From assembly GCA_018241505.1 (NCBI GenBank), contig JAFEDS010000023.1, positions 1-60,871 on the forward strand: a stretch of DNA of 60,871 bases, given 5' to 3'. The notes under the pieces are model-generated. The model did not search any database, was not told the DNA's origin, and was given only the letters and a program-made list of their open reading frames with translations. Below, piece by piece: positions 1 to 60,871 of the stretch. Both the position numbers and the translations under genes were made by a program. How positions within the stretch are numbered: position 1 is the stretch's first letter; every line of letters begins with the position of its first letter. The stretch is from Pseudomonadota bacterium (lineage in GTDB: Bacteria; Pseudomonadota; Gammaproteobacteria; Steroidobacterales; Steroidobacteraceae).

Positions 1-115
1 CGGCGGGCGTGGCGGCCAGCGCCGGGGCACCGATCGCTGTCGCGGCCATCATCGCAAGCGCCAAACGGACGGCTGCGGTGAGCATTTTCGAACCGGAGCT
101 GGCTTTCACGTTCAC
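1..115 (-). CDS. Secreted protein, N-terminal part only (runs off window)
   Basis: An open frame runs from a GTG at 113-115 to the left edge of the window. The GTG overlaps the pntB stop codon (GTGA), so translation is probably coupled to pntB. An ATG at 83-85 in the same frame is an alternative start. From that ATG the residues read like a Sec signal peptide: a short charged start, a hydrophobic run rich in Ala/Leu/Met, and an ALAA cleavage-type motif. Nothing of the mature protein is present, so no function can be assigned. The call rests on the frame, the overlap and the signal-like composition. Confidence 0.5.
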   Translation of the reverse strand, partial: MNVKASSGSKMLTAAVRLALAMMAATAIGAPALAATPA

Positions 116-1503
116 CCCACCGCCTTGATGGCCTGAATCAACTCGGCTCCCGCCTTCTGCGCGTCGCCATACAACATGCGGGTGTTGTCCAGGTAGAACA
201 GCGCATTCTCGATTCCCGAGAAACCGGCGCCTTTGCCGCGCTTGATGACAATGACATTCTTTGCCTTGTCGGCGTTCAGAATGGGCATGCCGTAGATCGG
301 GCTCGACTTGTCGTTACGGGCCACCGGGTTCACCACGTCATTGGCGCCGATAATGAGCGCCACATCCGCGGTTTCGAACTCGGAGTTGATTTCGTCGAGG
401 TCGGAAATCAGGTCATACGGCACGCCGGCTTCCGCCAGCAGCACGTTCATGTGGCCAGGCATGCGTCCCGCGACCGGGTGAATGGCGAACTTCACTGTGA
501 CGCCCCGATCCAGCAGCAACTGGCACAACTCCCAGATCTTGTGCTGCGCCTGCGCGACTGCCATGCCGTAGCCGGGGACGACAATCACCTTGGAGGCAAA
601 CGCCATCATGACGCCCACGTCGGATGCTTCGATGGGCTTCAGGCTGCCGGTGACCTCGCCAGTGGCTGCACCGCCGGTGTCGCCGAAGCCGGAGAACAAC
701 ACGTTGCCGAGCGATCGGTTCATCGCCTTCGCCATCAACTGCGTGAGCAGCGTGCCGGCTGAACCGACGACCGTGCCCGCGATGATCATTGCGGCATTGT
801 TGAGAACGAAGCCTTCGAACGCCACCGCCAATCCAGTCAGCGCGTTATACAACGAGATGACCACCGGCATGTCGGCACCGCCGATCGGCAGGGTCATTGT
901 CAGGCCCAGCAACAATGCCAACGCAAAGAACGCCGTAATGACGGGCGGCGTGGCAGCCAGACCAAACGCCACCATGCCACCCAGGATGAGCGCGGCGGCG
1001 AGCAGCAGCAGGTTGAAAATCTGCTGGCCGGAGAACCGGATGCTCTTGGTGATCAGTCCCTGAAGTTTGCCGAATGCGATGGCGCTGCCGCTGAATGACA
1101 CGGAGCCGATGATGCCGCCCACCACGGCGAGCGTGGATGTGGCGTAGCCCGAGCTCTCACCGCGATACAGCTCGACAGCGGCAATCGCCGCGGCCGCGCC
1201 GCCACCCATGCCGTTGTAAAGCGCAATCATCTGCGGCATGTCCGTCATGGCCACGCGCTTCCCGCTCCACCAGGCGAGCGCCCCGCCAACCACAATCGCT
1301 GCCAAAATCAGGTCATAGTTGGTCATTCCCGGATACAGGAACGACACCACTGTCGCGACCAACATTCCCGAGCCTGCCCACAGGATGCCGCTGCGGGCAG
1401 TGACGGGCGAGCTCATCCGCTTCAGGCCGAGAATGAACAGCGCGGCGGTGACGAAGTAACTCGCCTGGATGAGTGTTTCCCTGCTCAGGGCTGACGCATC
1501 CAT
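112..1503 (-). CDS. pntB: NAD(P) transhydrogenase subunit beta
   Basis: Beta subunit of the proton-translocating transhydrogenase, which reduces NADP+ with NADH using the proton gradient at the inner membrane. The protein has 463 residues, the usual family length. Residues 1 to about 270 are a series of hydrophobic helices. The C-terminal third is the NADP(H)-binding domain III with the GYGMAVAQAQ fingerprint near residue 310 and a later KRGKGAGFSG segment. The start codon overlaps the stop of pntA2, so the two are translationally coupled, and pntA1 lies just upstream. Family assignment is very secure. Confidence 0.97.
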   Translation of the reverse strand: MDASALSRETLIQASYFVTAALFILGLKRMSSPVTARSGILWAGSGMLVATVVSFLYPGMTNYDLILAAIVVGGALAWWSGKRVAMTDMPQMIALYNGMGGGAAAAIAAVELYRGESSGYATSTLAVVGGIIGSVSFSGSAIAFGKLQGLITKSIRFSGQQIFNLLLLAAALILGGMVAFGLAATPPVITAFFALALLLGLTMTLPIGGADMPVVISLYNALTGLAVAFEGFVLNNAAMIIAGTVVGSAGTLLTQLMAKAMNRSLGNVLFSGFGDTGGAATGEVTGSLKPIEASDVGVMMAFASKVIVVPGYGMAVAQAQHKIWELCQLLLDRGVTVKFAIHPVAGRMPGHMNVLLAEAGVPYDLISDLDEINSEFETADVALIIGANDVVNPVARNDKSSPIYGMPILNADKAKNVIVIKRGKGAGFSGIENALFYLDNTRMLYGDAQKAGAELIQAIKAVG

Positions 1504-1811
1504 CAGTGCGCCCCTTTGGCCGGGCCCTTACGCGCACCGCTGGACTTGAACATCTCCAGCATGCGTTCGGTGACGACGTAGCCGCCAACCGCGTTACCGG
1601 CTGCGAGCAGTACACCGATAAAGCCGATCGTCTTCTCGAGCGGCGTGTGCGCGCCGCCCAGCGCCACCATTGCGCCAACGAGCACAATGCCGTGCACGAA
1701 GTTGGATCCCGACATCAGCGGTGTGTGCAGGATGACCGGCACGCGGGAGATCACTTCGTAGCCAGTGAAAGCCGCCAACATGAAAATATAGAGTGCGACG
1801 ATACCGGTCAT
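1503..1811 (-). CDS. pntA2: NAD(P) transhydrogenase subunit alpha, membrane part (alpha-2)
   Basis: Short 102-residue membrane subunit corresponding to the C-terminal membrane segment of E. coli PntA. It supplies helices of the proton channel and pairs with PntB. Three hydrophobic stretches are visible, separated by polar turns, and the Met-rich segment near residues 25-50 (HTPLMSGSNFVHG) is typical. The gene is separated from pntA1 by one base and overlaps the pntB start codon. The alpha chain is therefore split into two genes, as in Rhodospirillum-type transhydrogenases. Confidence 0.93.
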   Translation of the reverse strand: MTGIVALYIFMLAAFTGYEVISRVPVILHTPLMSGSNFVHGIVLVGAMVALGGAHTPLEKTIGFIGVLLAAGNAVGGYVVTERMLEMFKSSGARKGPAKGAH

Positions 1812-1812
1812 G

Positions 1813-2940
1813 TCAGGCCTCTAGGGACTTACGGGTTTGTTCGTGTTTGATTTCGCCGTTGTGCGTGAGGCACGACTGTGCGAAGACTTCGTCCGTCCAG
1901 TCAATTTCCAGCTCACCGCTCTTGTTGATGGCGGGCCGCAGGAAGTTGAACAAGTTGCGCGAGTACATCTCGCTGGCGTTGTAGCCGAGCTGCGCGGGCA
2001 GGTTGACTGCGCCGATGATGCGCACGCCCTGGTGCTCGACGATCTCGCCGGCACGAGTGAGCTCGCAGTTGCCACCCTGCTCGGCGGCGATATCCACAAT
2101 GACCGACCCGGGCCGCATGCGCTCCACCGCGGCCCGCGAAATGATCTTGGGCGCCGGCCGGCCCGGCACCGCCGCGGTCGACACCACCGCATCGGCCGCG
2201 GCAATCCGCGAATCCAGCACTTCCTGTTGTTTGGCCTTCTCCTCGGCCGTCAGCTCGCGGGCATAACCGCCCGCGCCATCGGCGCTGACGCCCGTATCGA
2301 CAAACTTCGCGCCGAGCGATTTCACCTGTTCCTTGGTGGCACTGCGTACGTCATACGCTTCGACGACGGCACCCAGCCGGCGCGCCGTAGCGATGGCCTG
2401 CAGGCCGGCGACTCCCGCGCCGATGACGAGCACGGCCGAGGGCCTGATGGTGCCCGCCGCGGTGGTCAGCATCGGGAGGAATTTCGACAGGTTGTCGGCC
2501 GCAATCAGCACAGCCTTGTAGCCGGCGATGGCCGCCTGCGAGGACAGGGCGTCCATGGATTGAGCGCGTGAAATCCGGGGTACGAATTCCATGGCGAAAC
2601 TGGTGATGCCCCGTTCTTTCAAGGCCTTCACTTCGGCCTTGCGGCTGTAGGCCTGCATGTAGCCGATCACCACCGTCCCGGGTTTGAGGCGCGTAATCTG
2701 TTCGACAGACAAGGGCTGTACAGTCAGCAGAACTTGCGCCTGCTCCAGCAGCCCTGTAGGCGAATTGGCCCACTCTACGTTCTTATAGGTAGCGTCAGGA
2801 AACTGGGCACGAGTGCCCAGGCCGCTTTCAGCGAGCACTTTGGCGCCCGCCTGGGCGAGCTTGCCGGCGATTTCCGGCGTGAGGCTGACGCGCGTTTCTT
2901 GCGGCGCGCTTTCACGAAGTGCGCCTATAGTGACTGGCAT
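1813..2940 (-). CDS. pntA1: NAD(P) transhydrogenase subunit alpha, NAD-binding part (alpha-1)
   Basis: Cytoplasmic NAD(H)-binding domain I of the transhydrogenase, 375 residues, related to alanine dehydrogenase. The N-terminal lobe starts with the ETRVSLTPE motif. A Rossmann GAGVAGLQA turn lies near residue 175 and is followed by an acidic residue (EAYD) that fits NAD rather than NADP. AAGH-type membrane helices are absent because they are encoded by pntA2. An AAGGA ribosome binding site sits just upstream of the ATG. It is the first gene of the pntA1-pntA2-pntB unit. Confidence 0.95.
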   Translation of the reverse strand: MPVTIGALRESAPQETRVSLTPEIAGKLAQAGAKVLAESGLGTRAQFPDATYKNVEWANSPTGLLEQAQVLLTVQPLSVEQITRLKPGTVVIGYMQAYSRKAEVKALKERGITSFAMEFVPRISRAQSMDALSSQAAIAGYKAVLIAADNLSKFLPMLTTAAGTIRPSAVLVIGAGVAGLQAIATARRLGAVVEAYDVRSATKEQVKSLGAKFVDTGVSADGAGGYARELTAEEKAKQQEVLDSRIAAADAVVSTAAVPGRPAPKIISRAAVERMRPGSVIVDIAAEQGGNCELTRAGEIVEHQGVRIIGAVNLPAQLGYNASEMYSRNLFNFLRPAINKSGELEIDWTDEVFAQSCLTHNGEIKHEQTRKSLEA

Positions 2941-3028
2941 GCACGGTCCTTTCGGAGGTTTTACCGGATTTCACGCACACCCCTCGCGTGCGTTTGGAAA
3001 TCCTCAAGCGAATTAAGACGTTGCGACG

Positions 3029-3058
3029 TTGAATTCTTGCATAAAAGTGCTTTATCTT
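3029..3058 (+). promoter_or_regulatory. Possible sigma-70 promoter for the HNH gene
   Basis: TTGAAT at 3029-3034 and TATCTT at 3053-3058 are 18 bp apart, each matching four of six consensus positions. A start about seven bases later would fall almost on the ATG at 3068, giving a nearly leaderless mRNA. This agrees with the absence of a ribosome binding site there. Weak on its own. Confidence 0.3.
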
Positions 3059-3067
3059 ACAGCGCCC

Positions 3068-3742
3068 ATGCTAGGCATAGATCTAGACCGCGCCGATCTC
3101 GGCACCCAGGATGACTTGCGGATTGTCGCGAGCCCGGGAGCCCGTTCACTCTCGCAGCTTGTCCTGCGTACCGATATCGCCGGCATGCCCCTCGAATGGA
3201 TCGACTACAAGGAAGCAGCTCGACTGTACCATCAGGAACAGGTTGCTTATACCTGCGGTTCAGCACTCTACAAACTCTACGGTGGTGTCAACGCTGCGAG
3301 TGGACTGCGCACGGTCCTCGAAGTCAACTCCATCGTGGCGACCGTCGGGCATACGGGCAATCCGGGCAACACTCGGCACGACTATGTTCCGCCCTTGAAC
3401 AATCAGACCCTGTTCCGGCGCGATGCGTTTCTGTGCATGTATTGCGGCCTGCGTTTCCCAACACGCGAGCTGTCGCGGGATCACATCAGGCCGTTCAGTC
3501 AGGGGGGCATCGACGTCTGGACCAACGTCGTGACCGCCTGCCGGCGCTGCAATAACCAGAAGGCCTCGCGCACCCCCGAGCAGGCGAAGATGCAACTCAT
3601 CGCCGTACCGTTCACGCCGACCTACGCCGAGTACATTTTCCTCAAGGGACGGCGCGTGCTCGCCGACCAGATGGAATATCTGCTCGCCCATTTCCCGCGC
3701 ACGAGTCCGCTGCACGACCGGATCCAACGCTGGCTGTCGTGA
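3068..3742 (+). CDS. HNH endonuclease
   Basis: A 224-residue protein with a C-terminal HNH nuclease domain. The zinc-binding pairs CMYC and CRRC bracket the SRDHIRPFSQGG core, and the motif ends with NNQKASRTP, where the catalytic His and Asn are in place. The N-terminal half is not recognised. The ATG at 3068 is preferred; a TTG at 3029 in the same frame would overlap a promoter-like sequence. The gene ends ten bases before a flap-type exonuclease, so the two are probably co-transcribed. Proteins of this kind are found as stand-alone chromosomal HNH genes, and the role is unknown. Confidence 0.85.
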   Translation: MLGIDLDRADLGTQDDLRIVASPGARSLSQLVLRTDIAGMPLEWIDYKEAARLYHQEQVAYTCGSALYKLYGGVNAASGLRTVLEVNSIVATVGHTGNPGNTRHDYVPPLNNQTLFRRDAFLCMYCGLRFPTRELSRDHIRPFSQGGIDVWTNVVTACRRCNNQKASRTPEQAKMQLIAVPFTPTYAEYIFLKGRRVLADQMEYLLAHFPRTSPLHDRIQRWLS

Positions 3743-3752
3743 GTCGGCGCCG

Positions 3753-4643
3753 TTGATTTTCCTGATCGACGCGTCGGTGTATGTATTCCGCGCGTATCAC
3801 TCGGCCTATCCGGGCATGGCCGATCGCGATGGCAATCCCACTCACGCGGTATTCGGCTTTGCGCGCTTCATTGGCGATCTGATTGAGCGCATCCGGCCGA
3901 GCTACATGGCGGTGGCCTTCGATCAGCGCCGCGCCAACTCCTATCGCAGCCGCATCTACCCGGCCTACAAGGCGAACCGCGAGCCGCATCCGGTCGATCT
4001 GCTGGCACAATTCGAGCATTGCCGTGAGGTGTGCCGGTGCCTGGGCCTGGCGGTATTCAGCCATCCCGAATACGAAGCCGACGACATCATCGGCACGTTG
4101 TCCTGCCAGATGCGGGAAGCCGGCGTCCGCTCAGGATTCATCACGCGCGACAAGGACCTGGCGCAGTTGGTCCGTGACGGCGACCTCTTCTGGGATTACG
4201 GCGCGCGCGACCAGTTTGGCTATCACGACATCGAGCGCCACTACGGGGTTGCGCCGGAGCGCTTTGCGGATTACCTGGCGTTGACCGGCGATACCAGCGA
4301 CAACATACCCGGCGTGCCGGGCGTGGGCCCGAAAACGGCCGCCTCGCTCATGAAAGAGTTTGAATCGCTGGACGATCTGTACGGCAACCTGTCACGGGTC
4401 GCGGCGCTGAAGCTGCGCGGTTCCAAGACCCTCATTGACAAGCTGCGGGAATGCCGCGAGTCGGTATACCTCGCGCAGCAACTAACACGGATCACGTGTG
4501 ATATGGATCTGGGCGTCGGCGTTGAAGGCCTGCGCCGAGGCACTCCCGACCTGCCCGCCCTCGGTGGCCTGTACGACCACCTCGGGTTTGGGCCCTTCCT
4601 GCGCCGCCAGGGTGAGCGGCTGAGTCAGTTGCCGTCAGGTTGA
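3753..4643 (+). CDS. 5'-3' exonuclease, stand-alone PolA-type (ExoIX/Xni-like)
   Basis: A 296-residue protein equivalent to the N-terminal 5' nuclease domain of DNA polymerase I, with no polymerase domain. Acidic metal-ligand residues are visible at LIDASVYVFRAYH, the AFDQ segment, EADDIIGTL, TRDKDL and TGDTSDNIPG. The helix-hairpin-helix motif (GVPGVGPKTAASL) follows the last of these. Such enzymes remove 5' flaps or RNA primers. The start is TTG at 3753. The end overlaps the anti-sigma gene on the other strand by 19 bp (convergent). Confidence 0.9.
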   Translation: MIFLIDASVYVFRAYHSAYPGMADRDGNPTHAVFGFARFIGDLIERIRPSYMAVAFDQRRANSYRSRIYPAYKANREPHPVDLLAQFEHCREVCRCLGLAVFSHPEYEADDIIGTLSCQMREAGVRSGFITRDKDLAQLVRDGDLFWDYGARDQFGYHDIERHYGVAPERFADYLALTGDTSDNIPGVPGVGPKTAASLMKEFESLDDLYGNLSRVAALKLRGSKTLIDKLRECRESVYLAQQLTRITCDMDLGVGVEGLRRGTPDLPALGGLYDHLGFGPFLRRQGERLSQLPSG

Positions 4644-5266
4644 GGCAGAGCGCCGGTAATGCAGCCGAGCGGCTCGCCGGTGCCATCGGTACGGCGCGCC
4701 TCCAGGTGAACCTGGCGTCCGGCCAGCAATTGCGCCTCGATCTTCAAAAGCTGACTGCCGTCAGGTTGAATCCGCGACGAGTAGTCGCCGGCTGGCAGCT
4801 CGCGTTTCTCGGAGTCGAGTGCGGCAACCCGGAGGTCTTTTGAAATCCCCGGCACACGGAGGACAGCTAAGCGTGTATCTGACGCTAGTCGCACAGCGGT
4901 GCAATCGTCTGCACCGCGAGACACGGAAGGGAGGTTGAATACCACCGTCCGCGTCGAGTCCAGGTCCGTGGCCGTTGTGGCTTTTCCCAACCAGCCTCCA
5001 GTGGCTCCAATGACACCGGCACCCACGAGGGACGCGGCCATGCGCCAGTCGCCGAATGCGACCACCTTGCGCCGTGGCGGCAAGGTGCGCACCTGCGCGC
5101 TCTGACGCGGCATTTCCAACTTGATGGCACGCCAGACTTCGACGTCCGCGACGCACTCGGAGCAGCCCATCATGTGGAGCTCGAAAGCCTCCTGGGTACT
5201 CTCGTCGAGGCCGTTGGCAACATAGCCTGCGGCAGTCTGATTCGCTTTGAACTGTATGTGGTCCAT
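4625..5266 (-). CDS. Zinc-binding anti-sigma factor, single-pass membrane protein
   Basis: A 213-residue protein with the ZAS anti-sigma signature His-x3-Cys-x2-Cys (HMMGCSEC, H31, C35, C38) in its N-terminal cytoplasmic part. One transmembrane helix follows at about residues 74-94, then a periplasmic region of about 115 residues with no recognised fold. It starts eight bases after the ECF sigma stop codon, the classic arrangement for a cognate inhibitor. The periplasmic part is a plausible target for the proteases encoded upstream; that is inference. Confidence 0.85.
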   Translation of the reverse strand: MDHIQFKANQTAAGYVANGLDESTQEAFELHMMGCSECVADVEVWRAIKLEMPRQSAQVRTLPPRRKVVAFGDWRMAASLVGAGVIGATGGWLGKATTATDLDSTRTVVFNLPSVSRGADDCTAVRLASDTRLAVLRVPGISKDLRVAALDSEKRELPAGDYSSRIQPDGSQLLKIEAQLLAGRQVHLEARRTDGTGEPLGCITGALPQPDGN

Positions 5267-5274
5267 GGTCCTCC

Positions 5275-5928
5275 CTATACCTCACGAGTCGATTGCGCAG
5301 ACGCCGTCTCGCTGCCGGCCAGGCCGTGTCTGCGAAGGATGTCACCGAATCGCTGGCGCGCGCGCCAGAGGACCTGGTTGAACTGCATCTCTGTCAATTG
5401 CAACGACTCTCGAATGTCGGCCCGGGGCTCTTCATGGAGGTAAAATCGCTCCAACACTTCGCGGTCGCGCTGCACCGGCAGATGCACCATGAGCTCACGA
5501 ACGCACTTCGCGAGCTGCTCGTGGTCGAGTCGCTCCTCCAGCGACAGAGCCTCATCCTTGAGATTCGACAGCAGCTCACGATCATTGTCGTGCCGGCGTG
5601 AAAGCTCTCCGCGCCAATATGCGGTGGCGAGCTTGCAAGCCGTGCGATAGAGATAGCCTCCTAAATTGCTCGGGTCATCCAAACCTTCAGTACGGATCTT
5701 TTTGATCGCCTGCAGGAACGTGCGTTGCAACAGGTCCTCGGCCGCATCGCGTGCGATACGCCTGTGGAGGAATACCTGTAGCAAGGGCCTCCGATATCTC
5801 ACGTAAAGTTGATTTTGCAGGCCGGTGCGCTCGGCAACGGCCTCGACCAGGGATAAATCGCCGCTATCGCTGTTTTCGAGCGGTTTATCCGTGCGGAGGT
5901 CTGCCGGCGGTGATTCTGTATAGTTCAT
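5275..5928 (-). CDS. RNA polymerase sigma factor, ECF family
   Basis: A 217-residue ECF sigma factor. Region 2 lies around residues 35-85 (RYRRPLLQVFLHRRIARD, then AAEDLLQRTFLQAIKK). Region 4 lies around residues 135-190, with a helix-turn-helix ending in MQFNQVLWRARQRF. The ATG at 5926-5928 overlaps the TGA of the upstream subtilisin gene as ATGA, which fixes this start and implies translational coupling. An upstream ATG at 5964 is less likely. The downstream neighbour is its probable anti-sigma factor. Target promoters are unknown. Confidence 0.93.
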   Translation of the reverse strand: MNYTESPPADLRTDKPLENSDSGDLSLVEAVAERTGLQNQLYVRYRRPLLQVFLHRRIARDAAEDLLQRTFLQAIKKIRTEGLDDPSNLGGYLYRTACKLATAYWRGELSRRHDNDRELLSNLKDEALSLEERLDHEQLAKCVRELMVHLPVQRDREVLERFYLHEEPRADIRESLQLTEMQFNQVLWRARQRFGDILRRHGLAGSETASAQSTREV

Positions 5929-7124
5929 GGACGCGGTTCCCGCTGCGATCCTGGCTGGGTACAAACGCGCGCTCTCCGGCGTTCCGTTTCCAGAAGACAG
6001 GCGTCTGCTATCGGCACCCCATTCAGGTAGGGCGTCCGTGACCCAGGCTTCGAACGGCGCGGGGTAGAAACCATCCGCCCTTGTACAACCCTTGCCAGGA
6101 ACTCGTCAGTAGTCAATTTATCATAGGGCGGGCTCGACCATATGCCAGCTAATAATCCCGATAGAATCGCTGTGGAGTTTGAGCTCCCCTGTTCCAGCCG
6201 GTAATGGTCAGGGGCGCCTCCGGCTCCGATTACGCACGCGCTGGGCGCCCCGAGGTTGAGTCCTTCGGGCGCGACGGTCGTTCCTGGCGAGATCATGTCG
6301 TCGTTACCGATCGGTATGGCCCGGACGATTCTCCGGAAGGTATAGGCCGCAGGATAACCAGCCTGCGGTTCCCCCTTATTTGGCACGCTGGCAACCACGA
6401 TCGCAGGGTGACGTGCATCACGCTTGTCTGCAACTTCCGCAAACGCCTGATCCAGCTCAGGTGTGGTCGCGTACCAGTGTGAGCTGAAACTCAAAATCCG
6501 AGCTCCCATCCGTGTTGCATAATCCAACGCCCGTCTCAGGCGTTCGGGATTCGCGTCGTCGTTGACGCCCCGATTACAACCTACGACCCGCAGAATCATC
6601 AAACGCGCGCCGTCTGATCCGGGTGCCGCAATTCCGCTGCCGTTGTTTCTTTCTGCTGCGACCAGGCTGGCCATCAGCGTACCGTGACTGATCCGGGAGC
6701 GGCACTCGCCTTTGGGCGCGACATCGGGGCTGTTGTCCACGAAATCCCAACCATGGACATCGTCTACATAGCCATTGCCATCGTCGTCGGCACCCGGCTT
6801 GCCGTGCGCTTCGGCCTCATTGGTCCAAAGCTGACGGCGCAGATCTTCGTGATCGATTAAAGCGCCATCATCGAAAATAGCCACTGTGACCGGCGCAACC
6901 GCCTTGTGGTCGCTCCAGGCGAGCGACCCGGCAACATAATCAACCCACCAGAGATTACCGGCGTGATAGGCGCAATCGTTGTTGCGCGGATCGTCCACGA
7001 ACGGGGACGGAATCAGTGTTGAGCATGCAACGGGCTGGCACTGAAAAGGCGTCTCGGCCCGTCCGAGACCAAAGTCGCAGACAAGACACAACACCCAGGC
7101 AGCGCGGACGATACGGCTCGACAT
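5925..7124 (-). CDS. Secreted S8 (subtilisin-like) serine peptidase
   Basis: A 399-residue protein with an N-terminal signal peptide ending near residue 23. The subtilisin triad can be placed at D85 (IFDDG), H147 (SHGT) and S315 (GSSNSTA), with a likely oxyanion Asn at N249. The serine box departs from the usual GTSMATP but keeps the Ser. A Ca-loop-like run (GADDDGNGYVDD) lies near residues 111-122. Its stop overlaps the start of the ECF sigma gene (ATGA). The linkage suggests a protease acting outside the cytoplasm in the same signalling pathway. Confidence 0.88.
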   Translation of the reverse strand: MSSRIVRAAWVLCLVCDFGLGRAETPFQCQPVACSTLIPSPFVDDPRNNDCAYHAGNLWWVDYVAGSLAWSDHKAVAPVTVAIFDDGALIDHEDLRRQLWTNEAEAHGKPGADDDGNGYVDDVHGWDFVDNSPDVAPKGECRSRISHGTLMASLVAAERNNGSGIAAPGSDGARLMILRVVGCNRGVNDDANPERLRRALDYATRMGARILSFSSHWYATTPELDQAFAEVADKRDARHPAIVVASVPNKGEPQAGYPAAYTFRRIVRAIPIGNDDMISPGTTVAPEGLNLGAPSACVIGAGGAPDHYRLEQGSSNSTAILSGLLAGIWSSPPYDKLTTDEFLARVVQGRMVSTPRRSKPGSRTPYLNGVPIADACLLETERRRARVCTQPGSQREPRP

Positions 7125-7211
7125 CCAGCCGATTGTAGGTCATGCAGACGAGCCCGATATGCGGCCCGTCTGCACTTTCCCTTTCTCACCTGTCCGCGCC
7201 CGGCCCGAGGA

Positions 7212-7796
7212 CTACTGCATGTGAATGACACCGTTGTCGTCGAGTCGTACCGCGCCCGGGGACGCAACTGACTGCATCACAATGACTGCGGCAGGGCCCG
7301 TGCTCGAATTGCGGGGGAAAATGAGGACATGCTCGAGCTGCCCGTGAATGCGGGTGAGTCCGTACCAGTGGGCCTGCTCATAATACGGTTCGGTTGCCTG
7401 GGCATAATTCGACATCGCCAGGAAAGGCGAGCTGGCCTCCTGGCCCGGAATGCACTCAAAGTCGGCAGGCAATGTCTGAATATCGGTACCGGCGCGATAT
7501 TGCAGTTTCATGCCATTCCAGTTGGCCGCCCAGTGGCTGTTACCTACGTCCTCCGCCTGGAAGACATAACCGCCATTCGCATCGACGTTGTCGGCTGAAA
7601 TCTTGAATTTCAGGCCCGTGGCAACCCGCGCGGCCAGGCCGGCATGTTGCTCGGTGCAATTTTTGGCAACGGTCCATTCCTTGAAGAAATAGCCGGGAAT
7701 GGCGTTGGCGGCCCGGGCCGGGGCACCCGCGAGGGTGGCAATCAAACACTGGACGGCAACGGCGGAAGCCAGGGCGAACTTGCGGGAAAAGGGCAT
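7212..7796 (-). CDS. Secreted protein of unknown function
   Basis: A 194-residue protein with a clear signal peptide (residues 1 to about 29, ending ARA-AN). The mature part is rich in aromatic residues and contains two Cys (in KNCTE and FECIP) that could form a disulfide. No family is recognised. It lies between the CHAT-domain gene and the subtilisin gene on the same strand, 104 and 87 bp away, so it is probably part of the same unit. It could be a substrate or sensor for the neighbouring proteases, but nothing in the sequence proves that. Confidence 0.7.
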   Translation of the reverse strand: MPFSRKFALASAVAVQCLIATLAGAPARAANAIPGYFFKEWTVAKNCTEQHAGLAARVATGLKFKISADNVDANGGYVFQAEDVGNSHWAANWNGMKLQYRAGTDIQTLPADFECIPGQEASSPFLAMSNYAQATEPYYEQAHWYGLTRIHGQLEHVLIFPRNSSTGPAAVIVMQSVASPGAVRLDDNGVIHMQ

Positions 7797-7900
7797 GTGA
7801 ATCTCCTCGGTGAGCGGTGGGACATGGAAACCGCGGGGAGATCACTGCTGCAACCCGTGCGCTTATCTCAGGAAAGACGTCGCCCGATGGGTTGACGAGG

Positions 7901-8518
7901 TTAAATCGAGCTGTCGGGCCAGCCGTACAAGGCGAACGCCGCCCAGTTATGTGACCGGGTGGCCGCGTAGCTCTCGAGCTGTGCCCGGCGCAACGCTGTT
8001 GCCGCCGGCAGGCGCTCGGCCAGCAGATACTTGTAGAACACCTGCATGAATTGCGATGTCTCCTGGTCGTCTACCCGCCAGTAGCTCGCCAGCACGGCGC
8101 TGGAGCCGGCCTGAAGGAAAGCCTGCGCGGGTCCGAGGACGCCTTCGCCCGGTAACAGGCGGCCGCGTGAGGTTTCGCAGGCGCTGAGGACAACCAGCCC
8201 TGAATCCAACTTCAGGCCCAGGATGTCGAGAAGTCCGAAGGCGGAAGCGGTACCGTCCGCGCGGCGTTCCGGTGTGAGCGCAAGCGCTGACAATCGCGGG
8301 CGTTGTGAATCCACACGCGCGTGAGTTGCTATGTGGAGCAGGTCGACGCGCCCGTTGGCGGCCCGCCGCAGAGCTGTTGGCACTGCCGAGCAGCCGAGCA
8401 GCGTCTCGATGTGGCTCCCGGGGCGCACCTGTTGACTGAGGCGTGCCACCATCTGAACTTCAGCACGACTGCCGGTGAGCCGTGGTAGCGATTCGGTCCA
8501 ATCGGCGACTGTGCGCAT
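7901..8518 (-). CDS. CHAT protease, C-terminal catalytic part (downstream of an in-frame amber stop)
   Basis: This 205-codon segment is the C-terminal half of a CHAT (caspase-like) domain. The catalytic His (IATH, H66 of this piece) and Cys (LSAC, C114) are both present, as are the GEGVLGPAQAFLQAGS and ASYWRVDDQ segments. It is in the same frame as the TPR gene upstream. Codons between 8519 and 8596 are open and encode the expected GDPVF strand, so only the TAG at 8597-8599 separates the parts. An ATG at 8516-8518 could start a separate peptide, but there is no ribosome binding site of note. It is most simply the tail of one gene spanning 7901-11266. Confidence 0.75.
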   Translation of the reverse strand: MRTVADWTESLPRLTGSRAEVQMVARLSQQVRPGSHIETLLGCSAVPTALRRAANGRVDLLHIATHARVDSQRPRLSALALTPERRADGTASAFGLLDILGLKLDSGLVVLSACETSRGRLLPGEGVLGPAQAFLQAGSSAVLASYWRVDDQETSQFMQVFYKYLLAERLPAATALRRAQLESYAATRSHNWAAFALYGWPDSSI

Positions 8519-8596
8519 GGCGTGGACGGAGGTGGAGCCCGGAGCCGAGTCGGTACACTCGCGCTGCCAGTCGCTGACCCGGAATACCGGGTCACC

Positions 8597-11266
8597 CTAC
8601 AGCTCGATCCGCGGCGAGTTGGAATGTGGCGTGCTGTTGGCGCGCAGCCGGGTGAGAAACAGCGCGGACGGCGCAATGGCGACTTCCGCATGGTGCAGGA
8701 GCAATTGGTCGGCCGGTTCCTGCGACCACGGCAGGAGGTTGAACGGCACGGTGTGCAGTCCATCGTCCGGCACGAAGATCAGGCGCTTGCCGCTGAGGTG
8801 CCCGGTCAGGGGCCACAATGCAAGCTTCGCAAGCTGCCTGGACAGCTCGCGAATCTCGCTTTCGGGGGCCTCCGGGTCGAGCAGGCGGTCGTGTAGCTGC
8901 GTTGCGGCATCGGCAATCCGGCGTTCGCTGCCCAGCCGGATGACCTGTAACCCGTTGGCATTCACAACAAACGCAAACATGTCGCTCTCGCCGACCGCAT
9001 ACTCGACCAGCGATGCGCCCAGTTGCCCCAGGGTCGCAACGAGTTGCTTCGCATCGAGCGGTGCTTCGCTCTTGCGTTCGCGTTGCGCGGCCTGACGCAA
9101 ATTGTCGATCAGCTCGCCGTGCGCGCCGCCTCCCTGCGAGCTCGTGAGATGGACCACCTCCTGCAGCATTTGTTGATAGCGCGCTGCTGCAGGTCGTTCC
9201 GGATCCGACGCGGCGTCGCGCTCCGACTGTGTAACGGCGTAACGCAGGCTGCGCGATCGCCCGCGTTCCGATGTTGAAAAGGCCAGCGACGCCATGGCCG
9301 GATCGCGCGCCGCTTCGCTGGCATAAAGGTCCGTGAGCTCGGCGAATACGCCATGCTGAGTGGCGAGGAAGGTCGCACGTTTCTCGCCGTCGAGCTCATT
9401 GATGGGCACAGCCTCGATCAGATCGGCGGCCGTCTGCAGCGTGCGGGCCGCGGCATCGAGTTGGTCGAGCCCGCGGTAACCCGATGCCAGCAGTCGCAGG
9501 GCGGTGACAGTCTGATTGATATCGCCACGACTGACGCTCGCCTGCAGCGCCGGTAAGCCGTCGCGCAAGACTCCGGTTGAATCTCCTGCCAGCAGCGCCG
9601 CCTTGACCAGCCCGAGTTGTGCCAGCCCACGATATTCATACGCCGGGGAGATTTCCGCATCCGCGGCTATTCTGACCGACTGTTGAAAAGCCGCACGCGC
9701 GCCCGGGGCATCCTGAGCGTCGAGGAGCACTTCCCCACGCGCTTCCGCCAGGCGCACACGAGTCTGCGCGGTCACTGCATACGGTCCGGCGGCATCGAGG
9801 CAATGTCTCGCACGTGCCTCCTCGCCTTCCAACATCAACGCATCTCCCAGGGACGCCAGGGAGTTGAAAACAATCAGCCGATTGTCGGTCGCGAGACTGG
9901 CGGGCTCGAGCGAGCGGCTGCACCAGGCCACCTCGCGCGGATTGTTGAAAGGGCGCGCGGTGCCCGGTTCCATCCACAGGGCCGGCAGCGACTCGCCCGG
10001 TGCTGTGTTGGCGACCGTGGTCAGAAGGCCGCCGCAGTCGAGGGAGGCCGCTTGTTGCAAGTAGATCTTCGCATCGCTCAGGCTTCCAAGCTGCGCCATC
10101 AGGTTGCCGGAGCGGGCGAGAGTGCGCCGCACGCCCTGGCAGTCGCCGAGTTGCGCGTATTCGCGCATTGCTACCGCATGCGAGCGTTCACTGCTGCTGT
10201 ACAACCCCATCAGACCCTGGAGCGAGCCGTAGTTGTTCCAGATATCGGCGGCCAACTTGCGGTCGAGGCCTGCCGGCAGCGAGCTCAGTGCATCGCCGAG
10301 GGTCGACAAGGCGACGGTGTAGTTCTTCCCCTCGTACTCGAGCAGCGCGACATCCTGGCTGGCCACGGCATAACAATCCCAATCGCGAGTTCGGCGGCAG
10401 GTGCGGGCCGCCTCCTGGAACAGGCCCAATGCGCGGCTGAAACCGTCGAGCCGGTATTCCAGGAACCCGGTCATCACATCCAGGCGCGGCAGCTCCCGGG
10501 CCGCGACGGCTTCCGCGCCATACAGCTTGCGCGCGCTTTGCTGCAGCTCGCGAATCCTGGGCGCGACCGCATTCACCTCGACTGCGGGCATATCCAGAAG
10601 CGCCTTGCCCTGGAGGTCCAACAGGCCGCCCGCTTCAAACGGCCGCACTTGCGTGCCGAAATTTCGGGCCGCTTCAGCCGCCAGGGCATAGCTCTCCCGC
10701 TTCTTGTCCAAGCGCAGATACGCGATCTCCGCCATGGCACGGCGCGCGGTTCCGGCGGAACGACGTGCGTTCAGTCCGTCAAACTGCCGCGCTGCTTGCA
10801 AATAGTCCTCGAACGCCGCGTTCCAATCGTGGCGATGAGTTGCTCGACCGGCGGATGAATAGGCGGCTTCCGCCCGTTGGTCGGCGGAATCCACGAGCAG
10901 ATCGGCACGAATGCAGGCTTCGCCCGTAACGTCCGGCGCATCTACAGCCGCGAGCGTTATCGTGTGGGCCTGTCCGCGCTTTGCCGGTGCCACCATGCGG
11001 ATACTTCCGAGTCGCTCGACCGGAGTTTCAGCGGTGGTCGCGTCATCCGCGTCCAGGGTTGCGGTGATTGAGATTCCGAGCTCCTGGATTCGGAAGCCCA
11101 TCACGCCGTCATCAGGCGCTAGTACGCTGATTGTTTTTGAGTGCGACCCGCTGACCTGAAGGCAGCTCTCGGCGAGCACCGGTCGAGTCGCGATACCAGA
11201 ATCGCACCCCGTTAGCAGCAGCGACGGAAGCAGCGCGACGAGCCAGCACCATTGAATGGGACGCAA
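8597..11266 (-). CDS. TPR-CHAT domain lipoprotein, N-terminal part ending at an amber codon
   Basis: An 889-residue product. It begins with a lipoprotein signal (LLLTGC, Cys about residue 21), then a beta-rich stretch. A long array of helical TPR-like repeats follows (about residues 135-640), and then the first strands of a CHAT domain (LIFVPDDGLHTVPFNLLP). The frame stops at TAG 8597-8599, just before the conserved GDPVF strand, so this product lacks the catalytic His-Cys pair. The start is TTG at 11266. It heads a same-strand cluster with a secreted protein, an S8 protease, an ECF sigma factor and an anti-sigma factor. Whether the stop is a real mutation, readthrough site or sequencing error cannot be told here. 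Confidence 0.8.
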   Translation of the reverse strand: MRPIQWCWLVALLPSLLLTGCDSGIATRPVLAESCLQVSGSHSKTISVLAPDDGVMGFRIQELGISITATLDADDATTAETPVERLGSIRMVAPAKRGQAHTITLAAVDAPDVTGEACIRADLLVDSADQRAEAAYSSAGRATHRHDWNAAFEDYLQAARQFDGLNARRSAGTARRAMAEIAYLRLDKKRESYALAAEAARNFGTQVRPFEAGGLLDLQGKALLDMPAVEVNAVAPRIRELQQSARKLYGAEAVAARELPRLDVMTGFLEYRLDGFSRALGLFQEAARTCRRTRDWDCYAVASQDVALLEYEGKNYTVALSTLGDALSSLPAGLDRKLAADIWNNYGSLQGLMGLYSSSERSHAVAMREYAQLGDCQGVRRTLARSGNLMAQLGSLSDAKIYLQQAASLDCGGLLTTVANTAPGESLPALWMEPGTARPFNNPREVAWCSRSLEPASLATDNRLIVFNSLASLGDALMLEGEEARARHCLDAAGPYAVTAQTRVRLAEARGEVLLDAQDAPGARAAFQQSVRIAADAEISPAYEYRGLAQLGLVKAALLAGDSTGVLRDGLPALQASVSRGDINQTVTALRLLASGYRGLDQLDAAARTLQTAADLIEAVPINELDGEKRATFLATQHGVFAELTDLYASEAARDPAMASLAFSTSERGRSRSLRYAVTQSERDAASDPERPAAARYQQMLQEVVHLTSSQGGGAHGELIDNLRQAAQRERKSEAPLDAKQLVATLGQLGASLVEYAVGESDMFAFVVNANGLQVIRLGSERRIADAATQLHDRLLDPEAPESEIRELSRQLAKLALWPLTGHLSGKRLIFVPDDGLHTVPFNLLPWSQEPADQLLLHHAEVAIAPSALFLTRLRANSTPHSNSPRIEL

Positions 11267-11435
11267 GTTCAGTTACTAGTGAATCAGCAGGGTGACTGTC
11301 GTTCTACGCCAAAAAAAGGTGTCGTGCCAAGCACCACCGGCGCGCCAATGCAGATGGAGTGTGCAGCCCGGCTCTACGCTATGCTCCAATACGCTCACGT
11401 TGAGTGTTTCAAAGCCTGCGGAAAGGGGGCAGTTT

Positions 11436-13847
<2,412 letters not shown>

Positions 13848-13857
13848 GCTTCGTACC

Positions 13858-14349
13858 ATGCCACTGATCAAACCCGCGTTGGATCCACTCTCAGTGGCTC
13901 CGCAGTCGAAGACGAGCTACCCGGAACCCTACCGGTCCCGGGTAATGCCGCGAGAGAAGCGCCCACTCGGTGAGCCGCTCGGCCTGAAAAAGATCGGCAT
14001 CAACCGGACCACGCTGCCGCCAGGCAAGGAGTCATCCATGCGGCACTGGCACACGCAGGAAGAAGAGTTCATTTATGTGCTGGAAGGCGAGGTGGTTCTG
14101 AGGACCGACAGAGGGGAACAGGTGCTGACGGCCGGTTCGTGTGCCGGATTTGCTGCAGGTGCAAGAGATGGCCATCAACTGATCAACCGCAGTGACAAGC
14201 CGGCCGTGTACCTGGAAGTCAGCAATCGCGACGGTGAAGACTACGTCTACTATTCCGACCCGGACGTGGACATGATGGCAACCCCTCAGGGCATGAAGCG
14301 CCGCGATGGCTCGCCCATCGGGCCAAGGATCAATCGCGAGGAGCCCTGA
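13858..14349 (+). CDS. Cupin domain protein
   Basis: A 163-residue protein with a single cupin barrel. The first metal-binding motif reads RHWHTQEEEFIYVLEGE (residues about 61-77), with His, His and Glu ligands. The second falls around GHQLINRSD. The C-terminal extension (VYYSDPDVDMM) is seen in cupins related to sugar-nucleotide or small-acid binding proteins, but the substrate is not known. The gene follows acs closely, so it may be co-transcribed. A catalytic role is uncertain. Confidence 0.85.
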   Translation: MPLIKPALDPLSVAPQSKTSYPEPYRSRVMPREKRPLGEPLGLKKIGINRTTLPPGKESSMRHWHTQEEEFIYVLEGEVVLRTDRGEQVLTAGSCAGFAAGARDGHQLINRSDKPAVYLEVSNRDGEDYVYYSDPDVDMMATPQGMKRRDGSPIGPRINREEP

Positions 14350-14409
14350 CGCGGCTGGGGTACGGAACTTGCGAGAGTGCTCCACAGCAGCACACGCGGA
14401 TGGGGCCGT

Positions 14410-14769
14410 ATGGGTGAAGTCATACATGTCGCCTTCGGAACGGAGCGCGAGTGGGAGCAGACCCACGAAAAGACTGTTGATGGGCTGGTTACGATAGGCT
14501 CATTGTTTGGAGATGATGAGAATCTGATGCGGGCCAAGGCGGACTGCGTCTACCACGTGCTCCGGGAAATCGTGGAAGACGTGCCTTCGGTGCAGATCAC
14601 GACCAAACTTCCCGAAAACCTGACACCCGAGCAACTCGATGCACTGACACGGGTGATCAAGGAAGCGGCCCTCAAGGGCATCGAGATCGCGATGACCCAT
14701 TCGGTGCAGGTGTTGATGGGTTCGATTTACGACCTGTGCACGTCGAAGCTGCACTCCTACCGTCAGTGA
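14410..14769 (+). CDS. Conserved-looking protein of unknown function
   Basis: A soluble protein of 119 residues with no signal peptide or membrane segment. A likely start is the ATG at 14410, preceded by GGGG seven bases upstream; an ATG at 14377 in the same frame is possible. The sequence is balanced in composition with regular helices and two Cys. No domain is recognised. It overlaps the convergent YceI gene by seven bases at its end. Confidence 0.6.
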   Translation: MGEVIHVAFGTEREWEQTHEKTVDGLVTIGSLFGDDENLMRAKADCVYHVLREIVEDVPSVQITTKLPENLTPEQLDALTRVIKEAALKGIEIAMTHSVQVLMGSIYDLCTSKLHSYRQ

Positions 14770-15323
14770 GCACCGGCGACTAACTTCAGGGCGTACGTAA
14801 CGGCCACGTCGTTGCCGACCTGGTCAGTCGCCTTCCAGTCACCCTGTCCGACGCCATAGTCCAATCGCTCGAGGGTCACTTTGCCCATCAGGGCGCCATC
14901 GGCCGCCCGGAATGTAAACGGCACGTGGACGTCCTTCGCAACACCGCGGATGGTCAGCTTGCCAACCGCATCGTAGCCGTTGGCCGTCTTTGTGATCTGG
15001 GTCGATGTGAAACGCGACTGCGGGAATTTGGCCACCGAGAACAGATCGGCGCTCTTGAGCGTGTCGTCGCGTTCCCTGTCCCCTGTATCGAGCGATGCCA
15101 TGTCAATAACGACATCGAGCTTGCTCGGCGCGTCGGCTGCCACATCCAGCGTCACCGTGTACTTGGTGAACTTGCCTTTGTTCAGCGCGCCGGCCTGGGT
15201 GAATTGATACTCCAGGGTGCTCTTCGCGGGATCCAGGGTGTAGTGGGCATCGGCCGCCACGGCACCCGTCGCCGCAGCCAGGGACACAACACCCGAAACC
15301 AACAGTGAACGCGCGGACATCAT
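14763..15323 (-). CDS. YceI family periplasmic protein
   Basis: A 186-residue YceI/lipocalin-like protein with a signal peptide (about residues 1-23, cleavage after VAA). YceI proteins bind polyisoprenoid-like lipids in the periplasm. The family pattern YTLDPAKSTLEYQF, the GKFTKY and FRAADGALMGKV strands, and the ending VTYALKLVA are visible. It lies 12 bases downstream of a cytochrome b561 gene on the same strand, a common pairing. The physiological substrate is unknown. Confidence 0.93.
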   Translation of the reverse strand: MMSARSLLVSGVVSLAAATGAVAADAHYTLDPAKSTLEYQFTQAGALNKGKFTKYTVTLDVAADAPSKLDVVIDMASLDTGDRERDDTLKSADLFSVAKFPQSRFTSTQITKTANGYDAVGKLTIRGVAKDVHVPFTFRAADGALMGKVTLERLDYGVGQGDWKATDQVGNDVAVTYALKLVAGAH

Positions 15324-15335
15324 TACGAAGTAACC

Positions 15336-15890
15336 TCAGGATTTTTTGGTAAAGGGCAGCATGCGGCGCAGGACATCATCCTTCAGCACGAAGTGATGCT
15401 TCAAGGCGGCCGCAACGTGCAGGAACACGATGACAAACAGCACCAGCGCCAGTGAATCGTGGATGTCCTTCATGGCGTTGTAGAGGGCCTGGTTCTTCGG
15501 CACAAAATCCGGCAACTGCAAGAACCCAAACCAGCTCACCGGGAACCCACGCGCAGAGGTCATCATCCAGCCCGTGAGCGGCTGGGCGAACAGCAGCAGG
15601 TAGAGGCCAAAGTGGGTGACCTTGGCGAGCGCACGCTCATACGGCTTGAGCGTCGAGGGCAGCTCGGGCGTGGGATTCGCCAACCGCCACAGGAGCCGCA
15701 GGATTGCGAGGGACAGGATGGTAATGCCTACCGACTTGTGCCACGCATACACTTCGACTTTCTTCGGTGAGATGGGCAGACCTTCCGCCCAGTTGGCGAG
15801 AATCACCTGGGTGACGATCAGGACGACAATCAGCCAGTGCAGCAACTGGGCGATGTGGCCCCACCGGGTGGGCGTGTTTCGAATGCTCAT
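15336..15890 (-). CDS. Cytochrome b561 (CybB-like di-heme membrane protein)
   Basis: A 184-residue inner-membrane protein with four hydrophobic helices and His residues placed as heme ligands: the first helix (AQLLHWLIVV), YAWHKSVG, and the late ALVLFVIVFLHVAAALKHHFVLKD. It probably transfers electrons between quinol and a periplasmic acceptor. It is co-oriented with the downstream YceI gene. Its start codon is only 15 bp from the divergent start of a second YceI gene, so any promoter for either must lie inside the other gene. Confidence 0.92.
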   Translation of the reverse strand: MSIRNTPTRWGHIAQLLHWLIVVLIVTQVILANWAEGLPISPKKVEVYAWHKSVGITILSLAILRLLWRLANPTPELPSTLKPYERALAKVTHFGLYLLLFAQPLTGWMMTSARGFPVSWFGFLQLPDFVPKNQALYNAMKDIHDSLALVLFVIVFLHVAAALKHHFVLKDDVLRRMLPFTKKS

Positions 15891-15905
15891 GGAGATCGAT
15901 CATAC

Positions 15906-16649
15906 ATGCGATTTTTGACTCGTTTTCAGCTCCTGAGTTCGTCCATTGCGGCCATCATCCTGCTCTCTTTGGGGGGATGCCCGAGCCGCCCCATGCCTGC
16001 GGAGCCGGCGAGCGCGGCGAAAATAGCTCCGCTGAACCCGCCGCAGCGGCATGAAGGTCATCCATTCGATGTGGCCTCCCGGGAATCCCTGCTGACCATT
16101 CTTGCGTTCCGTGCGGGAACCCTGGGCAAATTCGGCCACAACCATGTGATTGCCTCACATGATGTGAGCGGTACTTTCTATGTGCCCGATGATGTCGCGC
16201 GCTCGACGTTCGAGCTGCACATCCCTGTTGGGCAGCTAGCGATCGATGAGGCCGATCTTCGCGCCAAGGAAGGTCCGGACTTTCCCAAGGATGTTCCGGA
16301 TTCGGCGAAGGAAGGCACGCGTCGCAACATGCTCAGTGAGGCGCTGTTGAACGGTGCGCAATTTGCCGACATCGCGTTGGTCAGCCAGCACATCGAAGTG
16401 GTCACGCCCGGCTCCCAGGTTCGCGCGGACGTTCAGATCACGGTCCGGGGCCAGACTCACACTGTGTCGGTGCCGGTGACCTACTCGATGTCAAAAGGCG
16501 AGCTGACGGCCTCCGGGGAGTTGCCGCTCAAACAGTCCGACCTGGGGTTGACGCCGTTCACGGCGATGTTGGGGGCGTTGGCGGTGCAGGATGAGATGCG
16601 TGTGAAATTCCACATCGTGGCGCATGCAGCGACAACGAATCAGCGCTAG
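15906..16649 (+). CDS. YceI-like lipoprotein
   Basis: A 247-residue protein starting at ATG 15906 with GGAG eleven bases upstream. It has a lipoprotein signal (LLSLGGC) and a YceI-type domain from about residue 55 (LTILAFRAGTLGKFGHNHVI, then FELHIPVGQL). It is longer and more divergent than the YceI protein on the other side of the cytochrome gene. An upstream in-frame extension to 15837 would bury the signal peptide and is rejected. Function is likely lipid or quinone binding, by family only. Confidence 0.85.
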   Translation: MRFLTRFQLLSSSIAAIILLSLGGCPSRPMPAEPASAAKIAPLNPPQRHEGHPFDVASRESLLTILAFRAGTLGKFGHNHVIASHDVSGTFYVPDDVARSTFELHIPVGQLAIDEADLRAKEGPDFPKDVPDSAKEGTRRNMLSEALLNGAQFADIALVSQHIEVVTPGSQVRADVQITVRGQTHTVSVPVTYSMSKGELTASGELPLKQSDLGLTPFTAMLGALAVQDEMRVKFHIVAHAATTNQR

Positions 16650-16650
16650 C

Positions 16651-16986
16651 TCACGCCAATCCTGCGTTTTTCTGTTTGTAGTCACGACCTCGCGTGTTGG
16701 CTATGAACTGGATGACGGCCTTGACGTCTTCAGAACATGACTTGAATGCGACTCTTTCGAGAACGGAGGGGCCATAGCGGAGAATGAGCGCGCCGAGGAG
16801 CTCGTCCATGTACCCCTGTGTCGTAAACCTCAATCCGGTGAAGTCGAGGCAGATATCGCCACGCGTGTTTTGTAGCGCGGTCTCTACCTGGTTTCTCAGC
16901 GGGACGGCCGATGCTCGGATGCCCAGGCCAAATATGGCAGGATCTGAATTTACTCTGACGGTTGTCTCGAAGGCTGCGTCAGGCAT
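16651..16986 (-). CDS. STAS-like domain protein (DUF4325)
   Basis: A 111-residue protein that fits the STAS-like DUF4325 family. The pattern is an N-terminal strand, then CLDFTGLRFTTQGYMDELLG as core strand and helix, then LRYGPSVLERVAFKSCSEDV. Proteins of this family are usually encoded next to a histidine-kinase-like ATPase, as here: the ATPase gene is 38 bp upstream on the same strand. By analogy with anti-sigma/anti-anti-sigma pairs it may be the phosphorylatable or binding partner; that is inference. Confidence 0.75.
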   Translation of the reverse strand: MPDAAFETTVRVNSDPAIFGLGIRASAVPLRNQVETALQNTRGDICLDFTGLRFTTQGYMDELLGALILRYGPSVLERVAFKSCSEDVKAVIQFIANTRGRDYKQKNAGLA

Positions 16987-17024
16987 GTCTCATGCTCCGA
17001 TCATTGCGCTTGGCAAGATTACGC

Positions 17025-18011
17025 TCAGATCAATCTCGCGGGCAAATTCTCATCCGGCCGGTAGCGTCGCAGGATCTCCGCGAGGCTTTCCGACGTGATT
17101 GCTCGACGGTGCAAATCCATCATGACGATAACGCCCTGATGCCCGGGAGTTAGCGGTTTCACGGCCTCCAAAGGCGTCGTGGGGCTCGTGACCCATGCAG
17201 TGCCGGAGGCGGCGCTGATGTGGCCTTCGGCCAGTAGACACAGGTCGCGACAGACAGTCAGGCCGAGACCTTGGTGCACAGAGTCATCAAAGACTCCAAC
17301 ATCCTTATGACTGGAGACAAAGGGCCGGAAGGCCAGGCTGACGGCGCTCTCGTGAGATCTGGTCGCCAGTTTGGAGTGGCTTGCCAAAGATCGAAGAAAA
17401 CCGCAGCCGTCGTCGACAATCGCCACACGCAGCAAGTCTCCGCGTCGGTAGTATTGGGCTGCAATCCATGCGCGCGCATGGATGAATCCTCCCACTTTGC
17501 CGTGGTTCAGGGCGTTGTCCAGCAATTCCGCGATAACGTAGTATAACGGCTGCTCGACAGCTCGGTATCTGACCAGAGTCGGATCTTCCTGAATTAGTGC
17601 ATGGAAGTCATCGCCAGGAACAAATGCCGCAATCTCGTGGCTCAGTGCATTGGCGACCTGTTCTGCCTGACTGAGAGTGGCCACTCGGCAAGCACGTAGA
17701 GGGGAATGAGAATCGTCGCGTGAAAGGTCCGGTGCTCGCTCGCGCTGCTCTCGAAACCAGTCGGCCAAGACATCCAGTTGCTCCAAGTTCTGCCTGACTT
17801 CCGGTCGCAGCCCTTGTATCAAAGCATGTTGTCCCCGCCGCTCGAGCTGCCAAAAGCTGGCCGCCAGCAGGCACAACGCGACTGGTTCGGCCGTGATCAG
17901 TTGCTCGGCGTTACATTCAACAGTGCACTCGTAATCATCCAGGATCGCGGTTGCGATTCCAACGAGCGCGGGGAGGTCTTCTCCCAGCATCACCTGCGGC
18001 AGGCTGATCAT
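17025..18011 (-). CDS. HATPase-domain protein with STAS-like N-terminus
   Basis: A 328-residue soluble protein. Residues 1 to about 85 look like a STAS-type fold. Residues about 140-290 carry a GHKL/HATPase module: N-box ELLDNALNHGKVGG, G1 box VDDGCGFL, and a G2-like QGLGLTVCRDLC. There is no dimerisation/His phosphoacceptor domain and no membrane segment, so it is not an ordinary sensor kinase. It probably acts with the downstream DUF4325 protein as a switch. The pathway is not apparent. Confidence 0.8.
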   Translation of the reverse strand: MISLPQVMLGEDLPALVGIATAILDDYECTVECNAEQLITAEPVALCLLAASFWQLERRGQHALIQGLRPEVRQNLEQLDVLADWFREQRERAPDLSRDDSHSPLRACRVATLSQAEQVANALSHEIAAFVPGDDFHALIQEDPTLVRYRAVEQPLYYVIAELLDNALNHGKVGGFIHARAWIAAQYYRRGDLLRVAIVDDGCGFLRSLASHSKLATRSHESAVSLAFRPFVSSHKDVGVFDDSVHQGLGLTVCRDLCLLAEGHISAASGTAWVTSPTTPLEAVKPLTPGHQGVIVMMDLHRRAITSESLAEILRRYRPDENLPARLI

Positions 18012-18159
18012 GGTGCGGAGCCAATTCGACGGGGAATCGAATTGTCCACCCGCTCAGCCCGTTAGAGAAGGTCTCGAGGCCACGGAGAGGGCGTGTTGGT
18101 CACGCGCATGCGACGTAGATATTCGACGCTGCAAACACCGTCTAGCTACGACGTACGGA

Positions 18160-18885
18160 TCAGCCTTGTTCGTGCAGCAATAGCAACAACGTCCCGTCGG
18201 GCGACTCGAGCAGCGCGTTGGAAACAGGATCGAGGCCGCGAGGCAGCTCGAGCGACTCGGACATCCTCATGCCGTTGTCGCGTAATCGGGTGATTCGCGC
18301 GGGCATGTCGGAATCGCTGAAAACCAGGAGCGGTGCGTCGAAGGTGCGTGGCCGATGGAACGCGATATCGATGTGGTCGCTGGTCAAGGCGAGATGCACA
18401 TAAGGTTCCTCCGCCTCATCGGTCGCGACAAACCCCAGCGGTTCCCAGAACACTCGCGCGGTCTCGAAGTTCCGCGCAGGCATGCTGACCTCGCTGAAAT
18501 AACCGCACAGGGAAACTTCGTGCGGCTCGCGATCCACCGGTGAATAGGTGCGTGCTTCGAGCACGGTGACCGGTTGGCCGAACGGATCCAGAAATCCGAT
18601 CTCATTGAAGACCTCGTCGCCGGTCCGGCAGACCGTCAACTCGAGCCCCTGAGCGGCGAATGTGGCGAGTTGGCTTGCAACACCCGGCAGGACAAATGTG
18701 AGGGCGGGTGTGGGCGCCTTGCGCTGGTGCAGGCCGATGAACAGCCTGCCGTCGGTCAGCACACCGTAGGGATGTGACCAGGTGTCCGTGGTCGGCGCCT
18801 GTGTGAATCCCAGGCGCTCATAGAATTCCACCGACTCGCGGATATCCGCGGTTGCAATACTGACTTCGTGGAAGCGCCCGAGCAA
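18160..18885 (-). CDS. VOC family (glyoxalase-like) protein, two-domain
   Basis: Two VOC repeats are visible. The first begins HEVSIATADIRESVEFYERLGF, where His and later Glu could bind a metal. The second begins EVSMPARNFETARVFWEPLGF. The product is about 241 residues from a TTG at 18885. A CTG at 18906 overlapping the hemH stop as CTGA is another possible start, so the exact beginning is unsettled. It is encoded directly downstream of hemH and probably co-transcribed. The substrate is unknown; VOC proteins include lyases, dioxygenases and resistance proteins. Confidence 0.8.
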   Translation of the reverse strand: MLGRFHEVSIATADIRESVEFYERLGFTQAPTTDTWSHPYGVLTDGRLFIGLHQRKAPTPALTFVLPGVASQLATFAAQGLELTVCRTGDEVFNEIGFLDPFGQPVTVLEARTYSPVDREPHEVSLCGYFSEVSMPARNFETARVFWEPLGFVATDEAEEPYVHLALTSDHIDIAFHRPRTFDAPLLVFSDSDMPARITRLRDNGMRMSESLELPRGLDPVSNALLESPDGTLLLLLHEQG

Positions 18886-18902
18886 CGTGGCGGGGTGTTG
18901 GT

Positions 18903-19979
18903 TCAGGCCGAGGCGCCGCGTGCGGCGCCCGCGGGCCGCAGCCCGAGCTCGACCTGCGTCCAGCCCTGACAATGTCGTGCGATCAGATCGGCCAGGAAAC
19001 GGGCATGTTCCTGGCGCGCATTCAGCGCCGGCACATACTGGAACTGCTCGCCGCCCGCGGCCATGAAGAGGTCGCGGTTTTCCATCTCGATTTCCTCGAG
19101 GGTCTCGAGACAATCGATGGCGAAGCCGGGGCAAACAACAGTGACGCGCCGGGTGCCGCGCCCAGGCATGTCTTCCAGGACGGTGCTCGTGTACGGCTTC
19201 AACCACGCATCCCGGCCAAAGCGGGACTGGAAGCTCACGCTCCATTCAGAGTCCTTCAGGAGCAACTCGTCGGCGAGCAGGCGCGCGGTCTTCTGACACT
19301 TGCAGAAATACGGATCGCCGTTGTGGAAGTAGCGCTCCGGAATGCCATGGAACGACATCAACAGATGTTGGGTTCGTCCGTGCTGGTCCCAATGTTGGAC
19401 CACGGAGGCCCGCAGGGAGTCGATATAGCCGGGGTAGTCGTGATACTCCGCGACATACCGCAGCTCGGGCAGCCAGCGCCAACGCCGCAACTCGGCGTTC
19501 ACCTGATCGTAGGCAGCTCCCGTCGTTGCGCCGCAATATTGCGGAAACAACGGTACAACCAAAATCCGCTGCGCACCGGACTCACGCAGTCGCGTGAGCG
19601 CCTGCGGTACGGAGGGATCGCCGCCATACATCATGGCGAGCTCGATGGAGAGCGGTGCCAACATCCGCTGCGCCAGCGTGCCGATCAGTTCCGCACGCAA
19701 CTTTTCAGAAAGCACCAGGAGGGGTGAGCCCTCCTTCGACCAGATCTTGCGGTACTTGCGTGCCGATCGATGCGGCCGAAACGGCAGAATCAGCCCGTGC
19801 AGGATGGGCAGCCAGAGCGCCCGCGGCAATTCCACCACCCGGGGGTCCCCCAGCAGCCCCGCCAGGAACTTGCGCACGTCCTTCGGGGCAGGAGAGGCGG
19901 GAGTGCCGGAATTGACGAGCAGGATGCCGATCCGTTCCGCCCCGTCCCGGTGGAACTCGGGTGAGCTTACATAGCGCAT
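18903..19979 (-). CDS. hemH: Ferrochelatase
   Basis: Inserts Fe2+ into protoporphyrin IX, the last step of heme synthesis. 358 residues from the ATG at 19979. Visible motifs are GILLVNSGTP at the N-terminus, the SFHGIPERYFHNGDPY segment with the catalytic His, and PGFAIDCLETLEEI with the acidic metal-binding residues. A longer in-frame extension upstream lacks family similarity. A VOC-family gene follows immediately. Confidence 0.96.
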   Translation of the reverse strand: MRYVSSPEFHRDGAERIGILLVNSGTPASPAPKDVRKFLAGLLGDPRVVELPRALWLPILHGLILPFRPHRSARKYRKIWSKEGSPLLVLSEKLRAELIGTLAQRMLAPLSIELAMMYGGDPSVPQALTRLRESGAQRILVVPLFPQYCGATTGAAYDQVNAELRRWRWLPELRYVAEYHDYPGYIDSLRASVVQHWDQHGRTQHLLMSFHGIPERYFHNGDPYFCKCQKTARLLADELLLKDSEWSVSFQSRFGRDAWLKPYTSTVLEDMPGRGTRRVTVVCPGFAIDCLETLEEIEMENRDLFMAAGGEQFQYVPALNARQEHARFLADLIARHCQGWTQVELGLRPAGAARGASA

Positions 19980-20001
19980 GGGGTCACGATACCGTAAGTC
20001 T

Positions 20002-21459
20002 TCAGGCCAGTCCTCCCACGCACACGTACTTGAGCTCGGTGTAGTCGAGGATTCCGTATTTCGAGCCTTCGCGGCCGATGCCGGACTCCTTGATACCCCC
20101 GAACGGCGCCAGCTCGTTGGAAATGAGCCCGGTGTTGAGTCCCACAATGCCGTATTCGAGCGCCTCGGCCACCCGCCAGGAGCGCGCCAGATCCCGGGTA
20201 TAGAAGTAGGAAGCGAGGCCGAACTCGGTGTCGTTCGCCATGCGGATGGCCTGCGCCTCGGTCTCGAAACGGAACAACGGGGCAACCGGCCCGAACGTTT
20301 CTTCCCGTGCCATCAGCATGTCGGTGGTGACGCCTGTGACAATAGTCGGCTCGTAGTAGGTTCCGCCGAGCGCGTGCCGCTTGCCGCCGGTGGCCACCTT
20401 GGCGCCCTTGGCAACCGCATCGGCCACGTGCTCTTCAACCTTGGCGAGTGCCTTCGCGTCAATGAGCGGGCCCTGGTCGGTGGCGCCCTTCAGTCCATCG
20501 CCCACGCGCAGCTTGGTGACTGCTGCAACGAGCTTCTTCGTGAAGGCGTCGTACACGCCGCTCTGCACCAGCAGCCGGTTTGCACAAACACACGTTTGTC
20601 CGGTGTTGCGGTACTTGCTGGTAATGGCGCCGGCCACCGCGGCATCCAGGTCGGCATCATCAAACACAATGAACGGCGCGTTGCCACCCAACTCCAGCGA
20701 CAGCTTCTTCAGAGTGCTCGCGGACTGCGCCATGAGCTTTTTGCCGACGCCGGTGGAACCGGTGAAGGTGATCTTGCGCACCAGCGGGTTGGAAGTCATT
20801 TCCGCGCCGATCGCAACCGCATCCTTGCCGGTCACAACATTCAACACGCCGGCGGGAATGCCCGCGCGCCGTCCGAGCTCTGCCATCGCGAGAGCGGAGT
20901 AGGGCGTCTGGTGCGCGGGTTTGCAGACAAACGTGCAACCGGCGGCGAGCGCGGGGCCGGCTTTGCGCGTGATCATGGCGGCCGGGAAGTTCCAGGGCGT
21001 GATGGCAGCCACGACACCGATCGGCTGACGCAACACCATCAGCCGCTTGTCGGACTGATGTGTTGGAATGACATCGCCGTAGAGCCGCTTGCCTTCTTCC
21101 GCGAACCAGTCGATGAAGGAGGCGGCATAGGCAATCTCGCCTTGCGACTCGGCCAGGGGCTTGCCCTGCTCGGCGGTCATGATGATGGCGAGGTCATCCT
21201 GGTTCGCCATCATCAGATCGAACCAGCGCCGCAGGATGGCACCCCGATCCTTCGCGGTCTTCGCCGCCCAACCGGGCAATGCGGCCTGCGCCGCTTCAAT
21301 GGCGCGGCGGGTTTCGGCGGCGCCCATGTCGGGTACCGTGCCCAGCTTTTCGCCGGTGGCGGGATTCAGAACCTCGTGCGTGGCGTGATTGGCGGCGTTC
21401 AGCCACTCGCCCTGAATGAAAGCCTGGGTGCGCAGGAGGGTGGGATCTTTTAGATGCAT
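20002..21459 (-). CDS. gabD: Succinate-semialdehyde dehydrogenase (NAD(P)+), GabD type
   Basis: Aldehyde dehydrogenase of 485 residues, close to GabD length, which oxidises succinate semialdehyde to succinate. The ATG at 21459 gives the standard N-terminus (LKDPTLLRTQAFIQGEW). Active-site motifs are LELGGNAPFIVFDDAD with the general-base Glu, and NTGQTCVCANRLLV with the catalytic Cys. FTGSTGVGKKL is the coenzyme-binding turn. Paralogues acting on glutarate semialdehyde are near-identical by eye, so substrate is likely but not certain. Confidence 0.9.
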   Translation of the reverse strand: MHLKDPTLLRTQAFIQGEWLNAANHATHEVLNPATGEKLGTVPDMGAAETRRAIEAAQAALPGWAAKTAKDRGAILRRWFDLMMANQDDLAIIMTAEQGKPLAESQGEIAYAASFIDWFAEEGKRLYGDVIPTHQSDKRLMVLRQPIGVVAAITPWNFPAAMITRKAGPALAAGCTFVCKPAHQTPYSALAMAELGRRAGIPAGVLNVVTGKDAVAIGAEMTSNPLVRKITFTGSTGVGKKLMAQSASTLKKLSLELGGNAPFIVFDDADLDAAVAGAITSKYRNTGQTCVCANRLLVQSGVYDAFTKKLVAAVTKLRVGDGLKGATDQGPLIDAKALAKVEEHVADAVAKGAKVATGGKRHALGGTYYEPTIVTGVTTDMLMAREETFGPVAPLFRFETEAQAIRMANDTEFGLASYFYTRDLARSWRVAEALEYGIVGLNTGLISNELAPFGGIKESGIGREGSKYGILDYTELKYVCVGGLA

Positions 21460-21591
21460 GGTCGTCTTCTCGGCGGGGCGGAAACAGGCAAGGATAGCCC
21501 CCCCGGTTGCCGAAGGGAAAGCGCGTCCCCACAATAGCTGAGTTGCACTCAGTGTTTATCTTCAACGGTCCTGGTCGGGGAGGGAGGCTCA

Positions 21592-22878
21592 ATGCTCGTC
21601 GGCTCAGCAGTCAGACGCGTCGCCATCATCGGTGGCGTACGGATTCCCTTCGCGCGGTCCCACACCGCTTACGCCAAGGTTACCAACCAGGACATGCTCA
21701 CCGCCGCCTTGCGTGGGGTGGTGGACCGCTACAGCCTGGCCGGCGTGCGGTTGGGTGATGTCGCCGCCGGCGCCGTCATCAAACACACCAAGGACTACAA
21801 CCTGACGCGCGAGTCGCTGCTGTCGGCCGGATTGCATCCGCAAACTCCCGGTGTCGACCTGCAGCGCGCCTGTGGCACCAGCCTCGAAGCCGCCATCCTG
21901 ATCGGCAACAAGATTGCGCTCGGGCAGATCGACTCGGGCATTGCCGGCGGCACGGATTCCATCAGCGATGCGCCGATTGTCTACCCGCGCTCATACCAAC
22001 AGATCCTGTTGCAGAGCTTCCGCGGGCGCTCCGCCTGGCAGCGGTTTGCGCCGTTCCTCAGCCTGCGGCCGCAGCACTTCAAGCCGGTGTTGCCCGCGGT
22101 AGTGGAGCCACGGACCGGCCTGTCGATGGGCCAGAGCACGGAGCTCATGGTCAAGCGCTGGAAGATCACGCGCGAAGCTCAGGACCAACTCGCCTACGAG
22201 AGCCACATGAAGGCCGCAGCGGCCTGGAAAGAGGGCTTTTACAGTGACCTCGTGGTTGACTACGCCGGATTGAAGATTGACAACAACATCCGCCAGGACA
22301 CCAGCCTGGAGAAGTTGGCCAAGCTGCGCCCGACATTTGATCCGCAGGGCGGGACTATGACGGCCGGCAACAGCACGCCGCTCACGGATGGAGCGAGCGC
22401 CGTGTTGCTTGCGAGTGAAGCATGGGCGGCTGAGCGTGGACTGCCCGTGCTCGCGTATCTGACATTCGGCAAGGCGTGGGCGGTTGACTTCGCGAGCGGC
22501 GAGGAAGGTTTGTTGATGGCGCCGGCGCATGCCGTGCCGGCCATGTTGCAAGATGCCGGGCTCACGCTGCAGGACTTCGATTACTACGAGATCCACGAGG
22601 CGTTTGCCGGCCAGGTGTTGAGCACGCTGAAGGCCTGGGAGTCGCCTGAGTATTGCCGGGAGGTGCTGAAATTGCCGGCGCCGCTGGGGAGCATCGATCG
22701 CAGCAAGCTCAATGTGAAGGGCGGCAGCATTGCCATCGGCCACCCGTTCGCGGCGACCGGGACGCGAATAGTCAGCTCATTGGCCAAAATTCTGGCGGGG
22801 GACCCCAACGCCAAGCGGGGGCTGATTTCCGCTTGTACGGCGGGCGGGATGGGGGTGACAGCGATAGTTGAGCGCTGA
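21592..22878 (+). CDS. Acetyl-CoA C-acyltransferase (thiolase, FadI-like)
   Basis: A 428-residue thiolase that catalyses the last beta-oxidation step or its reverse. The nucleophilic Cys is C94 in QRACGTSLEA, the His is in SIAIGHPFAATG, and the second Cys is in ISACTAGGMG near the end. The length and the insertions around residues 150-180 resemble FadI (long-chain, anaerobic type) more than FadA. No FadB/FadJ partner is encoded nearby. The gene is divergent from the gabD-like gene. Confidence 0.92.
   Translation: MLVGSAVRRVAIIGGVRIPFARSHTAYAKVTNQDMLTAALRGVVDRYSLAGVRLGDVAAGAVIKHTKDYNLTRESLLSAGLHPQTPGVDLQRACGTSLEAAILIGNKIALGQIDSGIAGGTDSISDAPIVYPRSYQQILLQSFRGRSAWQRFAPFLSLRPQHFKPVLPAVVEPRTGLSMGQSTELMVKRWKITREAQDQLAYESHMKAAAAWKEGFYSDLVVDYAGLKIDNNIRQDTSLEKLAKLRPTFDPQGGTMTAGNSTPLTDGASAVLLASEAWAAERGLPVLAYLTFGKAWAVDFASGEEGLLMAPAHAVPAMLQDAGLTLQDFDYYEIHEAFAGQVLSTLKAWESPEYCREVLKLPAPLGSIDRSKLNVKGGSIAIGHPFAATGTRIVSSLAKILAGDPNAKRGLISACTAGGMGVTAIVER
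22855..22877 (+). repeat. Direct repeat copy 1, at the 3' end of the thiolase gene
   Basis: Twenty-three bases (GTGACAGCGATAG then TTGAGCGCTG) lie at the end of the thiolase frame. They recur at 22938-22960 with two mismatches. This looks like a short local duplication. Confidence 0.6.
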
Positions 22879-22937
22879 ACCGCAGCGCGCACCAGGACCC
22901 GGGCTCCGCGCGAACCTTTTCGCGCCAATTAACGATA

Positions 22938-22960
22938 GTGACAGCGATAGCCGAGCGCTG
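22938..22960 (+). repeat. Direct repeat copy 2, intergenic
   Basis: GTGACAGCGATAG followed by CCGAGCGCTG, matching 21 of 23 positions of the end of the thiolase gene 83 bases earlier. It carries no function that can be seen. Confidence 0.6.
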
Positions 22961-23014
22961 CCGATTGTGATCCTGGTCTGATCCCTCCCCCTCCCACGGG
23001 GCCTATGATGTGGT

Positions 23015-24859
23015 ATGGAGGGGGACATTCCCGAAGAGACCCTGATATTGCGCTCCGACCTGGGCGTGGTCTTGAGCGGGCTGCCGCTTTTTGCCGGCCT
23101 CGAACCCCAGATTATCAAACAGATTGCGGCCGTCGCCGAATGGCTGTCCCTGCCCGGCGGCGCCACCCTCTTTGCCGCGGGCGAAGCCTCGGATGCCATG
23201 TTTGTGGTCCTCAGTGGCTGCCTCGGAGTCTTCTCGCCTGACACCCGGGATCGGCGCCGCTTCATGGGGCGGGTTCTGGCCGGCGACACGGTCGGCGAGA
23301 TGGGCCTCATCTCCGGCCGGCCCCGCTCCGCGCACGTTGCTGCACTGCGGGATACCGAGTTGGCGCGCATCTCCAGCGATTCCTTCAATGCCGTGTTCGG
23401 GCGGCATCCGGAAGCGATGTTGCGCATTGCGCGGCTCACCGTCGATCGGTTGGAGTTGTCGCAATCGAAGCCGCGGGGTCCGCGACACAGTGCTCGCACC
23501 TTCACACTTCTACCGCAAAGCGTCGAAGTGGATGTGGGTGGGTTCGCGAGCGAATTCGTCAAGGCATTGAGCCGCTTCGGCCGCACCGAGCTCGTCTGGA
23601 GTGTGCGCGCCGAATCTCACACCAGTCACTGGTTCCACCGGATCGAAACCGCCAACGACTTCGTGGTGTATGTGGGCGATCCCACACCCGGCCGCTGGAG
23701 CAGTCTGTGCGTTCGGCAGGCCGACGCTCTGTTGTTGTTGGCTCGCGCGGAAAGCGCGGCCGGGAGTTGGGAAGCGCTGGCAAGTGCCCGGGAATCCAGC
23801 ATGGCGCCCCAGAGAGCGGAGCTCGTGTTGCTTCATGAAGGCACCATTGCTCGCGGCGCCGCGGGCCGCTGGCTCGCCATGCAGCCGGGTATCCCTCATC
23901 ACCACATCACCGGTCCGTCGGATATCGCCCGGGTCGCCCGAATGCTCACCGGCCGAGGTGTTGGATTGGTGCTGGCGGGAGGCGGCGCCCGGGGGTTCGC
24001 CCATATCGGCGTCGTCAAAGCCCTGCGGGAAGCCCACGTCCCGATCGATCTCGTCGGCGGTACGAGCATGGGCGGAATTCTGGGCGCCGGCGTCGCTCAA
24101 TGTTGGAGCGTGGAGGAACTGAAAGAGCGCTTCCACGCCGCCTTCGTGGAAGCCAAGCCGCTGCGCGACTACACGCTTCCCTTCGTTTCGCTCGTGTCCG
24201 GCCGCAAGGTCAGCCGGTTGCTGCGCCAGGACTTTGGTAACACGGACATCGAGGATCTGCCGCTGACGTTCTACTGCGTCTCGTCCAATCTCACGACGGG
24301 CCATTGCGTGGTGCATCGACGCGGATTGCTGTGGCTGTGGCTGCGTGCCTCCGTCGCAATTCCGGGCGTGCTGCCGCCGGTTGTGCACAAGGGAGAGGTG
24401 TTGGTGGACGGCGGCACCATGAACAACCTGCCTGTCGATGCGATGCGCGAGTTGGGACGCGGCCCGGTCATCGGAGTCGATGTCGGCGCGGACCGGGCCT
24501 TCACAACCGACAGCGAAGAAGTGGACGTGCCGCTGCCGTGGCAGCTCATGAGCTGGCTGCGCGTACGGCGCAACCGGCCCAACATCTTCCAGATCCTGTG
24601 GCGCTCCGGCATGGTGAACAGCAGTGCCATGACGGCGGCCCACCGGGAGAAAACCGACTTGTTGTTGCAGCCGCCGCTGGCGCAGATCGACATGCTGAAC
24701 TGGTCGGCGTTCGATCGTGCCATCAGTGCCGGCTATGAATATGCGGTGCGCCGTCTCGAGGCGCTGCCGTCCGGCACGTTCGAGTTGGAGATGCCGGTTG
24801 CGCCAAGAAGCTCACCGGCGCTCGCAGCTCTGCCGTCATTCGTTCCCGCGGAGTCATGA
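23015..24859 (+). CDS. Patatin-like phospholipase with cyclic-nucleotide-binding domain (NTE-like)
   Basis: A 614-residue protein. Residues about 15-145 form a cNMP-binding-type barrel (FAGLEPQIIKQIA, then GDTVGEMGLISGRPRSAHVAAL). Residues about 315-500 are a patatin domain: oxyanion hole AGGGARGFAHIG, nucleophile Ser near residue 350 in GTSMGG, and catalytic Asp near 465 in VDGGTMNN. This order is that of neuropathy-target-esterase-like bacterial lysophospholipases. It has no clear signal peptide. Whether the barrel binds cAMP cannot be judged. Confidence 0.92.
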   Translation: MEGDIPEETLILRSDLGVVLSGLPLFAGLEPQIIKQIAAVAEWLSLPGGATLFAAGEASDAMFVVLSGCLGVFSPDTRDRRRFMGRVLAGDTVGEMGLISGRPRSAHVAALRDTELARISSDSFNAVFGRHPEAMLRIARLTVDRLELSQSKPRGPRHSARTFTLLPQSVEVDVGGFASEFVKALSRFGRTELVWSVRAESHTSHWFHRIETANDFVVYVGDPTPGRWSSLCVRQADALLLLARAESAAGSWEALASARESSMAPQRAELVLLHEGTIARGAAGRWLAMQPGIPHHHITGPSDIARVARMLTGRGVGLVLAGGGARGFAHIGVVKALREAHVPIDLVGGTSMGGILGAGVAQCWSVEELKERFHAAFVEAKPLRDYTLPFVSLVSGRKVSRLLRQDFGNTDIEDLPLTFYCVSSNLTTGHCVVHRRGLLWLWLRASVAIPGVLPPVVHKGEVLVDGGTMNNLPVDAMRELGRGPVIGVDVGADRAFTTDSEEVDVPLPWQLMSWLRVRRNRPNIFQILWRSGMVNSSAMTAAHREKTDLLLQPPLAQIDMLNWSAFDRAISAGYEYAVRRLEALPSGTFELEMPVAPRSSPALAALPSFVPAES

Positions 24860-25051
24860 TGCCCGCGGCCCTTGGCTGAAGGCCAGGAACTGGGCGGGTG
24901 CCGCCAGCTCACCCGGGCGGGATCTCGTCCCGCAGGCCCCGTGACCCGCAGCCCGTCCATCCGGTACGCCCGATCATTGCTTTACGGCTCCTTTCAGGCA
25001 CAAGATGCCGGGCCGTTCATATAACACGCTAAAATTTCGGGCAAATACCCC

Positions 25052-25126
25052 ATGCTGGCCAAGGTCAATCCCTCTGAATACGTACGTCTGGAGCATGCCT
25101 GCGGTTGTAAGGTAGCTGCATCATGA
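25052..25126 (+). CDS. Short upstream ORF overlapping gshA, with two Cys codons
   Basis: A 24-residue frame starts at ATG 25052 and ends in a TGA (25124-25126) that overlaps the gshA ATG as ATGA. Its C-terminal part reads EHACGCKVAAS, with Cys codons TGC and TGT eight and six codons before the stop. Overlap and position suggest a translated leader that could couple Cys-tRNA supply to gshA translation. The ribosome binding site is weak (CGGG). It is an inference from layout and content, not a recognised family. Confidence 0.45.
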   Translation: MLAKVNPSEYVRLEHACGCKVAAS

Positions 25127-26709
25127 GCAGGCCAGGTATCGATCGGGTTTTTGAGCGCCGTTTGTCCGCCCTGGTGAACGGCGGCGAGCCGCAGATTCTG
25201 CAAGGCGGCCGCAAGGGCGTCGAAAAAGAGTCGCTGCGGGTACGGCCCGACGGCGTTCTGGCAACCACGCCGCACCCGCGTGCTCTGGGGTCGGCGCTGA
25301 CGAATGTTCATATCACGACGGACTTCTCCGAGTCGTTGATTGAGCTCGTCACCCCGGCCTTCACCCGAAGCTGGGAGCTGCTGCAGTATCTGCTCGATTT
25401 GCACCAGTTTGTTTACCGTCACCTGGGTGATGAGCTGCTGTGGGCCACCAGCATGCCCTGCGCCATCCGTCGCGATGAGGACATTCCCATCGCCCAGTTC
25501 GGCAAGTCCCACGTGGGAACCATGAAGACCGTGTACCGGCGCGGACTGTCGCTGCGTTATGGGCGGATGATGCAGGCCATCTCGGGCGTGCACTTCAACT
25601 ATTCGTTTCCGCTGCCCTTCTGGGAGGTGTACGCGGATATCCGCGAGTCGCGTGAGCGTGGGCAGGATTTCATTTCGGCCAGTTATTTCGACCTGTTGCG
25701 TAATTACCGGCGCTACGGGTGGATTGTGCTGTACCTGTTTGGTGTGTCGCCGGTGGTCTGCAAGTCGTTCCTGCGGGGGCGCGATGCGGGCCTCGCGGAT
25801 TTCACCAACAACACGGCCTATGACCCGTATGCAACCAGCCTGCGGATGAGCGATGTCGGCTACCGCAATCGCAACCAGTCGGGACTGAACGTCTCAGTCA
25901 ACAGCCTGGATGAGTATGTCCGCGATCTGTCCTACGCCATCTCGACCGTACATCCGCCGTACGAAGCGCTGGGTCTGAAGGATGCGCAGGGCGAATACCA
26001 ACAGGTCAACACCAACATCCTGCAGATCGAGAACGAGTACTACAGTTTCATCCGGCCGAAACGGGTGGCGCGTTCGGGCGAGCGCCCGACCAAGGCGCTG
26101 CGGCGGGCAGGCGTCGAGTATGTCGAGGTGCGCGCGCTGGATGTCAGTGCGTTCGATCCGGTGGGTGTCAACCAGAACAAGGTACGCTTCCTGGAGGCGT
26201 TCCTGGCGTTGTGCCTGATGAAGGAAAGTCCGCCGATCGGCGCGGCCGAGCAGGCCACCCTCGACCAGAACCATGTCACGGTGGCACGCCGTGGCCGCGA
26301 GCCGGGGCTCATGCTCACGCGCGACGGCCGCCCGGCGCCCATGCAGTCCTGGGCCCAGGAGTTGCTCGATTCCATGGCCGGGATCTGCGAGGTGTTGGAT
26401 CGAGGCGATCCGACTCGTCCCTATTCTCAGGCCCTGGCGGTGCAGTCCGCCAAGCTGGCCAATGTGGCACTGACGCCCTCGGCACGGCTGATGGAGGAGC
26501 TGACAACCAGCGACGAATCGTTCTTCGATCTCGCCTTGCGCATGTCGAAGGCACACAAGGATTATTTCGTCGACCTGTATCCGACCAACGAGGAACGCCT
26601 GGCGGAGTTCTCATCGCAGGCGGCCGAGTCCCTGGCCAAGCAGCAGTCCATTGAGGCCAGTGACAAGGGCACCTACGAGGAGTATGTGCAAAGGTACTTT
26701 GCGAACTGA
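25123..26709 (+). CDS. gshA: Glutamate-cysteine ligase
   Basis: First step of glutathione synthesis: ATP-dependent joining of Cys to the gamma-carboxyl of Glu. The 528-residue length and motifs are those of the gammaproteobacterial GshA type: KGVEKESLRVRPDG, ITTDFSESLIELVTP, MQAISGVHFNYSFP and GVEYVEVRALD. The ATG overlaps the end of a Cys-containing upstream ORF. The stop overlaps the next gene start (TGATG), making gshA the head of a four-gene unit with an ABC exporter and an ATP-grasp enzyme. Confidence 0.96.
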   Translation: MSRPGIDRVFERRLSALVNGGEPQILQGGRKGVEKESLRVRPDGVLATTPHPRALGSALTNVHITTDFSESLIELVTPAFTRSWELLQYLLDLHQFVYRHLGDELLWATSMPCAIRRDEDIPIAQFGKSHVGTMKTVYRRGLSLRYGRMMQAISGVHFNYSFPLPFWEVYADIRESRERGQDFISASYFDLLRNYRRYGWIVLYLFGVSPVVCKSFLRGRDAGLADFTNNTAYDPYATSLRMSDVGYRNRNQSGLNVSVNSLDEYVRDLSYAISTVHPPYEALGLKDAQGEYQQVNTNILQIENEYYSFIRPKRVARSGERPTKALRRAGVEYVEVRALDVSAFDPVGVNQNKVRFLEAFLALCLMKESPPIGAAEQATLDQNHVTVARRGREPGLMLTRDGRPAPMQSWAQELLDSMAGICEVLDRGDPTRPYSQALAVQSAKLANVALTPSARLMEELTTSDESFFDLALRMSKAHKDYFVDLYPTNEERLAEFSSQAAESLAKQQSIEASDKGTYEEYVQRYFAN

Positions 26710-27662
26710 TGGCCAACAATCCAGTCAATGCACTGTCGGTGCGCGGTCTCACCAAGACCTACAAGAACGGCGTCCAGGCTCTGAAAGGCGTCGACCTCGA
26801 TGTCGAGCAGGGCGACTTCTTCGCGTTGTTGGGTCCCAATGGCGCGGGCAAGACGACGCTCATCGGCATCGTGACCTCGCTCGTCAACAAGTCCGCCGGC
26901 ACCGCCAGCGTCTTCGGTCACGACATCGACCGGGACCTCGAGGCCGCCAAGTCCTGCATCGGCATCGTGCCGCAGGAAATCAACTTCAACATGTTCGAGT
27001 CGCCGCAGACGATTGTCATCAATCAGGCGGGCTTCTACGGCATCCCGCGCCAGGTGGCGCGTGAGCGGGCGGAAAAGTACCTGAAGCAACTGCAGTTGTG
27101 GGACAAGCGCAACACCATGTCCCGCGGCCTCTCCGGCGGCATGAAACGCCGCCTGATGATTGCGCGGGCGCTGATGCACGAGCCGCGGCTGCTCATTCTG
27201 GATGAGCCGACGGCGGGTGTGGATATCGAGATCCGCCGCTCCATGTGGGATTTTCTGCGTGAGATCAACGAGCAAGGCACCACCATCATTCTCACGACCC
27301 ACTACCTCGAGGAAGCGGAGACCCTGTGCCGCAACATCGCCATCATTGATGGCGGGCGGATCGTCGAGCGCGACCGCATGAGCTCGCTCCTGCGACGCTT
27401 GAATACGGAAGTGTTTGTGTTGAATCTTCGCAGCAGCCTCGGGCAGCCGCCGCGGCTCGGCAGCTCGCTGGCGGCCACGCTGACGGATGACCACACGCTC
27501 GAGGTGGAGATCACCAAGGAGCAGAATCTCAATGAAGTGTTTGCCGAGCTGTCGGCGGCCGGCATCGAAGTCCTGAGCATGCGTAACAAGGTGAATCGCC
27601 TGGAAGAGATTTTCATGAGACTCGTGGAGCGCGGTGCGGCCCCCGCGGCGGCACAGCGCTGA
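26709..27662 (+). CDS. yadG: ABC-2 transporter ATP-binding protein, YadG type
   Basis: A 317-residue ATPase very similar in pattern to E. coli YadG. Walker A is GPNGAGKTT near residue 38, the signature is LSGGMKRRLMIARAL, Walker B is LLILDEPTAGVD, and the switch His is in LTTHYLEEAE. The N-terminus (GLTKTYKNGVQALKGVDL) and C-terminal EVLSMRNKVNRLEEIF are also typical. The start overlaps the gshA stop and the stop overlaps the permease start. The transported substrate of YadGH is not known. Confidence 0.94.
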   Translation: MANNPVNALSVRGLTKTYKNGVQALKGVDLDVEQGDFFALLGPNGAGKTTLIGIVTSLVNKSAGTASVFGHDIDRDLEAAKSCIGIVPQEINFNMFESPQTIVINQAGFYGIPRQVARERAEKYLKQLQLWDKRNTMSRGLSGGMKRRLMIARALMHEPRLLILDEPTAGVDIEIRRSMWDFLREINEQGTTIILTTHYLEEAETLCRNIAIIDGGRIVERDRMSSLLRRLNTEVFVLNLRSSLGQPPRLGSSLAATLTDDHTLEVEITKEQNLNEVFAELSAAGIEVLSMRNKVNRLEEIFMRLVERGAAPAAAQR

Positions 27663-28474
27663 TGGATGTTGCAGTGAACGCTGCGGCCACGCCACAGATC
27701 AACATCTCCGCCGTCCGCTGGACCGGGTACAAGACCATTGTGATCCGCGAGTACGGACGGATCATCCGTATCTGGGGCCAGACCATTGTGCCCTCGGCGG
27801 TAACGACGACACTGTATTTCGTCATTTTCGGCAGCTTGATCGGCAAGCGCGTCGGCGCCATGGGCGGCTACGACTACATGCAGTACATCGCCCCCGGCCT
27901 GATCATGATGCAGGTCATCACGAACTCGTACGGCAACGTCGTGTCATCGTTCTTTGGTGCGAAGTTCGGCAAGCACATTGAAGAGCTGCTGGTGTCGCCG
28001 CTGCCCAACTGGCTGATTGTGGCCGGTTACTGTACCGGTGGCCTGGTCCGTGGCGCGCTGGTCGGCAGCGCCGTCACGGCGGTTGCCCTGTTCTTCACCC
28101 ATCTGCACGTGCACCACATCCTGATCATTCTCGCCGCCGTGGTGTTGACCTCGCTGACGTTCTCGCTCGGTGGTTTTCTGAATGCGCTGTTCGCGAAGAA
28201 CTTCGACCAGGTGAATTTCATACCGGCGTTTGTACTGACACCGCTCACGTACTTCGGCGGCGTGTTCTATTCCGTCAGCCTGCTGCCTGACTGGGCGGTG
28301 AAGCTGTCCTACGCCAATCCTATTCTGTACATGGTCAACGCCTTTCGTTACGGGTTCCTCGGAACTTCCGACGTCAATGTGGGAACGGCCTTCGGGCTGA
28401 TGCTCGCGGCCGTGGTGGCGATGTTTGTGCTGGCCGTTGTGTTGATGAATCGCGGCTCTGGGACACGCGATTGA
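27662..28474 (+). CDS. yadH: ABC-2 transporter permease, YadH type
   Basis: A 270-residue inner-membrane permease with about six hydrophobic helices and the ABC-2 pattern: PSAVTTTLYFVIFGSLIG near the start, then YIAPGLIMMQVI, and FIPAFVLTPLTYFGGVFY with the re-entrant Pro/Gly motif. It is the partner of the ATPase encoded just upstream (TGATG overlap). An ATP-grasp gene overlaps its stop as TTGA. It probably exports a small molecule or lipid; the substrate is unknown. Confidence 0.93.
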   Translation: MDVAVNAAATPQINISAVRWTGYKTIVIREYGRIIRIWGQTIVPSAVTTTLYFVIFGSLIGKRVGAMGGYDYMQYIAPGLIMMQVITNSYGNVVSSFFGAKFGKHIEELLVSPLPNWLIVAGYCTGGLVRGALVGSAVTAVALFFTHLHVHHILIILAAVVLTSLTFSLGGFLNALFAKNFDQVNFIPAFVLTPLTYFGGVFYSVSLLPDWAVKLSYANPILYMVNAFRYGFLGTSDVNVGTAFGLMLAAVVAMFVLAVVLMNRGSGTRD

Positions 28475-29376
28475 GCTCGTTGCGAGTTGCGCTCGTTACC
28501 GCACGTCCGGCCCGCGGTCTCGATGAAGACGAGCCGCCCCTCAACATGGCCCTGCAGAAGGCGGGATGCCAGGTGGAGGTAGTCGAATGGGACGACCCGA
28601 GGGTGGACTGGGCTCGTTTCGATGTGGCGTTGCTGCGATCAGCCTGGGACTACTGCGAACGCATTGCTGAGTTCCTCGCCTGGGTCGAGCGCGCCGCTAA
28701 AGTCACCCATGTTCTCAATCCCCTGCGCCTGGTCCGCTGGAACACGGACAAACACTATCTCGCCGAGCTGGCCGCGGGGGGCGCGGCGGTGGTGCCGAGC
28801 ACTTTTATTGAGCCGGGCGAGGATCCCGCTGCCGCGGTTCGGAAGTTCGTGGATTTGCACCCGCAGGCCGAGCTGGTAGTGAAGCCCGCCATCGGTGCGG
28901 GTTCCCGCGATACGCAGCGGCATCGGCGCACCGAAGTTACGGCGGCCGCCGCACATGCCGGGCGGTTACTCGATGCGGGCCGCAGTGTGCTGGTGCAGCC
29001 CTATCTGGGGCGTGTCGACCGCGACGGCGAGACTGCGTTGATGTTTTTCGAGGGACGCTTCAGTCACGCCATCCGCAAAGGGCCGCTGCTGCCGGCAGGC
29101 GGTGCCGCGACCACGGGATTGTTTGCCACAGAAACCATCACTCCACGCGTGCCCGGTGCCGACGAGCTCCGGTTGGCGGAGAAGGTCGTGAGCCTGGTGC
29201 CTTTCGGCACCCCGCTCTACGCGAGAGTCGATGTCATTCGCGATGACAGCGGGGCGCCCTGCATCCTGGAGTTGGAAGTGGCTGAGCCGTCGCTGTTTTT
29301 TGCCCATGCGGACGGATCGGCGGAGCGGTTCAGCGCGGCCGTGCTTCGATGGTACGAGGCGCACGGCCGCGTGTGA
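28471..29376 (+). CDS. ATP-grasp domain protein
   Basis: A 301-residue protein starting at TTG 28471, which overlaps the yadH stop. The fold is suggested by NTDKHYLAELAAGGAAVVPS, ELVVKPAIGAGSRDT (ATP-binding Lys and Gly loop), the VLVQPYLGRVDRDGE strand, and a C-terminal LELEVAEPSLFF where the acidic metal ligands of ATP-grasp enzymes lie. It resembles glutathione-synthetase- or RimK-like ligases. Sitting in an operon with gshA it may act on gamma-Glu-Cys or a related peptide, but it is not recognisable as GshB. Confidence 0.82.
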   Translation: MSSLRVALVTARPARGLDEDEPPLNMALQKAGCQVEVVEWDDPRVDWARFDVALLRSAWDYCERIAEFLAWVERAAKVTHVLNPLRLVRWNTDKHYLAELAAGGAAVVPSTFIEPGEDPAAAVRKFVDLHPQAELVVKPAIGAGSRDTQRHRRTEVTAAAAHAGRLLDAGRSVLVQPYLGRVDRDGETALMFFEGRFSHAIRKGPLLPAGGAATTGLFATETITPRVPGADELRLAEKVVSLVPFGTPLYARVDVIRDDSGAPCILELEVAEPSLFFAHADGSAERFSAAVLRWYEAHGRV

Positions 29377-29466
29377 GCTGAGGTCACTGCCGGGGCCGGT
29401 TGTCAGCGCCGCGCCGCTCGGCCGGCGCCTGGCTGTCAGCTCCGTGCCGCCAGCCACCTGGGTACC

Positions 29467-30093
29467 TTACTTCTGCACCCACTTGCCGCCGCTGTCCTGG
29501 TAGTACCAACCACCCTGGGCACCGCGCTCGACCCAACGGCGCGCGAAAGTGCGGCGGATGTCGGGTTCCCACTCGGGGTGCTTGTTGGCCTTGGCCAACT
29601 CCGCATACAGCGTTTCCCTGTCGCGATTGTCCTCGGTCACCAACCTCGTGACCACCGCGCGCTCGGCGAGCGGCACGGCGTTCTGGTCGCGCACGGCCAC
29701 CCGGCCATCGGTCGTCAGTCCGATCACCCCTGAATCGAAATACTTTTTGAGCTGACCGAAGCGCTGTTGCATGGACGCGGTCACGGCCCGGATCTCCGGG
29801 CCCGAGACATCCAGGTTGGGGCTGCCTTGGGCCTGGGCTGCCGGAATCAGCAGGTTGAGCAACGCACCGGCCGCCGCCAACAACACCGGTTGCTCGCCCG
29901 CCGGCGCCGCTCGGGAGTTGGGTGGCGACTTGGGCGGGGTTGTTTCGTTGGACTTCTGCTGACTGGTGACGGTGTCAATGATGCGGTCGGCGGCCTGTTC
30001 CGCCGCGGCCGCGGGGAAGTAGACGTTCACTGTGACGCAGGCCGCCAACAGGCAGCTCAGGGCCAACAGCTTGATCGGTAAGAGCCTTCGCAT
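29467..30093 (-). CDS. ydbL: YdbL family (DUF1318) lipoprotein
   Basis: A 208-residue protein. A lipoprotein signal (CLLAAC, Cys about residue 19) is followed at once by the DUF1318 opening VTVNVYFPAAAAEQAADRII. A Pro/Ala/Ser-rich linker comes next, then the C-terminal domain with VTASMQQRFGQLKKYFDSG and ERAVVTRLVTEDNRDRETLY. YdbL helps the YdbH phospholipid-transport bridge between inner and outer membrane. A GAGGAG ribosome binding site overlaps the ydbH stop. No ynbE gene lies between them. Confidence 0.87.
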   Translation of the reverse strand: MRRLLPIKLLALSCLLAACVTVNVYFPAAAAEQAADRIIDTVTSQQKSNETTPPKSPPNSRAAPAGEQPVLLAAAGALLNLLIPAAQAQGSPNLDVSGPEIRAVTASMQQRFGQLKKYFDSGVIGLTTDGRVAVRDQNAVPLAERAVVTRLVTEDNRDRETLYAELAKANKHPEWEPDIRRTFARRWVERGAQGGWYYQDSGGKWVQK

Positions 30094-30105
30094 CTCTAGA
30101 TCTCC

Positions 30106-32301
30106 TCAACGGACAGTAATGTTTTGCGAGTGCATGCTGGCCGAGATCTGTGCCACGAGCTGCGTCCAGTCGACCCTGCCAGCATTGCCAATAATATCGA
30201 TACGCGGCAGCCCGCGTCCCTTCACGAGGTAGTAGCCGTTTTTGGCCGGCTCGAGCCCGCTCATCAGGCACACCTCGTCCCGCAACTGACAACTGATGCC
30301 GATGCGGTCGTAGTGGAATGTCTTGAAGAACTGCAGCACGCCCGACTGCAATGCGGCGGTCACGCCGCCTCCGCCCCCTCCCACGCTGGATATGCTGGTG
30401 ACGGCTCTCTGGCTGATCCGGTGCTCGGACTCGTCCCCGGGCGTTGTTTGCAAACGGGCGTTGAAGGCGACAGGTGACCAGTTGAACAGCTCCAGTCCTT
30501 GGATGTCGGCATCGAGCCGCCCCGAGATGGAGCCGATGGAGAACGTGTGCGTCAGGAGGTCCAGATCGAGGTGACGCGCCGTCACGTCGGCATCCAGGCG
30601 CGGCCAGGGTCCCAGCGGATCGGTGAGCTTGATGCGGCTGCCGGTAATCGTCCCGGCGAACACGTTGGCGCTCAGGTCACCATCCACTGTGAGCACGTGG
30701 TTCCGGTAGGACACGCCGGGGACTCGGCCGGCGAGTTGGCCGTTCAGGATGGGCCAGCCAAATGCCTTCGACAGCAGCGGCATGCTGATCGGTTCGAGGT
30801 GAGCGTCGAATTCCAACTCGGCGTCCGCGCCGAAGTTGCGGACATCGAGCTTGTGGACGATGAGCGCGCCGTCGAAGATGGGGAAGCGCGTGGCGTCCGT
30901 GAGGGCGAAGTTGCTGCCGCGGGTGAGGAAATTGAGTTGCACCGGACCGCCGATGAGGCCGTAGAGGCTGCTGGCGCTCCAGGAGAGTTGGGATTTTTGC
31001 ACGGGGGCGGCTGGGGCCGGCTCGGTCCGCGCCATGGTGGCCCGGGCGGCGTCGGCCGCGGTTGTTGGGCCGAGCGCGATGGGGCCGGTGGGCGCCGCCC
31101 CGGCGGGCTGAGCTGCCCAGTGCAGCTCCCCGTTCGCGTTGGCGAGCGACAGGCGCGCGGTCGCATCGGCCATGCTGACATTCTGCACATGCGCGTTTAT
31201 CGCAGTAACTGCGTCGTTGGCGATGTCCAGATCACCAACGGCGCGCCCACCCACATTGAGAGCCCCAAAATCCGTCGTTGCCAACGTCAGTTGCAGGAAG
31301 CTCCGGTACGCCGCCGCAAACTCCAGCCGCTGAATGTCAAAGTGTGCCTGCTGGAGGATCGCCGGACCCCCCGTAGCAATCCGGGCAGCGCCCTGGGCAT
31401 CGATCAGGTCGGTCTGATGAAGTTGAATGCGGTTGAACGCCAGGCTTTTGCCATCCGGCTCCACGTGGGCAGTGACATTGAGCGGGTTCTTGGCGAAGTC
31501 CAACAGGACCGCGCCCGCCAAGGCCTGCCCCGACGGGCTCTGCAATTTCACATCCGCGGCCAACGCGTCGCGATCCTTCGTCGCACTGGCGGTGATGGTG
31601 GCAGCGAGATTCTGCGCCACCAGTGTGCCCGGTTGATTGGAGTAGTTGAAGTCGGAGGTGTTGGCTTCCAAGTGCGCGACCGTCTTGCCGCGCAGTTGGC
31701 CGCTGGCCACCACCTGCAGGTTCACGTGGCCGCTGAGAGTGTCGCCTTGGGGAAGTTGGAACCAGGGTTGCACGAGCTTGCCGGCGGCGATGAGGTCGAG
31801 CCCCTGGCTCTCGCTATGCAACGACCAGGTACCCCACTGGAGCTTGCTCGTGAACCGGGTGACGCCCGCGGCCACTTCCAGCCCGGAGCCGCTGAACGAA
31901 ACTGCTCCGTTTGAGGTGTCGTAAGCGGCGGCAGCGTTCATGGCGATCTGGCCGGTCGGCCCACCGTGCGCGGCAATCCTTCCCTGATTGCAGGCAAACA
32001 GCGGGGCTTTGATCAGAAGCTCGTTACAGCCGAAGTTGACGTCACGGAAGCTCGTGTTTGCCTGTGCCAGTTGCAGTTGGGTCGCCGTCGCGCTGGCCGA
32101 TGGCCCAGCTTCATGAGAGCCCACCTCCAGCGTAATAGTGGCGTCTCGGGCCTGAACGCCGGCTGTCGAGAGTTGTCCGACTTCCAGGATGACACGGTCG
32201 ATGGCATCGCAGTCGTGAGCGGCGCAGCAGGCCAGCGCCGCCACCAGGCAGCAGATCTCTCTTTTGGGTCGGTCCCGAGGGGTCATGCGTTGTCGTACCA
32301 T
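30106..32301 (-). CDS. ydbH: YdbH-like AsmA-superfamily intermembrane lipid transport protein
   Basis: A 731-residue protein with one N-terminal hydrophobic segment and a long beta-rich body, as expected for the TamB/YhdP/YdbH group that carries phospholipids to the outer membrane. C-terminal family features include DVTARHLDLDLLTHTFSIGSI and GRLDADIQGLELFNWSPVAF, then LKTFHYDRIGISC-like text at the end. It is shorter than E. coli YdbH (about 880). The start could also be the ATG 15 bases further in. It is paired with ydbL. Confidence 0.85.
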   Translation of the reverse strand: MVRQRMTPRDRPKREICCLVAALACCAAHDCDAIDRVILEVGQLSTAGVQARDATITLEVGSHEAGPSASATATQLQLAQANTSFRDVNFGCNELLIKAPLFACNQGRIAAHGGPTGQIAMNAAAAYDTSNGAVSFSGSGLEVAAGVTRFTSKLQWGTWSLHSESQGLDLIAAGKLVQPWFQLPQGDTLSGHVNLQVVASGQLRGKTVAHLEANTSDFNYSNQPGTLVAQNLAATITASATKDRDALAADVKLQSPSGQALAGAVLLDFAKNPLNVTAHVEPDGKSLAFNRIQLHQTDLIDAQGAARIATGGPAILQQAHFDIQRLEFAAAYRSFLQLTLATTDFGALNVGGRAVGDLDIANDAVTAINAHVQNVSMADATARLSLANANGELHWAAQPAGAAPTGPIALGPTTAADAARATMARTEPAPAAPVQKSQLSWSASSLYGLIGGPVQLNFLTRGSNFALTDATRFPIFDGALIVHKLDVRNFGADAELEFDAHLEPISMPLLSKAFGWPILNGQLAGRVPGVSYRNHVLTVDGDLSANVFAGTITGSRIKLTDPLGPWPRLDADVTARHLDLDLLTHTFSIGSISGRLDADIQGLELFNWSPVAFNARLQTTPGDESEHRISQRAVTSISSVGGGGGGVTAALQSGVLQFFKTFHYDRIGISCQLRDEVCLMSGLEPAKNGYYLVKGRGLPRIDIIGNAGRVDWTQLVAQISASMHSQNITVR

Positions 32302-32481
32302 GGATGCGACGCGAAATCAGTGAGCCGACGTGGATTATTTGAGGTGGAACGCACGAAATCACACCCAAGTCCCTGTCGCAATGAAACTTTCACACTTCCG
32401 TCATCGACTTGACGCGCTGGGGATCGAAGCTAGGGTCAAGAAGCCACGCGCAGTCGCATTGCCGTGGCTCGGAAGGCAGCT

Positions 32482-33018
32482 ATGAAGGCCAGTGTCAACG
32501 CCTTGATCGCCCGCTTTGATGCGGTCGAATATGGAATATGCCGCCAGTTGAACCGTGGCGCGCTTCTGCCGTTTCCTTGCCGTCTGTTTCAGATTGCCAG
32601 CCGCCTCGGCAACGGCATCATCTGGTACGTCCTGATTTTCGCGCTGCCCCTGCTGTACGGATCGGCGGCCGTAAAGCCCTCGGTCGTCATGGCCCTGACT
32701 GGCATCCTCGGGGTAATTCTGTACAAGCTGTTGAAACGGGTCTTCGTGCGCGAGCGCCCGTTCATCACGCACTCGTCGATTGCCCTCGGCGCCGCGCCGC
32801 TCGATCGCTACAGCTTCCCATCGGGTCACACGCTTCACGCTGTGTCGTTCGCCTGGCAGGCGTCGGCTCACTTCCCGGAGTTGTCCTGGGTTCTGGTGCC
32901 GTTGGCAGCGCTGATCGCGGGCTCGCGCGTGGTACTCGGGCTCCACTATCCGACCGACGTCCTGGTTGGTGCCGTGATTGGTGCTTCGCTGGCTGAGCTA
33001 GGTCTGTCGCTCGGCTAA
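32482..33018 (+). CDS. PAP2 family phosphatase
   Basis: A 178-residue membrane protein from ATG 32482, with GGAAGG six bases upstream. All three PAP2 signature motifs are present: KLLKRVFVRERP, YSFPSGHT and SRVVLGLHYPTDV. Family members dephosphorylate phosphatidic acid, undecaprenyl diphosphate or similar lipids. Four to five hydrophobic helices surround the motifs. It lies four bases before a glycosyltransferase gene, so the pair may work on a lipid-linked sugar or glycolipid. Confidence 0.92.
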   Translation: MKASVNALIARFDAVEYGICRQLNRGALLPFPCRLFQIASRLGNGIIWYVLIFALPLLYGSAAVKPSVVMALTGILGVILYKLLKRVFVRERPFITHSSIALGAAPLDRYSFPSGHTLHAVSFAWQASAHFPELSWVLVPLAALIAGSRVVLGLHYPTDVLVGAVIGASLAELGLSLG

Positions 33019-33022
33019 CGCT

Positions 33023-34201
33023 GTGCGAGCACTGTTCGTATCTGACGTCTACTTCCCACGAGTCAACGGAGTATCCACTTCGATCCGTACGTTCCGCCAG
33101 GACCTGGCGACGAGCGGTGTCGAAACGTTGCTGGTTGCGCCGGCGTACAACGACTCCCCGGCGGCAGATGAACCCAACGTCTTGCGAGTTGCTTCTTCCG
33201 GCGTTCCTAAAGACCCGGAAGATCGTCGCATGCGATGGGGAGCGCTGAACCGGGTATTGGACGCTATTCCCCGCAGACAGGTCGATCTCGTTCACATCCA
33301 TACGCCGTTTGTAGCCCACTACGCGGCGGCTCGCTTCGCCCGAACCAACGGCCTGCCGTGCGTTGCGACGTATCACACCTTCTTTGAGGAATACCTGCAT
33401 CACTACGTGCCGGTATTGCCTCGGCGCATTGGGCGCTTCCTGGCACGAAGCTTTACGCGTTCTCAGTGCGACGACGTGCAGGCGTTGATTGCGCCGTCGG
33501 ATCCCATGCGCGATGTGTTGCTCGAATATGGAGTCTCGACGCCGATCCACGTGCTGCCCACGGGCTTGCCTGCTGATCGATTTAACCCAGGCATCGCGGA
33601 GCGATTTCGCGCGGACGCTCGGATTCCCACGGGAAGACCTTTGGTGACGTACGTTGGGCGCGTTGCCCACGAAAAGAACATTGAGTTCCTCGTGAAGGTG
33701 TTCGTCGAGGTGCGCAAGGCAGTACCCGAGGCAATGCTCGTGATCGCAGGCGAGGGCCCCGCTCGCGAGTCCCTCCGGCAATTGGTTGTTCGCCTCGGTC
33801 TCGAAAACGACGTCCACTTTGCGGGCTATCTCGACCGCAACACGGGTCTATTGGATTGCTACGCCGCGGCGAACGTGTTCGTCTTCGCTTCGCGCACCGA
33901 GACGCAGGGGCTAGTGCTCCTGGAAGCCATGGCGCAGGGCACCCCCGTGGTTTCGACGGCAGAGCTGGGTACGCGCTCCATTTTGAAGCCTGGTTGCGGC
34001 GCACTTGTCGTCGATGAGAAATTGGAGCCGTTTGCTGCGGCTGTTGTGCGTGTGCTTCAGGACGGAAATCTTCGCCGCGATCTCTCCGAGCGCGGTCGAA
34101 CCTATGCGCGCACCTGGTCGTCCGCCATCATGGCCCGCAAGCTGGCCGACCTGTATGACTCTCTACGGGTTTCCCCGGGAACTGAACGTGTGATTGCGTG
34201 A
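33023..34201 (+). CDS. Glycosyltransferase family 4
   Basis: A 392-residue GT-B enzyme starting at GTG 33023. The N-terminal domain opens with SDVYFPRVNGVSTSI and contains HIHTPFVAHYAA. The C-terminal domain has TYVGRVAHEKNIEFL, the EAMAQGTPVVST nucleotide-sugar binding region with its Glu, and DLSERGRTYARTW. These are the features of GT4 enzymes that glycosylate diacylglycerol or phosphatidylinositol. The adjacent PAP2 gene would provide diacylglycerol, which is a reasonable but unproven link. Confidence 0.92.
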   Translation: MRALFVSDVYFPRVNGVSTSIRTFRQDLATSGVETLLVAPAYNDSPAADEPNVLRVASSGVPKDPEDRRMRWGALNRVLDAIPRRQVDLVHIHTPFVAHYAAARFARTNGLPCVATYHTFFEEYLHHYVPVLPRRIGRFLARSFTRSQCDDVQALIAPSDPMRDVLLEYGVSTPIHVLPTGLPADRFNPGIAERFRADARIPTGRPLVTYVGRVAHEKNIEFLVKVFVEVRKAVPEAMLVIAGEGPARESLRQLVVRLGLENDVHFAGYLDRNTGLLDCYAAANVFVFASRTETQGLVLLEAMAQGTPVVSTAELGTRSILKPGCGALVVDEKLEPFAAAVVRVLQDGNLRRDLSERGRTYARTWSSAIMARKLADLYDSLRVSPGTERVIA

Positions 34202-34304
34202 ACCAGTGCTCGTCGCACCCATGCGACAACGCTGGAAGTAAGCTGGTTCTGCGCTACACTTTCTCTGACACTCACGTACGTGAACATTCGGTGTTGGAGC
34301 AGGC

Positions 34305-35732
34305 ATGGGGGCCAAGCGCGCGCTGATCGTCGACGACTCCAAGTCCGCACGCCTATTTCTCGCCCGCATACTCGAGAAATACGAGATTGATGTCGACAAT
34401 GCCGAGAATGCCGAAGCGGCCATAGCGTACCTGGCCAGCCATCGCCCCGATGTGATCTTCATGGATCACCTCATGCCGGGTATGGACGGGTTTCAGGCCG
34501 TTCAGGCCATCAAGAACAATCCCCTGACCGCTACCATTCCGATCTTGATGTACACCTCCCAGGAAGGAGAGCTGTACCTGGGGCAGGCGCGAGCGCTTGG
34601 GGCTGTGGGCGTGTTGCCCAAACAGATCAAGCCCACGGACGTCTCGAAGGTCCTCTACCAGCTTCACTTGCTCGCCGATCGGCGCAGCGATTTCCAGGGC
34701 AGCTTCCGGCCGCTGAACTTGCCGCCCCCGGGCAGCGTGGCACTGGACCAGAGTGCCGCCAACGACTCGGGCGTCCTGCCCAAGGTGCTCACCGAAACAG
34801 TCCTGCGGGAGCAGTTTGCCGAGTTGCGCCGCGCGCTCGTCGCGGGTGTGGACACTCAGACGGAGCGGATTACCGCTGAGGTCCGGGCGTTACTGCTCGA
34901 AGCGCTGCCCCCTAAGTCACCCGCCGAGGTTGAGCCGGCTCCTCTGCCATCGCCAGGCCGCCCGCCATCTCAGATCGCGTGGGTGGTGGCGTGCGTTTCG
35001 CTCGCTTTCGCGCTCGTGACTACAGCGTTGTGGTCGCAGCAATCTTCTGAGCTGCGGTCACTGAGCGGTCAGATCGATGGATTGCGCCGCCAGATTGCCG
35101 CCGCGACCGAAAGTGGAAGCCCGGCCGTCACTGCCAGCCCTGGCGTGGCGGACTCGGAGCCCGCCAAGAAGCCGAATGGGCCCGAGGGACAATCTTCCGC
35201 GGCCGAGGGGTTGAAGCCGACTGCCATTGCTCCCACCAACGGGAGTGGCGGCCAGGCACCTCCCCGGGCACTTCCGACTGAGGCGAAGCCGCTGGTGGTG
35301 TCGGTGCCTTACGGTGCCGATGCGCTGGGGGGTCCGCGTCTCGATTTGATTCGGCAATTGCTGGACCGGCTGGTGAAGGAGAGTCACAGCGGTGTTGTGG
35401 ATATCAAATCGTTCGCAGGGCGTTTCTGCCTCATGGGCAACGTCAATGATGGATATTCACTTGCTCCGGACGAAACTCCGTTTTCCAAATGTGATGTTGT
35501 CGGTAATCCTTCCGATGACGCGCTCTCCGCGGCTCAGCGCATCCCGCTCCAGTTTGCCAACCTCGTGGGCGGCGTCCGCAATGCTTCCCATGGCAGCGTG
35601 GACGTTCAGCCGTCGGTGGGTGAGCCCACTGCGATCGTTGCACCTTACCCGGCGGTCTCGCCGGGACTCACGGCTGGCGAATGGAATCACGCCGCCAGCT
35701 CTAACAACCGAATTGAGATCCGTGTTCATTGA
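34305..35732 (+). CDS. Receiver-domain protein with transmembrane helix and periplasmic C-terminus
   Basis: A 475-residue protein. Residues 1-125 are a CheY-like receiver with the acidic pair DD at 10-11, phosphoacceptor D54 (IFMDHLMPG) and conserved Lys near 107. A linker of about 95 residues leads to one transmembrane helix at about 222-242, a short coiled coil (ELRSLSGQIDGLRRQI), a Pro/Ala/Gly-rich linker, and a C-terminal domain. The end (SSNNRIEIRVH) and the pattern before it recall OmpA-like peptidoglycan-binding domains, with low certainty. No kinase is adjacent. Confidence 0.85.
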   Translation: MGAKRALIVDDSKSARLFLARILEKYEIDVDNAENAEAAIAYLASHRPDVIFMDHLMPGMDGFQAVQAIKNNPLTATIPILMYTSQEGELYLGQARALGAVGVLPKQIKPTDVSKVLYQLHLLADRRSDFQGSFRPLNLPPPGSVALDQSAANDSGVLPKVLTETVLREQFAELRRALVAGVDTQTERITAEVRALLLEALPPKSPAEVEPAPLPSPGRPPSQIAWVVACVSLAFALVTTALWSQQSSELRSLSGQIDGLRRQIAAATESGSPAVTASPGVADSEPAKKPNGPEGQSSAAEGLKPTAIAPTNGSGGQAPPRALPTEAKPLVVSVPYGADALGGPRLDLIRQLLDRLVKESHSGVVDIKSFAGRFCLMGNVNDGYSLAPDETPFSKCDVVGNPSDDALSAAQRIPLQFANLVGGVRNASHGSVDVQPSVGEPTAIVAPYPAVSPGLTAGEWNHAASSNNRIEIRVH

Positions 35733-35793
35733 TTGGATTGGCGCGGCACTGGCCGCGCGGAGCCCGGGTCCTCTCACGCCAGGCTGGGGCGCC

Positions 35794-35819
35794 CCCCCAA
35801 AAAGCGTGGTTTTTGGTGG
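35794..35819. repeat. Palindromic repeat element, copy 1
   Basis: A hairpin with arms CCCCCAAAAA and TTTTTGGTGG (one mismatch) and loop GCGTGG, 62 bp after the receiver-protein gene. Twenty-three bases (35797-35819) are identical, on the opposite strand, to 56430-56452. The two copies suggest a dispersed intergenic element that may also stop transcription. Confidence 0.65.
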
Positions 35820-35841
35820 CTGCGTGGGCACAAGTTGAGCT

Positions 35842-36876
35842 GTGCCAGTTCGACCTGACGAAAATTTCCAGCCGCCTCGATGGCTGCGCAACCGGCATGT
35901 TCAGTCGATGCTGGCCAGCACGGGCGCGCGGCGTGGGTCTATCGCGAAGCGAACGGCGCCTTTGGTCGCCGCGGAAAAGGAAATCGTCCTCGATTGTGGT
36001 GAGGATGTGCGGCTGCAGTGTTTCGTTTCCAGTCCGCCCGACAGCACCGGGCGGCCGGCCGTCATCCTGCATGGGTGGGAGGGCAGCGCGCAGTCCCTTT
36101 ATATTCTTTCGCTTTCGCAGCTTCTCTTTGATCGCGGCTTCGAGGTCCTGCGCCTCAACATGCGCGATCACGGTGAAACCCATCATCTGAACCGCGACCT
36201 GTTTCACTCCTGCCGCTTGTCGGATGTCGTGGGTGCGTTGCGCGCGATTCAGGCTCTGTATCCCGATCAGCCCTTGTGGCTCGCGGGGTTTTCTCTGGGT
36301 GGCAACTTCGTGTTGCGCGCGGCCGCGCAGGCCAATGAAGTCGGGCTCGACATTGCCAAGGTCGTGGCGGTATCGCCTGTACTGGATCCTGAGGAAACGC
36401 TCGTCGCGCTGGAGGAATCGTTCCCGGGCTACCAGCTTTATTTTGTGCGCAAGTGGATGCGGTCGTTGCTGAAGAAGCAGGCGGTGTGGCCGAAAGTGTA
36501 TGACTTTCGGGAGCTGGGCAAGATGTCGAACCTGCGCCGGATGACGGCTGACCTGGTGAAGCGCTTTACCGAGTTTCCGACCCTCGAAGACTACCTCAAC
36601 GGTTATGCCATCACGGGTTCGCACCTGGAGCACCTGTTGGTGCCGTCACGGATCATTACTTCGCTGGATGATCCGATCATTCCCGCGCAGAGCCTGAAGC
36701 GGCTCGCGACCCCGGCTGCCCTGCAGCTCACCGTCACCCGTCATGGCGGGCATTGTGGTTTTTTGGAGCGGCTGTCGGGGCCGAGTTGGGTCGAGCGCAA
36801 GATCGTTGAGGAGTTTGAGAGTGGGGTGCTCGCGCCGCGGCGCCCGGCTCAGGCCTCTGCGGCTATTGTCAGATAG
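35842..36876 (+). CDS. Alpha/beta hydrolase, YheT family
   Basis: A 344-residue alpha/beta hydrolase starting at GTG 35842. The YheT/ABHD1-3 layout is present: WLRNRHVQSML near the start, VILHGWEGSAQSLY as oxyanion strand, nucleophile Ser in AGFSLGGN near residue 152, Asp in SLDDPII, and His in RHGGHCGF. The physiological substrate is not known; relatives are carboxylesterases or phospholipases. It overlaps the convergent GDPD gene by 28 bases. Confidence 0.9.
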   Translation: MPVRPDENFQPPRWLRNRHVQSMLASTGARRGSIAKRTAPLVAAEKEIVLDCGEDVRLQCFVSSPPDSTGRPAVILHGWEGSAQSLYILSLSQLLFDRGFEVLRLNMRDHGETHHLNRDLFHSCRLSDVVGALRAIQALYPDQPLWLAGFSLGGNFVLRAAAQANEVGLDIAKVVAVSPVLDPEETLVALEESFPGYQLYFVRKWMRSLLKKQAVWPKVYDFRELGKMSNLRRMTADLVKRFTEFPTLEDYLNGYAITGSHLEHLLVPSRIITSLDDPIIPAQSLKRLATPAALQLTVTRHGGHCGFLERLSGPSWVERKIVEEFESGVLAPRRPAQASAAIVR

Positions 36877-37697
36877 TTGCTTTCGTGGTCGAACTCCGCG
36901 CTGTAGATTTCTTCCTTGGCTTCGGTCACGTGGGCGACAACTTCCGCGCGCGCCCGTGCGGCCGCATGCGCCCGCATCGCCTCGCCGAGCGAACGCACAT
37001 TGCTCGTGACGACAAAGTCGGCACCACGGCTGGCCAACTCCAGCGCCGTGTTGAGATCCGACACGTGCGAAATCGCCCACCGCCACGGTCCCCGCCACAG
37101 ATTTTTGCCTGCGGGCAGCAGCTCGCGCTCGCAAAAGATGTATTCGGGCTTGAATGCCTCGAGCTTCAGGCGTGTATGCGAGTCATACGAGCTCACGATC
37201 CAGCCAACCGGGTAGTCGGCGCGCGTGCGAGCCGTGTGAATGGTGGCCAGGTCCTTTGAAACCAATACACAACGCGACTTGAATGGCCTCATGGCACGTA
37301 TGACCTGGGAAATCACCTGGTCGTGCCCAAAGCGTGCAACGCTCGCGCGGCCCAGCACCACAAACACAGTGATTTCCGGGCGCCCTTCGAGCAGCCGCAG
37401 CGCGGTGGTCAAAGGCGGAATCAGTGTGCCCAGGAACTTGTCGCCGAAGATGTTGGTTTGACTCACGTCGAGCGCCTGCATCTGCGCGCCGGACATCTCT
37501 CGAGTATCGGCCTCGGCGACCGTAATGCGCGCGAGCTGCTGCTCGTTGCAAACCATCGGTACTGCGTCCGACGACAGATGAACGTCGAGCTCAATGAAGC
37601 GCACGCCCAGCGCAATCGCCGAACGCAAAGCAGGGATGGTGTTCTCGGGGAACTCCGCCGAGTTGCCCCGATGGCCCACGAGATGTAACAGCCGCAT
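36849..37697 (-). CDS. Glycerophosphodiester phosphodiesterase family protein
   Basis: A 282-residue GDPD-fold protein from ATG 37697. Catalytic features are VGHRGNSAEFPENT (first His and Arg, then Glu/Asn), RFIELDVHLSSDAVPMVCNE (Glu-Asp metal ligands; the usual second His is replaced by Asn in the position read as CNEQQL), and late acidic residues. The altered HD motif makes the activity less certain than the fold. No signal peptide is seen. A longer in-frame extension would cover the bactofilin gene and is rejected. Confidence 0.82.
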   Translation of the reverse strand: MRLLHLVGHRGNSAEFPENTIPALRSAIALGVRFIELDVHLSSDAVPMVCNEQQLARITVAEADTREMSGAQMQALDVSQTNIFGDKFLGTLIPPLTTALRLLEGRPEITVFVVLGRASVARFGHDQVISQVIRAMRPFKSRCVLVSKDLATIHTARTRADYPVGWIVSSYDSHTRLKLEAFKPEYIFCERELLPAGKNLWRGPWRWAISHVSDLNTALELASRGADFVVTSNVRSLGEAMRAHAAARARAEVVAHVTEAKEEIYSAEFDHESNYLTIAAEA

Positions 37698-37872
37698 CGC
37701 TTTCACTGGCAATTCACGCGTCGACGAAAGACGATCGAGTATAGAGCGGTTGGTCGAAATCCCCGCTATGTCGCCGAGTGGCGCCAGTGTTGGTTTGACA
37801 GTGTTGCCGGAAGGGGACGCTGTACGAGCGGACAGTGTGGGCCGCGCGGCGTGTAGTGACCGCCGGGCGCCT

Positions 37873-38271
37873 TTACGCCGGGTCGCGCTTTTCTTCGAAC
37901 CGGACGACCGGTTGGCCGCTGGTAACGGTGACTTCGCCGTCAATGACGGCACCTTTGGCGATAGCGATGCTTTTGGCAATGATGTCGGCGTGGATGACGG
38001 CGGTAGCGCCCACCTCGAGTTTGTTCTCGACCACCAACTTGCCGGAAACGCGCCCGGCAATGACGGCCGCCAGTGCGTGTATCTCGCCTTCCCATTGGGA
38101 TTTTGCGGTCATGCTCAGGGCTCCGCCCACTTTGCCATCGCCGCGAATGGCGCCGCAAACAACGAGCGGTCCACCGGTTTCCACATCGCCGGTGAGATGA
38201 CACCCCTCCGCAACGAAGGTCGGCGAGCTACCGAGGTGATCAATCAGTCGTCGCTTCGGCGTATCGCTCAT
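37873..38271 (-). CDS. Bactofilin family cytoskeletal protein
   Basis: A 132-residue bactofilin. These proteins polymerise into filaments near the membrane and organise cell-wall enzymes. The repeated beta-helix rungs are visible as regularly spaced hydrophobic and Gly residues (GCHLTGDVETGGPLVVCGAI through GAVIDGEVTV). The second of two adjacent ATGs, at 38271, is favoured because GGAG is five bases upstream. The gene is divergent from a SPOR-domain lipoprotein, consistent with a cell-envelope role. Confidence 0.9.
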   Translation of the reverse strand: MSDTPKRRLIDHLGSSPTFVAEGCHLTGDVETGGPLVVCGAIRGDGKVGGALSMTAKSQWEGEIHALAAVIAGRVSGKLVVENKLEVGATAVIHADIIAKSIAIAKGAVIDGEVTVTSGQPVVRFEEKRDPA

Positions 38272-38350
38272 CATTGCTCCGGTGTCGAGGCCTGCACTTG
38301 CTGAGGGCGTCGTTACAATATCCAGTAGCTGCGAGGGGAAGGTGCTGACG

Positions 38351-39358
38351 ATGATCACAGTCCGGGCAGGAAGTAGTGCGATTGGTGTGTGTTTGCTGCT
38401 GGTGCTGGCCGGGTGCAGCCGAGAGCAGCAGGATTGGCGATCCGCGGAGACGGCCGACACCATCGAGAGCTACGGTCAGTTTATACAGCGCCATCCCGAG
38501 AGCGAGCTCGCGACGCAAGCGCGTGCGCGAGTCGCACAGCTCGGGGAGGACCGGGACTGGCAGCACGCGGGCAGCGCGGACACCGTGGACGCTTATCGGG
38601 AGTTTCTCGCGCAGCATCCAAATGGGAAGTGGGCCCAGGAGGCGCATATCCGCATCGAGAATTTCTCGCTCGGGGAGCAGGCGGGGACGGATGCGGGGAG
38701 CAAGGCAGCTTCCACGGCGGGCGGCTCAGGGGCCGCCGCCGGATCCGCCACGGTGGTGGTGCCCCGTGCATCGGGGGCCGGTGCGGCGTCGCGAGCCGGT
38801 GCGGCGTCGGCAGCCGGAGCAGCGTCAGGAGCCGGAGCAGCGTCAGGGGTAGCGAGGGCATCGGGTGCTGGGGTGGCACCTGGCGGTGGGGCAGACTCCG
38901 GCGCGCGAAGCTACGGCTTGGCTGAGCCGGGTGAGGCCGCGACGCCGGTGGGATCGGCTGGGGCGCCGGGCTCTGGAGCGGCAGGCACCGGGGCCAGTAG
39001 CCAGTCGCCAGCGTCATCGACGCGACAAGCATCCTCCGCACCCCAGGGCCCCTCGGCACCACGAGGCACTGCGTCAACCCATGCCCCGGCTGTACCCTCA
39101 GGGGCCGCCGGAGGTGCCTATGGCATCCAGCTCGGCGCCTTCACGACCGAAGCTGGCGCCTCCGCACAGTGGCGCACCCTCACCTCCAAGTACCCCACCG
39201 AGCTCCAGGGGCTGCAGCAGCATCTCGTTCCGGCCGATACAGCGTCTGGCCGCATCTACCGCCTGCAGGCGACCGTCGGCGACGAGAGTCGTGCGCGCAG
39301 CATCTGCGATCAGCTCAAGAAGCGCGGCCAAGGCTGCGTCGCCGTTTTGCCACACTGA
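38351..39358 (+). CDS. SPOR-domain lipoprotein with low-complexity Gly/Ala/Ser linker
   Basis: A 335-residue protein from ATG 38351, preceded by GGGGAAGG. It has a lipoprotein signal (LLVLAGC), and then two TPR-like repeats (ADTIESYGQFIQRHPES and ADTVDAYREFLAQHPNG). A Gly/Ala/Ser-rich linker of about 150 residues follows, and a C-terminal SPOR domain (YGIQLGAFTTEAGA, then CDQLKKRGQGC) that binds denuded septal peptidoglycan. A TACAAT hexamer at 38314-38319 could be its -10. It likely acts at the outer membrane during division. Confidence 0.88.
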   Translation: MITVRAGSSAIGVCLLLVLAGCSREQQDWRSAETADTIESYGQFIQRHPESELATQARARVAQLGEDRDWQHAGSADTVDAYREFLAQHPNGKWAQEAHIRIENFSLGEQAGTDAGSKAASTAGGSGAAAGSATVVVPRASGAGAASRAGAASAAGAASGAGAASGVARASGAGVAPGGGADSGARSYGLAEPGEAATPVGSAGAPGSGAAGTGASSQSPASSTRQASSAPQGPSAPRGTASTHAPAVPSGAAGGAYGIQLGAFTTEAGASAQWRTLTSKYPTELQGLQQHLVPADTASGRIYRLQATVGDESRARSICDQLKKRGQGCVAVLPH

Positions 39359-39393
39359 CGAACAGGGTGAGCCGTAGCTGCGCCGCAGCCCGA

Positions 39394-39414
39394 AGGTGAC
39401 AAATCCTGTCACCT
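39394..39414. promoter_or_regulatory. Inverted repeat upstream of the sigma-54 promoter (possible activator site)
   Basis: AGGTGAC, seven bases, then GTCACCT form a perfect 7-bp inverted repeat about 90 bp before the predicted start of the small RNA. This is a normal distance for an enhancer-binding protein site. It could instead be a remnant hairpin behind the SPOR gene; there is no T-run. Confidence 0.4.
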
Positions 39415-39469
39415 GGTACGGGTTCTCGTTTCGGGGTTAAGTGATTGTTTCTATTAGAGGTGCCAAGCC

Positions 39470-39485
39470 TGGCATACCCCTTGCT
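39470..39485 (+). promoter_or_regulatory. Sigma-54 (RpoN) promoter
   Basis: TGGCATACCCCTTGCT matches the -24/-12 consensus TGGCACG-N4-TTGCW at all core positions (TGGC and TTGC, with correct spacing). Transcription would start near 39496. Confidence 0.7.
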
Positions 39486-39495
39486 TTAACTAGAC

Positions 39496-39582
39496 CGTGT
39501 AAGGCTTGGCGAATAACTTCCCCGGTGTTCGCTAAACTGTGCGCCGCGATGCATCTTCCCCTGCCTCGCGGCGCTTTTTTTT
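39496..39582 (+). ncRNA. Predicted sigma-54-dependent small RNA (about 87 nt)
   Basis: The stretch between a strong sigma-54 promoter match and a strong intrinsic terminator has no ORF with a ribosome binding site. The RNA would contain two copies of CUUCCCC: one single-stranded at 39518-39523 onward, one in the terminator loop (39555-39561). Both are complementary to purine-rich ribosome binding sites. Sigma-54-driven small RNAs are known (GlmY/GlmZ, CrcZ, NrsZ), but this one is not recognisable as any of them. No RNA evidence is available here. Confidence 0.55.
39541..39582 (+). terminator. Intrinsic terminator of the predicted small RNA
   Basis: A perfect 9-bp stem (GCGCCGCGA with TCGCGGCGC, 39541-39549 and 39566-39574), a 16-base loop and eight Ts (39575-39582). 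It is 183 bp beyond the SPOR gene, too far for that gene alone to be the obvious client. Confidence 0.85.
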
Positions 39583-39767
39583 GCCTGTGCCTCGAACTGT
39601 GCAGGCCCATTCAGGGTCTCTTGCAGCTCCCGCCTTTCGTACCCATCCTGTTTCCCTGAACGACCCTCTGTGGCCTGGGGCCTCAGGATGCATGATGAAA
39701 GTACGAGAAGTGCGGACTTTAGTTTCAGTAACGCTTTATACGCGAAGGGACCGGTAGACTTCGGGCT
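39583..39767. other. Intergenic region before the M16 peptidase genes
   Basis: No gene is supported here. A short run of TTTATA near 39737 could be part of a promoter for the downstream peptidase genes, but no convincing -35 accompanies it. Confidence 0.3.
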
Positions 39768-41144
39768 ATGAACAAAAGCTTTGGCTCGCATTTCCTCGCC
39801 GTGGGCTCGCTGACCGCCGCCTTTGAGGCGGACGTGTCGCCTGTTCCCGGCCGTGAGCTCGTGCGCGCCACGACACTCGCCAACGGACTCAAGATCATTG
39901 TCTGGCCGGTTCACAACATACCCAGCGTCGCAATGAACAACTGGGTGCGTGCCGGCAGCCGCAATGAGGCGCCGGGTATCACGGGATTGGCGCATTTCTT
40001 CGAACATATGATGTTCAACGGCACCACCCGCCGACGGCCCGGCGAATTTGATCGCCTGATGGAGGCGCAAGGCGGTGCCAACAACGCATTCACCAGCGAC
40101 GATGTCACGGTCTACCAGGACTGGTTTCCCCGCAACGCCCTCGAGCTGGTGCTCGATCTCGAGTCCGATCGCGTCGCCAATCTGGCGTTCACGCCCGCCG
40201 TCATTGAAAGCGAGCGTGGTGTGGTCTGGTCGGAGCGCCGCCTGCGAGTCGACGACAACAACCAGGGCATGCTGAGCGAGCAGGTGCAGGCGACGGCGTT
40301 TGTCTCTCATCCCTATCGCTTTCCGACGATCGGCTGGCCGGCTGATATTCAGTCCTGGCGCATGGAGGACCTGCAGAAGTTCTTCAAGATCTACTACGCG
40401 CCCAACAACCTGACGCTGGTGTTTGCCGGCGATGTCGTGCCGGAGCGGGTATTCGAGCTGGCGCGCCGCTATTTCGAATCCATACCCCGCCAGGAGCCGC
40501 CGCAGGCAGTTCGTACCGTCGAACCCGAGCAGCTCGGTGAGCGCCACTTTGTCATTGAGCGCAAAGCGCAGACGCCGCTGGTGCAGATTGCCTACAAAGC
40601 GCCCGCCGCCGCGGACGTGCGCGGACCGGCGGTCAATCTATTGCTGTCAATCCTGGTCGATGGCGATTCATCGCGGTTGCACCGGCTGTTGGTTGAAGAG
40701 CGGCAGCTTGCTATTGAGGTCGGTGGTCATTGGCAGGAAGGCTTTGACCCGGGTCTGCTGTGGCTGTTCCTGACACTGCCGGAGGGCGCGGACCCGGCCG
40801 AAGTGCAGGCTGCGGTCGATGCCGAGCTGGCGAATATCCTCGAGGACGGCGTGACGGAAGCGGAGTTGGCGCGGGCCAAGAACATGACGGCCGCGGGATT
40901 CTGGAAGAAGTTGGCCACCATCGACGGCAAGGCGCAGCTTCTGGGTGAATACGAAGTCTTTCACGGCGACTGGCTGAAGCTGTTTGATGCCCCGGCGCAG
41001 TTTGACCGGGTCACGCGGACTGAAATCCAGGCGGTTGCCCGCGAGATTCTTGACAAGCGGCGCCGCACGGTTGGCGTGCTGATACCGGAAGAAGGCGAAG
41101 TTCGCGCCGAGCACGATGCCGAGTCCGAGGCGGACGGGGCGTGA
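39768..41144 (+). CDS. M16 family zinc peptidase (catalytic subunit)
   Basis: A 458-residue peptidase of the pitrilysin/processing-peptidase group. The inverted zinc motif HFFEH is at residues 76-80, and the third ligand Glu is E156 in the VVWSE segment, 76 residues later. The C-terminal half is the inactive-repeat-like domain. No convincing signal peptide is visible from this start. The stop overlaps the start of a second M16 gene (GTGA), so the products very likely form a heterodimer. Confidence 0.92.
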   Translation: MNKSFGSHFLAVGSLTAAFEADVSPVPGRELVRATTLANGLKIIVWPVHNIPSVAMNNWVRAGSRNEAPGITGLAHFFEHMMFNGTTRRRPGEFDRLMEAQGGANNAFTSDDVTVYQDWFPRNALELVLDLESDRVANLAFTPAVIESERGVVWSERRLRVDDNNQGMLSEQVQATAFVSHPYRFPTIGWPADIQSWRMEDLQKFFKIYYAPNNLTLVFAGDVVPERVFELARRYFESIPRQEPPQAVRTVEPEQLGERHFVIERKAQTPLVQIAYKAPAAADVRGPAVNLLLSILVDGDSSRLHRLLVEERQLAIEVGGHWQEGFDPGLLWLFLTLPEGADPAEVQAAVDAELANILEDGVTEAELARAKNMTAAGFWKKLATIDGKAQLLGEYEVFHGDWLKLFDAPAQFDRVTRTEIQAVAREILDKRRRTVGVLIPEEGEVRAEHDAESEADGA

Positions 41145-42634
41145 GCGCCAACCCGGCGATCCCGAAGGCTGTGGCTGCGACGTCAGCCTCCGCGCAAGCC
41201 GCAGGCCAACCGGCGGGCCTGTCGACGGCCGCGGCTGCAACATCACCCGCGAGCCTTCCCAGCGCACCTGGGGTTAAAGTCCCCACTCACGAACGCATCG
41301 TCCTCCCCAACGGCATGACCCTGATCGTCATGCCGCGGCATGACATACCTTTAATCTCATTCAACGCCGTGCTCAGAGGCGGTGAGTCAGCGGCAGCGCC
41401 CGGCAAATCCGGCGTGGCGTCCCTGGTCGCCGGCCTGTTGGAAAAAGGCGCGGGCAAGCGCGACGCGTTTGCCTTTGTCGATGCCGTCGAAGGCGTGGGC
41501 GGGACTTTCAATGCCGCCGCGGGTCCTGAATCCATTGCCATTCGCGGCCAGTTTCTCGCCCGCGACCAGCAGCTCATGTTGGAGTTGCTGGCGGACGCCC
41601 TGTTGCGCCCGCGGTTCAAGCTCGAAGAGCTGGAAAACCTGCGCGACCGGCAGATTGAGCTCATCAAGGCGGCGAAGGATTCCGATCCGTCGGAGCTCAT
41701 CGGCACCTACGGGCGCGCGTTCCTGTTCCAGGGCCATCAGTATTCGCGCCCGGTGATCGGCAGTGAGTCCTCGCTCGCCAGCCTCACTCATCGGGACATC
41801 ATCGACTACTACCACACCTACTTCCGAGCGGACCAACTGACGTTGGTTGTTGCCGGTGATGTGGATTCGGCATGGTTGACGAAAGCGGTGGCGCGGGCGT
41901 TCTGCGATTGGTCCAGATCCAACCGGCCCGCCGTGGTGCTGCCGCAGCCTGCCCGAGTGACCGGGCGAAGTGTGCTGCTGATTGATTCGCCCGGGTCCGT
42001 GCAGACCTACTTCTGGATCGGAAACGTGGGCGTCGACCGCCACTATCCACACCGCGCCGCCCTGGACCTGGTGAATACGCTGTATGGCGGCCGCTTCACG
42101 TCCATTCTCAACACCGAGCTGCGTGTCAAATCAGGCCTCTCGTATGGCGCGCGCTCGGGGTTTACGCGGGGCAGTGTGGCGGGGGAGTTCGCAATCCGGT
42201 CTTTTGCGCAAACGCAGGACACGGGCAAGGCTCTCGACCTCGCGTTGCAGACCCTCGCGCAACTGAAACAGGGCGCGGTGACCGCCGAGATGTTGGATTC
42301 CGCGCGGGCCTATTTGCTGGGGCAGTACCCGCTCGACTTCGAGACCGCCATGGACTGGACCGTTGCGCTGGGCGAAATTGAGTTGTACGGCCTGGGTGTT
42401 GGTGATATCGAGAACTACAGCACGCAGTTGCAGAGCGTCACGCTGCCCGAGATGCAGGACGTGATCGATACCGTGTTCCCGTCGCCCGATGCCGTCGATA
42501 TCGTTCTGATCGGGGACGCAGCCCAGTTGCGCGACCAGGTCGGCCGCTACGGTCCGATTACCGAAATTCCCCTCACTCAACCCGATTTCGATTTCGTTCA
42601 TGCCCGAGCTGCCGGACATCACGGTCTACGTTGA
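41141..42634 (+). CDS. M16 family protein lacking the zinc motif (partner subunit)
   Basis: A 497-residue M16 homologue starting at GTG 41141. The position of HxxEH reads [14 protein letters not shown], so it cannot bind the catalytic zinc. The typical Arg/Tyr segment ([12 protein letters not shown]) near residue 330 is present and would contribute to substrate binding, as in the second subunit of M16B pairs. The first 45 residues are Ala/Pro-rich. Its last 35 bases overlap the start of mutM in another frame. Confidence 0.9.
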
Positions 42635-43484
42635 GGCGCTGCGTGAGCGCATCCTCGGCGCGAAGCTCGAATCCACCCGCATCACTCATCTATTCCTGCT
42701 GCGCACCTTCGATCCGCCGCTGACTTCGTTGCACGGGCGGCGTGTCGTGGACATACGGCGCGTGGGCAAGCGGGTGGCGGTTGGATTTGCGGACGATCAA
42801 TGGCTGGTGATTCACCTGATGATTGCCGGCCGCCTGCACTGGTTTCCGGGAGGTGCCAGCAAGACAGGGCGGGCCGCACTCGCTTATTTTGTGTTTGATA
42901 CGGGAACGCTCACCCTGACGGAAGCCGGTACAAAGCGCCGGGCTTCCCTCTATGTGTTTGGCAGCAGCAAACAGCTTGCGGAGCACGATCCGGGCGGACT
43001 GGAGATCCTGGAGGCACCTTACGAAGCGTTCCGGCAGGCACTGCTCGCCGAGAACCACACGTTGAAGCGCTCTTTGACGGACCCGCAGACATTCAGCGGT
43101 ATTGGAAATGCCTATTCGGACGAGATTCTCCATCGCGCCCGGCTGTCGCCGATCGCGCTCACACAGAAGCTCGATGAGCCCGCGGTACGCCGCTTGTACG
43201 ACGCGGTTCGCGAGGTGTTGCCCGAATGGATTGAGCGCCTGCGCACCGATGCCGGTACGCGATTTCCCGAGGACGTTACGGCGTTCCGTCCCGAAATGGC
43301 GGTGCACGGTCGCTTCGGGAAGCCCTGTCCCGTCTGTGGCGCTCCGGTGCAGCGCATCCGTTACGCTGACAACGAAACCAACTACTGTCCGGGGTGCCAG
43401 ACCGGCGGCCGAATACTCGCGGACCGGTCGCTGTCGCGGTTACTCAAGGATGATTGGCCGCGAACCATTGACGAGCTGGGCTGA
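42600..43484 (+). CDS. mutM: DNA-formamidopyrimidine glycosylase family protein (Fpg/Nei)
   Basis: A 294-residue base-excision repair glycosylase. The N-terminal Pro-Glu catalytic pair is in MPELPD. The central region contains [13 protein letters not shown] and the helix-two-turn-helix [14 protein letters not shown]. The C-terminal zinc finger has four Cys (CPVC and CPGC), with the Arg that intercalates after it ([13 protein letters not shown]). The symbol is by family; an Nei-type specificity is also possible. It overlaps the M16 gene by 35 bases. Confidence 0.85.
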
Positions 43485-43486
43485 CT

Positions 43487-43948
43487 CTATCGAGCCAGAA
43501 CACCGTCTAGCCAGCGGCCAAGTGCGGATCCGTCCACGGCGCCGGAGTGGCGAGCTAATTCGCGGCCGCCTTGGAACAGGATGAGGGTCGGGATGCTGCG
43601 GATATTGAAGCGGCCTGCCAGCTCCTGCTGCTCGTCGGTATTGACCTTACCCACTTGCAGCTTGGTTGCGCGCTGCTGAGCCGTCCGGTCGAGGACCGGA
43701 GCCATCATTTTGCAGGGACCACACCAGGGGGCCCAGAAATCCACGAGGACCGGCAGGCTGCCTTTCGACGTGTGAGTCGCGAATGAGGTGGCGTCGAGCG
43801 TGACCACGTGGCCATCGAGAAGCTGCGCCTTACACTTGGGGCACTTCGGGTGCTCGCCCACACGGTCGGACGGGGTGCGCACAACGGAGTGGCACTGTGG
43901 GCACGCGACGAGAATAGAATCGGTCGCGGAAGCAGCGTTCGTGTTCAT
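43487..43948 (-). CDS. trxC: Thioredoxin 2
   Basis: A 153-residue thioredoxin with an N-terminal zinc ribbon (C16, C19, C36, C39) and the active site WCGPC at residues 75-79. It reduces disulfides in the cytoplasm, typically under oxidative stress. The cis-Pro in RSIPTLILF is present. The gene ends two bases from the convergent mutM and starts 99 bases from the divergent cbpA. Confidence 0.95.
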   Translation of the reverse strand: MNTNAASATDSILVACPQCHSVVRTPSDRVGEHPKCPKCKAQLLDGHVVTLDATSFATHTSKGSLPVLVDFWAPWCGPCKMMAPVLDRTAQQRATKLQVGKVNTDEQQELAGRFNIRSIPTLILFQGGRELARHSGAVDGSALGRWLDGVLAR

Positions 43949-44047
43949 GGTCCGAACAAGTTGGGTCTGCCGACGCTGCTTTCAACCTCTTGCTTGAGCG
44001 TCCCGGCGCCCCCATTTCTCCGGCTCACCCGAGGCCTGTAACGACTC

Positions 44048-45046
44048 ATGGAATACCGCGACTACTACCAAATAATGGGCGTGGCCCGCACTGCAACCGC
44101 CGACGAAATCAAGAAGTCGTATCGGCGGCTGGCGCGCAAATATCATCCGGACGTCAGCAAAGAGAAGGACGCGGAGAAGAAGTTCAAGGAGGTCCAGGAG
44201 GCCTATGAGGTCCTGAAGGATCCCGAGAAGCGCGCCGCGTACGATCAGCTCGGCAGTGACTACAAGCAGGGCCAGCAGTTCAGGCCACCCCCGGATTGGG
44301 GCAGTGGGTTTGAATTCCGCGGGGGCCCACGTCAAGGCCGCACCCGAGCCGGCGGTGCCGGTGCGTCACACACCGAGGAGTTCGAGGAAGCGGAAGGCTT
44401 CAGCGATTTCTTTTCTTCGCTGTTTGGTGCGCGAGGATTTAGTGGTGGCGCTGCCGGTGGCTTCGGTGGCGCCAGCGCGCGCACAGCCCGTGATCATCAT
44501 GCCCGTGTCGATATTGACCTCGAGGAAGCGTACGCGGGAACAACTCGTACGCTCGAGCTCAAACGGCCTGATCTGAAACCCGATGGGACCTTGGATCTAA
44601 AGGTTCACACCGTCAGGGTGACCATTCCCGCTGGAGTCACCGATGGGCAACTGATCCGGCTTGCTGGACAGGGTGAGCAATCTCCCAATGGCGGCAAGCC
44701 GGGTGATCTGTACCTCGAAGTGCATATGAAGCCGAATCGCCTGTACCAACTGGAGGGCCGCGACGTTACGCTCACTCTGCCGATCACTCCGTGGGAGAGC
44801 GCGCTCGGTGCGACGGTGACGGTCCCAACGTTGGGTGGCGGCGTTGAGATGCGCATTCCACCCAATTCGCAGTCAGGTCAGAAGATGCGGCTGCGCGGTC
44901 GCGGACTGCCGGGTCAAACACCGGGCGATCAGTTCGTTCAGCTCAAAATCGTGGTGCCACCCGCCAACACACCGGAAGCGAAAGCGGTATTTGAGGAAAT
45001 GAAGCAGAAATTGAGCTTCAACCCGCGCGCGGAGCTGGGGGTTTAA
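44048..45046 (+). CDS. cbpA: DnaJ-type co-chaperone / curved DNA-binding protein
   Basis: A 332-residue protein. The J domain (residues 1-68) has the HPD motif in RKYHPDVSK. A Gly/Phe-rich linker follows at about 75-145, then the two C-terminal beta domains (HARVDIDLEEAYAGTTRTLEL, then VTIPAGVTDGQLIRLAGQGE). There is no Cys-rich zinc domain, which separates CbpA from DnaJ. It stimulates DnaK. CbpM, its modulator, is encoded two bases downstream. Confidence 0.94.
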   Translation: MEYRDYYQIMGVARTATADEIKKSYRRLARKYHPDVSKEKDAEKKFKEVQEAYEVLKDPEKRAAYDQLGSDYKQGQQFRPPPDWGSGFEFRGGPRQGRTRAGGAGASHTEEFEEAEGFSDFFSSLFGARGFSGGAAGGFGGASARTARDHHARVDIDLEEAYAGTTRTLELKRPDLKPDGTLDLKVHTVRVTIPAGVTDGQLIRLAGQGEQSPNGGKPGDLYLEVHMKPNRLYQLEGRDVTLTLPITPWESALGATVTVPTLGGGVEMRIPPNSQSGQKMRLRGRGLPGQTPGDQFVQLKIVVPPANTPEAKAVFEEMKQKLSFNPRAELGV

Positions 45047-45048
45047 TC

Positions 45049-45372
45049 ATGGCGACACCGAACAATGTGCCGGATGCGCGCCTGCTCGGCGATGCGGATT
45101 GGATCGCGGTTACCGAGGTTTGTCGCCTGTGCCTGATCGATATCACTGCAGTGGTCGAGCTGGTTGAGCTCGGCGTCGTCGCCTCACGCGGACCGACACC
45201 GGACCAGTGGTTTGTGCCGGCAACGTCGCTGCCACGCCTCCGAATTGCCGGAAGGTTGATGCGTGACCTCGGAGTCAACGTGACCGGCGCCGCACTCGCG
45301 GTGGAGTTGATTGAGGCGCGCGGGGACCTGGAGCGCCAGGTGCGGCGGCTGGAGCGGTTAATACACCAGTGA
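45049..45372 (+). CDS. cbpM: Chaperone modulator CbpM
   Basis: A 107-residue MerR-like helix-turn-helix protein that binds the J domain of CbpA and inhibits it. VTEVCRLCLIDITAVVELVELGVV is the helix-turn-helix segment, and the C-terminal helical tail (GDLERQVRRLERLI) is typical. It begins two bases after cbpA, the conserved arrangement. Confidence 0.9.
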   Translation: MATPNNVPDARLLGDADWIAVTEVCRLCLIDITAVVELVELGVVASRGPTPDQWFVPATSLPRLRIAGRLMRDLGVNVTGAALAVELIEARGDLERQVRRLERLIHQ

Positions 45373-45445
45373 GCGTTGGCGGTGGCGCGGGCCCGCGACC
45401 ATTGCCGCGCGTGCGGCCTACGGCAATTGCGGCGGTCCGCCCACA

Positions 45446-46096
45446 TCATTGCCCGAACGTATCCCCGCCCTTCTTGAAATAAGCCACTTCCTCCGGCGTA
45501 TTTTCCCGCCCCAGGACTTTGTTCCGGTGCGGAAAACGCCCGAACTGACGGATGAGCTCGCGATGCTGCTCCGCCGACTCCAACGACGCTTCAAACGTCG
45601 ATCTCAGTTCCGCCGGGCTTTCCGCCACGAGCCGCTTGTAAGCGGCCACCGATTCGTCCTGAACCTCGGTCGCTTCTGCGTGCTGGAGCGGCATATAAAA
45701 GAATAGTCGCTCGACGAGGTTCAGTGCTCCGTCGGCAGCCAACTGCATGCCCGACAGGGTCAGTGCCAGCGCTGCGGGGTCGTATGCAAACGCTTGCGCC
45801 GTTCCGCGATAGATCTGACGCGGGAATTGATCGAGCACAATGATGAGGCTGAGGCGCCGGCGCGGACTGTCGGCCCAGGCATCCAGCTCTCCTTGCACCG
45901 CGCGCTCGACGAGATATTGGAACTGGGTTCGGATGGTCTCATCCTGTTGAGCGACCGCCTGCGGGTCCCTGTCGAACCAAAGGTCGACACGGTGTTTGAG
46001 TGCGACGGCCTGCGATGCCAGCCCGCCCTGGCCGGGCAGCAAACCCGTCAGTGATTTCCCAAACCAGAACTCGCGAACTTTGAGTGCCTCATCCAT
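45446..46096 (-). CDS. DUF924 family protein
   Basis: A 216-residue helical protein of the DUF924 family: EVREFWFG-type start (VREFWFGKSL), then WFDRDPQAVAQQDE, LIIVLDQFPRQIYRGTA, RLFFYMPLQHAEATEVQ, and RFPHRNKVLGRENTPEEVAYF. The function is unknown; the fold is TPR-like. It lies eight bases after a cation/proton antiporter gene on the same strand, so co-transcription is likely. Confidence 0.93.
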   Translation of the reverse strand: MDEALKVREFWFGKSLTGLLPGQGGLASQAVALKHRVDLWFDRDPQAVAQQDETIRTQFQYLVERAVQGELDAWADSPRRRLSLIIVLDQFPRQIYRGTAQAFAYDPAALALTLSGMQLAADGALNLVERLFFYMPLQHAEATEVQDESVAAYKRLVAESPAELRSTFEASLESAEQHRELIRQFGRFPHRNKVLGRENTPEEVAYFKKGGDTFGQ

Positions 46097-46104
46097 CGGG
46101 TGCT

Positions 46105-47883
46105 TTACTCTGTTTTGGCCACGTCAGCCTCGAACAGCTCTTCGAGTTGGGTGGCGGCAGCGAGCGAGGTCGCTATGAATTTCGTCTCGTCGTCCTTGAC
46201 CGCGTACTGTGCGTCAAAGGTCGCTTCGTCATGTTGCCGGAATTTGCGCACCAATGCTTTTGCGGTGCTGGTGGGCTCCCCGAGCGTTTCGAGCACGGCC
46301 GTTGCCATCTCGAGGCTGGATACATAGTTCTCGCGGATGATGTATCGCACCCCGACGTCCTTCAGAGCGAAAGCATGCTGACGGTTCCGGGCGCGCGCGA
46401 AGATTTTCAGACGAGGAAACTGCTCCTTCACAATCTCTGCGGTACGGACCGAAGCGTCGACGTCGTCGATGGCCAAGACAAAGATCAGTGCATCTTCGGC
46501 GCCTGCCGAGCGTAGCAGGTCGAGGCGTGTCGCATCTCCGTAGTAGATTTTGTTGCCGAATTTTCTTACGAAATCTACGTGCGTCTGATTGGAGTCGAGA
46601 GCGGTGAACTTGATGTGGCGGGCGCTCAGCACGCGGGCGACGATCTGACCGAATCGCCCGAAACCGGCAATGATCACGCGATTCTCGCCTGCCTCGATCT
46701 CATCAAAAGGCCGGGCAGTCTCCGTTTCGAAGCGGCTGTGGAATGCGTCGTACAAAATCAGCAGCAACGGTCCGATCATCATCGAGAGCGTGACTGAGAG
46801 GACCAACAGGTCCGCCAGCTCGGCATCGATGATCCGCTCGCGCGCGGCCATCGTGAACAACACAAAGGCAAACTCTCCACCTGCGGGCAGCGTGAACCCG
46901 AGACGCCAGGAAGACGCCCCCGATTGACCCGAGGCTTTACCCAGCAGGGTTGTCGCGATCAGCTTGATGACGAGAAAACCACCGGTGACCGCGAGGACCC
47001 GCACTGGCATCGAGACGAGCAGACCGAGATTCGCTGCCATCCCGACGGCAACAAAGAACAACCCGAGCAAAAGCCCTTTGAACGGTTCCAGGTCTGCTTC
47101 CAGCTCATGTCGGAACTCGCTGTCCGCCAACAGCACGCCAGCGAGAAAAGCACCTAGAGACATGGAGAGTCCGACTTCCCGCGCGAGGATCGCCACGGCG
47201 ATGACCGTGAGCAGTGCCGCGGCGGTAAAGACTTCGGTTACTTTGATACGGGCAACCACACGCAGCGCTGGCCGTAACAACAATCTTCCGCCCACAACGA
47301 TGCCCGCCATCACGCCCAACAACTTGGCGAGCGTGAGCAGGCCGTTTCCGTCGGCCACCGGATTGACGGCAGTCGGCGCGATCAAGGGCAACGCAGCGAG
47401 CACGGGTAGGACTGCGAGGTCCTGAAACAGCAGAATGCCAAACGCGGCCCGTCCGTGAGCGCTTTTTAGCTGTGTCCGTTCCGCAAGCAACTGCAGAACG
47501 AGTGGCGTCGAAGATAAAGAGAGACCGAAGCCTACGAGCAGAGCGGGCGCCAGTTGAAGCCCGAGGAGCCATCCGGTCAGGCCCAGCAGGACCGCGCAGA
47601 GAACCACCTGCGCAGACCCCATACCGAAGACGATGCGCCGCATGACCCACAAGCGGGTTGGTTGCAGCTCGAGGCCAATAATGAACAGCAGCAGGACGAT
47701 GCCGAACTCCGAGAAGCTCATGACGCTCTCGACGTCGCGGACGAGTCGGAAGCCCCACGGACCGATCACCATCCCGGCGGCGACGTAACCCAGGATGGAG
47801 CTGAGTCGCAGGAGCCTGAAAATAGAGACTGCCAGGACCGCCGCGCCCAGCAGCACCGCGCATTGATTGAGGTTGATAGCCAT
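46105..47883 (-). CDS. CPA2 cation:proton antiporter with TrkA-N domain (KefB/KefC-like)
   Basis: A 592-residue inner-membrane antiporter. About twelve hydrophobic helices occupy residues 5-380, including FGLSLSSTPLVLQLL and FGILLFQDLAVLPVL, with the conserved QD of the transport core. The C-terminal TrkA-N/RCK domain starts at about residue 410 (VIIAGFGRFGQIVARVL) and binds a nucleotide. Kef proteins are gated by glutathione; whether this one is cannot be seen. DUF924 follows closely. Confidence 0.92.
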   Translation of the reverse strand: MAINLNQCAVLLGAAVLAVSIFRLLRLSSILGYVAAGMVIGPWGFRLVRDVESVMSFSEFGIVLLLFIIGLELQPTRLWVMRRIVFGMGSAQVVLCAVLLGLTGWLLGLQLAPALLVGFGLSLSSTPLVLQLLAERTQLKSAHGRAAFGILLFQDLAVLPVLAALPLIAPTAVNPVADGNGLLTLAKLLGVMAGIVVGGRLLLRPALRVVARIKVTEVFTAAALLTVIAVAILAREVGLSMSLGAFLAGVLLADSEFRHELEADLEPFKGLLLGLFFVAVGMAANLGLLVSMPVRVLAVTGGFLVIKLIATTLLGKASGQSGASSWRLGFTLPAGGEFAFVLFTMAARERIIDAELADLLVLSVTLSMMIGPLLLILYDAFHSRFETETARPFDEIEAGENRVIIAGFGRFGQIVARVLSARHIKFTALDSNQTHVDFVRKFGNKIYYGDATRLDLLRSAGAEDALIFVLAIDDVDASVRTAEIVKEQFPRLKIFARARNRQHAFALKDVGVRYIIRENYVSSLEMATAVLETLGEPTSTAKALVRKFRQHDEATFDAQYAVKDDETKFIATSLAAATQLEELFEADVAKTE

Positions 47884-48000
47884 TTGCGCAAATTCTGTCA
47901 GGAAATGGAGCGAAGCTTCAGCGAAGTTTGCCCCGATGGCGTCCCCCGGATGGGTAGGGTGGCTTGAGATCCCCGCAGCGGGGCCCCAATCGCTGCGGCT

Positions 48001-48978
48001 ATGTTGCAGGAAATTGATTCGAGCGAGTCGTCAGGGTCTTCAAGCGTGCAGGATGACGGTGCGCTGGACGCGTACTCGCAGGCAGTGGTTGGTGCGGTTG
48101 AGCGCGTAGGTGAGGCAGTAGTCAGTATCTACGTGGGCGGTGCCGGTGAAGCAGCGCGAGCTCGTGGCGGCGCCGGCTCCGGCGTAGTGGTGACTCCCGA
48201 CGGGTACGTGTTGACGAACGAGCACGTGGTCCAGAACGCTCACGAAGCACGCGTTGCATTTGTAGACGGTCGCAGCGTGCCGGCAGTTGTGGTTGGGAAA
48301 GACCCGTCGACAGATCTTGCAGTGCTGCGCGCTCAGGCAGCCGCACTGCCGTACGCTCGACTCTCGACAGCGCAGCCCTTACGCGTCGGGCAACTGGTCG
48401 TTGCCGTCGGCAATCCATTTGGGTTTGAGTCAACAGTGTCCGCAGGCGTCGTGAGTGCGCTGGGTCGTTCACTTCGGAGTCGGCACGGCCGTCTCATAGA
48501 AGGGGTCGTGCAGCATACGGCCGCACTCAATCCGGGTAATTCTGGTGGCCCGCTGGTGGATTCGCGGGGGCGAGTTGTCGGTGTGAACACTGCGATTATT
48601 GCGATGGCCCAAGGCATTGGATTCGCTGTGCCGGCCGGCACGGCGCAATGGGTGCTCACCGAAATTCTGACGCAGGGACGTGTTAGGCGCGCCTACCTCG
48701 GAGTCAGCGTCCGTGACAGAGCGCTGGACACGCGGCTGGTGCGAGCGCTGGATTTACCCGTGACGCGTGCAGTCGAGATCATGAGTCGTGATGAGCAGGG
48801 ACCGGCGGCACAAGCCGATCTGCACGCGGGCGATCTGATTGTTGCGGTGAATGATGCGGCGGTGAATGGAATCGACGCGCTGCATTTGCAGCTCAGCCGC
48901 TGTCCTGTCGGGACACCGATCACGCTCCATGTCATTCGCCGCACGCAAAGGCTGAAGGTGCGGCTCGCCGCTCAATAA
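48001..48978 (+). CDS. HtrA/DegP-like serine protease with one PDZ domain
   Basis: A 325-residue S1C protease. The triad is His in NEHVVQNA, Asp in PSTDLAVLR and Ser in NPGNSGGPL. A single PDZ domain makes up the last 90 residues. The N-terminus (MLQEIDSSESSG) has no signal peptide or membrane helix, so it may be cytoplasmic, unlike most HtrA proteins; an alternative upstream start was not found. It is divergent from the antiporter gene. Confidence 0.9.
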   Translation: MLQEIDSSESSGSSSVQDDGALDAYSQAVVGAVERVGEAVVSIYVGGAGEAARARGGAGSGVVVTPDGYVLTNEHVVQNAHEARVAFVDGRSVPAVVVGKDPSTDLAVLRAQAAALPYARLSTAQPLRVGQLVVAVGNPFGFESTVSAGVVSALGRSLRSRHGRLIEGVVQHTAALNPGNSGGPLVDSRGRVVGVNTAIIAMAQGIGFAVPAGTAQWVLTEILTQGRVRRAYLGVSVRDRALDTRLVRALDLPVTRAVEIMSRDEQGPAAQADLHAGDLIVAVNDAAVNGIDALHLQLSRCPVGTPITLHVIRRTQRLKVRLAAQ

Positions 48979-49081
48979 GCGCGGCAAGTATCCCTAGCAG
49001 GGACGGGGCCGCGCAGAGCCCGGCCTTCGTTTCCGCCTAGTCCGGCTGCGCTGGTGCGCGGCGCCGAGCCTGGCGCTTGCC

Positions 49082-49486
49082 TCATTCGCAGAGACTCTCC
49101 ATGTAGCCTTGTGCCGTGGGCGACAAGCGTTTCCGCGCCAGCGCGCGGGCCTTGGGAGCATCTACGATGTATTCGAGCGGACCCGAGACGAGCATCTCGC
49201 GGATGCGCGGACTCTTAGCGGACATGCGTGCCATCTTATTCAACACGGTGAAGCCACGATTAATCTTGTCGCGGGAAACGCGGTTCAGCTCAATGGTTCG
49301 AGCGAGGTATTGCCCGAAACGGGCGTACAGGAAGTAGTCATCATCCCCGACCTGGAAACGGGCCTCGGCGAAGAAGTCAGGGAAATTCTTCTCGAGATAC
49401 TGGTTAACGCTTTGAAGACGGGAAGCGGTCTCGCTTCCGGAGGGCCGGCGGGTGACGCTGGCGGAGTCTGTGCGTTTCTTGGTCAT
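49082..49486 (-). CDS. Protein of unknown function
   Basis: A 134-residue basic protein from ATG 49486. It contains regular helices, several Arg/Lys, and a motif NQYLEKNFPDFFAEARFQVGDD. No domain, signal or membrane segment is recognised. The gene stands alone between convergent and co-oriented neighbours. Confidence 0.6.
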   Translation of the reverse strand: MTKKRTDSASVTRRPSGSETASRLQSVNQYLEKNFPDFFAEARFQVGDDDYFLYARFGQYLARTIELNRVSRDKINRGFTVLNKMARMSAKSPRIREMLVSGPLEYIVDAPKARALARKRLSPTAQGYMESLCE

Positions 49487-49659
49487 TGAGAGTGAAACAC
49501 CTCCAATGGGTCCGAACGACCATCTCTGGACGTCACGGCTGGTACCACACACCGCAACGCGCGCGCATGTTGAGGTACGTCGCCCCACGATGCAATAGGC
49601 TGCAGACAAGAATGCGATCAGTTCGGCGCTTTTTTTCAGCGGCCCGATGTTGGATCAAG

Positions 49660-50226
49660 TCACAGTCTTTCCCAGTCGGAGCGCTGCATCCTGTACAGGA
49701 CATGTCGCTGCAGTCGATGGCCCGCTGGCAGACTCGGGTGATCGAAGTCGTCCGCGCAATTGTGTGTCATGCCGATGCGTTGCATGACACCAATTGAGCG
49801 CTCGTTCAGTGACGCCGTGAACGAGACTATTTGTTGAAGTCTCAACTTCTCGAAGCCGAAATGTAGCGACGCGATCGCCGCCTCTGTCGCGTAACCGTGA
49901 CCCCAGAATTCCTTCGCGATCCGCCAGCCGATTTCAACGCACGGCGTGAAGTGCGCGGTGAACATAGGTACCGACAGGCCGACGAACCCAATGAAGGGGA
50001 CGACTCCGCGGACCTCTACTGCCCAAAGTCCCCAACCCCGCTCCGCCATCGCGACCTGTGTCCGGCTCACCCAGGCCTCACTTTCGTCACGGGGCAGGCA
50101 GCGCGGGAAGTATTCCATCACGAGCGGGTCCTCATTCAGTCGCGCGAATGCGTCCCGGTCGGAGTCGCGCCATTGCCTGAGAAGCAGGCGTTGGGTGGTT
50201 AGAAGGTTTGGCGCTATTGAAAGCAT
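49660..50226 (-). CDS. GNAT family N-acetyltransferase (RimJ/RimL-like)
   Basis: A 188-residue acetyltransferase from ATG 50226; ATGs at 50235 and 50253 are also in frame. It opens with LLTTQRLLLRQWRDSDRDAF, a typical RimJ/RimL start. Acetyl-CoA binding is suggested by GWRIAKEFWGHGYATEA, and NERSIGVMQRIGM follows as expected. The substrate is unknown. Confidence 0.87.
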   Translation of the reverse strand: MLSIAPNLLTTQRLLLRQWRDSDRDAFARLNEDPLVMEYFPRCLPRDESEAWVSRTQVAMAERGWGLWAVEVRGVVPFIGFVGLSVPMFTAHFTPCVEIGWRIAKEFWGHGYATEAAIASLHFGFEKLRLQQIVSFTASLNERSIGVMQRIGMTHNCADDFDHPSLPAGHRLQRHVLYRMQRSDWERL

Positions 50227-50323
50227 ACGGTGCATCGGTATTATCGGGCACATAGTGATGGTGTAGACAGGCGACCGCCGCGCGGGTACCTCCAGCCTCA
50301 AACCCGGGCGATCTTCGACTGCC

Positions 50324-50354
50324 AGCCCCTGGATTAACAAATCCAGCTCGGGCT
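50324..50354 (+). promoter_or_regulatory. Stem-loop in the gltB leader
   Basis: AGCCC then CTGGATT, loop AACA, AATCCAG, a 3-base bulge and GGGCT form a 12-bp stem. It is the first of three hairpins on the gltB strand between 50320 and the gltB start. A 6-bp hairpin (CGGGAC/GTCCCG) follows at 50391-50411. Confidence 0.5.
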
Positions 50355-50432
50355 TTCTGACCGCAAGAATTATCTGGATTGAAAGCGCACCGGGACAGCC
50401 CTTAGGTCCCGAGGGCGAATTTCGCAATTAAC

Positions 50433-50469
50433 AAAAAGCGCCGCAGGGCTACGCGCCCCGGCGATTTTT
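50433..50469 (+). terminator. Intrinsic terminator just upstream of gltB (possible attenuator)
   Basis: CGCCG-CA-GGGC, a five-base loop, then GCCC-CGGCG and five Ts at 50465-50469. An A-run on the other side (50433-50437) would let it act on both strands. It ends 30 bases before the gltB ATG. No gene on the plus strand is upstream, which suggests either attenuation of gltBD or the end of a small leader RNA. Confidence 0.7.
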
Positions 50470-50499
50470 GTAGTCAGACAACAGCCTTGAGGCACGACG

Positions 50500-56401
<5,902 letters not shown>

Positions 56402-56428
56402 CGCTGAAGCAATGCGTCGGCTGTCCTA

Positions 56429-56456
56429 CCCACCAAAAACCACGCTTTTTGGTGGG
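56429..56456. repeat. Palindromic repeat element, copy 2
   Basis: A perfect 11-bp hairpin: CCCACCAAAAA, loop CCACGC, TTTTTGGTGGG, 28 bases after gltD. The segment 56430-56452 is identical on the opposite strand to 35797-35819. It could serve as a terminator for gltBD. Confidence 0.7.
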
Positions 56457-56489
56457 CGCAAAGCGAAGCTGCTCCCGTTGGATCCGCGG

Positions 56490-56508
56490 AAATTGCCGCA
56501 GGCAATTT
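56490..56508. other. Short perfect hairpin
   Basis: AAATTGCC and GGCAATTT with a three-base loop (GCA), between the palindromic repeat and the terminator downstream of gltD. No T-run accompanies it. Role unknown. Confidence 0.4.
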
Positions 56509-56523
56509 GCGCCCATAGAAAAG

Positions 56524-56553
56524 AAAAAAGCCTCCACCCGTGAAGGTGGAGGC
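56524..56553 (-). terminator. Intrinsic terminator for minus-strand transcription
   Basis: A 9-bp stem (GCCTCCACC/GGTGGAGGC) with a six-base loop, followed on the minus strand by six Ts (A-run at 56524-56529 on the plus strand). On the plus strand it has no T-run. The nearest minus-strand gene ends 507 bases upstream. Confidence 0.7.
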
Positions 56554-57059
56554 TTCGAGTGCTTCCCGACTGACCCGGTGGATCGCTGTCAGCTCCGGCC
56601 GGGCGCGGGCAAAAATGTCGACTAGGAGTCGCCCTGTCTGCGCACCGGCGTGTCGCGTCGTCACGAGCATCTATGTTTGCGGCTGAAACGCTGGAGCCGA
56701 AACTCCGGCCTCTAATGGCATGGCTGGCGTGTCAATTCACGCGCTGACCGTTTCTGACAATCCGCGAAAAGTTCGCGATTGCCGTTACCCGTGCCCGCGT
56801 CGATTCCCCGAGTTTTCTTGTTGTGTTTCCCTCCTGTTTCAGTTGTGCGCTCCTCGCATCACCTGGGGTGGGGCGAAGCGCCAGGAAATTTTCAGCTAAG
56901 CCGCTGCCAGAGCCCCAAAACTCAAGAGAATCCGTGGGTTGCGGGGCTCGCAAGCCGTTCTCACAAGTTAAAGTGTACGCGCTTTCGACGAACTTTCCAT
57001 GTCGTATTTAACGGACATCGAGATTGGTGTCGATTCGGCGCAGGGTTTGAATCAGGCCG

Positions 57060-59069
57060 TCATCGAGCCAGGTAGACGGTGAATCGAGCGCCTGCGTCTG
57101 CAGGAAGACTGTTGGCCTCGGCTTTTCCGCTATGGAACTCTGCTATGAGCCGCACTATGTAAAGTCCGAGGCCGAAATGAGGGCGATTGTCATCGGAATC
57201 GCCCTTGCGGGATTGCCACAGTGACTCAAACAGCCGGTCGCGAATCGAAGCCGAGAGCGGAGGGCCCGGGTTGTCGACTTCGACGACGGCGAACTGAGGC
57301 TCCAATCTCACGCGCAAGACGATTTGCGCGCCTGTTGGGCTGAAATCGACGGCGTTGTCGACGAGTTTGTCGAGCATCTGCACTATGAGGTCCGGCGCAC
57401 CCTCGATCTCCACGGCCTCGTCGGGCGTCTCGGTGGCAAACGCGCGCTCGGTGAACGCGATGCGATACGAATCGGCAGCGGCTTTGACGACGGGCACGAG
57501 ATCGAAGCGCACACGCTCGGCATTGCTGATGGCCTCTTCAACGCGCGTTGCTGCACCCATTGCGATGAATATCCCGTTCAGCCGCTCGGTGCCCTGCCGT
57601 GCCCGGTCGAGGTATACGCGGGCAGAAGGCGAGACGCCTTCCGACTCCAGATTCTCCAGCGACGATCGAACAATCGTCAGCGGGGTTCGAATCTCGTGTG
57701 CGAGTTTTCCCGCAAGAGTGCGCAGGTAGCCCGTGTATTCGTTCAGGCGATGTAAAAGCGTGGAGAAGCCGCGCGCGACGTCGCCTAGCTCGTCGGAAGA
57801 ATCGGTTTCCGGAAATGTCGTGACGAGCCCCTCCCGGGTCAGCGCCGACTCGCTCGCGGCACGCAGCCGCGAAAGCCGCAACGCGAGCGACGCCGCAAAA
57901 ATGAACGTGGCGATCACCGCGATGGCACTGATTACCAGCGTCAAATTCAACATATGCGTCAGCGCACGGTCGCGGAGGGCCAGCCACCGATCCTCGGTCT
58001 GTGATACTTCCAGCGAGCCGATCACCTTCGTGTGCTCGCGGTTATAGATGTCCGCCTTGGAATCAATGACCAGGCGGGTACCGGGGCGGTCGACAAACCG
58101 GCGATAGAACTGGGTGAGGATGCCGCGCTCCGGCCCCAGCGCGCTCGGGACCGAGAGGGCGTCGGCTTGCGCAAGAAGCCGCCCCTCGGGCGCTGATATC
58201 GCGATCCGCAGCCCCGGCTGACTGAACTGCTTCAGATACAACGGTAACTCCGGCGATGCCACAACCAGTCGACCGACCGTGTGTAGATCGTCGCTGCGCA
58301 ACGTGCCGTAGCTGACCGGGTCCGCGCCGCGCTGGTTACGATCGTCAATGAGCACCCCGAAGTGCTCCCCCAACATCGACAGCGGGATTCGCATCTCCAG
58401 GCGATAGCCCTGGCTGGTCGGTTGCAGGGCCCCGACGATACGGGTCTCGGTGACGGCGGTGAGTTGGCCGTATTCCCCCGTCACGATGCGGCGGGCCGTG
58501 ACGGAGCCAGGGCCCGTGGCCGCGACGAAAACCTGGTGCTGACGACCGTCCTGTCCTTCGAAGCCGATCCAGATGCGATCGCCGAAGGTGCTGGGGTCCA
58601 ATGGGCTCCCGCCGGGAGTGTCATACACGAGGTGCTCGTCCTGCACTTCGAGCATCACGTACAACATCCGTTCGAACACGCCGGCCATCAGGCCAAAGCG
58701 ATGTTGGCCGTGGGTGTAGTAGTGCCAGCCGGGCTTGTTCTGTGGCCATTCTTCCACGTAGCCGTCGAGGAACGGCTGAGACGTCAAAAGTACCGGTCGC
58801 AAATCGTACGGGCTGGGCTTCTCGTCTACCTCGGGCTTCGTGTTCTCGTCGGTTTGCGCGTCATCGGGGCTCTGCAGGGGCAGCGGTTGGCGATAGAGCA
58901 GATCGGTACGTCCTTGCAGAGACGCAGCGATTGTTTGTGCAACTGACAGCAGTGAGCCTTGTTCGCCTTCTCGCAGCGCGGTTTCCATTTCGCGGGCGTA
59001 ACGGCACCCGGCCCACGGAAGAACGAGTGTCGCGAGTCCCAGGAGAAGCAGTTTTAGGCGTATCGACAT
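57060..59069 (-). CDS. pdsS: Sensor histidine kinase, PdsS type
   Basis: A 669-residue membrane kinase from ATG 59069; a TTG at 59087 overlapping the regulator stop (TTGA) is an alternative. The first helix (residues 5-25) and the second (about 375-400) bracket a large periplasmic domain of about 340 residues. HAMP-like and HisKA regions follow, with phosphoacceptor His in LAHEIRTPLTIV, then HATPase boxes (KLVDNAVDFSP, GLGLYIVRLI). The length and layout match the dedicated-sortase-system histidine kinases (TIGR03785), although no sortase gene is nearby in the window. Confidence 0.85.
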   Translation of the reverse strand: MSIRLKLLLLGLATLVLPWAGCRYAREMETALREGEQGSLLSVAQTIAASLQGRTDLLYRQPLPLQSPDDAQTDENTKPEVDEKPSPYDLRPVLLTSQPFLDGYVEEWPQNKPGWHYYTHGQHRFGLMAGVFERMLYVMLEVQDEHLVYDTPGGSPLDPSTFGDRIWIGFEGQDGRQHQVFVAATGPGSVTARRIVTGEYGQLTAVTETRIVGALQPTSQGYRLEMRIPLSMLGEHFGVLIDDRNQRGADPVSYGTLRSDDLHTVGRLVVASPELPLYLKQFSQPGLRIAISAPEGRLLAQADALSVPSALGPERGILTQFYRRFVDRPGTRLVIDSKADIYNREHTKVIGSLEVSQTEDRWLALRDRALTHMLNLTLVISAIAVIATFIFAASLALRLSRLRAASESALTREGLVTTFPETDSSDELGDVARGFSTLLHRLNEYTGYLRTLAGKLAHEIRTPLTIVRSSLENLESEGVSPSARVYLDRARQGTERLNGIFIAMGAATRVEEAISNAERVRFDLVPVVKAAADSYRIAFTERAFATETPDEAVEIEGAPDLIVQMLDKLVDNAVDFSPTGAQIVLRVRLEPQFAVVEVDNPGPPLSASIRDRLFESLWQSRKGDSDDNRPHFGLGLYIVRLIAEFHSGKAEANSLPADAGARFTVYLAR

Positions 59070-59083
59070 GAACCGGGCTGTGT

Positions 59084-59779
59084 TCAATCAACCCAGCGGT
59101 AGCCCATGCCGTAAACGGTTTGCACCCCATCGAACTTCGGGTCGATGACCTGAAACTTCCGGCGGACGCGCTTGATATGAGACGTGATGGTGTTGTCGTC
59201 GAGCACGACGTTGGCCGCATCCATTAGTTGTTGGCGATTCTTGACGTGCCCGGGATGACGTGCGAGCGCGTGCACGATCCAGAATTCGGTCAGCGACAGA
59301 AGCACGACCTGGCCGTTCCACTCTACCTGCATTTTCTCGGAGTCGAGCGTCAGCGATCCGCGCCTGATGATCTGGGTCGCTTCGGTAGGACGTCGCAGTG
59401 CATCGACGCGACGGAACAAGGCATTCACGCGCGCGATGAGGTGCGCGAGGCTGAGATCCTTTGTCAGAAAGTCGTCCGCACCCAACCGCAGTCCGGATAC
59501 GGCATCGAGCTCGCTGTCGCGAGCGGTGAGAAAAATGATGGGCAGCTCTGCCGAAAGCGCGCGGAGCTGACGGCACAACTCGAAGCCACCCTCGGGCTCA
59601 TCCTCCAGCGAGATGTCGATGACGGCGAGATCCGGCAGGCGCGCCGTGAAAGCCGTCATGGCTTGTGGGCGATTGGGATAGGTCCGGACCAAGTAGCCCT
59701 CGCGCGTAAATGCGGCGGCATAGTTGTCACGGATCGCTGGCTCGTCCTCAACGATGGCGACGGTCTTTTTGGTGGCCAT
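59084..59779 (-). CDS. pdsR: Response regulator, OmpR family, PdsR type
   Basis: A 231-residue regulator. The receiver has the acidic pair ED at 11-12, phosphoacceptor Asp in LAVIDISL (about D55) and Lys in FLTKDLSL. The C-terminal winged helix (VLLSLTEFWIVHALARHPG, then YGMGYRWVD) binds DNA. It precedes the kinase gene and their ends overlap or nearly so. The pair matches the dedicated-sortase two-component family. Target genes are unknown. Confidence 0.87.
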   Translation of the reverse strand: MATKKTVAIVEDEPAIRDNYAAAFTREGYLVRTYPNRPQAMTAFTARLPDLAVIDISLEDEPEGGFELCRQLRALSAELPIIFLTARDSELDAVSGLRLGADDFLTKDLSLAHLIARVNALFRRVDALRRPTEATQIIRRGSLTLDSEKMQVEWNGQVVLLSLTEFWIVHALARHPGHVKNRQQLMDAANVVLDDNTITSHIKRVRRKFQVIDPKFDGVQTVYGMGYRWVD

Positions 59780-59974
59780 GAGCTACAAGGTGCCTTTGCA
59801 TTTCATGGCCATAGGCTACCCCGTGAAGGTTGCGCCGTATATGGCACAGGCTGTGACCCGCATCCCCTTGTAGACCGTTCGAGTGCTGCCGGGCGTCCCT
59901 GCCATTTTTCGCCATAATTCTCAGGCGGGATGACATTTTTCCGCCCGGGGGATGCGTGGGCATTGCGGCGAAAT

Positions 59975-59997
59975 AGCTCCATCGAAGCGATGGAGCT
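59975..59997 (+). promoter_or_regulatory. Hairpin sequestering a ribosome binding site
   Basis: AGCTCCATC, loop GAAGC, GATGGAGCT: a perfect 9-bp stem. The right arm contains GGAG (59992-59995), the ribosome binding site of the small ORF at 60004, which would be blocked while the stem is closed. This is the layout of an RNA thermometer or a factor-dependent switch. Confidence 0.55.
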
Positions 59998-60003
59998 CAC
60001 CTC

Positions 60004-60090
60004 ATGAATGCGCTCGGCCTGAGTCGGACGGAATGGATGTTCAACGTGTTGGGGTTGCTGGTGCTGTTGGCGTTGGGTGTGGTCAGTTAA
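60004..60090 (+). CDS. Small hydrophobic membrane peptide (28 aa)
   Basis: ATG at 60004, stop TAA at 60088-60090, ribosome binding site GGAG with eight-base spacing. After a polar start (MNALGLSRTEW) comes a hydrophobic stretch rich in Leu and Val (FNVLGLLVLLALGVV) that could span the membrane. It is too short for similarity judgement. The gene is opposite in direction to both neighbours (a two-component regulator and an acyl-CoA dehydrogenase) and lies between them. Confidence 0.5.
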   Translation: MNALGLSRTEWMFNVLGLLVLLALGVVS

Positions 60091-60132
60091 AGCGTGGGAG
60101 GGCGCGCCCCGGTGATGGCACCGGCGGCCGTG

Positions 60133-60871
60133 TTAGAACGCGTTGACGCCGGTCAACGCGCGCCCGATGGTCAACTGGTGAATGGTCTCGGTGCCCTCGT
60201 AAGTGATGACACTTTCGAGGTTGAGCATGTGACGGATGGGGACATATTCGGCACTGATGCCGGCCCCCCCCAACATGTCGCGGGCATCGCGGGCGATGTC
60301 CAGGGCCATGCGGCAGTTGTTCCACTTGGCGAGTGAGACGTGCGCCGGGGTCATCTGGCCGGAGTCCTTCAAGCGCCCCAACTGCAGCGCGAGCAACTGC
60401 GCGGTGGTGATCTGGCGGGCCATCTCGGCCAAGCGAACCTGGATGGTCTGGTTGTGGGCGAGGGTGCGCCCGAAGAGCACCCGCTCATGGGTGTAGTCGA
60501 GCATCTGGGACAGACAGGCCTGGGCGGCGCCGATGACCCCCCAGGCGATGCCGTAGCGAGCCTGGGTGAGGCAGGACAGGGGGCCTTTGAGCCCGACGAT
60601 CCCCGGCAGGACATTCTCCTGGGGGATGCGCACGTTATCGAAGAACAGCCCGGCGGTGACCGAGGCGCGCAGCGAGAACTTATGCTCGATCTCGGTGGCG
60701 GCAAAGCCGGGCATGCCTTTGTCGACAATGAAGCCGCGGATGCCTTCCTCGGTCATGGCCCACACCACGGCCAGATCGGCAATGGCGCCATTGGTGATCC
60801 ACATCTTGGCGCCGTTGAGGATCCAGTCGGTGCCGGAGCGCTTGGCGTGGGTCTTCATGTTGGCGGGGTCT
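60133..60871 (-). CDS. gcdH: Glutaryl-CoA dehydrogenase, C-terminal part (runs off window)
   Basis: The last 245 or so residues of an acyl-CoA dehydrogenase; the N-terminal part lies beyond the window. It oxidises and decarboxylates glutaryl-CoA in lysine/tryptophan breakdown. Flavin and substrate features include WITNGAIADLAVVWA, the RYGIAWGVIGAA helix and YEGTETIHQLTIGRALTG, where the Glu acts as catalytic base. The gabD-like gene elsewhere in the window may belong to a related catabolic step, but they are not linked. Confidence 0.9.
   Translation of the reverse strand, partial: DPANMKTHAKRSGTDWILNGAKMWITNGAIADLAVVWAMTEEGIRGFIVDKGMPGFAATEIEHKFSLRASVTAGLFFDNVRIPQENVLPGIVGLKGPLSCLTQARYGIAWGVIGAAQACLSQMLDYTHERVLFGRTLAHNQTIQVRLAEMARQITTAQLLALQLGRLKDSGQMTPAHVSLAKWNNCRMALDIARDARDMLGGAGISAEYVPIRHMLNLESVITYEGTETIHQLTIGRALTGVNAF

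Follow-up and report, generated by a model that had tools for sequence, protein, structure and literature searches.

A predicted small RNA gene of the Steroidobacteraceae, probably driven by PilR and sigma-54 and probably left over from a small-protein mRNA

Between a SPOR-domain lipoprotein gene and an M16 peptidase gene, the 60,871-nucleotide stretch of Steroidobacteraceae DNA analysed here (the window) contains a short region that a sequence-only reading had interpreted as a small RNA (sRNA) gene of about 87 nt, carrying two CUUCCCC motifs, transcribed from a sigma-54 promoter under nitrogen or nutrient control and acting on the translation of the SPOR gene. The locus raises the questions of whether such a gene is conserved, which activator would drive it, which mRNAs its RNA would contact and from what it arose. 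From sequence comparisons, we consider it likely that the region is a trans-acting sRNA gene of the type IV pilus (PilS-PilR, sigma-54) regulon and that it descends from the mRNA of a small protein. The features of the locus are collected in Table 1.

Table 1. Features of the predicted sRNA locus and of its neighbours, in window coordinates
Feature	Positions	Strand	Basis
Upstream activating palindrome GGTGACAAATCCTGTCACC, core TGAC-N7-GTCA at 39397-39411, probable PilR site	39395..39413	+	In 40/40 usable unique hairpin-1 loci; also upstream of pilA
IHF-like site TAAGTGATTGTT, between activator site and promoter	39438..39449	+	Strict motif in 19/43 unique loci
Sigma-54 promoter TGGCATACCCCTTGCT (-24/-12); predicted RNA start near 39496	39470..39485	+	Pattern match; kept in relatives
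Predicted small RNA of about 87 nt without a recognised ORF	39496..39582	+	Fold z -4.5; conserved family, model R1
Hairpin 1, GCGAAU/C stem, CUUCCCC 39517-39523 in or near loop	39509..39532	+	Predicted fold, alignment
Terminator hairpin 2, CUUCCCC 39555-39561 in loop, then U8	39541..39582	+	Predicted fold, sequence
Bactofilin gene, usual upstream neighbour	37873..38274	-	PF04519 E 4.5e-18
SPOR-domain lipoprotein gene	38351..39358	+	PF05036 E 2.6e-9
M16 peptidase gene, downstream; frequent, inconstant neighbour	39768..41144	+	PF00675 E 2.8e-26, PF05193 E 1.7e-32

The locus combines a -24/-12 element of the form TGGCAY-N5-TTGC with an activator site at looping distance, the two elements expected of a sigma-54 unit. 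Within TGGCATACCCCTTGCT, TGGC and TTGC are separated by seven bases, which is the canonical spacing, so that the promoter proposed earlier stands but its spacer of eight bases does not. This element is the sole match to TGGCAY-N5-TTGCW in the window, where a mean of 0.14 is expected; because 12 of 100 shuffles of the window also contain at least one, the sigma-54 motif alone is not decisive. Similarly, the core of the palindrome recurs at two other places in the window, and three or more such cores are present in 12 of 100 shuffles. The combined palindrome and sigma-54 pattern, by comparison, has a single occurrence in the whole source genome and none when reversed. In the window, the activator site lies 58 nt before the -24 element, and the inverted repeat that had been noted at activator distance proves to be general, since TGAC-N7-GTCA is located 55-64 nt before the -24 element in all 40 usable unique hairpin-1 loci, a count in which the script favoured the site with a palindrome wherever several sigma-54-like sites occurred. 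The survey started from 51 loci, from which seven without a usable site (L045 and L048, truncated close to the hairpin, and L091-L095, with a sigma-54 site and no exact palindrome) and one duplicate were removed to leave 43 unique loci; three of these (L087-L089) are without the hairpin-1 pattern, were chosen partly via the palindrome and are excluded from the 40. A strict match to the IHF consensus is present in 19 of the 43 unique loci as compared with 0.7% of shuffled spacers.

Whole-genome searches lead to the same promoter. In the window's genus, the strict pattern never occurs more than once per genome, with no control matches, and wherever the matching locus was inspected its site is the sRNA promoter; outside the genus, the pattern occurs only in G045 and G058 (among 80 genomes). 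In the order, 53 of 296 genomes contain a looser palindrome and sigma-54 pattern, with 65 sites in all (two for the reversed pattern); in the class, 16 of 370 genomes contain it, with 19 sites (three for the reversed pattern). As a separate observation, the -24/-12 element of the window lies, together with the predicted transcription start, between the arms of an inverted repeat, GCCAAGCC...GGCTTGGC (39462-39511). This repeat is not evident in the compared relatives and is possibly an extra control element or a product of chance.

Across loci, 15 to 238 nt separate the -12 element from hairpin 1. The strong terminator described previously is recovered as a stem of 39541-39549 with 39566-39574 followed by eight T at 39575-39582; a simple terminator scan misses it from its list, probably since that scan restricts loops to 3-8. 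The RNA from 39497 to 39583 folds with a predicted energy of -34.7 kcal/mol (z -4.5 against dinucleotide shuffles, with none of 200 as good) into two hairpins, each bearing CUUCCCC in or near its loop, and the gene of about 87 nt proposed earlier is retained as a prediction. The intrinsic terminator and the exposed, conserved seed characteristic of trans-acting base-pairing sRNAs are both present by prediction. Every one of 12 folded transcripts has one or more C-rich loops, carried by differing stems and not always in both hairpins; the preservation of the loops on differing stems argues that the loops matter. For the covariation search that had been recommended in relatives, the stems are too conserved within the genus to be informative, double changes occurring at 2 of 18 pairs.

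In the 7.88-Mb source genome (a MAG, 93.9% complete), the sRNA region is matched over its full length once, and blastn detects it at E <= 7e-8 in 16 of 59 other genomes, all 16 being among the 36 congeners searched. A search with the hairpin-1 pattern recovered 32 named MAG loci, of which 7 are labelled Steroidobacteraceae and the other 25 only Gammaproteobacteria, Proteobacteria or Pseudomonadota; hairpin 1, which is strongly conserved, was itself the search key. An RNA model, R1, built from an alignment of 30 sequences, matches 56 of 296 genomes of the order at E <= 0.01. All 18 strong matches in the order (E < 1e-9) are preceded on the same strand, at 13-236 nt, by an independently found palindrome and sigma-54 site, as compared with only 15 of 42 weak ones (E 1e-9 to 0.01), and the weak matches outside the genus include chance ones. 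Of the 65 palindrome and sigma-54 sites in the order, 47 have an R1 match or the coding sequence of a small protein, described below, within 450 nt downstream. Within the window's genus, 11 of 23 genomes match R1, one of them only weakly and without the promoter, and 12 have no match at E <= 0.01, so that the gene is dispensable; when promoters are counted in the same 23 genomes (the source genome included), 10 have both match and promoter and 13 have no promoter, so that the two features co-occur. Across the whole window, nothing reaches an Rfam gathering score. By these comparisons, the predicted sRNA gene is a conserved one of the Steroidobacteraceae, patchy in distribution, and its family, absent from the Rfam copy searched, is probably driven by PilR and sigma-54 and likely of unusual origin. 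In two genomes of another family (L097, L098), a coding sequence is followed by a C-rich terminator region of two hairpins, with a weak R1 match and no sigma-54 site in the 180 nt inspected, which may represent convergence.

The activator is suggested by the type IV pilus genes of the source genome, which are arranged in the order pilS, NtrC-type response regulator, pilA, pilB, pilC, pilD. The pilS product contains the PilS transmembrane domain (PF25323 6TM_PilS, E 1.3e-28), the regulator comprises receiver (PF00072), sigma-54 (PF00158) and Fis-type HTH (PF02954) domains, and the genes after pilA are identified as pilB by TIGR02538 (above cut-off), as pilC-type by PF00482 and as a prepilin peptidase gene by PF01478. 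Upstream of pilA, on contig 29, are located TGACAATCCACGTCA and the sigma-54 promoter TGGCACAGGCTTTGC. When TGACAATCCACGTCA is compared with TGACAAATCCTGTCA at the sRNA locus, the pilA site is common to both, as is the -24/-12 element; the spacing differs, the activator site of pilA being about 118 nt before the -24 element and that of the sRNA closer. Palindrome and sigma-54 site precede all seven pilA-type genes examined, in seven genomes, and no other prepilin-like gene in those seven pilA loci has both; class-wide, 7 of 19 such sites precede a prepilin gene. Control by the PEP-CTERM regulator PrsR was dropped once pilin genes turned up, and the nitrogen-type control of the sequence-only reading gave way to the link with the pilA activator site. 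The activator of the sRNA is most likely PilR, the regulator of type IV pili, rather than a nitrogen regulator; we apply the name PilR on account of the position of the gene next to pilS and pilA. The pilE promoter of commensal Neisseria (Nps/Npa) is organized in the order UAS-IHF-RpoN (PMC6528607), and UAS, IHF-like site and -24/-12 element follow the same order at the sRNA locus, although the product there, in contrast to those of the pilA and pilE promoters, is an RNA. In P. aeruginosa, PilSR is described as responding to pilin and regulating more than pilA (PMC6058289). In several pilA 5' leaders (L163-L169), a GGCGCC...GCGCC repeat follows the sigma-54 start and precedes the Shine-Dalgarno sequence, which possibly marks a structured leader.

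Relatives outside the genus shed light on the origin of the RNA, since there the same promoter precedes the coding sequence of a small protein of about 80-100 aa (alignment A2; e.g. L100, L101, L096, L131-L134, L385) ending in ...TGCFRRGKPIxDPxTxEVIGYEMEEV. The protein has no Pfam match (three members) and no NCBIfam match (ten members), and is found in 37 of 296 genomes of the order and in none of the 23 of the window's genus. The promoter lies 34-83 nt upstream in 20 of 25 strong matches and in 1 of 15 weak ones, and the small protein is a probable, unnamed member of the PilR regulon. The bactofilin gene, which is upstream of the sRNA in 25 of 33 loci (among the remainder, several end early), also adjoins the small-protein gene at L096, L131-L134, L373, L376, L377, L382 and L385 but not in the f10 loci, so that the bactofilin locus is likely the common one. 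The small-protein mRNA is predicted to end in a terminator hairpin with a CUUCCCC loop in five f10 genomes, G235 and G073, and no C-rich-loop terminator is seen within 190 nt of the coding sequence in seven f6 genomes. A long C-rich run is also present in the 3' UTR of the small-protein coding sequence of family f11 (L390, L391, L393), just before the terminator, from which a C-rich 3' end may predate the sRNA.

Within genus g20, G248 has the order bactofilin, promoter, small protein, CUCCCC-loop terminator and M16, and G061, G297 and G264 have bactofilin, a sigma-54 promoter, a C-loop terminator unit and M16 with no small-protein coding sequence at that place; the G264 locus (L094) has a sigma-54 site without the exact palindrome, and the unit of G061, which has no R1 match at E <= 0.01, was recognised from promoter and fold. 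Since G061, G244 and G297 encode the small protein elsewhere in the genome, the coding gene in g20 may have moved rather than been lost. At the bactofilin locus of G039, a split remnant (IGYE / MDEVP, in adjacent frames) was noticed by eye, as a single case. An hmmsearch for small-protein traces in the sRNA leaders gave at best 2.1 bits, as against up to 5.2 for shuffled sets, and the G039 remnant is not among its best matches. We suggest that the sRNA is probably what remains of the small-protein mRNA, the coding part having been lost and the promoter and C-rich terminator kept, with the polarity of this change taken from the presence of the small protein in other families rather than from a rooted tree. 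Read in this direction, the order would display a series from a small-protein mRNA without a C-rich end, through one with a C-rich terminator and a coding remnant, to the stand-alone C-rich sRNA. This resembles sRNAs derived from 3' UTRs, for example that of the glnA mRNA (PMC9731577), insofar as in some relatives a C-rich terminator hairpin ends a coding mRNA, whereas in the window's lineage there is no coding part and the promoter runs directly into the RNA.

Four other explanations were weighed against a PilR-controlled sRNA gene. That the sRNA is sigma-54-dependent under a different enhancer-binding protein, whether NtrC-like, GlrR-like or an orphan, with an incidental likeness to the pilA site, appears improbable: the palindrome does not match what we take to be the NtrC and GlrR consensus sequences, the class-wide sites repeatedly precede prepilins, and palindrome and sigma-54 site recur at every pilA-type gene examined, including that of the source genome with pilS and an NtrC-type regulator adjacent. 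Sigma-54 activators are numerous, nonetheless; among the best 25 NCBIfam matches, no model names the pilA-linked regulator PilR and no equivalog cut-off is reached, and the PilR sites of P. aeruginosa are described as NifA-like with GTCT elements (PMC6058289), unlike this palindrome. A role as leader or attenuator, in which termination at 39575-39582 would compete with read-through into the M16 operon, could be expected from the M16 start 186 nt downstream of the sRNA on the same strand, and M16 is downstream in 18 of 33 loci (within the available downstream sequence, some loci being too short for full counts) as well as in L087, L088, L094, L143 and L162. In only 8 of 33 loci, however, is M16 found on the same strand at no more than 500 nt from hairpin 1, a DnaJ-type gene lies that close in 5 of 33, and elsewhere promoter and hairpins persist with M16 kilobases off or outside the available sequence (the counts being incomplete); a leader role is therefore unlikely to be general, and we give it little credence. 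The domains of the window agree with the placement between SPOR and M16 genes reported earlier, and the SPOR gene is a syntenic neighbour of the sRNA locus, but this arrangement is not constant, as six loci (L040, L051, L055, L060, L061, L063) have the sRNA without any SPOR-type ORF found.

The small-protein coding sequences that follow the same promoter in related genera and families raise the alternative that the functional unit is a small ORF with its 3' UTR, the RNA elements being terminator only. So do the class B loci (L044, L046, L050, L065, L068, L069), where a conserved ORF of 60-67 aa, beginning MSTRTLTLLMPALRPSDxVRHWPVALLLA..., lies between promoter and hairpin 1, and where the terminator has no C-rich loop. 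In the window and the other loci without an ORF, by contrast, the 15-116 nt between the -12 element and hairpin 1 contain no conserved ORF that we could see, and hairpin 1 is strongly conserved (although also the search key) upstream of the terminator, which makes this alternative very unlikely. Homology of the class B ORF with the small protein was rejected after a negative profile comparison (probability 1.1). One further class B locus, L151 (G427), is in a genome assigned to a different family than the other class B genomes, for which misassignment, contamination or transfer may account. The absence of the coding sequence from the genus and the patchiness of the RNA would also suit an unexpressed, decayed remnant of the small-protein gene; this we find hardly credible, given that divergent genomes with leaders of differing length share the promoter, the spacing and the C-rich loops.

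Among characterised sRNAs, GlmZ, Qrr, CrcZ and NrsZ are sigma-54-dependent. GlmY likewise has a sigma-54 promoter (PMC6075780), and the sRNA described here is like this group in its sigma-54 promoter and distal activator site and differs from it in activator site and regulon, with no match at an Rfam gathering score. The best Rfam match is sX13 of Xanthomonas (RF02232; 25.0 bits, E 0.0036), an identity that is ruled out by the gathering cut-off of 50 bits. sX13 is reported to repress type IV pilus and other mRNAs, for which it needs C-rich loops and G-rich motifs in the targets (PMC3771888). Both RNAs, that of the window by prediction, are compact and strongly folded with C-rich apical loops. 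Two CUUCCCC hairpins are present here as opposed to three C-rich stem-loops in sX13; the neighbours are bactofilin, SPOR and M16 genes rather than polA; and the promoter here is of the sigma-54/PilR type, whereas the main text on sX13 (PMC3771888) mentions neither RpoN nor sigma54.

The candidate target proposed earlier was the SPOR gene, and GGGGAAG is indeed present in its ribosome binding site, at 38335-38341, 9 nt before the ATG at 38351, one base from the position first given (38336-38342). A SPOR-type ORF is found in 24 of 33 loci, and its lipoprotein start can be placed in 14 (window included); GGGGAA occurs within 25 nt upstream of that start in 3 and full GGGGAAG in 2 of these 14, which does not support the SPOR gene as target. 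Bare GGGG is near the start in 6 of the 14 leaders (window, L038, L047, L049, L056, L067), so that a looser contact of the sX13 kind may exist. The SPOR protein itself has a long, low-complexity Ala/Ser/Gly-rich middle (window 38651-39100) between its TPR-like and SPOR parts. Genome-wide, GGGGAAG-N4-9-ATG occurs 68, 39 and 38 times in the source genome (G000), G001 and G031, compared with 32, 24 and 18 for the reversed control, an excess that is no proof of targeting because the motif is also Shine-Dalgarno-like. Of these 145 sites, 143 were analysed (two from G031 were omitted) and 60 have an ORF of at least 60 aa; they include one orthologous pair between genomes, the gene of which is present in 2 of 50 genomes (G031 lying outside those 50). 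By eye, no GGGGAAG match resembled the start of a pilus gene. The pilus loci inspected were pilSRABCD of G000, minor pilin regions of three genomes, pilM of six and 20 pilT-family loci, and neither these, the SPOR leaders nor the genome-wide GGGGAAG sites in three genomes revealed a conserved target. Duplex scores between the loops and three pilA leaders, obtained without a control, are given no weight here.

Taken as a trans-acting sRNA gene of the PilR regulon, the locus would operate as follows. Phosphorylated PilR would bind the palindrome, the IHF-like site would probably bend the DNA between activator site and promoter, and sigma-54 RNA polymerase would start near 39496 and stop at the U-tract ending at 39582. 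The resulting RNA would display its two hairpins with CUUCCCC loops, which most likely stop the translation of target mRNAs by pairing with their G-rich ribosome-binding regions; we infer this mode of repression by loop pairing from the analogy with sX13. The RNA so produced would be the former 3' end of a PilR-driven small-protein mRNA, the coding part of which was lost in this lineage and the promoter and C-rich terminator of which were retained.

A literature search limited to titles and abstract openings, and not exhaustive, found no proteobacterial sRNA under PilSR control. If the proposed reading is true, this would be the first sRNA described in the PilSR regulon, as far as so limited a search shows. 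More tentatively, and with somewhat less than even confidence, we envisage that an mRNA became a purely regulatory RNA at one bactofilin locus under one PilR/sigma-54 promoter, so that pilus sensing would be coupled to translation of genes for the envelope or motility. PilSR, which senses pilin, is widespread, and a conserved sRNA with the promoter logic of pilA would constitute a post-transcriptional arm of pilus regulation. The locus may, in addition, allow the transition from a protein-coding unit to an sRNA gene to be traced, with promoter and 3' end kept.
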